53,351 nucleotides of DNA from Candidatus Liptonbacteria bacterium (GTDB taxonomy: Bacteria; Patescibacteriota; Minisyncoccia; UBA6257; 2-01-FULL-56-20), in the NCBI GenBank assembly GCA_016182105.1, contig JACOXZ010000001.1, forward strand, positions 1 to 53,351. The letters are read 5' to 3'. Positions 1 through 53,351 of this stretch are shown here, one piece after another. Each line of letters begins with the position of its first letter. Position 1 is the stretch's first letter. Made by a program: the position numbers and the translations under genes. The notes under the pieces are model-generated. The model was not told where the DNA came from, ran no database searches, and saw only the letters and a list, made by a program, of their open reading frames with translations.

Positions 1-97
1 CTTCCGCTACCACTCGAGCTCCCAGCGTGAGCTCTCATTGGCGATGCTCCCTCGCTCGCCCTGCGGGCACCCTGCCCGCTCGGTCGCATAGCCGCGC

Positions 98-213
98 GGA
101 AGGAATAGCCGCTTGGTTTCATTTGAGCATCTTGAACATTTTCTCGAGCGGCCAGGCATTTATAATATCCTTCTTTGCCCGCCACAGTCGCTTACGCTCC
201 TTAGACACCCTCG
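98..213 (-). pseudogene. Decayed C-terminal remnant of a second PolX/PHP-like protein
   Basis: Minus strand reads ...KPRVSKERKRLWRAKKDIINAWPLEKMFKMLK*, matching the PolX C-terminus ...ARRGWAKRGDIINAWPAQKMMSFLKSRH encoded next door; an in-frame stop lies just upstream of the fragment. Confidence 0.6.
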
Positions 214-215
214 GT

Positions 216-275
216 TTCTAAACGCCCCGCCATTGGCGGGGCTATTTCCTACGCGGGAGAGCCCTCCCGCTCTCT
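216..275. repeat. Palindrome-rich element (GCCCCGCCATTGGCGGGGC and GGGAGAGCCCTCCC-type hairpins)
   Basis: Inverted repeats seen directly; 'tttctaaacg' and 'ggcggggctat' words recur at about 13125-13172. Confidence 0.5.
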
Positions 276-309
276 CCCGACCCCACTTCGTGCGGCTTGG
301 GCCATCCTC

Positions 310-2118
310 TTAATGACGGCTCTTTAAAAAGCTCATCATTTTCTGCGCTGGCCAAGCATTAATTATATCTCCCCGCTTGGCCCAGCCGCGACGAGCCTGG
401 GCAATGCCGTACTCTAAAAACGGGAAATGCGAGACGGAATGGGCGTCTGAATCAATGGACATTTTGACACCGGAGATAACGCACTTCTTGATATGCTCGT
501 CCTTGAGGTCTAAGCGGTCCGGAAAAGCGTCGATCTCAAGAACCGTGCCTGTCTGCTTCGCTTCTTTAATTATTGCTTCCATATCCACCTCATAAGGCTC
601 GCGGCGGTTGATTAAACGGCCGGTCGGGTGAAAAAGAATATCAACATAAGGGTTTTTTATTGCCTTCAAGATCCTTTTGGTCTGCTCCTCACGAAACAAA
701 TTGAAATAAGAATGAACCGAAACGCCGACAACATCAAGCTTAGCTAAAATTTCATCCGGCAAGTCTAAAGAACCGTCTTTTAAAATATCACATTCCGTGC
801 CTTTGAGAATTTTTATCTTTGACCCCATCTTTTTTTGAATCCGATCAATATCAGCCCACTGACGCCTAATTTTCTTCTCATCCAAACCGCCGGTCATCGC
901 GAGACGCTTTGTATGGTCAGTAATCGCTATATATTTCAAGCCCTGGCTCAAGGCCGCCTTGGCCATCTCTTCAATCGAATCCGAGCCGTCAGTCCAATCA
1001 GTCTGTATTTGGAGATCGCCTTCAATGTCGCCGTAGTTAATAAGCGAGGGTAAGGCGTGCTTTTTAGAGAGTTCGATCTCGCCGGTATTCTCGCGCATTT
1101 CAGGTTCTATATAATCCATACCTAAAGCTTCGTAGAGTTCTACTTCTCCCCGACCAGCCACCATTTTTTTACCGCGGAAGAGGCCGTATTCGTTAAGCTT
1201 CAGTTCTTTTTTGAGAGCTTCTTCGCGAAGGGCTATATTGTGATCTTTTGAGCCGGTAAAGTAATTCAAGGCTGCGCCGTATGACCGAGCTTCAACCACC
1301 CGAAGGTCAATATCAAGGCCGGATTTAATCTTTACAGCTGACTTGGTTTCGCCATGAGCGTAAACCCGTACCACCTCGGGCATTCCGACAAAATAATCCA
1401 TAATGGGCTTAGGGTTTTTCGAGATAACCAGAATATCCGCATCGCCAATAGTTTCTTTCCAACGCCTCACTGACCCAGCCACAGTTAACCGTTCCACTTC
1501 TTTTAAATTTTTTAATCGCTCCTCGATTTTTCGTATCTCGGGCAGTGCGAGTCCTAAAAGAAACCGGCTGCCAGACTTTTTTACAAATTCAATGCCTTTC
1601 AAAATATTTTCCTCGGTTTTTTGGCCGAAACCCTCGATATTCCTAACCTTCCCGGCCTTCGCAGATTTTTCTAAGTCCGCAAGAGTTTTTACGCCGAGCT
1701 TTTTATAAAGATTCAAGGCCATCTTGGGGCCAATACCCTCAACCTCGGTTATCTCATTGATCTTTACTGGGTATTTTTTTCGGAGACGCTCGAGGTCATT
1801 CACTTTACCGGTTTTAAAAAGCTCTTCGATTCTCTCGGCAATGCCCCTACCAACTCCTGGCAAATCTTCAAGGGCCTTGCGCCCGCCTTTTTTATAGATC
1901 TCCGCGAGCTCCTCTTCCATCCCCTCAAGGCCAAGAGCGGCTTTTTCATAAGCCCTCGGCTTAAACGCCACACCTTCAGCCGCGAGATATGCTGAAAATT
2001 CTTTTAGGGCCTTCACAATTTCCGCGTTTTTGATAGGTTTTATGACCATAACTTCTTCTTGTTCTTCTTGGATTATAACAATTTCCTTTGTAAATTGGGG
2101 TTTTGTTGAACTATCCAC
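310..2118 (-). CDS. polX: DNA polymerase/3'-5' exonuclease PolX (PolX catalytic + PHP domain)
   Basis: 602 aa; HhH motifs, GSVRRWKETIGDADILV polymerase X motif, C-terminal PHP domain (LQIQTDWTDGSDSIEEMA, ITDHTKRLAMTGGL); GTG start. Confidence 0.92.
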   Translation of the reverse strand: MDSSTKPQFTKEIVIIQEEQEEVMVIKPIKNAEIVKALKEFSAYLAAEGVAFKPRAYEKAALGLEGMEEELAEIYKKGGRKALEDLPGVGRGIAERIEELFKTGKVNDLERLRKKYPVKINEITEVEGIGPKMALNLYKKLGVKTLADLEKSAKAGKVRNIEGFGQKTEENILKGIEFVKKSGSRFLLGLALPEIRKIEERLKNLKEVERLTVAGSVRRWKETIGDADILVISKNPKPIMDYFVGMPEVVRVYAHGETKSAVKIKSGLDIDLRVVEARSYGAALNYFTGSKDHNIALREEALKKELKLNEYGLFRGKKMVAGRGEVELYEALGMDYIEPEMRENTGEIELSKKHALPSLINYGDIEGDLQIQTDWTDGSDSIEEMAKAALSQGLKYIAITDHTKRLAMTGGLDEKKIRRQWADIDRIQKKMGSKIKILKGTECDILKDGSLDLPDEILAKLDVVGVSVHSYFNLFREEQTKRILKAIKNPYVDILFHPTGRLINRREPYEVDMEAIIKEAKQTGTVLEIDAFPDRLDLKDEHIKKCVISGVKMSIDSDAHSVSHFPFLEYGIAQARRGWAKRGDIINAWPAQKMMSFLKSRH

Positions 2119-2149
2119 GGCTCATCCCCAAATAATCCAGTTTTTGGTG

Positions 2150-2178
2150 TTGACGCCGTTTTTACTATGCTTTATCTT
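2150..2178 (+). promoter_or_regulatory. Sigma70-like promoter upstream of structured RNA candidate
   Basis: TTGACG (2150-2155), 17-bp spacer, TATCTT (2173-2178). Confidence 0.6.
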
Positions 2179-2185
2179 AAAATCA

Positions 2186-2763
2186 GTCTTTTGAAATCGA
2201 CGTGAGTGGTGGAAGTGTTTGCTGGGTCCGTAAGAACTCATCAGAACCCTCTTGGGAAGTCATTCCCTACGTGAGGCGCGAAGCCTAAGATTATATCAAG
2301 GGTCTCTCGCTAGAGGGTATACCAGCTCGCCTACTTGGATTGGCTGCTTTAAATGGCAATTATCCTAATGACCCGTATGGTCATCTGGGTAATGCCGGTT
2401 CTCAGCTGGTGCCTAGTCTTTTTTTCAGACGGACACGGAAAGGCGAAAGCCAAGTACTGACTCTGACTGACAAGGGAGACGAAACGGCTAAGTAGCGGCT
2501 TCAAAACCGCGAAAAGCCAATGAATGGCCAGGGCAAAATGTGGGTACGGTAAAATAGCTACCGGGGACAGCTATTTAAGCCCAGATGGGAAATACCGAAG
2601 GGAATTTGTTGCCGCAACAAAAGCGGCCGCTAATTCTTTGAGTTGCCTGCCCCTTCAACAAGGACGGGCAACATAACTTCGTTATTTCTATAACGCCCAT
2701 GGCAAACACCTACTACTCTCATCTAGACCCTGAAAACGCGTGAGCGTTACGGGGTCTTTTTTT
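2186..2763 (+). ncRNA. Large structured non-coding RNA candidate (about 580 nt)
   Basis: No ORF of 60 aa or more on either strand; long-range closing helix 2204-2226/2696-2718; at least nine local hairpins, some with GNRA-like loops; own promoter and intrinsic terminator. Confidence 0.75.
2726..2763 (+). terminator. Rho-independent terminator
   Basis: GACCC TG AAAACGC GTGA GCGTT AC GGGGTC TTTTTTT. Confidence 0.85.
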
Positions 2764-2774
2764 ATCCTCAAAAT

Positions 2775-4055
2775 TTAAAAAAGCGTTTTTTGCTTCGGCA
2801 AATCTTCAAAAATCTTTATTTTTCCGTATTCGCCGTCGTAGCCAGGCTCGATCTTGATCCCACCCACTCTTACGCGGCGAATGCCTTCGGCGACAACATC
2901 ATCAAGAGCGCCTAAATCCTCGACTCGAGCGTCAAGTAGAACACCAAATTCCGAACCAAAGACCTGAATAAATTTTTCATAACTCTGAAGTACTGCTTTA
3001 GTGCCCACTTTCTGACCCCTGGCTTCGGCTATAATTTCCTCAAGCGGCACGAGGTTTTTAAAGGGCGTGTAAAAAGGCGGTTTATAGCCCGCTCCTCTAT
3101 CAGCTAGACTTGCCACTCGATTCATCACGCCGATTGTGACTGGCCGTCCGCAAGACCTACATATCCCTTTTTGGGCAGCTGTCTCTTCTGGCGAATAAAC
3201 CACTTGGTGCTGGCGGTGGCCATCATAATGATATTTCCCTTCCTCGGGAAAAAACTCGATTGTAAAAGCCAGCTTAAGCTTGGCTCCACTATCTCTTTTT
3301 TCGCTAAGCGCCTTGGGCGAAGCGTTTTTGATCGCTTGGAAAATAGCGCGGTAAGAAAGCTCATCCCCCTCAAAGGCGTTCGCTTCCCTCCCAAGCTTTG
3401 GGAGCGAATGCGAATCCGAATTCGAGATCAACGCCACCTTATCGAGCTGGGAAAGGCGCCAATTCATTCCCGGGTCAGACGAGAGACCGGTTTCAATGGC
3501 AAAAATTTTTGGCGTGAGTTCTTCAAAACATTCTTCGAGCGAATCAAAACCGGATTGCGAACCGAAGACCGAAAACCACGGCGTCCAAGCGTGGGCCGGA
3601 ATGACGTAAGCTTCTTCCGAAATAGTACTCACAATTTTTAGGAGCTCTTTGGAGTCGAGTCCTAAAATCGGACGGCCATCGCTTTTCAAGTTGCCTATCC
3701 AGCCAAGTTGTATGTTAATCTGACGCACAACTTCGAAAGACGGCGCAAAAACCAAATTATGAACCTTGCGCACCCGACCGCCCTTGGAATAAATGCTCGA
3801 GATCTCGGCAGTTAGCATAAACCTCGTGGCTTTGAGATTTTTCTCTTCGGAATTTAGCACAAAAAGACCGGCCTCGGAGGCCGGCATGAGTTTGCGCTCG
3901 AGCTCTAAAAACCACTGGGGATGAGTGAAGTCGCCGGTACCTAAAACCCTAATGCCTTTTTTTCTCGCAGAGAGGTTAAGCTCTTCCAAAACCATCCGGC
4001 TTGAGGTGGCTCTTGAGTACTTAGAGTGAAGCTGAAGGTCAGCGATAAAGCGCAT
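2775..4055 (-). CDS. PHP-domain endonuclease Q (EndoQ)-like protein
   Basis: 426 aa; MRFIADLQLHSKYSRATSS and GTGDFTHPQWF PHP motifs, zinc-site-like CRSCGRPVTIGV; resembles the EndoQ/YqxK family. Confidence 0.8.
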   Translation of the reverse strand: MRFIADLQLHSKYSRATSSRMVLEELNLSARKKGIRVLGTGDFTHPQWFLELERKLMPASEAGLFVLNSEEKNLKATRFMLTAEISSIYSKGGRVRKVHNLVFAPSFEVVRQINIQLGWIGNLKSDGRPILGLDSKELLKIVSTISEEAYVIPAHAWTPWFSVFGSQSGFDSLEECFEELTPKIFAIETGLSSDPGMNWRLSQLDKVALISNSDSHSLPKLGREANAFEGDELSYRAIFQAIKNASPKALSEKRDSGAKLKLAFTIEFFPEEGKYHYDGHRQHQVVYSPEETAAQKGICRSCGRPVTIGVMNRVASLADRGAGYKPPFYTPFKNLVPLEEIIAEARGQKVGTKAVLQSYEKFIQVFGSEFGVLLDARVEDLGALDDVVAEGIRRVRVGGIKIEPGYDGEYGKIKIFEDLPKQKTLF

Positions 4056-4698
4056 CGGTTGGCTTTGTGCCTTGAACTAGGGGGTCAGTTATGGTTTTTC
4101 TCGGCAAAACCAGTTCTGGAGCGAGGAGCAAGATAAAAGCTGAGGCCAAGGTGAGAATCGCGGCCGCAATAAAAACCGGCTGGAAACCAAAAAATTTGGC
4201 GGCTATCCCGCCTAAAAAACCGCTCACTCCCGCCGCGAGTCCGGCAACGGTCGAGTCAAGAGACCAGTCAAAGGAAACCCTTTCTTTATCTAAATGCCTT
4301 GAAAAAAGAGAGGACCACGAAGGAACGTAGAGGGCAAAACCAATGGCTTGGATAATTTGAACGAGATATAGCTGCCACACTCTATTTATAAGACCGAAAG
4401 AAAAAGCAGCGAGCGAAGCAGTAAAGAGGCCGATGATCAAGGCGTAGAAATCATCTTTTTCGCCGGGTTTTTTATCTAAAAAATTCGCTATCGGCAGCTG
4501 GAGAAGCGACTTCAAAATCCAGTAAATAGAAGCTGCGGCGCCTACCGTAACCAAGGTTGCGCCCTGAACTTTTTCGATCACAAAAATCGAAAATATCGGA
4601 CCGATGAGCCCCCAGCCAGTTAAAAGTGCGAGATCGGCAAAGATCAAATACTTAATCCAGCGGTTGATTTTGAGATTAACGGTGATTTTTATTTTCAT
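4039..4698 (-). CDS. Half-length MFS-type membrane transporter (about 6 TM)
   Basis: 219 aa hydrophobic; LLTGWGLIGPIFSIFVIEKVQG MFS N-terminal pattern; overlaps the EndoQ gene start. Confidence 0.65.
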   Translation of the reverse strand: MKIKITVNLKINRWIKYLIFADLALLTGWGLIGPIFSIFVIEKVQGATLVTVGAAASIYWILKSLLQLPIANFLDKKPGEKDDFYALIIGLFTASLAAFSFGLINRVWQLYLVQIIQAIGFALYVPSWSSLFSRHLDKERVSFDWSLDSTVAGLAAGVSGFLGGIAAKFFGFQPVFIAAAILTLASAFILLLAPELVLPRKTITDPLVQGTKPTDALYR

Positions 4699-4712
4699 GC
4701 CAATTTTGCCTA

Positions 4713-4747
4713 ACCGAGCACATAATATTTTAGTTTATGTGCTCGGT
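4713..4747. repeat. 13-bp perfect inverted repeat (ACCGAGCACATAA / TTATGTGCTCGGT), 9-nt loop
   Basis: Read directly; sits 14 nt upstream of the MFS start; no T-tract on either strand. Confidence 0.8.
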
Positions 4748-4759
4748 CAACCAAGCCCT

Positions 4760-7288
4760 TCATACCTCGGTTTGGAACTCGAGCTCCTCTCCACGGACCA
4801 CTACCTTAACCCGGCTCCCCCGAACAAATTCTTTCTTCAAGATCCCCTGAGCCAGTGGGTTTTTAACTTTGTCTTCTATAACCCGGCGAAGCGGCCTGGC
4901 GCCCGAAGCCGGATCATAGCCCCACTTGGCAACGAGTTTCACGACTTCGGAGTCAAAGGTAAGAGTGATGCCTTGCGAGGAAACAGTCTCGGCTAAATCT
5001 TTGAGGTTTAAAGCGGCGATTTTTTGAACATCAGGCGCGGATAAATCTTTAAAGATGATGATTTTCGAAAACCGGTTCAGGAGTTCAGGACGAAAAACAT
5101 CAGTGAGTTTGCGCTTCAAGTACTCCGCGATCTGGGTCATTGTCTGTCCCTGCTTTAAAGATTCGTTGATTATGTCTGAGTGGGCGTTTGAGGTGGCAAT
5201 CAAGATCGTGTTTTGAAAATCCACTACCCGGCCCAAGTTATCCGTGAGCCGGCCATCGTCAAAAACCTGAAGAAAGAGATTTAAAATGTCAGGATATGCT
5301 TTTTCAAACTCGTCAAGAAGAATAAGGCTATAGGGCTTTTGAAGCACGGCTTCAGTGAGGCTGCCCGTGATCTTGCCGTCTGGCGAGCCGATGAAGCGAT
5401 AAAAACTTTGCTTATCTTGATATTCGGTCATATCAAAACGGACCATTAAGTCTTTTGAACCGAACTGGATCCCGGCCAAGATCTTCGCTAATTCGGTCTT
5501 CCCGACCCCGGTTGGCCCCACAAAAAGAAAAGAAGCAATAGGGCCGCCGGGACGCGAAAGGCCGCTGCGGTACGCCCGCAAAGCATCGCTTACAGCCTTC
5601 ACAGGCTCATCCTGATCAATTAAACGTTCGTGGATAATAGCCTCGAGATTCAAAAGCTCTTTGGCTTCTGATTCTTTGGCTTCATGAATCGGGATATTAA
5701 CCTTTGCCTCGGCTGCTCTAATCACCGCGTCCGGCCCCAAGAACTTCTCGTCCCTACGGCTCGCCTCCACGACCGCGCTCTTCAAGAGCTCTTCAGCGCT
5801 TGCAGGTAAAAATTTATTCCTGAAGTATTTTTTGGCGAGCTTCACCGACTTTTTCACGGCGCCGAAACTAATCACCATTTTTGAATTCTTCTCTAAAATC
5901 AAGCTCTCATAGACCAGGAGTTTCTCGGCCTCCTCTTCGGTGATTTCCTCAACGCGAATGATTTCAAAAATTCCCACGAAATCGCTCCGCGGCTCCAAAT
6001 ATTCCTTGAATTCCCTGGGGTAGGTCGAGCCAATAAAAGGAAAAGAATTATTCATAATAATCGGCATTAAGGCGTCGGCCGCGGAAAGATAGGCTGTACC
6101 CGAGGTCTTCACTAAATTATGGATATCGGGGATGTAGAGGATGATATTGCCGGCAATATTTATCTCTTCCACAAGGGCTTGGAGACGGCTGTGGAGCTCG
6201 TGAGCGGCGGCGCCTGCGACAATGGTCGAAAGTTCCAAGGCCACCAATCGTCTGTCAAAAAGAGGTTTGGGTACGGCGTCTTTTATAATCTGGAAGGCCA
6301 AGCGAGCCACGAGCGTCTCCTTGCCGATCCCGGCTTCGCCAATTAAGAGGGCGTTCGGGTTCACTGGACGAGAAAGAGTGTCAACTAGACGCTCGTATTC
6401 TGTTTCATGGCCAACAAGAAAACCGATCGCTTGGCGCCTGGCTAAATCCGTAAAGTCCCGGCTAAAGCGATCAAGAATGGGCGTGGGTCTCGAAGTCCAG
6501 GCTCGGTTCATTATGCGGTGCCTAAGCTCCCTTTCTCTCTCAAACATAAAGCCGCCCAAGGAAGCGGGAAGACGCTTGAAGTGGGAAAATTGCCGTTTGG
6601 CGGTTGTAAAAATCAAGGCTTTGCCCAGGTCGCCGGAGACAATCCCGAAAATATTAAAAAGCCGCAGAACAAACTCGTCCTTCATAAGCGGCAGGACCGA
6701 AAATAGATCAGTTGGCCCGATAAAACGATGGCCATTGCTTAGGGCGTGTTCAAAAGCTGAAGTTATAAGGGTTTGGGCGGCTAAGAGAAGCGCTTCTTTT
6801 CTGATAAGTCCCCCTGGCTTCCGGCTCTTAGGCAAAAACTCTTCTAATTTTTGTTTGAACTCTTCGGGGTTCACGTCAAGACGTACTAGACCCTCTTTAA
6901 TGTCCGGCGACCTCGAAAGCTGCATCCCTAGTTCCAAGAAAAAACTCTGCTCCGTTAGACTGCTTCGATCAAAAGCTTTCTCGAGGCTCGAAAAAGCGCG
7001 AGGCGTAATGAAGCGCGCCGTGTTTACCTTCCCGCCTTTGGGGAGTTCGTTAAACGGCCTGTCAGCTTCGCGAAAATGGATAAAACGATCTATGAGAAAT
7101 AAAACCAGGAAAACTCCTAAGGCGCGAATCGGCCGAAGATCTGACACTAAAGAGGTGAGGGCTAAAGCCACCAAAACCAAATGACTAACGTAGCTTAAAA
7201 CTCTGACCAAAATACGGCCAAAAAAGGTCATCTTTAGCCGCGGTTCGACAAACGAAAGCTCGTACACTCTAGAAACCTCGGAGGGCAT
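4760..7288 (-). CDS. Membrane-anchored ClpB/ClpC-like AAA+ ATPase
   Basis: 842 aa; N-terminal hydrophobic helices; Walker A LLIGEAGIGKETLVA and FVGPTGVGKTELAK, LILLDEFEKA, Clp C-terminal RPELLNRF and GYDPASGARPLRRVIE. Confidence 0.88.
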   Translation of the reverse strand: MPSEVSRVYELSFVEPRLKMTFFGRILVRVLSYVSHLVLVALALTSLVSDLRPIRALGVFLVLFLIDRFIHFREADRPFNELPKGGKVNTARFITPRAFSSLEKAFDRSSLTEQSFFLELGMQLSRSPDIKEGLVRLDVNPEEFKQKLEEFLPKSRKPGGLIRKEALLLAAQTLITSAFEHALSNGHRFIGPTDLFSVLPLMKDEFVLRLFNIFGIVSGDLGKALIFTTAKRQFSHFKRLPASLGGFMFERERELRHRIMNRAWTSRPTPILDRFSRDFTDLARRQAIGFLVGHETEYERLVDTLSRPVNPNALLIGEAGIGKETLVARLAFQIIKDAVPKPLFDRRLVALELSTIVAGAAAHELHSRLQALVEEINIAGNIILYIPDIHNLVKTSGTAYLSAADALMPIIMNNSFPFIGSTYPREFKEYLEPRSDFVGIFEIIRVEEITEEEAEKLLVYESLILEKNSKMVISFGAVKKSVKLAKKYFRNKFLPASAEELLKSAVVEASRRDEKFLGPDAVIRAAEAKVNIPIHEAKESEAKELLNLEAIIHERLIDQDEPVKAVSDALRAYRSGLSRPGGPIASFLFVGPTGVGKTELAKILAGIQFGSKDLMVRFDMTEYQDKQSFYRFIGSPDGKITGSLTEAVLQKPYSLILLDEFEKAYPDILNLFLQVFDDGRLTDNLGRVVDFQNTILIATSNAHSDIINESLKQGQTMTQIAEYLKRKLTDVFRPELLNRFSKIIIFKDLSAPDVQKIAALNLKDLAETVSSQGITLTFDSEVVKLVAKWGYDPASGARPLRRVIEDKVKNPLAQGILKKEFVRGSRVKVVVRGEELEFQTEV

Positions 7289-7616
7289 AGATTAAAATTG
7301 TGGGCGGCAGAACGATCCAGAGTAAATAAAAACCTATAAAAATGAGCCCGAAAAAGCTGTAGACTATTAGGCTAAGGAAAATCCGGCCGGAGCGAAAAAT
7401 AACTCCCAAGATTCTCCCCACAATCGTGTAGTCTTTATAAAGCGGATGAAAAAAATACTTAAGCGTTATGCGAAGGGCAAAAGTCTGGTCCAGTCGTTCA
7501 TAGAAAATTATAACCCAGTGATTAAAAACCCTCACTGCGTCGTGATACCAGTGGTGAAAAAAATCAAAAATCCGATAAAAAAACCGCTGAATGAGATAGG
7601 TTAAGGCAAAGTTCAT
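7269..7616 (-). CDS. Small integral membrane protein
   Basis: 115 aa with hydrophobic segments; overlaps the Clp gene start by 20 nt. Confidence 0.6.
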   Translation of the reverse strand: MNFALTYLIQRFFYRIFDFFHHWYHDAVRVFNHWVIIFYERLDQTFALRITLKYFFHPLYKDYTIVGRILGVIFRSGRIFLSLIVYSFFGLIFIGFYLLWIVLPPTILIYALRGF

Positions 7617-7747
7617 CCCTCACTCTTCAGAGATCATGCATCTTTTTTCAAAGCATGATCTTACCTCACGAGCGACCTTGAAAAGAAACATTTTGTCTAT
7701 AGTACTCATTTTGATGACGCAGAGAAAATCTCTGAAGAGTGAGGGAT
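7615..7747 (-). repeat. Start-codon-abutting inverted-repeat cassette (family D)
   Basis: 20-bp perfect terminal inverted repeats (7615-7634 / 7728-7747), inner GATCATGC/GCATGATC hairpin; right arm ends at the ATG of 7269..7616. Confidence 0.8.
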
Positions 7748-7771
7748 TATACTACCATTATATCAGATAAC

Positions 7772-7806
7772 AAAAACCCGCTCCGCCATATCAGCAAAAC
7801 GGGTTT
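7772..7806 (-). terminator. Rho-independent terminator
   Basis: Minus strand AACCCG...CGGGTTTTTG hairpin plus T-tract just after the 7810..8475 stop. Confidence 0.6.
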
Positions 7807-7809
7807 CGG

Positions 7810-8475
7810 CTACGTCTCTGGATTAACAGTCTTTTCGCTCTTCGTAACGGCAATGAGCATGAGAGTGTCGCCTTCCTTCACTCTGGCCCAATCAACCCCT
7901 TGTGGGATGTCAAGGTGACCAATCGTTTTCGCTAAAACCCACTCATAAGAAGGGAATCTCTTTCCTCTTTCTTTGTACACGATAAACCCTAGTCGGTCAT
8001 TAGCAACCACGAGATCGCCTGAACGAAGAGAGCGTTTTTTCTTTCCCGTTTCATCGCGGGTCTTACCGAGAAAAAACTTGCCGCTTCTTCGAGCGACAAT
8101 TGGTTCGAGCACGCACTCGGTCAATTGGTTGCCGATTAAAAGACTTAGTGATGCGCGCGACACTCTGAATTTGTAAACGCTCCACGGATACTTCATAAAG
8201 AAGAATGTCTCGTCTAGAGCGCCGCTTCCCAACTCAGAGACGACGACGTCCTGTTTTTGACTCGGGGTTTTCGGTTCTTTTTCTGATGGCGTTGTTTCCA
8301 ACTGCGATTCCTTCTTGTGCCAAACCCCGCCCATATAGCGCTCTCTGCCCATTTTTATGCGAATTGAGCTGAAAAGCGATTCGATCTCAACGCTCTCGAT
8401 CGTGGGATGTCTTGCTTGAAACCAACCGATCCAATCAATCAGTTGCTCCATTTTCTTACTGCCGAATAATGACAC
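7810..8475 (-). CDS. Hypothetical protein
   Basis: 221 aa; long ORF with AGGAGGTGAAT ribosome-binding site upstream; no family recognised with confidence. Confidence 0.6.
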   Translation of the reverse strand: MSLFGSKKMEQLIDWIGWFQARHPTIESVEIESLFSSIRIKMGRERYMGGVWHKKESQLETTPSEKEPKTPSQKQDVVVSELGSGALDETFFFMKYPWSVYKFRVSRASLSLLIGNQLTECVLEPIVARRSGKFFLGKTRDETGKKKRSLRSGDLVVANDRLGFIVYKERGKRFPSYEWVLAKTIGHLDIPQGVDWARVKEGDTLMLIAVTKSEKTVNPET

Positions 8476-8542
8476 AATAATTCACCTCCTTTTTAAAAAA
8501 CTTCCCCCATCATACGGCGGGTGTGCGTGTTTGTAAAGAAAA

Positions 8543-8572
8543 CAAAAAAAGGGCCTAACGCGAACGTTAGGC
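8543..8572 (-). terminator. Rho-independent terminator
   Basis: Minus strand GCCTAACG TTCG CGTTAGGC CC TTTTTTT. Confidence 0.85.
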
Positions 8573-8600
8573 ACTTTCTATATAACAAGGTAAAAACTCT

Positions 8601-8903
8601 TTAAGCGAGTAATTTTTCTGCCCGCTCCCGGATCGTCTCCTCGATTTTCCCCCTGAAGAAATTCGCCGCGAAAGGGAGACGACCTACGAGTTCCACCTCG
8701 GACGGCTTCACGGTCAAGGTCCCGGACACGGAAAAACCAATAGCCGAGAAACTGAACTTGCCTCTCGAGCCGTTCCACTCTTCACAGAGATTGCTGATCT
8801 TGTAAGCGAATTCTGTCTTCACCTCTCCCAGCAAGCCCTTGATGCGCCTCAAGGCCTCGTCTTGGGAAAGACGATGAGGGATGGTCATGTTTAGCTTCGG
8901 CAA
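8601..8903 (-). CDS. Polyhydroxyalkanoic acid system (PHA_gran_rgn-like) family protein
   Basis: 100 aa; MTIPHRLSQDEALRRIKGLL... ...GTLTVKPSEVELVGRLPFAANFFRGKIEETIRERAEKLL pattern. Confidence 0.7.
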   Translation of the reverse strand: MPKLNMTIPHRLSQDEALRRIKGLLGEVKTEFAYKISNLCEEWNGSRGKFSFSAIGFSVSGTLTVKPSEVELVGRLPFAANFFRGKIEETIRERAEKLLA

Positions 8904-8996
8904 TTGTGTAACCTCCTTTCACTATCTATCTAGGATTAAAATTCAATTTTCTGACTATAAAAATACACCTAAAAATATATTTTGTCAATATATATG

Positions 8997-9070
8997 CGCC
9001 CTCGGGCAGACTCGAACTGCCAATCTTCGGCTTCGGAGGCCGACGTTCTATCCAGTTGAACTACGAGGGC
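8997..9070 (-). tRNA. tRNA-Arg (anticodon CCG)
   Basis: Cloverleaf: GCCCTCG acceptor, D arm GTTC AACTGGATA GAAC, anticodon arm TCGGC CTCCGAA GCCGA, T arm GGCAG TTCGAGT CTGCC, CGAGGGC; CCA not encoded. Confidence 0.93.
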
Positions 9071-9076
9071 TAAACC

Positions 9077-10234
9077 CTACTTTAATATAAACTGATAGAT
9101 CTCGTAAACAGCGGCCAGAACAAAAACAGTGGCCAAAAAATTCAAAAAAATCTTCCCGCCTCTAGGCAAGCTCAAAACTCTTTGTCCTAAGGAAACAATT
9201 AGCCAATACTGAAGCCCTAAGAAAACGCCGCCCACCAAACTCACGACGGCCAAAAAATTATTCAGCCCTAAAAGCAAAAGAGTAATCGGCAAAAACAAAA
9301 CCAGGCTGAAGCTCAAATTCTTTGACCAGCCTCTTTCTTCAAGCGAACTTTTTATCTCAAGGCCGATCGGCACATAGGAGGTCCAGATTGCGAAAAGACC
9401 GAGAGAGCCCAGGATCCCAAGTTTCCATGAAGGCCAACCCTGGAGACCAGAGATCGCATCCGGTGTGATGGTTTCGGTTGAACCCAAAATCGCAAAAGCG
9501 AAAATAATATAGAGAAGGGCGGCTAAAAAAGTGCCGAATAAAAGCGCTCGAGCCGGAGGCCGCCCCACTAAAGTGGGGCGAGCCTCGCCTTTATCAGGGG
9601 CGGGCCGCGCACCCAAGGACTTGGTTTTTTTCGCGTACTCGTAAATCGGCTCGACTGCGGTCCAGGCCGCCAGGGCAAAAATAATAGGCGAGAAAGGAAG
9701 AAGGATATTTTTGAAATTAAAAGCTGGCACCCTCTCTAAAATCCCGTAAGTAGGTGCGGTAAAGAAAATAAAAAGAATAATTCCTCCCATAAAAACTGCG
9801 CCCAGGAGCTCCAGGGATATGAGCCGTCTCAAACTCAAAATTATGGGGAGCGAACTTATAAGCCAAAATAAAATAAATTCTCTTATACCGGCGCTAGGCA
9901 TTATCAGAGCTATAAACTCACGGGCTAAAATAAGGTAAACAACTAAGGTTAAAATCAGTCCACCGATAATAATTAAAAAAGCCGAGTAATATCCGGCTTG
10001 GCCAAAGTATTTTTTTATCAAACCAAGGAGCTTCACCCTGTCCCCGGCCTTTGCAAGAACCTGCCAGTATAAAAGATGGACTGAAAAGATTAGGCTCGAG
10101 ATTAAACCGATGTATAAAATACTGAGGAGCCAACCTGATTTGCTGAATATATAAGGAATAGCGAAAACTCCGGCACCAATGGTTGTGGCGGTAAGGAGCC
10201 CGACCTCCCAAACAAAGTTTTTAAAACGACTCAT
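9077..10234 (-). CDS. Aromatic amino acid permease-like transporter (AroP/TyrP-type)
   Basis: 385 aa polytopic; LLTATTIGAGVFAIPYIFSKSGW motif. Confidence 0.78.
   Translation of the reverse strand: MSRFKNFVWEVGLLTATTIGAGVFAIPYIFSKSGWLLSILYIGLISSLIFSVHLLYWQVLAKAGDRVKLLGLIKKYFGQAGYYSAFLIIIGGLILTLVVYLILAREFIALIMPSAGIREFILFWLISSLPIILSLRRLISLELLGAVFMGGIILFIFFTAPTYGILERVPAFNFKNILLPFSPIIFALAAWTAVEPIYEYAKKTKSLGARPAPDKGEARPTLVGRPPARALLFGTFLAALLYIIFAFAILGSTETITPDAISGLQGWPSWKLGILGSLGLFAIWTSYVPIGLEIKSSLEERGWSKNLSFSLVLFLPITLLLLGLNNFLAVVSLVGGVFLGLQYWLIVSLGQRVLSLPRGGKIFLNFLATVFVLAAVYEIYQFILK
9561..9580. repeat. Palindromic hairpin within permease CDS
   Basis: CGCCCCACT AA AGTGGGGCG; encodes part of the GARPAPDKGEARPTLVGRPPARA segment. 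Confidence 0.7.
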
Positions 10235-10497
10235 TCGACCTCGTAGACCTCGTCCCCTTCCCGGACTTTTCCGCTCACCTTGATGCCGACTTCCTGGCCT
10301 TTTTTAGCTAACTCAATCGGCTTGTGCTCAAACTGCATTGAAGAAATCATCTCATCAAAATCAGTGGTCGCGCCTTTGAACTTCACTTTCGCGCCAACAT
10401 TGATCGTCTTATTAAATTTGACGATGGCTACGCTCAAATGACCGTAAAAGTGGGTGACCTCGCCAATTGGTTTTGGCTCTGAAGTTTTTTTGGGCAT
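10231..10497 (-). CDS. Translation elongation factor-like (EF-Tu domain 2-like) small protein
   Basis: 88 aa; IGEVTHFYGHLSVAIVKFNKTINVGAKVKFKGATTDF...VGIKVSGKVREGDEVYEV. Confidence 0.6.
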   Translation of the reverse strand: MPKKTSEPKPIGEVTHFYGHLSVAIVKFNKTINVGAKVKFKGATTDFDEMISSMQFEHKPIELAKKGQEVGIKVSGKVREGDEVYEVE

Positions 10498-10518
10498 AAA
10501 AATTTATTTAAATTTTAT

Positions 10519-11118
10519 TTACGACCTTTTACTTTCCTTTTCTTCACTTTGAATAAGTCCGATAACTTTATCAAGCAGATCTGTAGGGTCGCTCGAAAAA
10601 ATGATGTTCTTAGAACCGCGCCGCGCCTTCTCGATAATTTCAGGAATCATATCGGCCATGCCGCCGGTCCCGGTCAAAATCCCTTGCGGCTTTTTGTCTT
10701 CAAAGGCGATAGTAAATTCATTCAAAGTCCCCATCCGCCCGCAAAGGATGACGACCGCGTCAGCGGCCCTCGTTAAAAGGAGGTTCCGGCCAGCATAATC
10801 AAAACCGGTATAGACGATCAAGTCGTGGTAATCAAGCGGCAAGCGATAGACGGTCGAATGCTCTAATTTTGAGGTAGCCGGCGAAAAACCAATCACAATG
10901 CCTCCGGCTTCTTTCGCACCCTTGGCTGCCCAGTAAGGCAGGCCGGTTGTGGCCCCGGTTACCAAAATCATGTTGTGCTCGGCAATGAGGCGACCAAGCT
11001 CTTCGGCTTTTTCGAGAGTGCCCGGAACACAGTGCCCGGTTTCAGCCGCGCCAGAAACGCAGATTTTATATTTCAAATGGTAAAGTTCTTTCTCGTGACC
11101 GTGATTCTTTTTCGGCAC
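10519..11118 (-). CDS. SLOG/LOG-like Rossmann nucleotide-binding protein
   Basis: 199 aa; ICVSGAAETG...GRLIAEHNMILVTGATTGLPYWAAKGAKEAGGIVIGFSPA, GRMGTLNEF. Confidence 0.75.
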   Translation of the reverse strand: MPKKNHGHEKELYHLKYKICVSGAAETGHCVPGTLEKAEELGRLIAEHNMILVTGATTGLPYWAAKGAKEAGGIVIGFSPATSKLEHSTVYRLPLDYHDLIVYTGFDYAGRNLLLTRAADAVVILCGRMGTLNEFTIAFEDKKPQGILTGTGGMADMIPEIIEKARRGSKNIIFSSDPTDLLDKVIGLIQSEEKESKRS

Positions 11119-11139
11119 GAGTTAATTATAGCACACCCT

Positions 11140-12498
11140 TTAGAGCTCAAATTTATCGCCAAGCTTCGGAATCACGGTGTCCAAAGCTAATTCGTCCTGG
11201 ATTTTTTGCGCCAAAGCCTCGCTCGCTCCTTCTTCGCCCTGGACAACAAAAACTTTTTTGAGCGAATTTCTCATCGAGGAAAGCCAGTCAAGGAGCCGCG
11301 GCTGGTCAGCGTGAGCCGAATAGCCGCTGATCGAAATCCGGCGGCACCTTACAAGAACTTCTTCGCCTAAAATTTTAACCGAAGGGGCGCCTTCTAAAAT
11401 CTGTCGGCCTAAAGATTCTTTGGCTTGATAACCTACAAACAAAATCGCGCTCTTTGGATCTCCTATATACCTCTTCTCATGATGCAGGATTCTTCCGCCA
11501 TGCGACATTCCCGAACCAGCAATAATAACTTTAGGAGAAGGAACCGCGTTGATGCTCTTTGATTCATCGGTTGTGAGGGTGAAGTGAAGTCCTGAAAAGT
11601 TCAAGATGTCATCGCCTGATCGGACCAAGCGGTAGGTTTCCGCGTTAAAATAATTTTCATATTTTTTATAAACGACGGTGAGTTTGATGGCCAAAGGGCT
11701 ATCAATAAATACAGGCACCTTAGGAACCCGGCCCTGCTCGAAGAGCTCGTGGAGGTGGTACAAAAGTTCCTGAGTCCGCTCCATTGCAAAAGTCGGGATC
11801 ATGAGAACGCCTCCGGACTTCACCGTATCTTCAATCGCGTCTTCAAGTTGTTCTCGCCTTTTATCAATGCCTTCGTGAATTCGGTCGCCGTAAGTCGACT
11901 CGATCAAACAATAATCAGCTGAAGAGACTTTCTCGGTTCTTTGGATTATTGGGGCTGGGAAATTCCCTAAATCGCCAGAAAAAACAAGGGTTTTGCCTTC
12001 GGTTTTTATCTTTATAATCGCTGACCCTAAAATGTGTCCGGCATCTAAAAGCTCAACCTCAAAATCCTCAAAATTAAGTTTGCGGTGGTAGCTAAGCCCT
12101 GACCAGAGACTCATCGCGCCTTCAACATCGCGGCTCGTGCAAATTGGCGGCTTCCCCTCACGTTCAGCTTCCCTAGCCAAGATGTGTTCGGAGTCTAAAA
12201 GCAAAAGCTCGGCGAAATCGCGAGTGGCTGGTGTTGAGAAAATTTTACCGCGGAAGCCGTCTCTGAAAAGCTTGGGCAGGCGGCCGATATGATCAATGTG
12301 AGCATGGGTTATAAAAACCGCTTTTATTGTTTTAGGATCATAAGGGAAATCTTCAAAGTTATGACGCCCAGCATAATGACTGCCTTGATAAAGACCGCAG
12401 TCAATTAAAATTTTTTTCACCTCGTTTCCTTTTTTTGTTTCTAAAAGATAATTAGCTCCGGTCACGCTTTGCGCGCCGCCGTAAAAAGTCAAATTCAT
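11140..12498 (-). CDS. MBL-fold beta-CASP RNA metallo-hydrolase
   Basis: 452 aa; FITHAHIDHIGRLPKL, DAGHILGSA, SGDLGN, SGYSAHADQ motifs. Confidence 0.9.
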   Translation of the reverse strand: MNLTFYGGAQSVTGANYLLETKKGNEVKKILIDCGLYQGSHYAGRHNFEDFPYDPKTIKAVFITHAHIDHIGRLPKLFRDGFRGKIFSTPATRDFAELLLLDSEHILAREAEREGKPPICTSRDVEGAMSLWSGLSYHRKLNFEDFEVELLDAGHILGSAIIKIKTEGKTLVFSGDLGNFPAPIIQRTEKVSSADYCLIESTYGDRIHEGIDKRREQLEDAIEDTVKSGGVLMIPTFAMERTQELLYHLHELFEQGRVPKVPVFIDSPLAIKLTVVYKKYENYFNAETYRLVRSGDDILNFSGLHFTLTTDESKSINAVPSPKVIIAGSGMSHGGRILHHEKRYIGDPKSAILFVGYQAKESLGRQILEGAPSVKILGEEVLVRCRRISISGYSAHADQPRLLDWLSSMRNSLKKVFVVQGEEGASEALAQKIQDELALDTVIPKLGDKFEL

Positions 12499-13082
12499 TC
12501 TGGTTTTTTACCGGTCAAGATTTTCAAGGCGAGCCGGAGACGATCCTCAAGTTTTTGATGATTGCTCCCAACTTTCTCTAATGCAATACGGACCTCATCA
12601 CGACGATAGCCTAAGCTACAAAGAGTTTCTATAAGATCAACGTCTGATTCTATCCTTTTAACTGTCTCTCCTGACTCATCTAAATGAACCTTGCTTTTAA
12701 GCTCAAGGATGATCCTCTCTCCGGTTTTCCGGCCAATGCCAGCAGCTCTAGTTAAAAGATCTGGCCGCTCTTCTTTTATTGCTGCGAGTAGATTTTTTAG
12801 TTCAGCCACATCCATAATGGAAATAGCTGATTTTGGTCCTACACCTGAGACAGAAATTAAGAGCTCAAAAAATTCGAGCTCTTGGGTATTTAAAAAACCG
12901 TAAAGCTCCAGGCCCTCTTCGCGGAGATAAAGATAGGAAAAGATTTTTAAACCGCTGCCTATGGGGGGCAGATTAGCGAGCGTCCGGCGATGAGTAAAAA
13001 CTTTTAATCCAAAACCACTGATTTCAAGAACTAAAAAATTATCACCAGTTTCTACAAGCTTACCAGTCAAACTGTAAAGCAT
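12495..13082 (-). CDS. ruvA: Holliday junction branch migration protein RuvA
   Basis: MLYSLTGKLVE..., SGVGPKSAISIM, AAGIGRKTGERIILELKSK; ORF track start (13127) is probably too early. Confidence 0.92.
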   Translation of the reverse strand: MLYSLTGKLVETGDNFLVLEISGFGLKVFTHRRTLANLPPIGSGLKIFSYLYLREEGLELYGFLNTQELEFFELLISVSGVGPKSAISIMDVAELKNLLAAIKEERPDLLTRAAGIGRKTGERIILELKSKVHLDESGETVKRIESDVDLIETLCSLGYRRDEVRIALEKVGSNHQKLEDRLRLALKILTGKKPE

Positions 13083-13192
13083 AGCCATATTATAAAGGTC
13101 AACCCCATTAGAAATAAGCCCTGCCATGGCGGGGCTATCGCCCCCTTCTATGAGGGTGGATTTCTAAACGGGTCAAGAAGAAAGTGACGGAA

Positions 13193-13221
13193 TTGACGGG
13201 AATAGTTTTTTATGATATAAT
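13193..13221 (+). promoter_or_regulatory. Consensus sigma70-like promoter for yraN-yebC-ruvC
   Basis: TTGACG (13193-13198), 17-bp spacer, TATAAT (13216-13221). Confidence 0.75.
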
Positions 13222-13230
13222 ATATACAAA

Positions 13231-13316
13231 GAGGCAATTCGGCAAAAGATCCGGCAATCGGCAATTTTAATTCGGCAATTGCCGGATTCGTTTTTGCCGG
13301 ATTAGTTTTTGCCGTA
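13231..13316. repeat. CGGCAA/TTGCCG short-repeat array
   Basis: Several cggcaa words followed by ttgccg words, with central palindrome CGGCAATTGCCG (13273-13284). Confidence 0.7.
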
Positions 13317-13384
13317 TATAGTAAAATCAAGCTTATCCGATAATGCGATAAAACCTACGTTTTAGCCAAAAAAGCTTGTAAAAA

Positions 13385-13402
13385 ATGTTTAGCGCTAAAC
13401 AT
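13385..13402. repeat. Palindrome ATGTTTAGCGCTAAACAT copy 1
   Basis: Perfect 18-bp palindrome. Confidence 0.9.
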
Positions 13403-13465
13403 TTTATTTTTTATTTTTATAAAAAACTAGGTTTTACGGGCAAATTTTGGTTTTTGTTGTTTTCA

Positions 13466-13483
13466 ATGTTTAGCGCTAAACAT
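13466..13483. repeat. Palindrome ATGTTTAGCGCTAAACAT copy 2
   Basis: Perfect 18-bp palindrome. Confidence 0.9.
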
Positions 13484-13498
13484 TGCGCACGGAAAAAT

Positions 13499-13514
13499 TG
13501 TTTAGCGCTAAACA
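13499..13514. repeat. Palindrome TGTTTAGCGCTAAACA copy 3
   Basis: 16-bp perfect core. Confidence 0.9.
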
Positions 13515-13533
13515 TCGTGTTAATCTGTAAAAA

Positions 13534-13551
13534 ATGTTTAGCGCTAAACAT
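13534..13551. repeat. Palindrome ATGTTTAGCGCTAAACAT copy 4 (supplies yraN start codon)
   Basis: Perfect 18-bp palindrome; its ATG opens the yraN ORF. Confidence 0.9.
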
Positions 13552-14001
13552 TGTGCACAAAGAACAGGGAAAATAGGCGAAGAAAAAGCCTGTGAATTCT
13601 TAAAATCTAAAGGGTATCAAATAATCAAAAGAAACTACCAAAAACCATGGGGTGAAATAGATATTATCGCCTTCACACCAGACAAAACACTTGTATTTTT
13701 TGAGGTAAAAACCATACGGTCCCGCTATGCGGGATCTCGCGAAGCGAGACAATTTTATGATAATTGGGCGGATTCTCTCAAGCCAGAGGATAATTTAAGC
13801 CAAGCCAAGTTAAAAAAGATCCGTCGTTCAGCGCAAATGTTTAGCGCTAAACATTCCGATTTAATTTGTGAAGAAAAAGGTTGGCGTATAGATCTTCTTG
13901 CGTTGACCTTTCGACAGAACTTAGGATCAATCCTAAACGAGTCGAATGGATTGACAACAAATAAAGAAGATTGTATAATAAATCATTACCAAAATATATA
14001 A
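13534..14001 (+). CDS. YraN/UPF0102 family endonuclease-like protein
   Basis: 155 aa; GEEKACEFLKSKGYQIIKRNYQKPWGEIDIIAF...LVFFEVKTI...WRIDLLALT. Confidence 0.85.
   Translation: MFSAKHCAQRTGKIGEEKACEFLKSKGYQIIKRNYQKPWGEIDIIAFTPDKTLVFFEVKTIRSRYAGSREARQFYDNWADSLKPEDNLSQAKLKKIRRSAQMFSAKHSDLICEEKGWRIDLLALTFRQNLGSILNESNGLTTNKEDCIINHYQNI
13720..13749. repeat. Tandem hairpins in yraN CDS
   Basis: TCCCGC TAT GCGGGA followed by TCTCGC GAA GCGAGA; encodes the SRYAGSREAR insertion. Confidence 0.8.
13837..13854. repeat. Palindrome ATGTTTAGCGCTAAACAT copy 5, inside yraN
   Basis: Perfect 18-bp palindrome encoding MFSAKH in frame. Confidence 0.9.
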
Positions 14002-14022
14002 ATATATAATTACTAGGCTAGC

Positions 14023-14553
14023 ATGTCTGGTCACAGCAAGTGGACCCAGATCAAACATCAAAAAGGCGTTGCTGACCAAAAACGCGGGGAGTTGTTTTCT
14101 AAACTTTTAAACGCCGTCTCCGTTGCAGCTAAGGAAAATCCTAACCCTCAATTTAATCCTCGGCTCCGAGCAGCCATACTTAAGGCCAAAGAAAATAATG
14201 TGCCTCTAGAAAATATTGACCGGGCAATTAAGCGAGCTTTGGAAAGCCATAAAAATTTAGAAGAGTTTATTTTTGAGGCTTACGGGCCAGGCGGCGCGGC
14301 AATTTTGATCAAAGCTGTAAGTGACAATAAAAACAGAATTATTGCCGAAGTTAAAAAAATTTTAGGCGAATCTAACGGCAAGTGGGCAGAAGCGGGCAGT
14401 GTTATCTGGGCCTTTGAAAGAACTGCCGAGGGCTGGAAGGTAAAATTCAACCAGCCTTTAAATGAAGAGGGCAAGACCAAGCTTAAAGCGCTTCTTGAGG
14501 CTTTGCGTAATCAGGAAGACATCCAGGAAGTTTATGTGAATGCCGAACTTTAA
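14023..14553 (+). CDS. YebC/PmpR (TACO1) family protein, short form
   Basis: 176 aa; MSGHSKWTQIKHQKGVADQKRGELFSKLL, PLENIDRAIKRA, YGPGGAAILIKAVSDN. Confidence 0.92.
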   Translation: MSGHSKWTQIKHQKGVADQKRGELFSKLLNAVSVAAKENPNPQFNPRLRAAILKAKENNVPLENIDRAIKRALESHKNLEEFIFEAYGPGGAAILIKAVSDNKNRIIAEVKKILGESNGKWAEAGSVIWAFERTAEGWKVKFNQPLNEEGKTKLKALLEALRNQEDIQEVYVNAEL

Positions 14554-14561
14554 CTTTAACA

Positions 14562-15038
14562 ATGACTATTTTGGGTATTGACCCTGGCTCGCGGCGGATC
14601 GGCTACGGTCTAATTCAAAAAAACTTAAATCAGCTAAAATTCTTAAGTGCCGGCATTTTGAAGATAAAAAGCCGAAATAGCTTTGAGGTCTTCGGGGAAA
14701 TTAAAGATCAAATGGACTTCTTAATTAAAAAATTTCAGCCAAAAATTATTGCGGTTGAAAAACTTTATTTGGTCCGTAACCAAAAGACTGCGATCGAAAC
14801 CGCGGAGGCCAGGGGCATAATCATTCTCTCCGCCACCGAACATCGCATAACCGTAAAGGAGTACTCCCCAAACGAGATTAAGGCCGGTGTTACCGGTTAT
14901 GGATTGGCCGACAAAAAAGCAGTGGCTAAAATGGTGCGCGCGACCCTAGCCGAACCCCGGCTAAATTTTATTGATGATGCGACTGACGCCTTGGCGGTTG
15001 CCATTCTTGCGAGCCAAAAGGGGGTTGACATGGAGTAA
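14562..15038 (+). CDS. ruvC: Crossover junction endodeoxyribonuclease RuvC
   Basis: 158 aa; MTILGIDPGSRRIGYGLI, AVEKLY, EYSPNEIKAGVTGYGLADKKAVAKMV, DDATDALAVA. Confidence 0.93.
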   Translation: MTILGIDPGSRRIGYGLIQKNLNQLKFLSAGILKIKSRNSFEVFGEIKDQMDFLIKKFQPKIIAVEKLYLVRNQKTAIETAEARGIIILSATEHRITVKEYSPNEIKAGVTGYGLADKKAVAKMVRATLAEPRLNFIDDATDALAVAILASQKGVDME

Positions 15039-15118
15039 GGCTTTCATATACTGGTTGAAAATCGCAAAATCATTTGAGAAACTAATTGTTAAAAGGTCGG
15101 CTATTAAGGTGTGAGATT

Positions 15119-15289
15119 ATGATTACCGGCTTAAAAAATCCAAAACTAGCCTTGTGGCGATACCAAAATATCGACGAAGACGAGGCTCTCGAGAACCAAG
15201 AAGAAGATGGTTTTGAAGATGATGAATCAGAAGAAAACGACGAAGAAGACGGCGGTCTCGGGGAAGGCGACGGCAGTCTTGAAGAATAA
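15119..15289 (+). CDS. Small highly acidic protein
   Basis: 56 aa with Glu/Asp-rich tail; followed by a terminator-like hairpin. Confidence 0.4.
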   Translation: MITGLKNPKLALWRYQNIDEDEALENQEEDGFEDDESEENDEEDGGLGEGDGSLEE

Positions 15290-15313
15290 ATTTTATTAAT
15301 CTCTCATTTTGGA

Positions 15314-15357
15314 AATTCCCCCACCAGGACCTTGCGCCGATTGGGGGAATTTTATAT
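15314..15357 (+). terminator. Terminator-like hairpin
   Basis: AATTCCCCC ... GGGGGAATTTTATATT. Confidence 0.55.
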
Positions 15358-15377
15358 TAAAATATAAGAGTAGGGCA

Positions 15378-17792
15378 ATGAAGCGGAGAAGGCGTTTTAA
15401 AAAAATATCTTTTTTAAAAAAATTGATTTGGTTTACAGCCGGCAGTTTTCTTATTGTTCTTCTTTTTGGTTTTCTTGTAATCTCATCTTTATCGCACGAT
15501 CTTCCCTCGATTAGCCAGATCTCTAATCGCCAGATTGTCGAGTCCACTAAAATTTACGACCGAACCGGCCAAGTACTTCTCTATGAGATCAGTAACGGCG
15601 AGAGGCGGACGGTCGTGGCCATCGAAGACATTCCCCAATATCTTAAAGATGCCACCATCGTTGTGGAGGATGAAAAATTTTATGAAGAGCCGGGTTTCAG
15701 TCCGCGGGGAATTCTCCGCGCCCTCTTTGTTAATCTCACTCACGGCCGGATTCTCCAGGGTGGATCCACTATAACTCAACAACTTGCGAGAAACGCCTTC
15801 CTTACTCCGGAGCAGACCGTGAGACGAAAAATTAAGGAATTTATTCTGGCAATTAAGCTCACCCGTTACTATACCAAGGATCAAATTCTTGCTCTTTACT
15901 TGAACGAGATACCCTATGGACCAACCATTTATGGCGTCGAGGCTGCGAGCCGCGCTTATTTTAATAAACCGGCAAGTGGGCTGTCTTTAGCTCAGAGCGC
16001 GATTCTTGCGGCGCTTCCTCGCGCGCCAAGTTATTATTCGCCGTGGGGAAGCCACAAAAAAGAATTGTTTCAACGTGAACAGTTTATTCTGAATAAAATG
16101 TTTAATTCGGGTAAAATCAGCAAAAGACAGTTAGAGGAAGCCCTAAAAACCAAAATAGCTTTTGAGCCCCAAGCGCAAACCATTAAAGCGCCTCATTTTG
16201 TCATTGCCGTTCAAGATACTTTGGTCCAGAAATACGGCGAGGATTTGGTAAGGAGCGGGGGGCTAAGGGTGCTTACCACACTCGACTGGAATCTTGAGCA
16301 GTTGGCCGAAAAAGTAGTGGCTGAGGGCAGTCTTAAGAATGAAAAGCTTTATCAAGGCAAAAATGCTGCCCTTGTAGCCCAAGACTCTAAAACCGGACAG
16401 ATTCTGGCTTTAGTTGGCTCGCGCGACTATTTTGACGCGGAAAATGAAGGTAATTTCAATGTAGCTACCCAGGGCCTTCGCCAACCCGGTTCAGCGCTAA
16501 AGCCCTTTGTTTATCTTACTGCCTTTAAAAAGGGCTATACGCCGAGCACAGTTGTTTTTGATGTGCCGACCAATTTTGACACAACTAACGATCCCCAAAA
16601 AAAATACGAGCCGCAAAATTTTGACGAAAAATTTCGAGGTCCGGTGAGCTTCAGGCAGGGGCTCGCGCAATCGTTAAACGTGCCCTCGGTCAAAGTCCTT
16701 TACCTCGCAGGCGTTCAAGATACCATCAAAACGCTCCATGATTTTGGTGTTACGACTTTAAACGAATACGGCCGCTACGGACTTTCTTTGGTTTTGGGGG
16801 GCGGCGAAGTAAAACTTGTTGATCTTGTAGGCGCTTATTCGGTTCTCTCTCAAGAGGGGATTTTGCATAAACAAACAATGATTCTCGAGGTCCGCGACAG
16901 CCGCGGCGAAATTCTGGAATCCTACAAAGACCAAAACCGCGAAGTCGTTGATCCGGAATATCCCCGGCTGGTGAATAGCATCCTCTCGGACGCTGAAGCA
17001 AGAAGCGGCCTCTATCAAAACAGTTTATACTTAACGGTTTTTCCGGACCACGATGTGGCCTTAAAGACAGGCACCTCAAACGACTACAGGGACGCCTGGA
17101 CAGTCGGCTACACGCCAACCATTACGGTAGGGGTCTGGGCCGGCAATAATGACAACTCGCCAATGGTGCGTCAGGGATCGAGTATTCTTGCAGCCCTCCC
17201 CATGTGGCATGAATTTATGGTTGAGGCCTTGCGCCTTGAGCCTCTGGATACTTTTAATAAGCCGGCGCCGCTTACGGTCCAGAAACCTATTTTAGCCGGC
17301 GATTACTCTTCATCTGGGGTTCATTCGCTTCTTTACTATATTAATCCAAAGGACCCCTTGGGACCGCCGCCCGTAAGTCCCGAGGACAATCTTCAATTCA
17401 AAAATTGGGAAACTCCAGTTTTAGAGTGGGTGAAAACGAATCTCCCAAATTTCCTAAGCTCTAACCAAGTAACCCCCTTCACAGATAATCAAAAAACCAA
17501 TCTTATTCGCTCCTCTGCGCCAAGAGTAAAAATCGAGGAGCCCTCTCTTGGTAGTTTTATTCAAGGCCAGATTTCCCTCCGGGCCGCGATTCAGGGCGAC
17601 GCATTGATTGCGCAGATTGGGATTTATTTTAATAACAAACTAATCCGCGAGCTTAAAAGTGATTTCGGTAATAGCTATTTCCTAAACCTCACCTTTGTGC
17701 CGCCTGATCCAGAGCTTCAGAATCTACTTATGGTCAAAGCTCTGGATCAAAACAATAAAACCGGCGAGGCGAGCGTTATTGTCTATAAGTAA
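15378..17792 (+). CDS. Penicillin-binding protein 1A-type transglycosylase/transpeptidase
   Basis: EDEKFYEEPGFSPRGILRA, GGSTITQQLARN, transpeptidase SxxK QPGSALKPF and KTGTSNDYRDAW; start at 15378 (MKRRRRF) preferred over 15309. Confidence 0.93.
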   Translation: MKRRRRFKKISFLKKLIWFTAGSFLIVLLFGFLVISSLSHDLPSISQISNRQIVESTKIYDRTGQVLLYEISNGERRTVVAIEDIPQYLKDATIVVEDEKFYEEPGFSPRGILRALFVNLTHGRILQGGSTITQQLARNAFLTPEQTVRRKIKEFILAIKLTRYYTKDQILALYLNEIPYGPTIYGVEAASRAYFNKPASGLSLAQSAILAALPRAPSYYSPWGSHKKELFQREQFILNKMFNSGKISKRQLEEALKTKIAFEPQAQTIKAPHFVIAVQDTLVQKYGEDLVRSGGLRVLTTLDWNLEQLAEKVVAEGSLKNEKLYQGKNAALVAQDSKTGQILALVGSRDYFDAENEGNFNVATQGLRQPGSALKPFVYLTAFKKGYTPSTVVFDVPTNFDTTNDPQKKYEPQNFDEKFRGPVSFRQGLAQSLNVPSVKVLYLAGVQDTIKTLHDFGVTTLNEYGRYGLSLVLGGGEVKLVDLVGAYSVLSQEGILHKQTMILEVRDSRGEILESYKDQNREVVDPEYPRLVNSILSDAEARSGLYQNSLYLTVFPDHDVALKTGTSNDYRDAWTVGYTPTITVGVWAGNNDNSPMVRQGSSILAALPMWHEFMVEALRLEPLDTFNKPAPLTVQKPILAGDYSSSGVHSLLYYINPKDPLGPPPVSPEDNLQFKNWETPVLEWVKTNLPNFLSSNQVTPFTDNQKTNLIRSSAPRVKIEEPSLGSFIQGQISLRAAIQGDALIAQIGIYFNNKLIRELKSDFGNSYFLNLTFVPPDPELQNLLMVKALDQNNKTGEASVIVYK

Positions 17793-17798
17793 CTATTT

Positions 17799-18920
17799 CT
17801 AGGTCTTCAAAATTGGCATTAAGATATAAAGATAAAAAACGTCGCTTGGAGTCTTAAGAAGAGCGGGTTTGTTGTCTTCGCTGTTTAAGCCTAAAAAGAC
17901 CTCCCCTCCTCTTATGGCCTTGAGGCCATCAAGAAGGTGTCGCCAATTGAAGTTTGCCTCTTTAGCTTTGCCTTGAACTTTAGCTGTAAGAAAGTAGTGA
18001 TTTTCTCCAACTGTTTCATCAACCGACCAAACCTCAACGGTTTTTTTAGCTTCGGGCACCCGAATTTTTATTTCACTAAAACGGCTTCCGAAAATGCCGG
18101 CGAGTTTTAAGGCTGAAACCAATTCTTCTCTATTCACAACAATTTCTGAATCGAACTTCTTGGGGATAACCGCTGTATAATCAGGAAAGTTGCTGTCGAC
18201 TAAACGGGAAATAAATTCAAGATTTTCTGTTTTAAACAAAATCTGGTTTAGGTCGTGGTAAATTTTTAAAACTTCTCCTTCTTTTAAAATCCTTAGTAGT
18301 TCTTGGTTGGTTTTTAGAGGCACTAAAAGTTTAAAAGTGTTCTTGTGGTTGGTTTTAAATTGACTCGAGGGGATTGTTTTTTCGGCTAGGCGGAAGCTGT
18401 CTGTCGCCACAAGCTTAATATTCTCTAGAGAAAAATTAAAAAAGACGCTGTTTAGCTCTGGCCGAAGATCTGAAAATTGGGTGCCGACAACAACCTGGCT
18501 TAAAGCTTCTTTAAAAACTCCTGAGTCTATTTCTATAAATTCATTTTTGTTCTCATCTGAAATTTTGGGAATAATAGGAAAGTCTTCTGGAGCTAATCCT
18601 TGAATTAAAGCTTGGTAGTTGTCGGTTTTAATTTCAATACTGTTTTTATTTTTTTCAATATTTAAACGTTCGCTTTGAAGGTTGTTGATAAGATTTTGAA
18701 AAATTCCTAATGGAATAGTGGCATTTCCTTGTTCAATTATTTTTCCAGGTATCAAAAAACTTGCTGCGATCTCAAGATTGGTGGTGGTAAGTTTAATTCG
18801 ATTATCAGAAACATCAAAAAGAGAATGTTTTAATATTGGTAAATTTAAATTTTCTCCACTCGCGCCAGAAATTATTCCCAAACCCTCCTTTAAATTACTT
18901 CGAACAATTACTACTTTCAT
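17799..18920 (-). CDS. dnaN: DNA polymerase III beta subunit (sliding clamp)
   Basis: 373 aa; next to dnaA; LVATDSFRLAEKTI clamp motif; C-terminal YILMPI-type pattern. Confidence 0.92.
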   Translation of the reverse strand: MKVVIVRSNLKEGLGIISGASGENLNLPILKHSLFDVSDNRIKLTTTNLEIAASFLIPGKIIEQGNATIPLGIFQNLINNLQSERLNIEKNKNSIEIKTDNYQALIQGLAPEDFPIIPKISDENKNEFIEIDSGVFKEALSQVVVGTQFSDLRPELNSVFFNFSLENIKLVATDSFRLAEKTIPSSQFKTNHKNTFKLLVPLKTNQELLRILKEGEVLKIYHDLNQILFKTENLEFISRLVDSNFPDYTAVIPKKFDSEIVVNREELVSALKLAGIFGSRFSEIKIRVPEAKKTVEVWSVDETVGENHYFLTAKVQGKAKEANFNWRHLLDGLKAIRGGEVFLGLNSEDNKPALLKTPSDVFYLYILMPILKT

Positions 18921-19044
18921 TAATAATAAATAAAATTTATAGTTATTAGTTTATATATAAGTTTTTGTGGAAAAGTTTTTAGCGCTTTAATTTTACTTAT
19001 TAATAAAAAGAAAAATATTTTTTACCTGGGAATTTTTTGTGAGT
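18921..19044. other. AT-rich dnaA-dnaN intergenic region (possible unwinding region)
   Basis: Strongly AT-rich, with TTTTTGTGGAAAA (reverse TTTTCCACAAAAA, near a DnaA box). Confidence 0.4.
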
Positions 19045-20400
19045 TTAATCTTTATAAATCATATCCCGAATAAGAATAATTTTTTGATTTAAAGATGAAT
19101 TTTTATTTATTTCTTGGTTAATTTTATCATAAGCGTGAATGGCGGTCGTATGATCTCTCCCCAACTTTTCACCAATATACGGATATGACATTTCCAAAAT
19201 ATCACGAAGAAGGAAGGCCACAATCTGCCTCGGCTCAACCACTTGTTTTTTTCTAGACCTTCCTAAAATATTTTCAGTTGAGATGTTGTAAAACTCACTC
19301 ACCGCCTTTATTATCTGGGCGTCGCTTACCCTCCGAGATAGATTTTGAGCTGATTTTTCAATGATTTCCTGGGCGATTTTTTCAGTTATATCCACCCCTT
19401 TTCTTTCTTGATAAAAAAGGATTTTATTTAAGACCCCCTCAAGCTCTCTTATATTTTTCTTGATGCGGTTTGCGATAAGTTCGATAACCACCTGGTTTAA
19501 GTCGCGGTTCAGCCCCTGAAGTTTGCTTTTAATAATCGCCACCCGCACTTCGTATTCTGGATAGCCAATATCCACAATTAATCCCCCCCCAAAACGTGAG
19601 CGAAGCCGTTCCTCGAGGGTGGGGATGGCTTGCGGAGGGCGATCAGAGGAGATGATTATTTGTTTATTGCCCTCATACAGCGCGTTAAAGGTATGGAAAA
19701 ATTCTTCTTCAGTTTTTTCTTTGCCGCCGATAAACTGAATATCATCAATAATCAAAACATCGACATCGCGATATTTTTTCTTGATGTCCTCCATTCTCTT
19801 ATTTCTAATTCCCCAAACAATATCACTCGTAAATTTTTCCGAAGAAACATAGCGCGGCCTAAATTTGCCGGGATACTGAGCCCCCACAGCATTGCCGATG
19901 GCCTGAATGAGGTGAGTTTTTCCTAAGCCCACTCCACTGTAAACAAAAAAAGGATTGTATTTTAAGCCAAGTTCTTTGACAATAGACGAGGCGCCGGCAT
20001 AAGCCAGTTCATTTGAAGGGCCAACAATAAATGAATCCAAAGTGTAGCGTGGATTCAGGTTGGTTTCTGGATCGATTTTGAAATCAAGGCTGATGCGGTT
20101 TTCAAAACTCATTAGATCTTGGGCTAAGTCCTTTTTCGTGGCAGTTTTGGGATTACTGCTTACGACCACAAACTTCAGATTCTTTGCGCTGCTGTCAAAG
20201 TTTCTGATTATTCCCAAGAGGTTTTTTTGATATTTATTTTCAATCCACTCTTTGGCGAAGTTGTTGGGGAGGCCAATATAGAAAGTGCCGTCTTTTTTAT
20301 CGATAAGCCGGCTGTTTTTAAGCCAGGTAGCGAAGTTAGCTCTCGAGATTTGAACCTCCATTTCGCCTAAAATTGATTGCCAAAGTTGTTCTAACTCCAT
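19045..20400 (-). CDS. dnaA: Chromosomal replication initiator protein DnaA
   Basis: 451 aa; NPFFVYSGVGLGKTHLIQAIGN, VLIIDDIQFI, GRDHTTAIHAYDKI. Confidence 0.96.
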   Translation of the reverse strand: MELEQLWQSILGEMEVQISRANFATWLKNSRLIDKKDGTFYIGLPNNFAKEWIENKYQKNLLGIIRNFDSSAKNLKFVVVSSNPKTATKKDLAQDLMSFENRISLDFKIDPETNLNPRYTLDSFIVGPSNELAYAGASSIVKELGLKYNPFFVYSGVGLGKTHLIQAIGNAVGAQYPGKFRPRYVSSEKFTSDIVWGIRNKRMEDIKKKYRDVDVLIIDDIQFIGGKEKTEEEFFHTFNALYEGNKQIIISSDRPPQAIPTLEERLRSRFGGGLIVDIGYPEYEVRVAIIKSKLQGLNRDLNQVVIELIANRIKKNIRELEGVLNKILFYQERKGVDITEKIAQEIIEKSAQNLSRRVSDAQIIKAVSEFYNISTENILGRSRKKQVVEPRQIVAFLLRDILEMSYPYIGEKLGRDHTTAIHAYDKINQEINKNSSLNQKIILIRDMIYKD

Positions 20401-20407
20401 CGGCTTA

Positions 20408-20435
20408 ATTGTATTTTCTATTTTACTCTAGTCAA
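20408..20435 (-). promoter_or_regulatory. dnaA promoter, probably leaderless
   Basis: Minus strand TTGACT, 16-bp spacer, TACAAT, ATG 7 nt after the -10 box. Confidence 0.55.
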
Positions 20436-20477
20436 ACAAGGCCCAGCGGCTTAGGAATGGGGACGAACTGTTCACAA

Positions 20478-20607
20478 CCCCGTCACCTTAGAAAGATCGC
20501 GTTTTTCACAACGCTTTTTGCCAAAATATAGCTGTCGTATTTTTAATCTGATTTGCGAATGAAGGACGTCCACTCAAGAAAAACGGCTGGCGCTCACATC
20601 TTTCTAA
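20478..20607. repeat. Inverted-repeat cassette family B, copy 1 (incomplete right arm)
   Basis: CCCCGTCACCTTAGAAAGA ... AAGAAAAACGGCTGGCGCTCACATCTTTCTAA, shared with 46545-46648. Confidence 0.85.
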
Positions 20608-20612
20608 ATTTA

Positions 20613-20692
20613 CCCCGTTACATCCAGAAGATTCTAGACTTCAGGTTGGAGAAGAATGACGTAATCGGATCAACAGTTGGGATGTAACGGGG
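20613..20692. repeat. Inverted-repeat cassette family C
   Basis: CCCCGTTACATCC (20613-20625) / GGATGTAACGGGG (20680-20692), 13-bp perfect. Confidence 0.8.
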
Positions 20693-20700
20693 GTTAAAAT

Positions 20701-20728
20701 TTGTGTAAACGGAGAATAGTGATAGAAT
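20701..20728 (+). promoter_or_regulatory. rpmH promoter candidate, probably leaderless
   Basis: TTGTGT, 16-bp spacer, TAGAAT, ATG 6 nt after the -10 box. Confidence 0.45.
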
Positions 20729-20734
20729 TGGGAA

Positions 20735-20869
20735 ATGTCGGTTACTTATCAACCTAAAAAGAGAAAGCGCAGCCGCACGCACGGCTTTAGAGCCCGGAAG
20801 CGAACTCCCGGCGGCCGCAAGGTTCTGAGCAAACGCAGGAACAAGGGCCGGAAAAAGCTTATTCCTTGA
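20735..20869 (+). CDS. rpmH: 50S ribosomal protein L34
   Basis: [44 protein letters not shown]; absent from the ORF track because it is short. Confidence 0.96.
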
Positions 20870-20876
20870 AATTTTT

Positions 20877-21191
20877 GTGGTAAAGAAAAAATTTCGGTTT
20901 TCGGTCGCCGATTTTCCGAAGCGGGCGCCGGCAATTTTCTCTTGCAGCTCTTTTATTATGAAATTTCGAGACAATGGCCTTAGTCATAACCGCTTCGCCA
21001 TCTTGATTAGCAATCACTCGGAAAAATCGGCCGTCCGCCGCCATTTTTGGAAGAGACGGTTTCTTGATCAATTAAAAAGCTGGCCAGATTTGGGGAAAGA
21101 TTTTTTAGTCATTACCTCTTCTAAGATAAAAAGCTTTACACCTGATAATTTAAAAATAGAACTTCAAAAGGTTTTAGAAAAATTAAAATGA
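20877..21191 (+). CDS. rnpA: Ribonuclease P protein component
   Basis: 104 aa between rpmH and yidC; RFAILISNHSEKSAVRRHFWKRRFLDQL. Confidence 0.85.
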   Translation: MVKKKFRFSVADFPKRAPAIFSCSSFIMKFRDNGLSHNRFAILISNHSEKSAVRRHFWKRRFLDQLKSWPDLGKDFLVITSSKIKSFTPDNLKIELQKVLEKLK

Positions 21192-21904
21192 GTTATCTTT
21201 ACAATCTAATTCTTTATCAGCCGCTCTTGAACACGCTAATTTTTTTCTATCAGAAGATTTCTTTTAACGATCTTGGAATTGCGATCATTCTTCTCACTAT
21301 TTTAATTCGGCTGATCCTCTTCCCGATTTTCCAAAAAAGCGCGCGACATCAAATGGTTATGCAGAAGCTCCAGCCTAAGCTCAAAAAAATCCAGGAAGAC
21401 CACAAGCACGACCGCGAGCGCCAGGTTAAGGCGACCATGGAGCTTTACAAGGACCACAAAATCAATCCTTTTTCCGGATTTTTTCTTCTACTTGTTCAGC
21501 TGCCGGTCTTGATCGCGCTCTATCAAATTTTCTTAAATATTTCCAAACCCGAGGCTTTCGCCGGAAAATTTTACAGTTTCATTGAGGCCCCGGCCAACCT
21601 CGGGACGACTTTCTTGGGCTTGATTAATTTAAGCGAGAAGAGTATTCTAATGGTGGTTTTGGCAGCAATCGCCCAGTATTTTCAAGGCAAGCTCGCTCTC
21701 CCCAAAAATCAAAGTGAGAGTCAGGATAAGGCGGCGAAGCTCGGACGCCAGATGGCAATTATAGGGCCGATTATAACCATAGTTATATTCATCAATTTAC
21801 CATCAGCCGTCAGCCTCTACTGGCTTACCACTTCAATCTTTTCTGTTTTTCAACAAATGTTAATCAATCGTAAGTTAAATGGAAAATCAGAAAATATTCA
21901 TTAA
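21188..21904 (+). CDS. yidC: YidC/Oxa1 membrane protein insertase
   Basis: 238 aa; LGIAIILLTILIRLILFPIFQKSARHQMVMQKLQPKLKKIQEDHK, NLPSAVSLYWLTTSIFSVFQQ. Confidence 0.93.
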   Translation: MSYLYNLILYQPLLNTLIFFYQKISFNDLGIAIILLTILIRLILFPIFQKSARHQMVMQKLQPKLKKIQEDHKHDRERQVKATMELYKDHKINPFSGFFLLLVQLPVLIALYQIFLNISKPEAFAGKFYSFIEAPANLGTTFLGLINLSEKSILMVVLAAIAQYFQGKLALPKNQSESQDKAAKLGRQMAIIGPIITIVIFINLPSAVSLYWLTTSIFSVFQQMLINRKLNGKSENIH

Positions 21905-22355
21905 AAAACTACTGGAACTCATGGGTTTTAAAGATTTTAGAGTAGAGGTGGAAGGCTCTCCAGAGCGCGGCCTAGTTTTTATTTACGATCAGCCCACGCT
22001 CATCAAAGAAAATCTGCCCGTGCTCGTTCAAGATTTTAACCATTTAACGAGGCTTCTCGCCAAACGTCTGAACCAGCCAGCAGTTTTTTTTGACGTCAAC
22101 AACTACCGCAAGGAGCGGGAAAATTTAATTGTTGAACTCGCGAGGGCCGCTGCCAAAAAGGTGATCGTGACCGGCGAGGATATTTCGCTCCCAGCCATGA
22201 ATTCTTATGAGCGGCGATTGGTTCACTCGGCCCTGGCAGTCCATCCCGAAGTTACAACCGAAAGCGTGGGCGCCCTCCGCGGTCGCTACGTGATAGTTAA
22301 GCTCATTCGCGAGAACGAGCCAGAAGCTCCGTCTGAACCCCCCCTGCTTAGTTAG
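21879..22355 (+). CDS. Jag/KhpB R3H-domain protein
   Basis: 158 aa; FFDVNNYRKERENLIVELARAAAKKV...MNSYERRLVHSALAVHPEVTTESVG. Confidence 0.85.
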   Translation: MENQKIFIKKLLELMGFKDFRVEVEGSPERGLVFIYDQPTLIKENLPVLVQDFNHLTRLLAKRLNQPAVFFDVNNYRKERENLIVELARAAAKKVIVTGEDISLPAMNSYERRLVHSALAVHPEVTTESVGALRGRYVIVKLIRENEPEAPSEPPLLS

Positions 22356-23520
22356 AAAGGGAGATTGAGTAAAGACGATTATCGTAGCGATTTACAAAAT
22401 AGAGGCGACCGAGAAAGACCTTGAGATTATCGGCGTCAAAGTTTTTCGTAAGATCAGAGAAACGTATTTTCACACTGCCGTTAGTTAAATCTATTTCGTA
22501 GAAGTCGTCAGAGGTAAAGATTGCTTTCTTTTGGTAAGCATCGGGTAAAACAGTGGAAGAAAGTTTTTGTTGATCGCGCGGCACGGCGCAGTTTAATACA
22601 AAAGTTGAGGTTGAAATTTTTGCCCCGCCAAAAATGCACTTAGAAGGAAATGTTATAAAGTTCAATCGGTTAATAAGATTGCCATTTTTATCAACCAAAC
22701 TAAGTCGCCCCCCTTTGTTATTTAGATTACTTACAGACATAAGGCTTCGGCCGGTCGCTCTGTCCCACAAAAATTCAAGCCCGAGCTGATCTTGAATAAT
22801 GGTAGTAAGAGTATTTTTCTGGATATCAAAGAGCCAAGAACTGCTTTTCCAAAAAGCGCTGTTTTTTTCTTTAAGTAATATTTCTTGAGGACCGATCCAG
22901 AGTGGAATTATGTCCTCAACCCCCATTTTCAAGAGCTCTTGCGGTTTTGATTTAGGGTCTCCGATGTCAGTAATAGTAAGAAATTTAAAACCGGCTTTAA
23001 GGCTAAAATAAGCTATTTTATAGCTCGTCGGCGACCAGGAGGCTGATTCAAATTTTAAGTCCAGCGACTGCCAAGACTTTGTTTGGATATCGAAAATACT
23101 TATTTGCGGATCTTTGCGGTCGCCGAATATAGCGAGAATTTTCTGGCCGTCGTAAGAGAAAGAGGCGCTAATTAGATTTTGGATGGCAGTTGAGCTAAGT
23201 ATTGATGATCCGCTTTTTGTGATTTTAACGATCTGGCCATCCGGCTCTATAAGGGTAAGATTGTTTTGGCTGTCAAGAAAGTAGTCGCGAATTGGATTCT
23301 GGCTCGCGAGACTCAATTTTTGGCCGGGCGGAGGAGTAAGCGTTGGCGGCGTGGTTGGAGTAGGAGAAGTAGTGTCGGGTGGGAGATTCGCCTCGGGCGC
23401 AGTAGTTTCGGGGAGCCCTATCCCTTCTGGTGCGCTGCTTCGATAGCGCAAGAGATAGCCGATTCCTATGACCGCAACCATAATAACTAGAGCGCCGAAG
23501 ATAAAAAGAAAGCGTTTCAT
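22348..23520 (-). CDS. Membrane-anchored beta-propeller-like hypothetical protein
   Basis: 390 aa; N-terminal TM, Pro/Thr linker, repeated WD/TolB-like blades (SFSYDGQKILAIFG, SWSPTSYKIAYFS). Confidence 0.6.
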   Translation of the reverse strand: MKRFLFIFGALVIMVAVIGIGYLLRYRSSAPEGIGLPETTAPEANLPPDTTSPTPTTPPTLTPPPGQKLSLASQNPIRDYFLDSQNNLTLIEPDGQIVKITKSGSSILSSTAIQNLISASFSYDGQKILAIFGDRKDPQISIFDIQTKSWQSLDLKFESASWSPTSYKIAYFSLKAGFKFLTITDIGDPKSKPQELLKMGVEDIIPLWIGPQEILLKEKNSAFWKSSSWLFDIQKNTLTTIIQDQLGLEFLWDRATGRSLMSVSNLNNKGGRLSLVDKNGNLINRLNFITFPSKCIFGGAKISTSTFVLNCAVPRDQQKLSSTVLPDAYQKKAIFTSDDFYEIDLTNGSVKIRFSDLTKNFDADNLKVFLGRLYFVNRYDNRLYSISLSN

Positions 23521-23538
23521 GTTTTTATGTTTTTGGAA

Positions 23539-24219
23539 CTAAATGCATTGGCATGTTGCAGCTCCACCCGAGCCTCGGCAGACTCCTGAACCAGGAGCGC
23601 ACGAAAGGGAGCTTACTCCGCCGCAATCAGCAGCTGTCACACAGCTTTGTCCCTGTGGCGTCGGGGGTGGCGGAGTAGGTTCGCTACACCCGCATACATT
23701 AACGGCAGCGCCGCTTCCTAGCGTTTGTGGCACACATACAGGGGTTTGATTCTGGCCGCAGAAAAGACTGGGGCAGTCACCGCTATCCTGGCATTCGTCA
23801 GTTCTTTCTTCTTGCTCTCCCCCTCTAAGCCTGTATTCTTCTCCGATCTTAAGACTTAAATCAGTTAGTTCCGGGTTTATGGTATTTAATATTATATAAG
23901 CGCCAGCCAAGAGAAGCAGGCCGAGGAGCGCCTGCTTGACCCATTCTTTACCTTCGTTTTGGCCACTGGGATTCCCAGCCGCTAAAGTATAGACAATCGC
24001 GCCGTAGACAATCGCCCCAAATGCAAGGAGTCCGGAAATACCGAGAGCAAGTAAGTAGATTTGATTCACAATCTCGCCAGGAGGAGTGTGGGTGCCCGGC
24101 GCCGGAGAAGTTATAAGTCTAGGATTAATTTCAACAGCCGAGACCTTGCCTTGGCCGCCCAGAAAAATATACGCCGATAATCCCAAAAGCAAAAAAGAAA
24201 ATATTAATATCTTCCTCAT
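23539..24219 (-). CDS. TrbC/VirB2-like pilin-type protein with Cys-rich C-terminal modules
   Basis: 226 aa; signal peptide, two TM segments, then two Cys-rich modules (CQDSGDCPSLFCGQ..., CVTAADCGGVSSLSC...). Confidence 0.6.
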   Translation of the reverse strand: MRKILIFSFLLLGLSAYIFLGGQGKVSAVEINPRLITSPAPGTHTPPGEIVNQIYLLALGISGLLAFGAIVYGAIVYTLAAGNPSGQNEGKEWVKQALLGLLLLAGAYIILNTINPELTDLSLKIGEEYRLRGGEQEERTDECQDSGDCPSLFCGQNQTPVCVPQTLGSGAAVNVCGCSEPTPPPPTPQGQSCVTAADCGGVSSLSCAPGSGVCRGSGGAATCQCI

Positions 24220-24896
24220 TTTTTAAAAGTTAGGACTAGGTTTTTTCTCGCAAACTCTTGGATATTTTGAACGTTTCTTATAATGAGATCAACGTTAAAA
24301 ATGCTTCCCAAGGCGGGTTCAGAGCCAAAGTTTATATTAAGCTCGTCCTGGTTCTTAGTTGAACTTGCCTTTTGACCATTAACGCTCCATAAGAATGTTA
24401 GCCTTGAGGCAATCGGGACGTTAAAGAAAAACGGTTTACCTTTCATATCGAGCCGTTGGCTCGAGAAATTGTTATCTTTAAGCGGCAGCTCAATCACGGC
24501 TTCAGGGCTCACGATAGGAATCTCCACTGTTTTTATTAGTATATCGTTTTTGTAATTCGGAAACTGTACCCTAAGAGATTGAATTCCAGCTATAACATCT
24601 TTAGCTATGAATCGCACTGATTGAACGCCGACACTGTTGCTTATGAGTTCGTCGTCCAGATACCAATAAATTATCTGACGCGAGAGATCCGCTACTTTCC
24701 CGTTATCTACAACGAAAACCGAAGCCGCAATAGGCGACATCGCTGAAGGAAAGGCTTTTCCAGGGAAGTCAGAAGGAACATAGACTTTGGTGCTCCAAGT
24801 GATGAAGATTTGAGGTTCGGTTCGCTGGGCCCAAATTATTCCCGGACTTATTATTAATAAACTTAGAGCAAGGGCAAATAGATTAGCTTTTTTCAT
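24216..24896 (-). CDS. Exported hypothetical protein of T4SS-like locus
   Basis: 226 aa; signal peptide; overlaps the next gene by 4 nt. Confidence 0.6.
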   Translation of the reverse strand: MKKANLFALALSLLIISPGIIWAQRTEPQIFITWSTKVYVPSDFPGKAFPSAMSPIAASVFVVDNGKVADLSRQIIYWYLDDELISNSVGVQSVRFIAKDVIAGIQSLRVQFPNYKNDILIKTVEIPIVSPEAVIELPLKDNNFSSQRLDMKGKPFFFNVPIASRLTFLWSVNGQKASSTKNQDELNINFGSEPALGSIFNVDLIIRNVQNIQEFARKNLVLTFKK

Positions 24897-24902
24897 ACTG
24901 TT

Positions 24903-25475
24903 TTATACTGTGTTTTGGTTTGAATTTGACTCTGGGAATTCTTCCATTACCTCTTTTAATTTTTCCAGAGGTTCTTTAGGAACGCCAAAGGCTTCTTCCG
25001 AAACCTCGGTTTCGGCGCTCACTGCTTCGTCGGCAACGACTTCTCTTGCGCCAAGCGTTGCTTCTCTGGCTGCGAGCCTTTCGCCAGTAGCAACTGTGGT
25101 TCTCGCGCCGGCGGCAACAAGAGCAGCTGTTCCCGTAACTCCGGCTATTTTTGTGATAGCCCCGGCAGTCTTAGGATGATTAGCGAGATAAATAGTAACC
25201 ATTATAGTAGCTGTTTGGGCGAACGGAAGTCCTATGAGGTCAACTAAGCTGCCGGCTGAAAACCAAAGCCCCCTCACCCCTTTCATTATAAGCCATAATT
25301 GGATGAGAGCCCAAGCTAAAAAACTGAACGCTTTAGTTCCCAGGATAACAATCTGGCCGATTATAGGTATCCCAAAAATCAGCATTCCGAAAATGTCGCC
25401 AACGTCACTCAAAAAAACGATTATTATCATTAAAATCGCTTCTGGCAACTGAATTTTCTTTTCTTCCTCCTCCAT
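24903..25475 (-). CDS. Polytopic membrane hypothetical protein of T4SS-like locus
   Basis: 190 aa; multiple hydrophobic helices, acidic C-terminal tail. Confidence 0.6.
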   Translation of the reverse strand: MEEEEKKIQLPEAILMIIIVFLSDVGDIFGMLIFGIPIIGQIVILGTKAFSFLAWALIQLWLIMKGVRGLWFSAGSLVDLIGLPFAQTATIMVTIYLANHPKTAGAITKIAGVTGTAALVAAGARTTVATGERLAAREATLGAREVVADEAVSAETEVSEEAFGVPKEPLEKLKEVMEEFPESNSNQNTV

Positions 25476-25487
25476 TATTATTTAAAT

Positions 25488-27215
25488 TTAAACCTTAACC
25501 TCGCCCTTTTCCTCGAGAAGTTGTTCGGGGCTCGTGGTGATGACCTTGTCTTCAAAAAAAGAGGAAATATTTTGGATGGCCACATGCTGGCGGCCGGCAA
25601 AGAAAAGCCCGGTGCCCACCGCGGCTCCCAAAAGCAGATTCTTCTCCGCGTCGGTTAAGTTGAAAGCTTTGGCGACGACGTCAATCGTGGCCGGCGCTTG
25701 CTTCAAGAGGAGCTGGAGCGAGGAATTGGTGATAATCGGCCGGCCAAATGGCGAACGCAGGAAGTCCTCAACGTCTTGGGTGATGGTTGAGACGCCAAGA
25801 TAGTATTTTCTCGCCCGTTTTACTAAACCAAAGAGGAAACTCGCGCTGTCCTCGTATTTCATCATCCACCAGGCCTCGTCAATGATGAGCAGTCTTTTTT
25901 TGAGCCGAGCGCGGATCAGATTCCAGATGAAGTTCAAAATGATATACATTGCAATCGGCCGGAGCTCGTCTTCCAAATCGCGAATTGAGAAGACAATGAG
26001 ACGATTATTGATATCAATATCAGTAGGTTTGTTCAAAAATCCGGCAAAACTGCCTTTGGTGTATTTGTAAAGCCGTTCAGCCATTGCCCGGCCGCCCTCG
26101 ATGTTCCGAAGAACGGTTTCCAAATCTTCAAGAAGCGGGGCCGCCGCCTTAGAGAAGTCTTCGTTTGGGGTGATCTCCCGAGAGGCATAGGTTTCGGTGA
26201 TCGCCCGATCTAAAAGTGCGTCTTCCTCTACAGAGAGTTTGCCGAGCATGAGCTTCAAGAGCCCTGCCATATTCACGATGTGCGAGCGTAAGACATCGCC
26301 TGGGTTTTCGTTTTCCGGAACAAGCGGAATGTCAAAGGGATTGATGTGGTTTTCCGAGGAGAGAGAAATATTAAAGAAGCTGCCGCCAAAGCTGTCGGCC
26401 AAGCGCTGGTACTCGTTTTCCGGATCAATGATCAAAACATCCACGCCAAACATAAGCGTTCGGATAACTTCTAGTTTAGTGGCGTAGGATTTTCCCGAGC
26501 CTGACTTCGCAAAAACCACCTGGTTCGCGTTCTCTAAGGAGAAGCGGTCGAAAATTATGAGGTTATTGTTGTGGCGATTGATGCCGTACATAATGCCCTG
26601 GTTTGAGGTAAGGTCTTCGGAGACAAACGGAAAAAAGGAGGCCAAAGGCCCGGAATTCATAGGCGTTGTAATTGAGATCTCGTCCTGGGCCAAAGGCATA
26701 ATTGAAAGAATGCCTTGAAGCTGCTGGAAAAGAGCCGGCTTCATATAAATCAACTTCCCTTCCATAAGAGAATTTACCCTATGTTCAAGTTTGGAAAGTT
26801 CTTCTAGATTATCCGCGTAGATCGTTAGATAGACGCCGACCGAAAAAAGCTTTTCTTGGGATTGCTGGAGTGTGTCCCGCAGGGACTCCACGTCCTGAAG
26901 CGCGGTCTCAAGAAGCGGGTCGCGGACCAGGCCTTTCTCCTGCTGTTCCATAATTTGGGCTTCAAGCTGGCCGGTTTTTTTGCGCAGATTCTTGAGGGCC
27001 GTGCCAGTTTCCATCGGGTTTATAAAAATCGAAATATCAAAGAGATTCGGCAGGTTGATCAGAGGCTCGGACCAGCCGGTTGAAAGATAGCGGGGATAGG
27101 AAAGGATAAAAAGGTTTTTGGCCACCTTGTCCCCGATCTTTACGTAGTTCGAATTAACCTCAAGTCCTGCCGGCGCGATTATCTTCTTTATATTTTTGAA
27201 ATCACCGTTTGACAT
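25488..27215 (-). CDS. VirB4/TraC-like secretion ATPase, ATPase domain
   Basis: 575 aa; Walker A VFAKSGSGKSYATKLE, VDVLIIDPENEYQRLA, LLIIDEAWWMM. Confidence 0.88.
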   Translation of the reverse strand: MSNGDFKNIKKIIAPAGLEVNSNYVKIGDKVAKNLFILSYPRYLSTGWSEPLINLPNLFDISIFINPMETGTALKNLRKKTGQLEAQIMEQQEKGLVRDPLLETALQDVESLRDTLQQSQEKLFSVGVYLTIYADNLEELSKLEHRVNSLMEGKLIYMKPALFQQLQGILSIMPLAQDEISITTPMNSGPLASFFPFVSEDLTSNQGIMYGINRHNNNLIIFDRFSLENANQVVFAKSGSGKSYATKLEVIRTLMFGVDVLIIDPENEYQRLADSFGGSFFNISLSSENHINPFDIPLVPENENPGDVLRSHIVNMAGLLKLMLGKLSVEEDALLDRAITETYASREITPNEDFSKAAAPLLEDLETVLRNIEGGRAMAERLYKYTKGSFAGFLNKPTDIDINNRLIVFSIRDLEDELRPIAMYIILNFIWNLIRARLKKRLLIIDEAWWMMKYEDSASFLFGLVKRARKYYLGVSTITQDVEDFLRSPFGRPIITNSSLQLLLKQAPATIDVVAKAFNLTDAEKNLLLGAAVGTGLFFAGRQHVAIQNISSFFEDKVITTSPEQLLEEKGEVKV

Positions 27216-27893
27216 TTATTGAATTTTGCTGGAGCCAACTGTTTGAATTGGAATCCCCTTTTTCTCGATGGTTTCCGGATTGTAGAAGTTGTAGTAGAGC
27301 TCGATTAACTGTTCGTCGTTCAAAACTTCAGCTTCGAGATCAATCGTTCGGAGCCCCTCAATAACTTGGGCGACCCGCTGTTTTAGCTGGCCCGAGTTTT
27401 GTTCAAAGCTTTGCTGTCTTTCGCGCTCCGCCTTTTCCTCGGCGGCCCCACCCTTTTTCTTCACGAATGGCAAAAATTTAGAGACGGTTTCTTTGGAAGG
27501 CAAAGAAACCGGCGCCCAAGGAACAACAATAAAAAAGGTTTTGGCCATAATATCATTTTCTTTCACAAACCCAGTGACGAATTCTTTATATTCGCCGATT
27601 TGACTCTGGAGCAGAGCCGACTCTTCTTTTTGCACCCGTTCTTCAAGGTCAGCCAGATATTTTTCAATATTGATTTTTCTTGAGTGAATGATGATCTGTA
27701 GAGGGAAGTCCAGGCTGTTCAAAAAATTTTGATAGGAAGAGGTGATGACATTCTGCTCGTTTTCCGATTTCAGGGCGAAGTTCAAGCCGCTGACCATCAA
27801 GACCTGCCTCATAGCCCCGCCTTTTAAGATCACCGTGCTCTCGTGGATATCCTCGATTGTGACTAAGTCTTGAGTGTTAGCTAAATTGGCCAT
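27216..27893 (-). CDS. VirB4/TraC-like N-terminal part
   Basis: 225 aa; same frame as the downstream ATPase ORF, separated only by TAA. Confidence 0.75.
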   Translation of the reverse strand: MANLANTQDLVTIEDIHESTVILKGGAMRQVLMVSGLNFALKSENEQNVITSSYQNFLNSLDFPLQIIIHSRKINIEKYLADLEERVQKEESALLQSQIGEYKEFVTGFVKENDIMAKTFFIVVPWAPVSLPSKETVSKFLPFVKKKGGAAEEKAERERQQSFEQNSGQLKQRVAQVIEGLRTIDLEAEVLNDEQLIELYYNFYNPETIEKKGIPIQTVGSSKIQ

Positions 27894-27901
27894 TTTAACA
27901 T

Positions 27902-28411
27902 CTAGCGATAATCAATTCTCCGGCCGGCTTGGCGCTCCCCGGTTTTGCGGCTGAAGATTTCGTATTTTTCTGCTTTCAGCGATTCAATGAGGCCTGCCGG
28001 CGACATCGCTTTTTTGCCTGTCTGGAGATTCTGCCAGACATTTTTTAGGCCTGTTCCCGAGACGATGTTCTCGAGGGATAATTTGCCTTGGGCGAGCGAC
28101 TTCAAGGCTGACTCGTCTTTGGCAAGTTTCGGATTTTCCGGCTGCCAGACGTATCTTTGGGGCTGCCAGTAGAAGTGCATGGCTGAAAAAATAACCTTGA
28201 CAAGCGGCCGGCCGTTGATCTTCACAAAGGCCAGGGCAAAACTAGAGCCCACAAGAAACACGGTGATTATGGCCCAGATTGCGGGTTTGAGCATAAAGAA
28301 GAGAAGAAAGCTGGTAGCGGCTGAGCCGCCTATAAAAAGGAATTGACGGATAGTGAGAGGTCCGACAATTTTATCTTCGGTTTCTATAAATTGTGGGACT
28401 TGGAATTGCAT
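27902..28411 (-). CDS. PrgI family protein
   Basis: 169 aa; MQFQVPQFIETEDKIVGPLTIRQFLFIGGSAATSFLLFF. Confidence 0.85.
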   Translation of the reverse strand: MQFQVPQFIETEDKIVGPLTIRQFLFIGGSAATSFLLFFMLKPAIWAIITVFLVGSSFALAFVKINGRPLVKVIFSAMHFYWQPQRYVWQPENPKLAKDESALKSLAQGKLSLENIVSGTGLKNVWQNLQTGKKAMSPAGLIESLKAEKYEIFSRKTGERQAGRRIDYR

Positions 28412-28429
28412 TTTAACGAAGAATTTTCA

Positions 28430-29494
28430 CTACCCGGCATTGTGATTATTTTTTAGATCGACAGTATTCGAGTCATCAGGCGGCGCTGGCGAAGGCTGCG
28501 GAGCCGGCGCCCTAAAAGGTTCGCTAGGCCGAGGAGGCGGGGATGGGGGCTTAGGCATCGATGCTTTAATGGTCAAGGCCTCGCGTTTTAGTTCTTCTTC
28601 GGAGATTACTTTGGGCGCGAAGATAATTTCCTTTTGGGACTTTCGGCTAAAGAGCGATTTTAGCCATCCCCAAAAACCCCGCCTTTTTTTCTGAATCGGC
28701 ATTGGCGTCATATTTATTTTTATTTCTTCTGCTCGGATATTTACTTCCTTGACCGGTTGAGGCGGAGAGGGCAGTTCTTGCTCCGGCGACATTAAGGGGG
28801 TTCGGAGGTTTGTTTCTCCGCCGATCTCGAGTCGCGCTGGCCGCATAGGAGGCGTAAACTTTTCTCCAACCTCCTCGAATTTAGGCAAAGGCGCTTCTAG
28901 CTTGAAACCAGAGGCGGGTTTGCCCGGCTCAGATTCGGCTTCCTCATGAAGAATAATCGGTTCTTCTTTAAAGGTTTCGCTCGGTTCTCTTGGCGGACTC
29001 GTCGGCGAGGGGATAGCTTGACCAGTTGGCGCTGGCGGCGGCGCCTGCGGCTGCTTTATCTCCTCGATCATTTTAGGCGGGGAACCAAAGGTTTCCAGGG
29101 GTTTTTTGATTTCACTCAAGATCCTTGGCGCTGGTCCCGACTCAATTTCCGGCTCTGGAAGGGGCGTGAAGTTGCGTTCTAGGTCATCTCGGATCGAGGA
29201 GAAAATTTTTCTGTTTATCTCGTCGGCAATAGAGGCGGCGAGGCGAGGATTATTAAGTTCAAGCGCCTCATTGATCTCTCGTCCTAAATCTTCAGTATGG
29301 ATGAATCCAAAAAGGACGAGGCCAGTCAATTGTTTGACCATCAGCACCCTCTCTTCGTCGATTAAGCGGTGATTTTGGCAGACGCGTTCAATGATTTGGT
29401 GATTTGCCTCCCGTTCGAGCATATTTTGAATACTCTGCGGCAGAGAGTTAAAGCGCTTAAATAGTTCTCGTTCTGTGATTAAAGAGTAGTCCAT
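28430..29494 (-). CDS. Proline-rich cytoplasmic hypothetical protein of T4SS-like locus
   Basis: 354 aa; long Pro/Glu-rich low-complexity region. Confidence 0.55.
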   Translation of the reverse strand: MDYSLITERELFKRFNSLPQSIQNMLEREANHQIIERVCQNHRLIDEERVLMVKQLTGLVLFGFIHTEDLGREINEALELNNPRLAASIADEINRKIFSSIRDDLERNFTPLPEPEIESGPAPRILSEIKKPLETFGSPPKMIEEIKQPQAPPPAPTGQAIPSPTSPPREPSETFKEEPIILHEEAESEPGKPASGFKLEAPLPKFEEVGEKFTPPMRPARLEIGGETNLRTPLMSPEQELPSPPQPVKEVNIRAEEIKINMTPMPIQKKRRGFWGWLKSLFSRKSQKEIIFAPKVISEEELKREALTIKASMPKPPSPPPRPSEPFRAPAPQPSPAPPDDSNTVDLKNNHNAG

Positions 29495-29495
29495 T

Positions 29496-31046
29496 CTACG
29501 GTGTTGATGGTGTTGGCGGCGGCGTTGGTGCGGGTGTTGGCGTTGGTGTGGGAGCTCCTCCTTCCCCCTCTATTTCAAGACCCACCGCTTTTGCCTGTGC
29601 TTTGGTCAGTTTTGTTGTCTTCTTCTTAAATCCTTTTTTCGCGCCTTCGTATACGCTTCCTAAAATACCCGGACTTGTTTTTGCCGCTGTTCCGAATGCT
29701 GAAATGTCTTTAAACACTTCCTTAGGCATAAGCGTCTTCGAGGTGGCTTGGGCCGCCGTTCGGAGCGGGGCACCGACGGTATGAGCAGCTTTTCGGAACG
29801 GATAGGTGAGTTTCTGAAGTCCTGCCTTAAAGCCCTTAGCTTCTGGCGACGGCCGTTCCGGCGCCGGTTTCGGTCCGTGGGTTGCAAAGCGTGCTGCAGC
29901 TCCGCCGCCCTTTCTTCCGGCCCAGCCGCCAAGGGCTTTGGCGGCGCCAGTAGCCGCTCCCATGGCCACCGCGGCCCCTGTCATGCCCAATTTATTCGCC
30001 GCAAAAAGCCCGCCGATCATAATGCCAACGATGATGAGCTGTTCTAGTACGTCTTGGACGATCGGGGCTAACACGCCTGTAAGAGCGCTTACGATCGAAT
30101 CCCAGGTGCTATTCCCGGCCTGGTAAGTGGCTAACTCCGGCCCGCCTAATATTTCGCCCATATTCCGCGATGCTTGAATGCCAAGATAAAGGAAAAATAG
30201 TACAAGCGGGGCGAAAAAAGCCCAGCGCAGGAAATTGCTCCACCATTTGTCCCAGTTGTGACTGAACTTGGGGAATATCCAGAGTAGCCAGACAAAAGGC
30301 ATAAGAATAAGAAGGATGCCTATAAATATATAGCGAATAATAAGCATGACTATTACCGCAAGAAGAGTGATTACGATAACGATAAGAGATAAAACCACGA
30401 AGACGAGCGAGGTGATTGGGGTAAGCAGTTTTCCTATATCAGCCCCTAATGCGGCAATACCCTGGAGTTTATTGGTGTCATCGCTATTAATCTGGTTAAT
30501 GGCCACAAGGCCCTTTTGAGGATTAAAAGCTCCGGCAATCGCGCTTGCAAAACTGCTGAAACCGCTCGTCCCTGCCGGACTTACCCTGTCGAGAAGAAAA
30601 AAGGTGAGCTGATCGGAGAAATTCAGTATCGCGCCCGCAATCACCATGCTGAAGTTTACAAGAAGTGCGGCAACAATGAGTTTCCAGAGGAGTTTTTTGA
30701 TCCCGTGAGTTTGGCTTCTAAGTATTGTGGCTATGGCAATCACAATGATGGCCACGACAAAACCTAAATTGGCAATTGAAAGGGCTATCTGGAAGCCGAT
30801 CCTCACTGGAGGAGACGTAGCTATGTGAGTGTTCATATTGAGGATGACTCCGATTGCCCAGGCCTCGACAGCAACCCCGAGCCCAACGATATAAGAAATA
30901 ATGTAGGTGATGCCAAAGACGATTTTGCCTATGACGGTGTAGGCAATGTCTTCAATGATGTTGGCGTGGGCAAGTTTAGGCGCGAGCCCGATAAATAGAA
31001 CTCCTATAACGAGAAACAACAGTATTTTCTTAAATTTCTTTTCCAT
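29496..31046 (-). CDS. VirB6/TrbL-like polytopic membrane protein
   Basis: 516 aa; signal, several TM helices, disordered Pro/Thr C-terminus; next to PrgI and VirB4 genes. Confidence 0.75.
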   Translation of the reverse strand: MEKKFKKILLFLVIGVLFIGLAPKLAHANIIEDIAYTVIGKIVFGITYIISYIVGLGVAVEAWAIGVILNMNTHIATSPPVRIGFQIALSIANLGFVVAIIVIAIATILRSQTHGIKKLLWKLIVAALLVNFSMVIAGAILNFSDQLTFFLLDRVSPAGTSGFSSFASAIAGAFNPQKGLVAINQINSDDTNKLQGIAALGADIGKLLTPITSLVFVVLSLIVIVITLLAVIVMLIIRYIFIGILLILMPFVWLLWIFPKFSHNWDKWWSNFLRWAFFAPLVLFFLYLGIQASRNMGEILGGPELATYQAGNSTWDSIVSALTGVLAPIVQDVLEQLIIVGIMIGGLFAANKLGMTGAAVAMGAATGAAKALGGWAGRKGGGAAARFATHGPKPAPERPSPEAKGFKAGLQKLTYPFRKAAHTVGAPLRTAAQATSKTLMPKEVFKDISAFGTAAKTSPGILGSVYEGAKKGFKKKTTKLTKAQAKAVGLEIEGEGGAPTPTPTPAPTPPPTPSTP

Positions 31047-31060
31047 TTAAAAACAGCTAT

Positions 31061-33817
31061 TTAAATATTGAAGGCTTCGCATGTATTTAGTAGGTCTTGT
31101 GCATTGTCAAAGTCGTTTATAATACGCGGATCTGAAAGTTGAGTTTGATATTGATTAAGTAAGTCCGCGCTCGCTTGACCTGTGCCGTACGTCGCGTAGA
31201 GGGTAGTTATTAGAGCATCGTAGTCTGCGGCTGGGTCATTTAAAGCGTTGTTTATGAAGGCCAAAAGGCTGCTATCTTGGGACCGAAGGTTTGCTTGTTG
31301 TACCAGCCACTGGTCATAAAGAGGAGTCCAGTATGCTAATAATAGTGCGGCTTGCTGTTCATATTGATCAGCCCTAGGATCGATTTTGCTTTGGCAGACA
31401 GAAATGGCTTGTCTTAAAACTTGAATCGTAGAACTTGCAGCAATTAGCAATTGGTCGAGTACGCCAATAGAAGCCTGGTTGTTGCTCAAAATCTTGTTAG
31501 CTTCCGAAGTAAAGGCGGTTTTAGGGTCATAAGGGCATACGTCAAGTAGCGCCTGTGCTTGGGCAGGGCCGTCGATAATACTTGGATTTGAAAGTTGATT
31601 TAGATATGTCTCGAGTAAAGCCGTGCTCGTTTGGACCGTGCCGTACGTCGTGTGAAGGTCATTTATTTTAGTAAGGTAGTAGTCTGGCGGGAGTGGGTCA
31701 GGCGGCGAATTTAAGGCGTTGTCTATGAAGATCTCGAGACTATCAACTTGGGACTGAAGGTTTGTTAGTTGTACCAACCACTGGTTATAAAGGTTAGTCC
31801 AGTAAGACAGCAATCGCGCTACTTTCTCTCTGTACAAATCGCCCTGCGGGCCGGCTACGGATACACAGCCAAGAGCCGCTTTTCTTAAAATTTCAAGCGT
31901 AGAACTTGCAATAGGCAGCAATTGGTTCAGCATATCAATAGAAGCCTGGTTATTATTCAAGATTTGGTAAGCTTCTTGAGTGAATGCGCCCTTGGGGTCG
32001 GTGATGACATTGCTTCCAGTCGTGCCGTACGTGGCAGTTGGATCGGCTAACCCCGTTTGGCCGCTAAGGAGAAGTTTGTTTAAGAATGAGTTTACAAGAG
32101 CAGCCACGAGACCGACTATATCTTGGGCGTTTACGATACGGTGAATAGGCGCTCCCAGGGCGCTATCAACGACTCTTCCGAGCGCCACGCCGGGGGTGGT
32201 GTTTTGCCATCCGTCCTTGGTGCAGGTTCTAAAAGTGCCAGTCGTGGGATTCAGAGATTTTTTTAGATAGTCCTCGCCAATTACATCTGCGGCAGCGATA
32301 GCGTCAGTTTCTAGATAAGGGGGTGGAAGGGTGTTTGTATCTATTATTTCAGTCATTGTATGCCTTTGGGGGCTGGCGCAGACCTTGGTTGAGAGAAATC
32401 CTTGGCTGCCTTGGGATTCTGAATCAGCGGAAGCCTTTGATTTTTCAGACTGCCTTAGAGCCACATCGCTTACCTGGATCATGCTTCCAAAGAAATTATT
32501 GTTTGGCTGGATAGCAGTGGTATAGGCCAGCCAGCTGCCGTTTTGAAAGCTGTCGTGGAAGGCTTCGACGTTTGAAATAATTCGATCCAAGGTGCAGGAA
32601 AGCTGTTGGGTAGGTATTTCAATAGACGGCTGGAGAGCGAGTTTAAGGAGCGGCTGAAACGGCTCACAGACGCCTGGCAGGATTTTATAGATAGCGGAAG
32701 CTGCAGCGTCCTTCGCTTGTTCTGTAATAAAAGCCTTCCAGTTTTGTATAAACTGCGGTTTGCCTCCGCCCTGGATCCATTTTATTGTCTGCTGGACCAG
32801 CTGGTGGATCAACTGGTTTTTAAGAAGTTCAACCGCTATTTTTTTTAAATACTCCCAGACCATCCGAGCCCAAAGCACCGGATCGAAAACGATATCCCCG
32901 AATCCTAAAAAGGCGTGAGCTTGTTTTATTGTGAAGAGTCCGATAAAACCCGCTATAAGTTTATTTTGTTTTTCTAAAGAAAACTGTTTTAAGGAAGAAA
33001 GTTTTTTAAATTCTTGTTCAAGGTTTTGTACTGCTTTGAAATAATTTTGTTCCTGTGATTGGATAAGCATAGCTATTTTTAGTGGGTCTTCTGTTTCATC
33101 AAGGAGAGCCAAACCGTTTCTTTGATGAGCAAGAAGAGTTAGAAAACTTTTATGAAAATCTAGAGCTATGCTCGGGACCGAGATTTTTTCCAAACCAAGA
33201 TTAACTTTCTGAACCGCAGTCTTCAGAGAGCCTAAGGTCCTAGGTGAAATTCCCTGGTCCAATTCGGTTGGCAGCTGCGCTTGAAGACCCCCCCAGTTAT
33301 CTTGGAATATTTTACCTAAAGATTCGCTGTAGGCGAGAACATCATCAGCTGAATAATTATTAATAACCTTAACTTTGTCTTGCGGAATTGAGATTTTCCA
33401 TCTCTCGGCTATTAACTTTTTAAGATCTCCATTATTAATGTTTATCGTGCCAAGCAGTTTATCTGTGTCCGGGGCGACTATGGAAGTTTGGCCATCCTGG
33501 TCTTGCGGGCCTTCGGGGTTTAAGGCTACAAGTTCGCGGGCAAGATTGTCAGCCAAGTTGCTTGTTAAGTTGTTCGAGCTATTTTCCGAAAGATCTGCAG
33601 CTGCTAATCTTTGGGATAAATCTTCGGAATGAGGAATTGGTTCGACAAAGGCGCTTTTTCCTAAATTCGGAAGTTGATTTTGAGCCGTTTGTTTTTCGAG
33701 ATCCTCACGATTTAAATTAACGTTTGAAATTTTGGGGCTTGCGAAAAATAAAATCGAGGAGCTTGCAATAGCTGCTAAAATCAGAAAAGAGGCTACAAGC
33801 TTTTTGTGGCTAATCAC
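31061..33817 (-). CDS. Large exported protein with tandem-duplicated C-terminal domain
   Basis: 918 aa; signal anchor; duplicated blocks FTQEAYQILNNNQASIDMLNQLL... and FTSEANKILSNNQASIGVLDQLL... Confidence 0.65.
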   Translation of the reverse strand: MISHKKLVASFLILAAIASSSILFFASPKISNVNLNREDLEKQTAQNQLPNLGKSAFVEPIPHSEDLSQRLAAADLSENSSNNLTSNLADNLARELVALNPEGPQDQDGQTSIVAPDTDKLLGTININNGDLKKLIAERWKISIPQDKVKVINNYSADDVLAYSESLGKIFQDNWGGLQAQLPTELDQGISPRTLGSLKTAVQKVNLGLEKISVPSIALDFHKSFLTLLAHQRNGLALLDETEDPLKIAMLIQSQEQNYFKAVQNLEQEFKKLSSLKQFSLEKQNKLIAGFIGLFTIKQAHAFLGFGDIVFDPVLWARMVWEYLKKIAVELLKNQLIHQLVQQTIKWIQGGGKPQFIQNWKAFITEQAKDAAASAIYKILPGVCEPFQPLLKLALQPSIEIPTQQLSCTLDRIISNVEAFHDSFQNGSWLAYTTAIQPNNNFFGSMIQVSDVALRQSEKSKASADSESQGSQGFLSTKVCASPQRHTMTEIIDTNTLPPPYLETDAIAAADVIGEDYLKKSLNPTTGTFRTCTKDGWQNTTPGVALGRVVDSALGAPIHRIVNAQDIVGLVAALVNSFLNKLLLSGQTGLADPTATYGTTGSNVITDPKGAFTQEAYQILNNNQASIDMLNQLLPIASSTLEILRKAALGCVSVAGPQGDLYREKVARLLSYWTNLYNQWLVQLTNLQSQVDSLEIFIDNALNSPPDPLPPDYYLTKINDLHTTYGTVQTSTALLETYLNQLSNPSIIDGPAQAQALLDVCPYDPKTAFTSEANKILSNNQASIGVLDQLLIAASSTIQVLRQAISVCQSKIDPRADQYEQQAALLLAYWTPLYDQWLVQQANLRSQDSSLLAFINNALNDPAADYDALITTLYATYGTGQASADLLNQYQTQLSDPRIINDFDNAQDLLNTCEAFNI

Positions 33818-33869
33818 ACTTACATTATATATTATAGAGGGTGGCTAAGAAACCTGAAAATATCCCCAC

Positions 33870-34754
33870 TTAGTCTTGAGGTTGAAATACTGCTGACATT
33901 TTCACGATTTCTTCCAAGTTAAGATCTTGAGGTCGAAGATTAGGCGCGATGGAAAGCTTTTTCAGTTTTTTCTCGACCTCGAGCCGAGGCATTTTGAGCG
34001 CCGCCACTAAGTTATTAGCTACTGTTTTTCTCGGCTGCTGGAAGAGAATTTTTACGATTTTATAGTACTTATTCTCTGCGGCGAGTAATCCTTTTTTATT
34101 CTTTTTATTCTTACTACGATTATACCGCAATTGCGGTATAATCGTAGTATTGGGCCGTCGTGTTTTTAGCTGGATAATTGCGGAATCAACTTTTGGCAAA
34201 GGCTCAAAATCCGTTTTCGGAATGAAACCAATAATTTTCGGCTCGGCCCAGAACTGGATAATGGCCGCGAGACGGTTCATCTTGGGCGGCACGGCGCAGA
34301 TTCTTTGAGCCACTTCTTTTTGGAGGGTTAAGACGCAAAGTTCGGGTTTATTTTCGAGTTCGGAAATGTTCCGGAGGAGCCGACCAGTCAAGTAATAGGG
34401 AATGTTGCCTACAATCTTATAGCTTATAGCTTTTAGCTGATAGGCGAGGCCAGGAAGTAGTTTCAGCGCATCGCCCGTCTTAATCTCGATCTCGCAATTT
34501 TTTCTAGAAGTTAAGAGCTCTAAGTTAGAAGCTAGTCGGGGGTCTTTTTCTATCGAGATGATTTTTATCCCATCTTCAGAGTTTTTTTGTTTTCTTTCTA
34601 AAAGCTTTAAGCTATAAGCTATTAGCTCGAGAGTAAGTTCGCCGTGGCCCGCGCCGATCTCGATCGCGATGTCGCCTGCGCGTAGGTCGAGTGCGCCAAC
34701 GATTTTTTTTATCGCCGATTTATTTTTGAGGAAATGCTGACCGAGGAGATTCAC
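33870..34754 (-). CDS. rsmA: 16S rRNA dimethyladenosine transferase RsmA/KsgA with repeat-derived insertions
   Basis: NLLGQHFLKN, IEIGAGHGELTLELI, IVGNIPYYLTG; GTG start overlapping the upstream stop. Confidence 0.88.
   Translation of the reverse strand: MNLLGQHFLKNKSAIKKIVGALDLRAGDIAIEIGAGHGELTLELIAYSLKLLERKQKNSEDGIKIISIEKDPRLASNLELLTSRKNCEIEIKTGDALKLLPGLAYQLKAISYKIVGNIPYYLTGRLLRNISELENKPELCVLTLQKEVAQRICAVPPKMNRLAAIIQFWAEPKIIGFIPKTDFEPLPKVDSAIIQLKTRRPNTTIIPQLRYNRSKNKKNKKGLLAAENKYYKIVKILFQQPRKTVANNLVAALKMPRLEVEKKLKKLSIAPNLRPQDLNLEEIVKMSAVFQPQD
34112..34149. repeat. 38-bp perfect palindrome within rsmA
   Basis: TACTACGATTATACCGCAATTGCGGTATAATCGTAGTA. Confidence 0.95.
34415..34439. repeat. 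AGCTTATAGCTT-type repeat within rsmA (copy 1)
   Basis: cttatagcttatagcttttagctg; inverted copy at 34598-34627. Confidence 0.7.
34598..34627. repeat. AGCTTATAGCTT-type repeat within rsmA (copy 2, inverted)
   Basis: ctaaaagctttaagctataagctattagct. Confidence 0.7.
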
Positions 34755-35266
34755 ACAATTGAAACCGCAGTCTTCTGCGGATAAAGATTGCGGTATGTTT
34801 TTAGCCCCACAAAAGCGGCGAGGGGTAAGGCGAGGGTGATCAGGTTGATGTAGAAGTGAAGATAAATTCCGTCAATGTACCATCCAAGGAGACCGGGACA
34901 GGGAGCGCAGCTGCTTTGAAGCGTTTGTCCGATGCGGGCGGCGTGCTCCAGGACGTGATAACCCTGCAGGTAGAAGCCTGAGAGAAACAAAATTCTGAAG
35001 AACTGGTTCTTCAGGCCGACGCCCGATTTTTTTTCGAAGTAGCGCATTTTGAAACACGGATATGCTAAGAGAAGAAAGTACAAAAGGTTGAATATAAAAT
35101 GATTCCATTCCAGATCGGCGAAAAAAAGAATGCCGTGACTTTCCTTAATCGGGAAGTTGAGCACCGCGTGCTGATAAAATTGCGCGATATGTTCGATGAA
35201 GTGCGCGAATTGGAGGAGCAACGCCGCCAGGAATACTGCAGAGGAACGTTTTGCGGTAATGTCCAT
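34751..35266 (-). CDS. His-rich polytopic membrane protein
   Basis: 171 aa; FAHFIEHIAQFYQH, GYHVLEHAARIG, CAPCPG; translationally coupled to both neighbours. Confidence 0.6.
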   Translation of the reverse strand: MDITAKRSSAVFLAALLLQFAHFIEHIAQFYQHAVLNFPIKESHGILFFADLEWNHFIFNLLYFLLLAYPCFKMRYFEKKSGVGLKNQFFRILFLSGFYLQGYHVLEHAARIGQTLQSSCAPCPGLLGWYIDGIYLHFYINLITLALPLAAFVGLKTYRNLYPQKTAVSIV

Positions 35267-37431
35267 TAAGGTTCTTTTATTGTAATCCGCTGATTCGCTT
35301 TTGTCTTAACGATTTTTTGTACTATTCCGCTAGGCCATTCTACGGTTACGCGGTCGATTTCGGCGCTCGCGCCGAGTCCGAATATGGACTCGAGAGAGTT
35401 TTGAGAGGCGTAACTACCGCCGGAATGTATTGCCCTGAACTGTTTTTTTACCACGCCGTTTTCTTTATATTCAATATAGATTTTCGCGCCTATTGCTGAT
35501 TTATTGCTTTTTGCCCCGATCAATTTTATTTTTATCCAATGGTTCGTTCCGCCGTTTGAAATGAAGAGAAAAGTTGGTCCGGGCCGGTATTCCTTGGCAA
35601 GTCCAAGTACGAGGTAATTTAGTCCCAAGGGCAGCTTTGGCACGTTGGGATCTCCGCTATCGAATCCGCCGGCATTCGTCATGATGATATCGTTATAGCC
35701 GTCGCTGTTGAAATCAGCGATTGCGAGTCCGCGGCCGTTTTGATACGTGCTTTGATCGCTTTGGCTGGTTAAATCCCGGACGCCGACTAAATCGGAAATG
35801 TCTACCATTTTCCCGTCACCAACATTTTGGAGCAGATGTCCGGTACCGCTGAAATTTATGTAGAGGTTAATGCCGCTGCGGAGCAGTGAGCCGATCCACA
35901 TTATGTCGTTTTTTCCGTCGTTGTTGTAATCGAAAATGAGAGCGCCGAAACCGAAATCGCCGAGTTCAAGTCCAACTGGCTTTGGCGACGCGATAGTTCC
36001 TTTCGAGAGCGTGTCCGGCGGAAACCAGCGGATATTGGGAATCAAATCTCTCCAGTCTACGTGAACTTCTTGACTGACGTTTTTGTAAAAATTATCCTGG
36101 CTGAGCCACAGGCCGTTATAAAACGTTCCGCGATTCGGGGGGTTCAAGATGTCGTACATCTCCGTTTCCGTATCGCTTTGCGGGCGGTATCGGGACCCGA
36201 ACGCCGATCCTAAGTTTGTAGCGAAAATATCTTCACTGCCGTCACCGTTCACATCCCCCGCCGCTATTCCCATCCACGCTCCGGATATGCCGAAGTTATT
36301 TTCATCGCTTACGTCTTTGAAATGGAAGCTCCCTAAGTTTTTGTACATACGTATGCGCCCAGGTATGTCATCGCCGGTTATTAAATCCGGCAATCCGTTT
36401 TTGTTGTTGTAGATGAATGAAGCGGCGAGCGTGTTGTTGCCGTCGGAATCGCCCACCACTCTGCCTTTTGAATCCACAATATTTTTATCCCAGGAATATA
36501 GTTTCTCTCCGTTTCTTTGATACACATAGTCGGGTTTTCCCGCGACGCCGGATTCTTTGGTTACGTCCATGAACGTCCCGTCCCCGTTGTTTTTATATAA
36601 AACATTTTCTTCTCCCGCAAAATGCGGCGTGGTAAATCCTACGAAATCGAAATCGGAATAATTTGCGACGAATAGATCTATGAACCCGTCGTTGTTGACG
36701 TCTCCCCATACCGCCGAAGTACCGTTCCCTCCGTGCGTGAGTCCGGCGGACATAGTTACGTTCTTGAAGTGGGGGATACCGTTTTTATCGTTGCCAACAT
36801 TACTGAAGAGAGTAACGCCGCCTTCGGCGGGGAAGTTATATTTGCCGTCCGTCTTATCAGTGTAGAAAAATGATGGCGGGGTAACCCTTTTGCCGAATCC
36901 TATCGGCGTCTCACCATAAGCGCTGTAGAAGGCTCCTTTCGTAGCGTTCGTGACAACTACATCTTCCCGGCCGTCGTTATCGTAGTCGGCAACCGCGCAT
37001 CCCACCCCGAGTTTGCCGATATTTCTGATCCCGGCCTTGTCGGTTACCTCCTCGAAAATAGGCAGGCCCAAAGAATCGTTGCCCTTGTTTAGAAAAAGCC
37101 TGTTCCCGAAATCCTTATCTTTAATTCCGTTCAACACCCCAAGAGACGTGTTGAAGGCGCCGAGTCCCGGTATGAATATATCCGGCAGGCCGTCGCCGTT
37201 CGCGTCAATGACGCAGACGCCGGATGATGTGAAGGTATCCACGTAAGAGGACCACGTTTTATGTTGCAGTGCCTGAGACGCGTCGCGGTAGGCATACGCT
37301 TTCAAGTTACTCGCGATATTCTTTTCGGGACCTTTTTCGGAACTCGAACGGTACATCATCGATGAGGCCCACACTGCCGTCAAAAGTATTGCCGCGAGTA
37401 TTAATATTTTTTTGGCGATGGGGTGGTCCAC
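35266..37431 (-). CDS. FG-GAP/VCBS repeat protein with ASPIC/UnbV C-terminus (CRTAC1-like)
   Basis: 721 aa; many D-x-[DN]-x-DG repeats (DANGDGLPDIFIP, DYDNDGREDVVV, DVNNDGFIDLFV), C-terminal DRVTVEWPSG. Confidence 0.85.
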   Translation of the reverse strand: MDHPIAKKILILAAILLTAVWASSMMYRSSSEKGPEKNIASNLKAYAYRDASQALQHKTWSSYVDTFTSSGVCVIDANGDGLPDIFIPGLGAFNTSLGVLNGIKDKDFGNRLFLNKGNDSLGLPIFEEVTDKAGIRNIGKLGVGCAVADYDNDGREDVVVTNATKGAFYSAYGETPIGFGKRVTPPSFFYTDKTDGKYNFPAEGGVTLFSNVGNDKNGIPHFKNVTMSAGLTHGGNGTSAVWGDVNNDGFIDLFVANYSDFDFVGFTTPHFAGEENVLYKNNGDGTFMDVTKESGVAGKPDYVYQRNGEKLYSWDKNIVDSKGRVVGDSDGNNTLAASFIYNNKNGLPDLITGDDIPGRIRMYKNLGSFHFKDVSDENNFGISGAWMGIAAGDVNGDGSEDIFATNLGSAFGSRYRPQSDTETEMYDILNPPNRGTFYNGLWLSQDNFYKNVSQEVHVDWRDLIPNIRWFPPDTLSKGTIASPKPVGLELGDFGFGALIFDYNNDGKNDIMWIGSLLRSGINLYINFSGTGHLLQNVGDGKMVDISDLVGVRDLTSQSDQSTYQNGRGLAIADFNSDGYNDIIMTNAGGFDSGDPNVPKLPLGLNYLVLGLAKEYRPGPTFLFISNGGTNHWIKIKLIGAKSNKSAIGAKIYIEYKENGVVKKQFRAIHSGGSYASQNSLESIFGLGASAEIDRVTVEWPSGIVQKIVKTKANQRITIKEP

Positions 37432-37438
37432 GGGTCCC

Positions 37439-39286
37439 TTAGTCTAGGGTGATATATCTCTCCTCGCTGTCGGAGAAAACTTTTTCTTCTGAGATCAAAC
37501 TCTCGAAGCGGATAAGCTCCTGCGGTAACTCAGAGATGAACCGCGAAGGGATATCATAGAAGCTCAAGTGAAGTTCTTTCTTCGCGCGCGTCATCGCAAC
37601 GTACATGAGTCGTCGCTCTTCTTCAAGTTCAGTTTCGTCTTTTAGCGAGCGGGCATGGGGGAGGAGTCCTTCCGAGCAGCCAATCACAAAAACTTGATCA
37701 AACTCAAGGCCTTTAGCGAGGTGAATGGTCATCAGATTCACGGCATATTGCGAAGGGCTTATTGCTGATTGTTTTTTATTACTTGCCCTTTGCGCTTTGC
37801 TACTCACAATAACATCAGTTGGCTGGAGCAGGCTTACTTGTTCCAAAAAGGCTGATAAATCCCCGAATTTTGAAGCAAAAGTCATTAGCTCAGCTATGTT
37901 TTCTTTGCGTTCCGCGGCATTTATAAAGTTTTTTTCGAGATAGCCAAAATAATCAGAAGCTTTAATAAAAAACTGAATTAGCTTCAAAGGCGAGAGATCC
38001 GTTCTTCTTAATAAATTTTCCCGAAGTTCCGAGAATTTAGTTCTAGAAAACGTCTTAGCTAAACGGTCGCGGCTTATTTCTTCCTCAGGGTTCAATGTCA
38101 AGCGGAGGGCGGCTAAGACGTCTTTTATCTCCCTACGCTCATAGAATCTTACTCCGCCGAAGATTTGATAGGGAATGTTTTCTTCTAAGAGCGCTTGTTC
38201 AATCGGCCGCGATTGGGCATTGGTGCGGTAGAGGATGGCGGTCGTATAATTTCTAATTTCTAATTTCGAATTTCTAATTTGCTCGATAACCAGCGCCGCC
38301 TCTTCCTCTTCGCTGCCTGCTTCGGAAATTTTTATTGGGCCGCCTTTCTGATTTTTCGTCCAGAGATTCTTCGGTTTTTGGTATTTATTGTTTTGGATAA
38401 GCGTTGAAGCCGCAGTGATAATATTTTGAGTTGAGCGATAGTTTTCTTCGAGAAGCGCGACACGCGAGCCCGGCCAGTCACGCTCAAAGTTCAAAAAAAT
38501 ATCCAGGTTTGCGTAGCGCCAGCCGTAGATCATCTGCTGGTCGTCGCCGACCACGCTCAAGTTTCCGATTTTGCCGGCAAGAAGTTTTACGAGTTCGTAT
38601 TGCTTGTTATTCAGATCTTGATATTCGTCGATCAGCAAATAAGGGAATCGGCGTTCGTATTCTTGAAGTACAACTGGATGAGATTTGAAAATTTTAACCA
38701 CCTTTTCGATCAGATCGTCAAAATCAAAGGCATTGTTTTTCGCGAGATCGCTTTCGTAACGTCTAAAAACTTGAACAATCGTTTTATCTTCCGGACTCTC
38801 GGATTTTCTTAACTCGTTCAGGGCGATTTTGCCGTTTTTGATTTCCGAAATTTTTTGGCTGAAGTATGCCGGTCCTAAATCAGGATTTTTTATTCCGGCG
38901 GCTTTCACGATTTTTCGGAGAAGACCGATAGAGTCCTGATCGTCAAAGATCACGAAGCGGGAATTTCGTTCTAAGAGCCCGGCTTCTTCGCGGAGAATTT
39001 TGGCGCCTAAAGAGTGAAAAGTGCTGATAAGAGGCCTCGGGCTTTGGGCTAAGGGTTTCTCGATTCTTAAGAGCATTTCTCTCGCGGCTTTGTTGGTAAA
39101 AGTCAAGGCGCAGATTTTATCCGCCCTCACTCCTTTTTCGATTAAATAGATGAGTCGGCTGGTCAAGGTCCGGGTTTTACCAGTGCCGGCGCCAGCCACG
39201 ATCAAGAGTGGTTTATTCGGCGCCTCTACAGCTGATTGTTGTTGTGGATTCAGGTCTTTCTGGTCAAATTGGTTCAATTTCCTCAT
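37439..39286 (-). CDS. UvrD/PcrA/Rep family DNA helicase
   Basis: 615 aa; LNPQQQSAVEAP, VAGAGTGKTRTL, LIDEYQDLN, GDDQQMIYGWRYA, LMTIHLAKGLEF. Confidence 0.94.
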   Translation of the reverse strand: MRKLNQFDQKDLNPQQQSAVEAPNKPLLIVAGAGTGKTRTLTSRLIYLIEKGVRADKICALTFTNKAAREMLLRIEKPLAQSPRPLISTFHSLGAKILREEAGLLERNSRFVIFDDQDSIGLLRKIVKAAGIKNPDLGPAYFSQKISEIKNGKIALNELRKSESPEDKTIVQVFRRYESDLAKNNAFDFDDLIEKVVKIFKSHPVVLQEYERRFPYLLIDEYQDLNNKQYELVKLLAGKIGNLSVVGDDQQMIYGWRYANLDIFLNFERDWPGSRVALLEENYRSTQNIITAASTLIQNNKYQKPKNLWTKNQKGGPIKISEAGSEEEEAALVIEQIRNSKLEIRNYTTAILYRTNAQSRPIEQALLEENIPYQIFGGVRFYERREIKDVLAALRLTLNPEEEISRDRLAKTFSRTKFSELRENLLRRTDLSPLKLIQFFIKASDYFGYLEKNFINAAERKENIAELMTFASKFGDLSAFLEQVSLLQPTDVIVSSKAQRASNKKQSAISPSQYAVNLMTIHLAKGLEFDQVFVIGCSEGLLPHARSLKDETELEEERRLMYVAMTRAKKELHLSFYDIPSRFISELPQELIRFESLISEEKVFSDSEERYITLD

Positions 39287-39296
39287 TATGCTATAA
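39268..39296 (+). promoter_or_regulatory. Promoter of LysM/M23 gene
   Basis: TTGGTT, 17-bp spacer, TATAAT; start codon about 50 nt downstream. Confidence 0.55.
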
Positions 39297-39345
39297 TCCA
39301 GCTATTAGTAACATTTTAGTCCATTTGAATAATGCCAAGAAGCCA

Positions 39346-40344
39346 ATGACATTGGCTGTTTTTTTCGTTTTAGGTTTCTCTTTAATAGGCACTCTTTCCT
39401 TGCGGTCAAAAGCCGATCAAGGAGACGTTTTTGGCGGACCAGTTCTCTTCCCATCATTTACGCCTTCTGCTTCTTTAAACCAACTCGCCCTTCTTACGAG
39501 CCAGGGTGGGGTCCTCACCCAGCCGCGGCCAGCTGACTGGAGCGAGAATTCTTACGAGCCAGGACTCTCAGCCGCGACTTTGGCCGATTTAAGTCAGCCC
39601 ATCGGGCTTTTTAACGCTAGAGGAGGCATTTTGAATTACAAAGTTAAAAAAGGCGACACTCTCTCGGGTATTGCACTGGAGTTCGGCATCTCTGTCCAGA
39701 CAGTCATAAATGCCAATCCCGAAGTTCGGGCTAGGAGTCTTCAGATTGGCCAGGAGCTAAAAATTCTTCCTGCTTCCGGTATTGTCTACGACGTCAAGGA
39801 CGGCGACACACCAGAATCAATTGCTGAAACTTTCGGCATAGACCTACTCGAGATTCAAGATTTTAACCGATCAGTTGATTTCTCCTCCCTTGCGCCAGGC
39901 GTCTCCCTGGTCATTCCCGGCGCGGTACGGCTTAGCGCTTCTTATCAAAGCGGGAATCTCCCGAATCTCGGCGGCTATTTCGCCGATCCAGCAGTTGGCT
40001 TCAATTGGGGCCAACTCCATCCTTATAATGCCGTTGATATCGCGAATACCTGTGGCACAAAGGTTCAAGCAGCCGCCGAAGGGCTAGTGATTCCTGATGA
40101 GCGTTACGGCGACGGCATCTCCGGTTGGAATTCCGGCTACGGCCATTTCGTGCTTATTGAGCATCCGAACGGCACGCAAACGCGCTACAGCCATTTAGAT
40201 AAAGTTCTTGTCTCAATCGGCAACTATGTGAGTCAAGGCGAGGACATCGGCACTATGGGGAATACGGGTAATGTCCACGGTCCAACTGGCTGTCACCTCC
40301 ACTTCGAAGTCTACGGCGCCCAGAATCCGTTTGCTAGGCAGTAG
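39346..40344 (+). CDS. LysM-domain M23 family metallopeptidase
   Basis: Two LysM repeats (YKVKKGDTLSGIALEFGISVQTVINANP; YDVKDGDTPESIAETFGIDLLEIQDFN), then GHFVLIEHPNGTQTRYSHL and GNTGNVHGPTGCHLHFEV; start at 39346 preferred over 39208. Confidence 0.9.
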   Translation: MTLAVFFVLGFSLIGTLSLRSKADQGDVFGGPVLFPSFTPSASLNQLALLTSQGGVLTQPRPADWSENSYEPGLSAATLADLSQPIGLFNARGGILNYKVKKGDTLSGIALEFGISVQTVINANPEVRARSLQIGQELKILPASGIVYDVKDGDTPESIAETFGIDLLEIQDFNRSVDFSSLAPGVSLVIPGAVRLSASYQSGNLPNLGGYFADPAVGFNWGQLHPYNAVDIANTCGTKVQAAAEGLVIPDERYGDGISGWNSGYGHFVLIEHPNGTQTRYSHLDKVLVSIGNYVSQGEDIGTMGNTGNVHGPTGCHLHFEVYGAQNPFARQ

Positions 40345-40348
40345 AAAT

Positions 40349-41956
40349 TTAGATTTCTTCTCTTAATCTATAACTAAAGGCCTCGGCCAAATGCTCGGCA
40401 GAGGTTTTTTCTTTCTGCTCGAGGTCGGCGATGGTGCGGCTGGTTTTAAGAAGTCTAAAATAGCCGCGGGGCGAGAGTCGGGTTTTGTCCAAAGTTTCTA
40501 GGAAATCTTCGGCGGCCTTATCCAGATTTACCAATTCCTCGGTTTGCTTCGAGCTCATCTCGGCATTGGTTTGTCCGCCGAAGGCGTGCGCCCGAGGCCC
40601 ATCCGCCTTTGGCGGAGATCCGCCTCTGGCGGAGATCTTTTTGAAACGTTCTTTCTGGAGTACCCTAGCAGATTCAACCTGTTTTTTAATACCCGGGCTT
40701 TCAGGATTTCCGATTCTTTTTCGCCTTAACTCTTTTAGATCAATCCTCGGTACTTTGATTTGAAGGTCAATGCGGTCAAGCAAGGGCCCGGAAATCTTCT
40801 TCTGATAGCGGATGACTTCATAAGCGCCGCAGCGGCACTCTTTCTCCGGGTCGCCCCAGTAGCCGCAAGGACAAGGATTCATTGCCGCTATAAGAGAAAA
40901 ACGGCTAGGAAAAGTTAGGGTATTTTTGGCTCGGGCCACCCTCACCATTCCGGATTCCATCGGTTGTCGAAGGGCCTCAAGGATATTTTTTTGAAACTCC
41001 GGCAGTTCATCTAGGAAGAGAACGCCGCGGTGAGCAAGACTGATCTCGCCGGGTTTGGGATCTCCTCCGCCGCCAACAATTGCGATTACCGAGGCAGTCT
41101 GGTGCGGCGCGCGGAAAGGCCGGTTTTTGATAAGTCCGCCTGGAGCGAGGCCGGCTGCGCTATAAATCTTCGTAATTTCAATAGCCTCTTCGCGGGAGAG
41201 CCCCGGGAGAATCCCGGTTAAGGCTTGGGCTAAGAGGCTTTTCCCAACTCCCGGAGGCCCGATCATAAGCAGATTGTGGCCGCCTGCAGCCGCAATGACT
41301 AAGGCCCTTTTCGCATGTTCTTGGCCTTTAATTTCCGAAAAGTCCACGAGAGAATTTACCACTCCTTCTTCTTTGTTTTTAAAAACAGCCGGCTCGATAC
41401 TTCGCCGACCCTCGAGAAAATCAATGGCTTCAGTAAGATTTTGAAGAGGGATTATTTTTAAATCTTTTATCGCGGCGGCTTCAGCCGCGTTTTCTTTGGG
41501 CAAGAGCAAAAATTTAAAGCTAGCTTCACGAGCCATCTCGCTAATATTGAGCGCGCCATTTATTGGACGGAGCCGTCCGTCCAGGGCCAGCTCGCCCGCG
41601 AAAACTTTGTCGCTGGTTTCAAAGTCTTTAATTTGTTTTGTGGCCAAAAGATAGCCTAAGGCGATTGCGAGGTCATACTGCGAGCCGGCTTTTTTAATAT
41701 CCGCAGGCGCGAGATTTACGGTGATTTTCCTGTTCTCTCTATTAGGAGGCTTTGCGCCGCTGTTTTTTAAGGCCGAGTTAACTCTTTCCTTGGCTTCGCT
41801 TACGGCTTTGTCCGCGAGGCCGACAATATTAAAAGCATGGAGACCGACATTCAGGTCAATCTCTACTTCAATTAGTTTGGCTTTAATGCCCTCAAGCTCG
41901 GCCGAGTGGACCTTAGCGAGATTTTTAAGCACGAGTGATCTTGAATTTGTCGCCAA
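40349..41956 (-). CDS. comM: YifB/ComM family Mg chelatase-like AAA ATPase
   Basis: 535 aa; GPPGVGKSLLAQALTGILPGL, FRAPHQTASVIAIVGGG, LDELPEFQKNILEALRQPME, NPCPCGYWGD. Confidence 0.93.
   Translation of the reverse strand: MATNSRSLVLKNLAKVHSAELEGIKAKLIEVEIDLNVGLHAFNIVGLADKAVSEAKERVNSALKNSGAKPPNRENRKITVNLAPADIKKAGSQYDLAIALGYLLATKQIKDFETSDKVFAGELALDGRLRPINGALNISEMAREASFKFLLLPKENAAEAAAIKDLKIIPLQNLTEAIDFLEGRRSIEPAVFKNKEEGVVNSLVDFSEIKGQEHAKRALVIAAAGGHNLLMIGPPGVGKSLLAQALTGILPGLSREEAIEITKIYSAAGLAPGGLIKNRPFRAPHQTASVIAIVGGGGDPKPGEISLAHRGVLFLDELPEFQKNILEALRQPMESGMVRVARAKNTLTFPSRFSLIAAMNPCPCGYWGDPEKECRCGAYEVIRYQKKISGPLLDRIDLQIKVPRIDLKELRRKRIGNPESPGIKKQVESARVLQKERFKKISARGGSPPKADGPRAHAFGGQTNAEMSSKQTEELVNLDKAAEDFLETLDKTRLSPRGYFRLLKTSRTIADLEQKEKTSAEHLAEAFSYRLREEI
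40602..40633. repeat. Tandem TCCGCC-N3-GGCGGA hairpins within comM
   Basis: TCCGCCTTTGGCGGA, then TCCGCCTCTGGCGGA; encodes part of RGGSPPKADGPRAHAFGGQTN. Confidence 0.85.
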
Positions 41957-42299
41957 TCTTCTTCAGGGTATTTTTGATTTTGCACTTCTGACAAAGCCTG
42001 GAGGCTGGCACAATCGAAAGAACTTTGCCGAAAATTTCGCTCTGACACTGTTCGCAAATCCCGTATTTGCCGGTTTTGATTTTGTTTAAAGCGAGATCAA
42101 TATCGTTAATTCGATCTTTAAATACCCGACTTATAGCTAAGCGGTTGCCGATCTCTTCAGCCTCGTCAGATTCTTCGTCAAAGTGATCCGTGTCATCGCC
42201 AAAATCTTCCGGTTGGCTTTGGGCTTTGGCTTCTTTAAGGAGCCTGACCTTTTCTTTCTCCAGTTTTTCCTGATATTTTTTAAGCTCTTCCTTGGTCAT
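41925..42299 (-). CDS. DksA/TraR-type C4 zinc-finger protein
   Basis: 124 aa; KTGKYGICEQCQSEIFGKVLSIVPASRLCQKC. Confidence 0.88.
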   Translation of the reverse strand: MTKEELKKYQEKLEKEKVRLLKEAKAQSQPEDFGDDTDHFDEESDEAEEIGNRLAISRVFKDRINDIDLALNKIKTGKYGICEQCQSEIFGKVLSIVPASRLCQKCKIKNTLKKIGDKFKITRA

Positions 42300-42417
42300 C
42301 CCGTTAGAAGCAGATCGCGATCTAGGCGAGTCTGCGGTTTAATTTTATTCATTGTAATGACTATATATTTATTGATATTTGGAGTTTTTGCAACGCGATC
42401 GCGGCTTCTAACGGGAT
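42298..42417 (-). repeat. Start-codon-abutting inverted-repeat cassette family A, copy 3
   Basis: ATCCCGTTAGAAGC / GCTTCTAACGGGAT 14-bp TIRs; adjoins the dksA-like ATG. Confidence 0.85.
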
Positions 42418-42483
42418 CATGTCTAGCCCCATAATAGTCCTGGAAAGCGGTCATAGCAAGAGAGCGGGCTTGATTTACGTTCT

Positions 42484-44181
42484 TTACTTGAAAACCCTTA
42501 CGGTTTCAAGGTACCAATTATTTACTTGTTGAAAACGGTTGGCTGATTCAGCTATTGAACCGCTCGCGAGCCCCATAAGACCTTTTTTGGTTATATAAAG
42601 GTAGTTCGGCGAGTATAGAAAAACGGCCGGATAATCAAGAGTAATGATTTTTTGGAGTTCGCTGAATTGATTTTTCCGCTTTTCCGGATCCAGATTTTGG
42701 CGTATAGCTTCAATAAGTTCATCAGCCTTTTTGTTGTTGTAAAGGCTTAAGTTAAGGCCGGGAGAAAATCTGCCGGAAGAATGCCAGAAAGAAAATAGAT
42801 CTGAGTTTTCGTTTAAGACATTGCCAAAAAGCAAGGCCTCGTAATCTCGGTTTTTAATTACAGTCTCCACAATTTCTTCTGGTGAGAGGACGACCAAGTT
42901 TATCTTAAATCCGATCTCTTCCCAGGCTGATTTTAAGATATTGGCCGTTTTTAAAAGGAAAGGTACTTGAGGAATAACTAAATTAAATCCGAGTTCAATT
43001 TCACTGTTCTTTATTTTTTTAGAGCGAAAGCCACTCGAGGATGATTTCTGCCAAAGAGCTTTCTCTAAAATATCACTAGCCAATTGGACTCGTGAAAGCG
43101 AAGAAGTGGAAACTAAATCTTCTAGGGCTTCCGGATCAAAATAAGCCGCCCCTTTGGGGATGGGATGAGAGAGCATCTCAGCCTCGCCCTCAAAAGTTTC
43201 TCGGATAAGCTTTTCTTTGGGAGCGGTTAGCGTCAAGGTCCTCCTTACCTCAAGTTCTTTAAAACTTAGATTTCGGCTTTGGTTTAGAAAAACCGCATAA
43301 TAGCTCGGCAAGCTAAACTTAATAACCTGATGCGGACGTTTCAGTCCCCCAAGCTCCTCTGTCCGAAGAGTTATAAAGCCGTCGACTTCGCCGCTCGAGA
43401 AGGCTAGGACTAGCTCCTCGGTCTTCCGGAAAAAGCGAAAACTGAATTTTTTAATGAAGGCTGGACCCAGAACGTAGTTCGGATTGGCCTTAAGCTCGTA
43501 GAGAGTGATAAAGCCGCCGCTTTCCTTGTCATAAGATTCAAATTGATAAGGTCCGCTCCCTACAGGACTTAAGTTATAGTCCGAGAGCCGCCAGTTAGCT
43601 CCTGGAATTTCGCCAAAAATATGCCGAGGCAGGGGACGGAGGTTCTTCAGATTTTCCGCAAAAAAAGAGTAAGGACTTGCTAGGCTAAACTCAAGTTCGA
43701 GTTCGCTTATGCGGGAGGCAAGCACCCCCTGCCAGCTTAAAAAAAAAGGCGAATTGGTATTAGGGTCCTGAATTTTCTGAACGGTAAAGAGGATGTCATC
43801 GCTTAGGAGCGGCCTCTGGTCCGACCACTTTAAGTTTTCTTTAAGTCTCACCTTCCAGATCCGACCATCTTTCCCGGATTCGATCTTACTTGCGAGGTCC
43901 TCGAGTCGGCTGAAGACTAATCTTACAAGACCTTTATCAATTTCGCCGATTGCGAGAACCGGGTTTATGTAGGCTGGCTGGCCAACTATTGCTTCAATAT
44001 ATTTTCCGCCAGGAGCCGGGATTTCTATGGTTGCCCCCGCAATAAAGATAGCGGTTAAGCCGCTCGAACTTAGGACAAAGAAAAAGGCGGCAAACCAAAA
44101 AACTCGGCGCTCCGCCTCTTTAAGGTTCAGGTATATTTTTTTTAAATTACCCACTTCAGGAGACGAGCTGAATAATGGCAA
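42484..44181 (-). CDS. ABC transporter peptide-binding protein (SBP family 5)
   Basis: 565 aa; N-terminal TM; VRLKENLKWSDQRPLLSDDILFTVQKIQDP; YSPNYLYI C-terminal pattern. Confidence 0.85.
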   Translation of the reverse strand: MPLFSSSPEVGNLKKIYLNLKEAERRVFWFAAFFFVLSSSGLTAIFIAGATIEIPAPGGKYIEAIVGQPAYINPVLAIGEIDKGLVRLVFSRLEDLASKIESGKDGRIWKVRLKENLKWSDQRPLLSDDILFTVQKIQDPNTNSPFFLSWQGVLASRISELELEFSLASPYSFFAENLKNLRPLPRHIFGEIPGANWRLSDYNLSPVGSGPYQFESYDKESGGFITLYELKANPNYVLGPAFIKKFSFRFFRKTEELVLAFSSGEVDGFITLRTEELGGLKRPHQVIKFSLPSYYAVFLNQSRNLSFKELEVRRTLTLTAPKEKLIRETFEGEAEMLSHPIPKGAAYFDPEALEDLVSTSSLSRVQLASDILEKALWQKSSSSGFRSKKIKNSEIELGFNLVIPQVPFLLKTANILKSAWEEIGFKINLVVLSPEEIVETVIKNRDYEALLFGNVLNENSDLFSFWHSSGRFSPGLNLSLYNNKKADELIEAIRQNLDPEKRKNQFSELQKIITLDYPAVFLYSPNYLYITKKGLMGLASGSIAESANRFQQVNNWYLETVRVFK

Positions 44182-44365
44182 TTATCATAAAAAGGGCGGC
44201 GAGGAGGATTGTGCTTCGAAAAATTATTTTTTCGAGTCCCCGGCGCGTTTGATAAAAGCCGCCTTCGCCGCCAAAAATGCCGGAGAGTCCCGCAGATCTT
44301 TCCTGAAGCAAAATCAAGATAACCAAGACGATCGAGATGATTAGTTGGAGGATGGTAAGTATCAT
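44156..44365 (-). CDS. secG: Preprotein translocase subunit SecG
   Basis: 69 aa; LIISIVLVILILLQERSAGLSGIFGGEGGFYQTRRGLEK. Confidence 0.9.
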   Translation of the reverse strand: MILTILQLIISIVLVILILLQERSAGLSGIFGGEGGFYQTRRGLEKIIFRSTILLAALFMIIAIIQLVS

Positions 44366-44485
44366 CCCGTTAGAGATAGGAAACGCCCTGCGTTTCCGTT
44401 GATGTCACGCAAGACCTTTAACTGATGTAAATACATGGTTACAAAACTTGATGTAGTTTATAAGATGGGGCATCTCTAACGGGAT
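44364..44485 (-). repeat. Start-codon-abutting inverted-repeat cassette family A, copy 1
   Basis: ATCCCGTTAGAGAT / ATCTCTAACGGGAT TIRs plus GGAAACGC-CCT-GCGTTTCC hairpin; spans the holin-like stop codon to the secG ATG. Confidence 0.9.
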
Positions 44486-44835
44486 CATTTAATTAAAAGG
44501 TGGAAGGCAAAATTCACTGCTCCTACGACGAGGGAGGCGAAAACCAAAGCAGGAACGGTTTCAATCGTAAGATTTTTAGTGAGGATGTCAAGAATATAGA
44601 TCACAATCGCGTTTACGAAAAAGAGTCCTAGTCCCAAGGTCAAAATAATAATCGGTCCCAAAATTAATTTAAGCACCGGTTTTAAGACGAAATTTAACCC
44701 CGTTAGAATCAAAGCAATCACAGCTACTTTTTTAAGATCAGAAGTCAGTTTAAAGCCTTGAATAAAATAGGCCGCTGCCATAAGCGATAGGCCATTTGCC
44801 AAAACCGCGCCAATCACCTTTATTAACCACTTCAT
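44485..44835 (-). CDS. Phage holin family (superfamily IV) 4-TM membrane protein
   Basis: 116 aa; LKPVLKLILGPIIILTLGLGLFFVNAIVIYILD. Confidence 0.85.
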   Translation of the reverse strand: MKWLIKVIGAVLANGLSLMAAAYFIQGFKLTSDLKKVAVIALILTGLNFVLKPVLKLILGPIIILTLGLGLFFVNAIVIYILDILTKNLTIETVPALVFASLVVGAVNFAFHLLIK

Positions 44836-44957
44836 CCCGTTAGAGATAGGAAACGCTTTGCGTTTCCGTTGATGTCACGCAAGACCTTTGACTGATGTAA
44901 ACGCATGATTACAAAACTGGATGTTTAATTCATAGATGGTTAATCTCTAACGGGATT
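44834..44957 (-). repeat. Start-codon-abutting inverted-repeat cassette family A, copy 2
   Basis: Same TIRs and inner hairpin as copy 1, more diverged elsewhere; adjoins the holin-like ATG. Confidence 0.9.
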
Positions 44958-44983
44958 CATATCCTAATTTTACCTCTTTTTTG

Positions 44984-46516
44984 TTAAAGGAGTTTCTCAA
45001 GCAGGCTTTCGCCGGTCATCTCCTTAGGCTTCTCAAGATCCATCAGTTCGAGAATAGTTGGCGCGACATCAGAGATTATGCCAGCAGTTTCATTTTCGAG
45101 ATTCTCTTGGTTCGGAAACTTACGGCCCTTGAACTCTCCACCCACAAGATAAAAAGGCACCGGATGCGGGTCGTGCTTCGTCTCGACTCTCGAAGTCATA
45201 GGGTTCAAGACTTGTTCGAGATTGCCATGATCGGCAGTGAAGATTATGGTGGTATTGGGACCAGAAGCCACTTTTAAGAGCCGGCCGATCTCTCCATCAA
45301 TTAGTTTGACTACCGTTAAAGCCGCCTCGTAGTTGCCAGTGTGCGCGATTACGTCGGGATTCGCGTAATTGGCTAAGATAAAATCAAAAGACTGGTTTTC
45401 TAGGCCCTGGAGAATTCGGTCAGTGATCGCTGGGGCCATCATCTCCGGGTGTTTTTCAGGATGAGGAGTGGAAATCGAGGGAATGAGTACGCGATACTCG
45501 TTTTTAAAAGGCGGCTCGCGGTAGCCATTAAAAAAATAAGTGACATGGGCATATTTATAGGTTTCAGCAATTCTGATTTGATTTTTGCCTGCTTCGGAGA
45601 GCGCGAAACCCAAGGGTTTTTCTATAGCTTCTGGTTCGAAAGCTGCTGGTACGGCTGATTTTTCTTCGTAGCGAGTCATTGTTACTACGTAAAGATTTCT
45701 CAATTTTTTGGTTTGGAATTTAGAAAAGTCTTTATGGGTAAAAACTGAGTTTAATTCCTTAACGCCGTCTTCACGGAAGTTAAAGAAAATTAAAGAATCA
45801 TTATCTTCAATATTTTTTCCGCCCGTAAAGCGATAAGGGGGTAGAAATTCTTCGCTTGATCCCTGATTTAGCCCCTCGTTTATGATTTTTTGGGGATTAT
45901 CTACTAATTCCCCGCCCTCGCCAACCATGGCAAGATATGCCCGCTCAATGAGCTGCCAGTTTTCTTCTCTGTCCATGGCATAATACCGGCCTGTTAGACT
46001 CCCCAGTTTTTCTTGGGGTACATCATTCAAGAATTTTCCAATGGAGCGGGGAGGGCTGTCTTTTCCGTCAGCAAAAAGGTGAAGTTTTAGCCTCTTCATC
46101 CCCTCAATTTCGGCCATTTTAAGTAGCGCTTTTAAGTGTGGAAGCGAGGCATGGATATTGCCGTCGGTTAAAAGGCCAATCAGATTCACGCTTGAGTTAT
46201 TTTTTCGGGCATGGTCAAAAGCGGCCCTTAGCACGGAATTATTGAAAAGACTGCCATCTCTCACAGCCAGGGTAATTCTAGGGAAATATTGATAAATCAC
46301 TTTACCAGCGCCAAGCGTAAGATGCCCCACTTCGCTATTGCCTACCTCGCCCCAAGGCAGGCCAACGCTTATGCCCGCAGCCTGAAGGCTGGTTAAAGGG
46401 AAATTTTCCTCAAGCCACTTCAAATTTGGCGGACTCGCTACATATATGGGGTTTGACTCATCTTTCCGGCCAAGCCCCCAGCCGTCTAAAACAACCAAAA
46501 GTACGGTTTTTTTCAT
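44984..46516 (-). CDS. gpmI: 2,3-bisphosphoglycerate-independent phosphoglycerate mutase
   Basis: 510 aa; VLDGWGLG, GEVGNSEVGHLTLGAG, FTADHGNLEQ. Confidence 0.95.
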   Translation of the reverse strand: MKKTVLLVVLDGWGLGRKDESNPIYVASPPNLKWLEENFPLTSLQAAGISVGLPWGEVGNSEVGHLTLGAGKVIYQYFPRITLAVRDGSLFNNSVLRAAFDHARKNNSSVNLIGLLTDGNIHASLPHLKALLKMAEIEGMKRLKLHLFADGKDSPPRSIGKFLNDVPQEKLGSLTGRYYAMDREENWQLIERAYLAMVGEGGELVDNPQKIINEGLNQGSSEEFLPPYRFTGGKNIEDNDSLIFFNFREDGVKELNSVFTHKDFSKFQTKKLRNLYVVTMTRYEEKSAVPAAFEPEAIEKPLGFALSEAGKNQIRIAETYKYAHVTYFFNGYREPPFKNEYRVLIPSISTPHPEKHPEMMAPAITDRILQGLENQSFDFILANYANPDVIAHTGNYEAALTVVKLIDGEIGRLLKVASGPNTTIIFTADHGNLEQVLNPMTSRVETKHDPHPVPFYLVGGEFKGRKFPNQENLENETAGIISDVAPTILELMDLEKPKEMTGESLLEKLL

Positions 46517-46544
46517 TCTTTTACATTTTAAAGGATTTTTTAGG

Positions 46545-46648
46545 CCCCGTCACCTTAGAAAGACTTCATCAAGAATTTAGTTTTTTACGAATATTGAGCG
46601 TATTACCAAGAAAAACGACTGGCGCTCACATCTTTCTAAGGTGCGGGG
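46545..46648. repeat. Inverted-repeat cassette family B, copy 2
   Basis: CCCCGTCACCTTAGAAAGA / TCTTTCTAAGGTGCGGGG; shares AAGAAAAACGRCTGGCGCTCACATCTTTCTAA with 20478-20607. Confidence 0.88.
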
Positions 46649-46654
46649 TAGGTA

Positions 46655-46683
46655 TTGACTAAAAAAGGACTCGGGACTATACT
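46655..46683 (+). promoter_or_regulatory. rny promoter candidate
   Basis: TTGACT, 17-bp spacer, TATACT. Confidence 0.65.
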
Positions 46684-46780
46684 TGGTACTATTAAAGAGT
46701 CAATAAAATTCTTAAAGTAAAATTCCTAGAGAATTCAAAAACTAATTTCTAGTCCATGAAGAATTTAGGAAAAAATTATT

Positions 46781-48307
46781 ATGGAGAATTCGTTCCCGAC
46801 GCTTTTTGCGGTCGGGTTATTTTTAGGTTTAGTCATCGGTTACTTCGGGAGGCGAGCGTGGGTGAGCCGGCAGGCGAGCTCAATTGAAGAAAAAGTAAAA
46901 TCGCGACTCGAGGAGGCGGAGAAGAAATCGAAGAGCGTTCTGCTAGAAGCGGAAGATAAAGCCAGCTCTATTTTGGCTGAAGCCAAAAAAGAAGAAAAAG
47001 AAGCCAAAGTTCAACTCGAGGGTCTTCAGGATCGGCTCTTGCGCCGGGAAGAAACTTTAGACAAAAAACTTTCGGCTCTTACGGCTGACGAGGCGAGGCT
47101 TCGAGAGAAAAGCGAAGAGCTCAAGAAGAAGGAAGAGGATTTGAAGGAAATCAGGCGCGAGGCCGAGGCACGACTCGAGAAAATAAGCGGATTAACCAAG
47201 GAGGCGGCGCGCGAAGAACTTTTTTCTCAGCTTAAAGAAGACTGGAGCGGAGACCTCGCGGCCTTGCTCCAGAAGATGAGTAAAGAAAGACTTGAGGAGA
47301 CCGAAAAGAAGGGACTCGAGATCATTACTATGAGTCTAGAGCGCTATGCCCGTTCGCATGTCTCCGAGATCACCACTTCGGTTTTTCATCTTTCAGACGA
47401 GGAGCTTAAGGGTAAAATAATCGGCCGAGAGGGCCGGAACATTAGGGCGCTTGAGAGAGCGACTGGCGTTGAGCTTGTGATCGATGAAACACCGGATTCG
47501 ATCGCGATTTCCTCGTTTGATCCTTACCGACGGGAGGTAGCCCGAATGGCTCTTGAAAAATTAATTAAAGACGGCCGGATTCAGCCGGCAAAGATTGAAG
47601 AAAAAGTTGAGGAAGCCAAAACCGAGCTTAATAAAAGAATTTTAGAAATTGGGGAAGGAGCCGCAAACGATGTCGGGATTTACGATCTACCTAAAGAGAT
47701 CCTACAACTTTTGGGCCGTCTCCATTTTCGGACGAGCTACGGCCAGAATGTCCTTACACACTCAATTGAAATGGCCTATCTATCTCAAATGATGGCCGGA
47801 GAGTTGGGGCTCAAGGTTGAGGTTGCTAAAAAAGGCGCGCTCCTCCATGACATTGGTAAAGCTATTGACCATGAAGTTGAAGGCACCCACGTTGAGCTTG
47901 GCCGAAAGATCTTAAAAAAATACGGCCTCCCCGAAGAGGTAATTCAGGCCATGCAATCCCACCACAGTGATTATCCCTACGCCACCCCCGAAGCTTATGT
48001 GGTTACCGCGGCAGATGTACTTTCCGCGGCCAGACCCGGCGCGAGAAGGGACACTCTTGAGCATTACATTAAGCGTTTGGGGGATCTTGAGAAAATTGCT
48101 GAGGGGTTCCCCGGAGTTCGGCAGGCCTACGCTATCTCAGCCGGCCGCGAACTTCGAGTTTTTGTTATTCCGGAGAAGGTTGATGACTTTCGGGCCCTCG
48201 AGCTAGCTCGTGAAATTGCGAACCGTATCCAATCCGAGGTAAAATATCCCGGCGAGATTAAAGTTAACGTCATCCGCGAAGTGCGGGCAGTGGAATACGC
48301 CCGCTAA
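46781..48307 (+). CDS. rny: Ribonuclease Y
   Basis: 508 aa; N-terminal TM, coiled coil, KH (GKIIGREGRNIRALERATGVELVIDETPD), HD domain (LLHDIGKAIDHEVEGTHVELG). Confidence 0.95.
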   Translation: MENSFPTLFAVGLFLGLVIGYFGRRAWVSRQASSIEEKVKSRLEEAEKKSKSVLLEAEDKASSILAEAKKEEKEAKVQLEGLQDRLLRREETLDKKLSALTADEARLREKSEELKKKEEDLKEIRREAEARLEKISGLTKEAAREELFSQLKEDWSGDLAALLQKMSKERLEETEKKGLEIITMSLERYARSHVSEITTSVFHLSDEELKGKIIGREGRNIRALERATGVELVIDETPDSIAISSFDPYRREVARMALEKLIKDGRIQPAKIEEKVEEAKTELNKRILEIGEGAANDVGIYDLPKEILQLLGRLHFRTSYGQNVLTHSIEMAYLSQMMAGELGLKVEVAKKGALLHDIGKAIDHEVEGTHVELGRKILKKYGLPEEVIQAMQSHHSDYPYATPEAYVVTAADVLSAARPGARRDTLEHYIKRLGDLEKIAEGFPGVRQAYAISAGRELRVFVIPEKVDDFRALELAREIANRIQSEVKYPGEIKVNVIREVRAVEYAR

Positions 48308-48317
48308 TTAATTTTTT

Positions 48318-50363
48318 ATGTTTCTAAAACTTTCACGTTTCTTTCTCCATACTTCGCTTTTCAGCGTTGTTATTGTAATGACCTCGACTTTTTTCCCTTT
48401 TATCGGCGGGAAATATTATTTTTTTAGAGTTTCTGTGGAGCTGGCCCTTATTTTTTTTATTCTTTGGTGGGCTTTTGAGACTAAAGCCGGGGAGATAAAA
48501 GAGCGTTTAGAAAGACTTTTTAGCCAGCCTCTTTTTATTGCTGTTTCTATTTTTGTTTTGATTTATCTCCTAGCCTCGATTTTTGCGAATGACACCCACG
48601 CCGCATTCTGGTCAAATTACGAACGAGGGGAGGGCGGTTTTCAGATGATTCATTACTATATTTTCTTTGTTCTACTACTTCTTGCTTTTGATAAAAAGGA
48701 AAATTGGCTTACGGTTTTCAGGTTTTCTTTGGCGGCGGCTATTCTCATGATTCTTTACGGCGTAGCCGCGAATTTTTCTATTCGAGGATTTATCTCGCCT
48801 TACCAAGGCAATATTCCTCCCACAGCCTGGGGCAAGCTTACCGTAACCCGTTTTCAAGGGAGTCTCGGCAATCCGGCATATGTCGCTCCCTATTTGATGT
48901 TTACGCTTTTTTATACTTTATATCTTTGGGCTAATCGGGCTTGGAAAAATAAGATAGTTCAGGGTTTAATCTACGGTGGTTTGGGAGTAATATTTTTTTT
49001 CTTTTTTATTATAAGTCAGACCAGAGGCGCCTTCGTTGGATTAATCGCTGCCACTATTGTTTTTTTGGCAAGTCTCGTTTTCTTTAATTCTAAATTAAAA
49101 AAATTACTACTTGTCGTCTTAGCGGCCTTTATTGTCGTAGGTGGACTTTTATTTTACTATCGCGAAGCTCCAATCGTTAAAAGTCTGCCGGGGAGCAGGG
49201 TTCTGGAACTTAGCCTGTCTGAGACCGCTTTCAAAACAAGATTCTGGACGTGGAATACCGCTTGGCGGGGTTTTAAAGAAAGGCCGATTTTGGGGTGGGG
49301 ACCGGAAAATTTCAGCACTGTTTTTGATAAATATTTTGATCCACGTCACTATGTTCCTGGCAAGAATACTGAAACCTGGTTTGACCGAGCGCACAGCGTT
49401 ATTTTCGATTACTTGACCGAAACCGGCTTATTAGGCTTATTGAGCTTCCTCGGTTTATTTTTTGTCTTTTACATCTCATTTATAAAAAAATTTATACTTA
49501 AAAAGAAAGATTTCCATCACTTACATTTAAATGGCGTTCAAAAAGGTCTACTTACGTCTTTGCCAATTGCCTACCTCATTCAAGGTATAGCTCTTTTTGA
49601 TGTTTTGCCAATCTACTTAAATCTTTTTCTCTTTCTCGCTTTTTCCGGCTTCGTCCTTTCCTCATATTTTTCAAAAGAGGGTAAGGAATTAATTAGCCAA
49701 TCTAAAGAAAAAATTAAAAACTTACCGGAAGTTTTTAAAAAAGTAATAGCGATTGTTGTCGCGGCTGTAATTCTAGCCGTAGCCTATTACGGGTCGTATC
49801 TTCCACTTCGTAAGTCGCAAATGTTTATTTCCGCCTTAAATAGCGATCGCAAGATACAATCTCTCGATGAGTTTAAAAAAGTTTTTTCAGCTCCTCTCGA
49901 TGTCCCATCGCCGATTGGCCAAGAAGAGCTGGTGCGAAATTTGGGTAATGTAATTTTGAATTTAGTGAGCCAGAGCGGCGGCAGTCGGCCAGAAGTTGCC
50001 GGGGAGCTCATTAAGTATCTCGAAAGTTATTTTGATCCCGTTATTGAACGCGGCCGAGGGATGAGCTTTGAGCAGGATCTTTATATTCTCGGAGCTTTAA
50101 ATGAGCTGGCCTTTATTCAGACTAAGCAAACTCAATACTTAGTATCAGCCAAGCGCTATTTTTCGAAAGCGCTTGAACTTGGTCCAAAGCGGCCCCAAGC
50201 GCTCTACGGTATGTTTGATATTTATCGTATTGAAGGCAATACCGAAGAAGCCAAGATTATTGGGGAACAAATTTTAACTCAGTGGCCAGACGATAATCGG
50301 ACCAGAGATGCGCTTCAACAATTTTTGAGTGAGCAGTCCAAGGCATTGACGAAACCGAAGTAG
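48318..50363 (+). CDS. O-antigen ligase/Wzy-like polytopic protein with C-terminal TPR-like region
   Basis: 681 aa; QTRGAFVGL, GWGPENFSTVFDKYFDP, RAHSVIFDYLTETGLLGLL. Confidence 0.82.
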   Translation: MFLKLSRFFLHTSLFSVVIVMTSTFFPFIGGKYYFFRVSVELALIFFILWWAFETKAGEIKERLERLFSQPLFIAVSIFVLIYLLASIFANDTHAAFWSNYERGEGGFQMIHYYIFFVLLLLAFDKKENWLTVFRFSLAAAILMILYGVAANFSIRGFISPYQGNIPPTAWGKLTVTRFQGSLGNPAYVAPYLMFTLFYTLYLWANRAWKNKIVQGLIYGGLGVIFFFFFIISQTRGAFVGLIAATIVFLASLVFFNSKLKKLLLVVLAAFIVVGGLLFYYREAPIVKSLPGSRVLELSLSETAFKTRFWTWNTAWRGFKERPILGWGPENFSTVFDKYFDPRHYVPGKNTETWFDRAHSVIFDYLTETGLLGLLSFLGLFFVFYISFIKKFILKKKDFHHLHLNGVQKGLLTSLPIAYLIQGIALFDVLPIYLNLFLFLAFSGFVLSSYFSKEGKELISQSKEKIKNLPEVFKKVIAIVVAAVILAVAYYGSYLPLRKSQMFISALNSDRKIQSLDEFKKVFSAPLDVPSPIGQEELVRNLGNVILNLVSQSGGSRPEVAGELIKYLESYFDPVIERGRGMSFEQDLYILGALNELAFIQTKQTQYLVSAKRYFSKALELGPKRPQALYGMFDIYRIEGNTEEAKIIGEQILTQWPDDNRTRDALQQFLSEQSKALTKPK

Positions 50364-50375
50364 GGTGGTATTAAG

Positions 50376-52535
50376 ATGGGGATGAAAAAAGCCTTAATCT
50401 TCGGCGTCACTGGTCAGGACGGAAGTTATCTTGCTGAGTTTCTTCTTAGTAAGGGTTATGATGTTCATGGCGTGATTCGTCGGGCATCAACTTTTAACAC
50501 CGGCCGAATTGAGCATATCTATCAAGACCCCCACGTTAGCGATATCCGGCTGCATCTTCATCATGGAGACTTAACTGATGCGAGCACGGTTAGAAAACTG
50601 ATTTATAAAATTCAGCCAGACGAGATTTACAACCTCGGCGCCCAATCGCATGTTCGGGTGAGCTTCGACATTCCAGAGTATACGGCTAATATCACGGGCT
50701 TAGGAACCTTAAGAATTCTCGAGGCCATTAAAGATTATGAAGCTCACGCTGGCAAGAAAATCCGATTCTATCAAGCCTCGAGTTCGGAAATGTTTGGAGC
50801 TGCCCCGCCGCCCCAGAATGAGAATACCCCTTTTTACCCAAGGAGTCCTTACGGCGTGGCCAAAGTTTTCGCTTATCACACCGCTCGCAATTATCGAGAG
50901 GCCTATGGAATTTTTTCGGTAAACGGCATTCTTTTTAATCACGAAACGGTGGCGTCATTTATGCCAGTGTTTTGCAGAAATAAAGGCGAAGAATTTGATA
51001 TAAAACCCATCAGAGAAATTGTAGAGTTTGATGAAAGCATTCTTCGTTATCAATCAAAGCCGGTTTCCGATATTCAAGTATGGGGAAAAGACGGCTGGGT
51101 AGATGTTCATTATGCCTCTGCTTACCCGCATAACATTGAAGACGAAAACAAAAATCCGCGCTTCATCAATGCGCGAATCGGAGCGTATATGGCAACTTCC
51201 AGCCACGTTGCATTTATGGATAATGGAGAAGAAAAAAGAACAGCAGATATTCAAGTAAGCGACAGGATGGAAATGATAAATTTGCCGGATTCCACGCAAA
51301 AAAGCCGCATTTCTGAGGAAGAAGCCGAACTTATGGGCATGATGGTCGGCGACGGTTCATACACTCATGCCAAGCGTGGAATCGGAGTACACGGCAAGTT
51401 TACTAATTCATCTCCTGAAATCCGGGAACATTTTGATTTATTGTGGCGTAAAGTTACAGGCGGCAGCACGCGATATTACCCCACCAAGTCTGGTTTTAAG
51501 CCGGAAAATGTGGTAGGTCAACTCGTTTTGAACGGGGGCAGCGAGTGGTTGCGTCAGCTTGATATGTATAATCACGACAGAACAAAGCGGGTTCCCAAAT
51601 CCATTTTGAATGCCTCCAAACAGATTGTGCTGGCATTTCTGCGCGGCTATAACGTGACCGACGGATTGAAATCCAATCTCTGCGTGTATGAATTCCGAAA
51701 TTTCAAAACCAATTCGGCTACGCTGGCGATGGGTTTGTGGTACCTGATTGAGCAAACAACAGGGCAGGACGTAAACCTTACTATAGAAACCAAGGACGAC
51801 GGAAGAATATTCTATTCTTTAAACATGCTTTCCACGGTTGATAATGGAGAGAAAGAAGCAGAGGTCAGAGAACTTGTCGCGACGGGTATTTCGCAACGGG
51901 GAATACATCAGATGAGCGGAATTTCACGTACATTTATCCGAAAAATTCAGCATGGCGGTTCTCATGTTGCCGTTCATCATTTGCGCAAAGATTCTCTTGA
52001 GGTGAAAAAAATTATTGAAATACCTCATTATGACGGCTGGTTCTATGATTTAGAAACTTCGTCCGGGGAGTTTCATTGCGGCGTGGGAAGAATTCATGTT
52101 CATAATTCGCCTCGCCGAGGAGAGACTTTTGTGACGAGAAAGGTCACTCGTGGTATCGCGAGGATTAAGGCCGGGCTCGATAAGAAAATTTATCTAGGAA
52201 ATCTTGAGGCTAAGCGAGACTGGGGTTATGCGCCGGAGTATGTCGAGGCCATGTGGCTAATGCTTCAACAGCCGGAGGCGGATGACTACGTTCTCGGAAC
52301 TGGAGAGAGCCATTCCGTCAAAGAATTTGTGGAAGCGGCTTTCACCCACGCTGGTCTTGATTGGAGAGAATATGTTCAAAATGATCCGCGTTACTACAGG
52401 CCGATTGAGGTTGAGATTCTTGTCGCTGACCCCAGGAAAGCAAAGGAAAAACTCGGCTGGGAAGCCAAAACGAAGTTTCATGAGCTCGTGAAAATTATGG
52501 TGGATGCTGACCTCGAAACTGCGCAGGGGCAATGA
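50376..52535 (+). CDS. gmd: GDP-mannose 4,6-dehydratase containing an intein
   Basis: [36 protein letters not shown]..., [24 protein letters not shown] split by 387 aa. Confidence 0.95.
50946..52106 (+). mobile_element. Intein with LAGLIDADG homing endonuclease inserted in Gmd
   Basis: Thr1...HVHN followed by Ser+1; block [34 protein letters not shown] motifs [13 protein letters not shown] and [16 protein letters not shown]-like [27 protein letters not shown]. Confidence 0.92.
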
Positions 52536-53351
52536 AAAAAGATTCCCGCATTTACATCGCCGGGCATCGCGGGCTGGTGGGTTCAGCCATTGTTCGTCGT
52601 CTTGAGTCTGCTGGCTATACTAATCTCATCGTTCCTACCCATGCGGAGCTTGATCTGCTTGACGCGGCAGCAACCCGAGATTTTTTCGAAGAAACTAAAC
52701 CCGAGTATGTGTTCGGCGCAGCGGCGAAAGTCGGCGGAATTTTGGCGAACGACACATACCCCGCGCAATTCATCTACGAAAACTTGGCCATACAAAACAA
52801 TCTTATTCATAACGCCCAACTCGTGAAGGTGAAGAAGTTCTTGTTTCTCGGCAGTTCGTGCGTTTATCCCCGCGCTTGCCCCCAGCCGATTCGTGAAGAG
52901 TATTTACTGACAAGCGAACTTGAGCCCACGAATAAAGCATATGCGATCGCGAAAATCGCGGGCATTGCGACCTGTCAGTCGTACAATCGTCAATACGGCA
53001 CGACGAAGTTTGTCGCGGTGATGCCCTCTAACGTATATGGCGCGAACGATAATTTTGATCTCCAAACTTCACATGTGATCCCGGCGCTTATCCGTAAGTT
53101 CCATGAAGCGAAGGTTGCGAAACGACCAACGGTTACGCTGTGGGGAACGGGTGCGCCGCGACGGGAGTTTCTTCATATCGAAGACCTCGCGGATGCATGT
53201 CTTTTTGTCATGAATCATGACGGGGCGCCAGATCTTTTAAACATCGGCACCGGGAGCGATATGACCGTCAAAGAGCTCGGCGAGATGATCCGGCGCATTG
53301 TCGGATTTGAAGGAGAGGTAGCGTGGGATGCATCGAAACCCGACGGCACCC
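52532..53351 (+). CDS. fcl: GDP-L-fucose synthase (partial, runs off window end)
   Basis: [34 protein letters not shown]..., [46 protein letters not shown]; not in the ORF track. Confidence 0.93.

Follow-up and report, generated by a model that had tools for sequence, protein, structure and literature searches.

The segment at positions 2186-2763 is best read as an undescribed, stand-alone structured RNA gene, probably one that is restricted to its lineage. It lies in a window of 53,351 nt, which is contig C1 of a 588 kb Patescibacteria genome. Computationally, the segment has a gene-like architecture and a strand-biased fold, and the undescribed RNA gene is favoured because there is no Rfam match, no coding signal, strand-biased folding and a promoter and terminator of its own. 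With one sequence without relatives to go by, the existence of a large structured RNA gene is likely, though unproven. The complete proposal, to which we give an even chance, is a non-translated, stand-alone RNA gene of ~530 nt with its own promoter and terminator and a multi-domain structure, which likely acts via its fold and is recent in the lineage.

The candidate gene occupies the + strand of a 656-nt gap between two DNA-repair genes that are both encoded on the - strand. On one side, and divergent from the RNA, is polX (310-2118), encoding a PolX family DNA polymerase with a PHP domain (NCBIfam NF006375, 513 bits). On the other side, and convergent with it, is endoQ (2775-4055), encoding an endonuclease Q that matches the EndoQ structures PDB 5zb8 and 7k30 (E ~1e-51) and scores 178 bits against TIGR00375, under the cut-off of 326.6. 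A terminator directed along the + strand only and a promoter site point to a + strand transcription unit within the gap. The initial annotation had proposed a TTGACG-17-TATCTT promoter, and a candidate sigma-70-type site with this sequence is present at 2150-2178 (+ strand); such sites arise by chance at 0.62 per kb per strand, which makes it statistically weak when taken alone. It becomes less weak considering that the RNase P and tmRNA genes of the same genome use the same promoter type, with upstream elements TTGACA-16-TATAAT and TTGACT-17-TAAAAT, respectively. The proposed intrinsic terminator is likewise found at 2725-2763, as a hairpin at 2725-2757 followed by T7 (pair probability 0.95-0.98). 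Of all hairpin-plus-T6 sites on the contig it is the most stable, and it finishes just short of the endoQ stop codon. The features of a stand-alone ncRNA gene are hence present, i.e., its own (statistically weak) promoter, its own terminator and no ORF. From this architecture we infer that the segment may be transcribed, with the promoter and terminator setting the putative limits of the + strand transcript at 2186 and 2763. A leader or riboswitch is ruled out because no + strand gene lies before or behind the terminator.

Folding of 2194-2763 yields -214.4 kcal/mol, corresponding to a z-score of -7.64 on the + strand that none of the shuffled sequences equals, compared to -4.65 for the antisense strand. 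When the terminator is left out, the values are -6.8 (+) versus -3.5 (-), while the background in the window has a mean z of about -0.7 and a standard deviation of about 1.6. Two qualifications apply: the core lacking the closing helix reaches a z of only -4.0, and the complete gap folds alike on both strands (z -6.1), so that the strand bias appears only once the RNA limits are applied. Strong + strand folding was also observed at the contig end (1-309; z -4.6 for 1-516), which also has GC-rich inverted repeats.

In the best fold, several domains radiate from a helix that closes the molecule end to end. Its 5' strand (P1a and P1b) spans 2204-2223 and its 3' strand 2701-2718, and it is stable with every flank choice tested. 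The end pairing that had been claimed holds for 2204-2212 with 2710-2718 (pair probability 0.99) and for 2215-2223 with 2701-2709 (0.91), but the adjoining TGGG/CCCA pairing is replaced in the best fold. Only 1 of 1000 shuffles pairs its ends better, as do ~6 of 1058 natural windows that share the geometry. All domains are predicted on the + strand. Domain A (2246-2318; pair probability 0.96) is a branched hairpin closed by ACCCTCT/AGAGGGT, and domain B (2321-2410; 0.78-0.99) is Y-shaped and closed by ACCAGCT/AGCTGGT. Domain C (2411-2488) is a long hairpin (2416-2480; 0.97-1.0) capped by a GAAA tetraloop. Within this domain, a T7 tract at 2418-2424 follows soon after a terminator-like hairpin, a possible site of early termination. 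Domain F (2588-2689) is two-branched, with main stems at 0.90-1.0, and holds the hairpin at 2642-2672 and the second of two pseudoknot candidates. Among the local hairpins listed initially, GGC-GAAA-GCC and 2642-2672 are retained in the fold, whereas AGGC-gcgaa-GCCT, CTCT-cgct-AGAG and GTCT/AGAC are displaced by other, mostly longer helices. Two further ones, AAATAGCT/AGCTATTT (2552-2576; pair probability 0.56) and TTGTTG/CAACAA (2606-2620), overlap alternative stems and look like parts of pseudoknots. The first candidate, CGGT-AA-AATAGC-T-ACCG-GGGACA-GCTATT (2547-2576, + strand), would be of the H-type with two interleaved stems of up to 12 bp. The second (2605-2627, + strand), in TTTGTTGCCGCAACAAAAGCGGC, would be a compact H-type pseudoknot of up to 11 bp with very short loops, which makes it sterically tight. 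Together, the two overlapping hairpin pairs would fit tandem H-type pseudoknots; a pseudoknot of at least 10 bp of any kind is held by 6 out of 150 shuffles.

BLAST searches of Patescibacteria genomes, 246 from the order, 392 from the class and 389 from the phylum in partly overlapping sets, found no homolog of the RNA. Matches at E 0.0006-1 are pieces of ~15-70 nt, nearly all of which, where examined, lie in protein-coding ORFs. Two matches outside ORFs, of 19 nt (L072) and 24 nt (L141), do not extend. As a control, the tmRNA of the host recovers tmRNA in 21-22 of 29 relatives (blastn, E up to 0.001). Two partial covariance models (R1 and R2; regions 2541-2689 and 2321-2495), each built from this single sequence, gave above-chance matches to the host window only among 200 relatives, and the 2321-2495 model matched the host genome alone among 254 genomes of the class. 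In 1.56 Mb of DNA from the same family, one single-contig genome among it, both models and nhmmer returned nothing above chance. No homolog came from phage and plasmid records or from viral contigs either; eight viral pattern scans produced matches, none of which extends, and one pattern scan of a genome collection produced nothing. The blastn and nhmmer comparison with CPR genomes that the initial annotation had put forward as a check thus gave no homolog in the genomes searched. These searches have limited sensitivity, owing to the single-sequence models and to a first-look filter in the genome search, so that a fast-diverging family may have escaped them. Since no search yielded a homolog, neither covariation nor selection is in evidence. 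The initial annotation had made its claim of an undescribed RNA dependent on covarying homologs, and by that measure the claim is unproven rather than refuted.

Relatives usually carry a Clp-like ATPase gene, an MFS-like gene and polX in tight spacing, and endoQ, when nearby, precedes the ATPase gene. The MFS-like gene adjoins polX in these relatives, with neither endoQ nor the RNA in between, and the RNA is therefore lineage-specific at this locus. The host genome has endoQ and the RNA inserted between the MFS-like gene and polX, a unique interruption. In the window, the MFS-like gene (4039-4698) encodes a protein of 219 amino acids that covers about half of the MFS profile; in the family, this gene is kept between the Clp-like ATPase gene and polX. 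By its PolX homologs in named genomes, the family groups with Candidatus Liptonbacteria, a name that some of its own genomes bear, and with other Parcubacteria. No RNA counterpart was found at the polX loci of these named genomes, nor did a synteny comparison of the polX and endoQ surroundings among relatives reveal one. A 440-nt gap before polX in one relative (G014) was considered as a counterpart and rejected, as it looks coding (MFS-like gene). A gap survey of G023, a single-contig genome of the same family, recognised no counterpart; the long gaps looked at hold tRNAs, tmRNA, rRNA edges, repeats or dissimilar sequence.

Elsewhere on the contig, the region 13128-13851, between ruvA (- strand) and a UPF0102 gene (+ strand) and reaching just inside the latter, contains palindromes: TTTAGCGCTAAA occurs five times at 13388-13840 and CGGCAATTGCCG once at 13273. 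On this contig, the cumulative GC skew reaches its minimum at 13148, by these palindromes. In G023, both palindromes lie upstream of the UPF0102 gene, at ~10 kb or less from the skew minimum if the contig is circular. The region is a candidate replication origin.

The main rival explanation takes the segment for a decayed or drifting intergenic spacer, either the remnant of a lost gene or a foreign insert, of which the folding is incidental. We consider this unlikely, yet it weighs more than any other alternative. It would account for the empty homolog searches and for an insertion that is unique at the locus. Furthermore, 7 out of 34 long gaps of the host and related genomes, this gap counted among the seven, have a z below about -6. 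Most strongly folding long gaps fold equally on both strands, and some owe their fold to tmRNA or inverted repeats. Given how often long intergenic gaps in these genomes fold strongly, a fold by itself is weak evidence. Two gaps in relatives (L125 8699-9183 and L123 1633-1963) even reach a z of about -8 on both strands with no Rfam match; they resemble strings or nests of inverted repeats. The absence of homologs, the frequency of strong folds in gaps, the core z of -4.0 and the possible early stop at 2418-2424 all count against an RNA gene. A drifting spacer is nonetheless at odds with a bounded RNA that folds end to end with a strand bias, with a promoter and the best terminator of the contig in the correct places, and with open frames that contain no protein remnant.

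It is improbable that the closing helix represents the terminal inverted repeats of a non-autonomous, MITE-like transposon instead of an RNA stem. Such an element would explain why a unit of 515 nt has imperfect inverted ends and why its locus is interrupted in the host genome alone, but the unit is single-copy, the genome does not contain even a partial copy at E up to 1, and no target-site duplication was seen by eye. In addition, the interior is structured as well, and both departures from complementarity in the outer nine positions of the helix are G-U, which still pair in RNA. It is similarly improbable that the segment yields an mRNA encoding a small protein, or a cis-antisense RNA directed at polX or endoQ. 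The locus does contain open frames of 51-73 codons and sits between two DNA-repair genes of the same strand. Yet, in line with the original claim that no ORF of 60 amino acids is present, the longest start-to-stop ORF wholly within the gap measures 51 amino acids, and the open frames have codon scores of -0.07 to 0.08, below the value of 0.108 that marks the 5th percentile for pieces of real genes. Pfam matched none of the open frames from both strands of the gap, leaving no protein remnant, and genetic code 25 gave no convincing ORF. The cis-antisense variant conflicts with the predicted transcript, which overlaps no CDS as it begins past the polX start and stops before the endoQ stop codon.

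Under the preferred reading of a stand-alone RNA gene, an RNA of ~530 nt would start from its own promoter, stop at its own terminator and fold into one multi-domain body, with an 18-bp helix clamping the two ends. Judging from the architecture alone, its fold may serve as a scaffold for a protein or for copies of itself. Such a role would be the most likely one, rather than that of a riboswitch, guide or mRNA. The RNA probably arose in the lineage, or was gained by it, recently and in the same interval as endoQ. RNAs that are both large and structured are rare, and keeping a non-coding gene of 530 nt is costly for a genome of ~0.6 Mb. Should it be transcribed, and also be conserved among close relatives, it would represent a new large-RNA class. 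To our knowledge, the RNA biology of these organisms is almost unexplored, and the literature on structured RNAs in CPR or Parcubacteria yielded nothing relevant. A more far-reaching and rather doubtful idea is that this is the first known member of a new RNA class, large, pseudoknotted and end-clamped, that is confined to a narrow Patescibacteria lineage whose genomes are smaller than 1 Mb, and that it may assemble with itself or with a dedicated protein.

As to known families, cmscan against Rfam, the check proposed at the outset, was run over the window at the gathering threshold and matched no family at the segment; in 2050-2850, hits up to E 10 amounted to noise. The observation that tmRNA and RNase P hallmarks are absent was borne out. 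ARAGORN and Rfam are silent for tmRNA at the locus, as is the covariance model of bacterial RNase P RNA, and the real copies were located on contigs C4 (tmRNA, 137 bits) and C21 (RNase P class A, 93 bits); the segment is therefore neither of these universal large RNAs. The likeness to OLE, GOLLD and ROOL noted initially stands for size and layout, but is backed by neither a model match nor a homolog. Covariation is the basis on which these classes were defined; here, Rfam cmscan assigns no membership and BLAST, nhmmer and the partial models, within their limited sensitivity, revealed no covarying homologs. The neighbours are chromosomal genes, no phage or tRNA-array context was found at the locus and the only tRNA of the window lies 6 kb away, unlike the phage or prophage and tRNA-island location of GOLLD and ROOL. 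A very diverged GOLLD, ROOL, OLE or second tmRNA- or RNase P-like RNA, past the reach of the Rfam models, could be suspected from the size, the end-to-end helix, the tandem pseudoknot candidates and the GAAA loop. It is very unlikely in view of the noise-only cmscan, the recognisable tmRNA and RNase P elsewhere in the genome and the lack of such a context.

ROOL RNA is a phage- or prophage-encoded octameric cage, often near tRNA islands, and many members of the GOLLD family are longer than 800 nt and phage-linked, with tRNA islands nearby (PMC12286853). The candidate RNA differs from ROOL in its position between chromosomal repair genes and in having no model match and no homolog family, but shares a comparable length, a multi-domain fold with (candidate) pseudoknots and the absence of an ORF. 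Like GOLLD, it would be a large, ornate RNA, although it lacks the length of many GOLLD members, the phage link and a model match. OLE is recognisable across many genomes, whereas the candidate is an orphan without a model match; both are of similar length, stand-alone and multi-helix. Finally, the models for tmRNA and RNase P RNA are silent at this locus and their copies lie on other contigs, but these RNAs are of a similar size order, and tmRNA, too, has serial pseudoknots.
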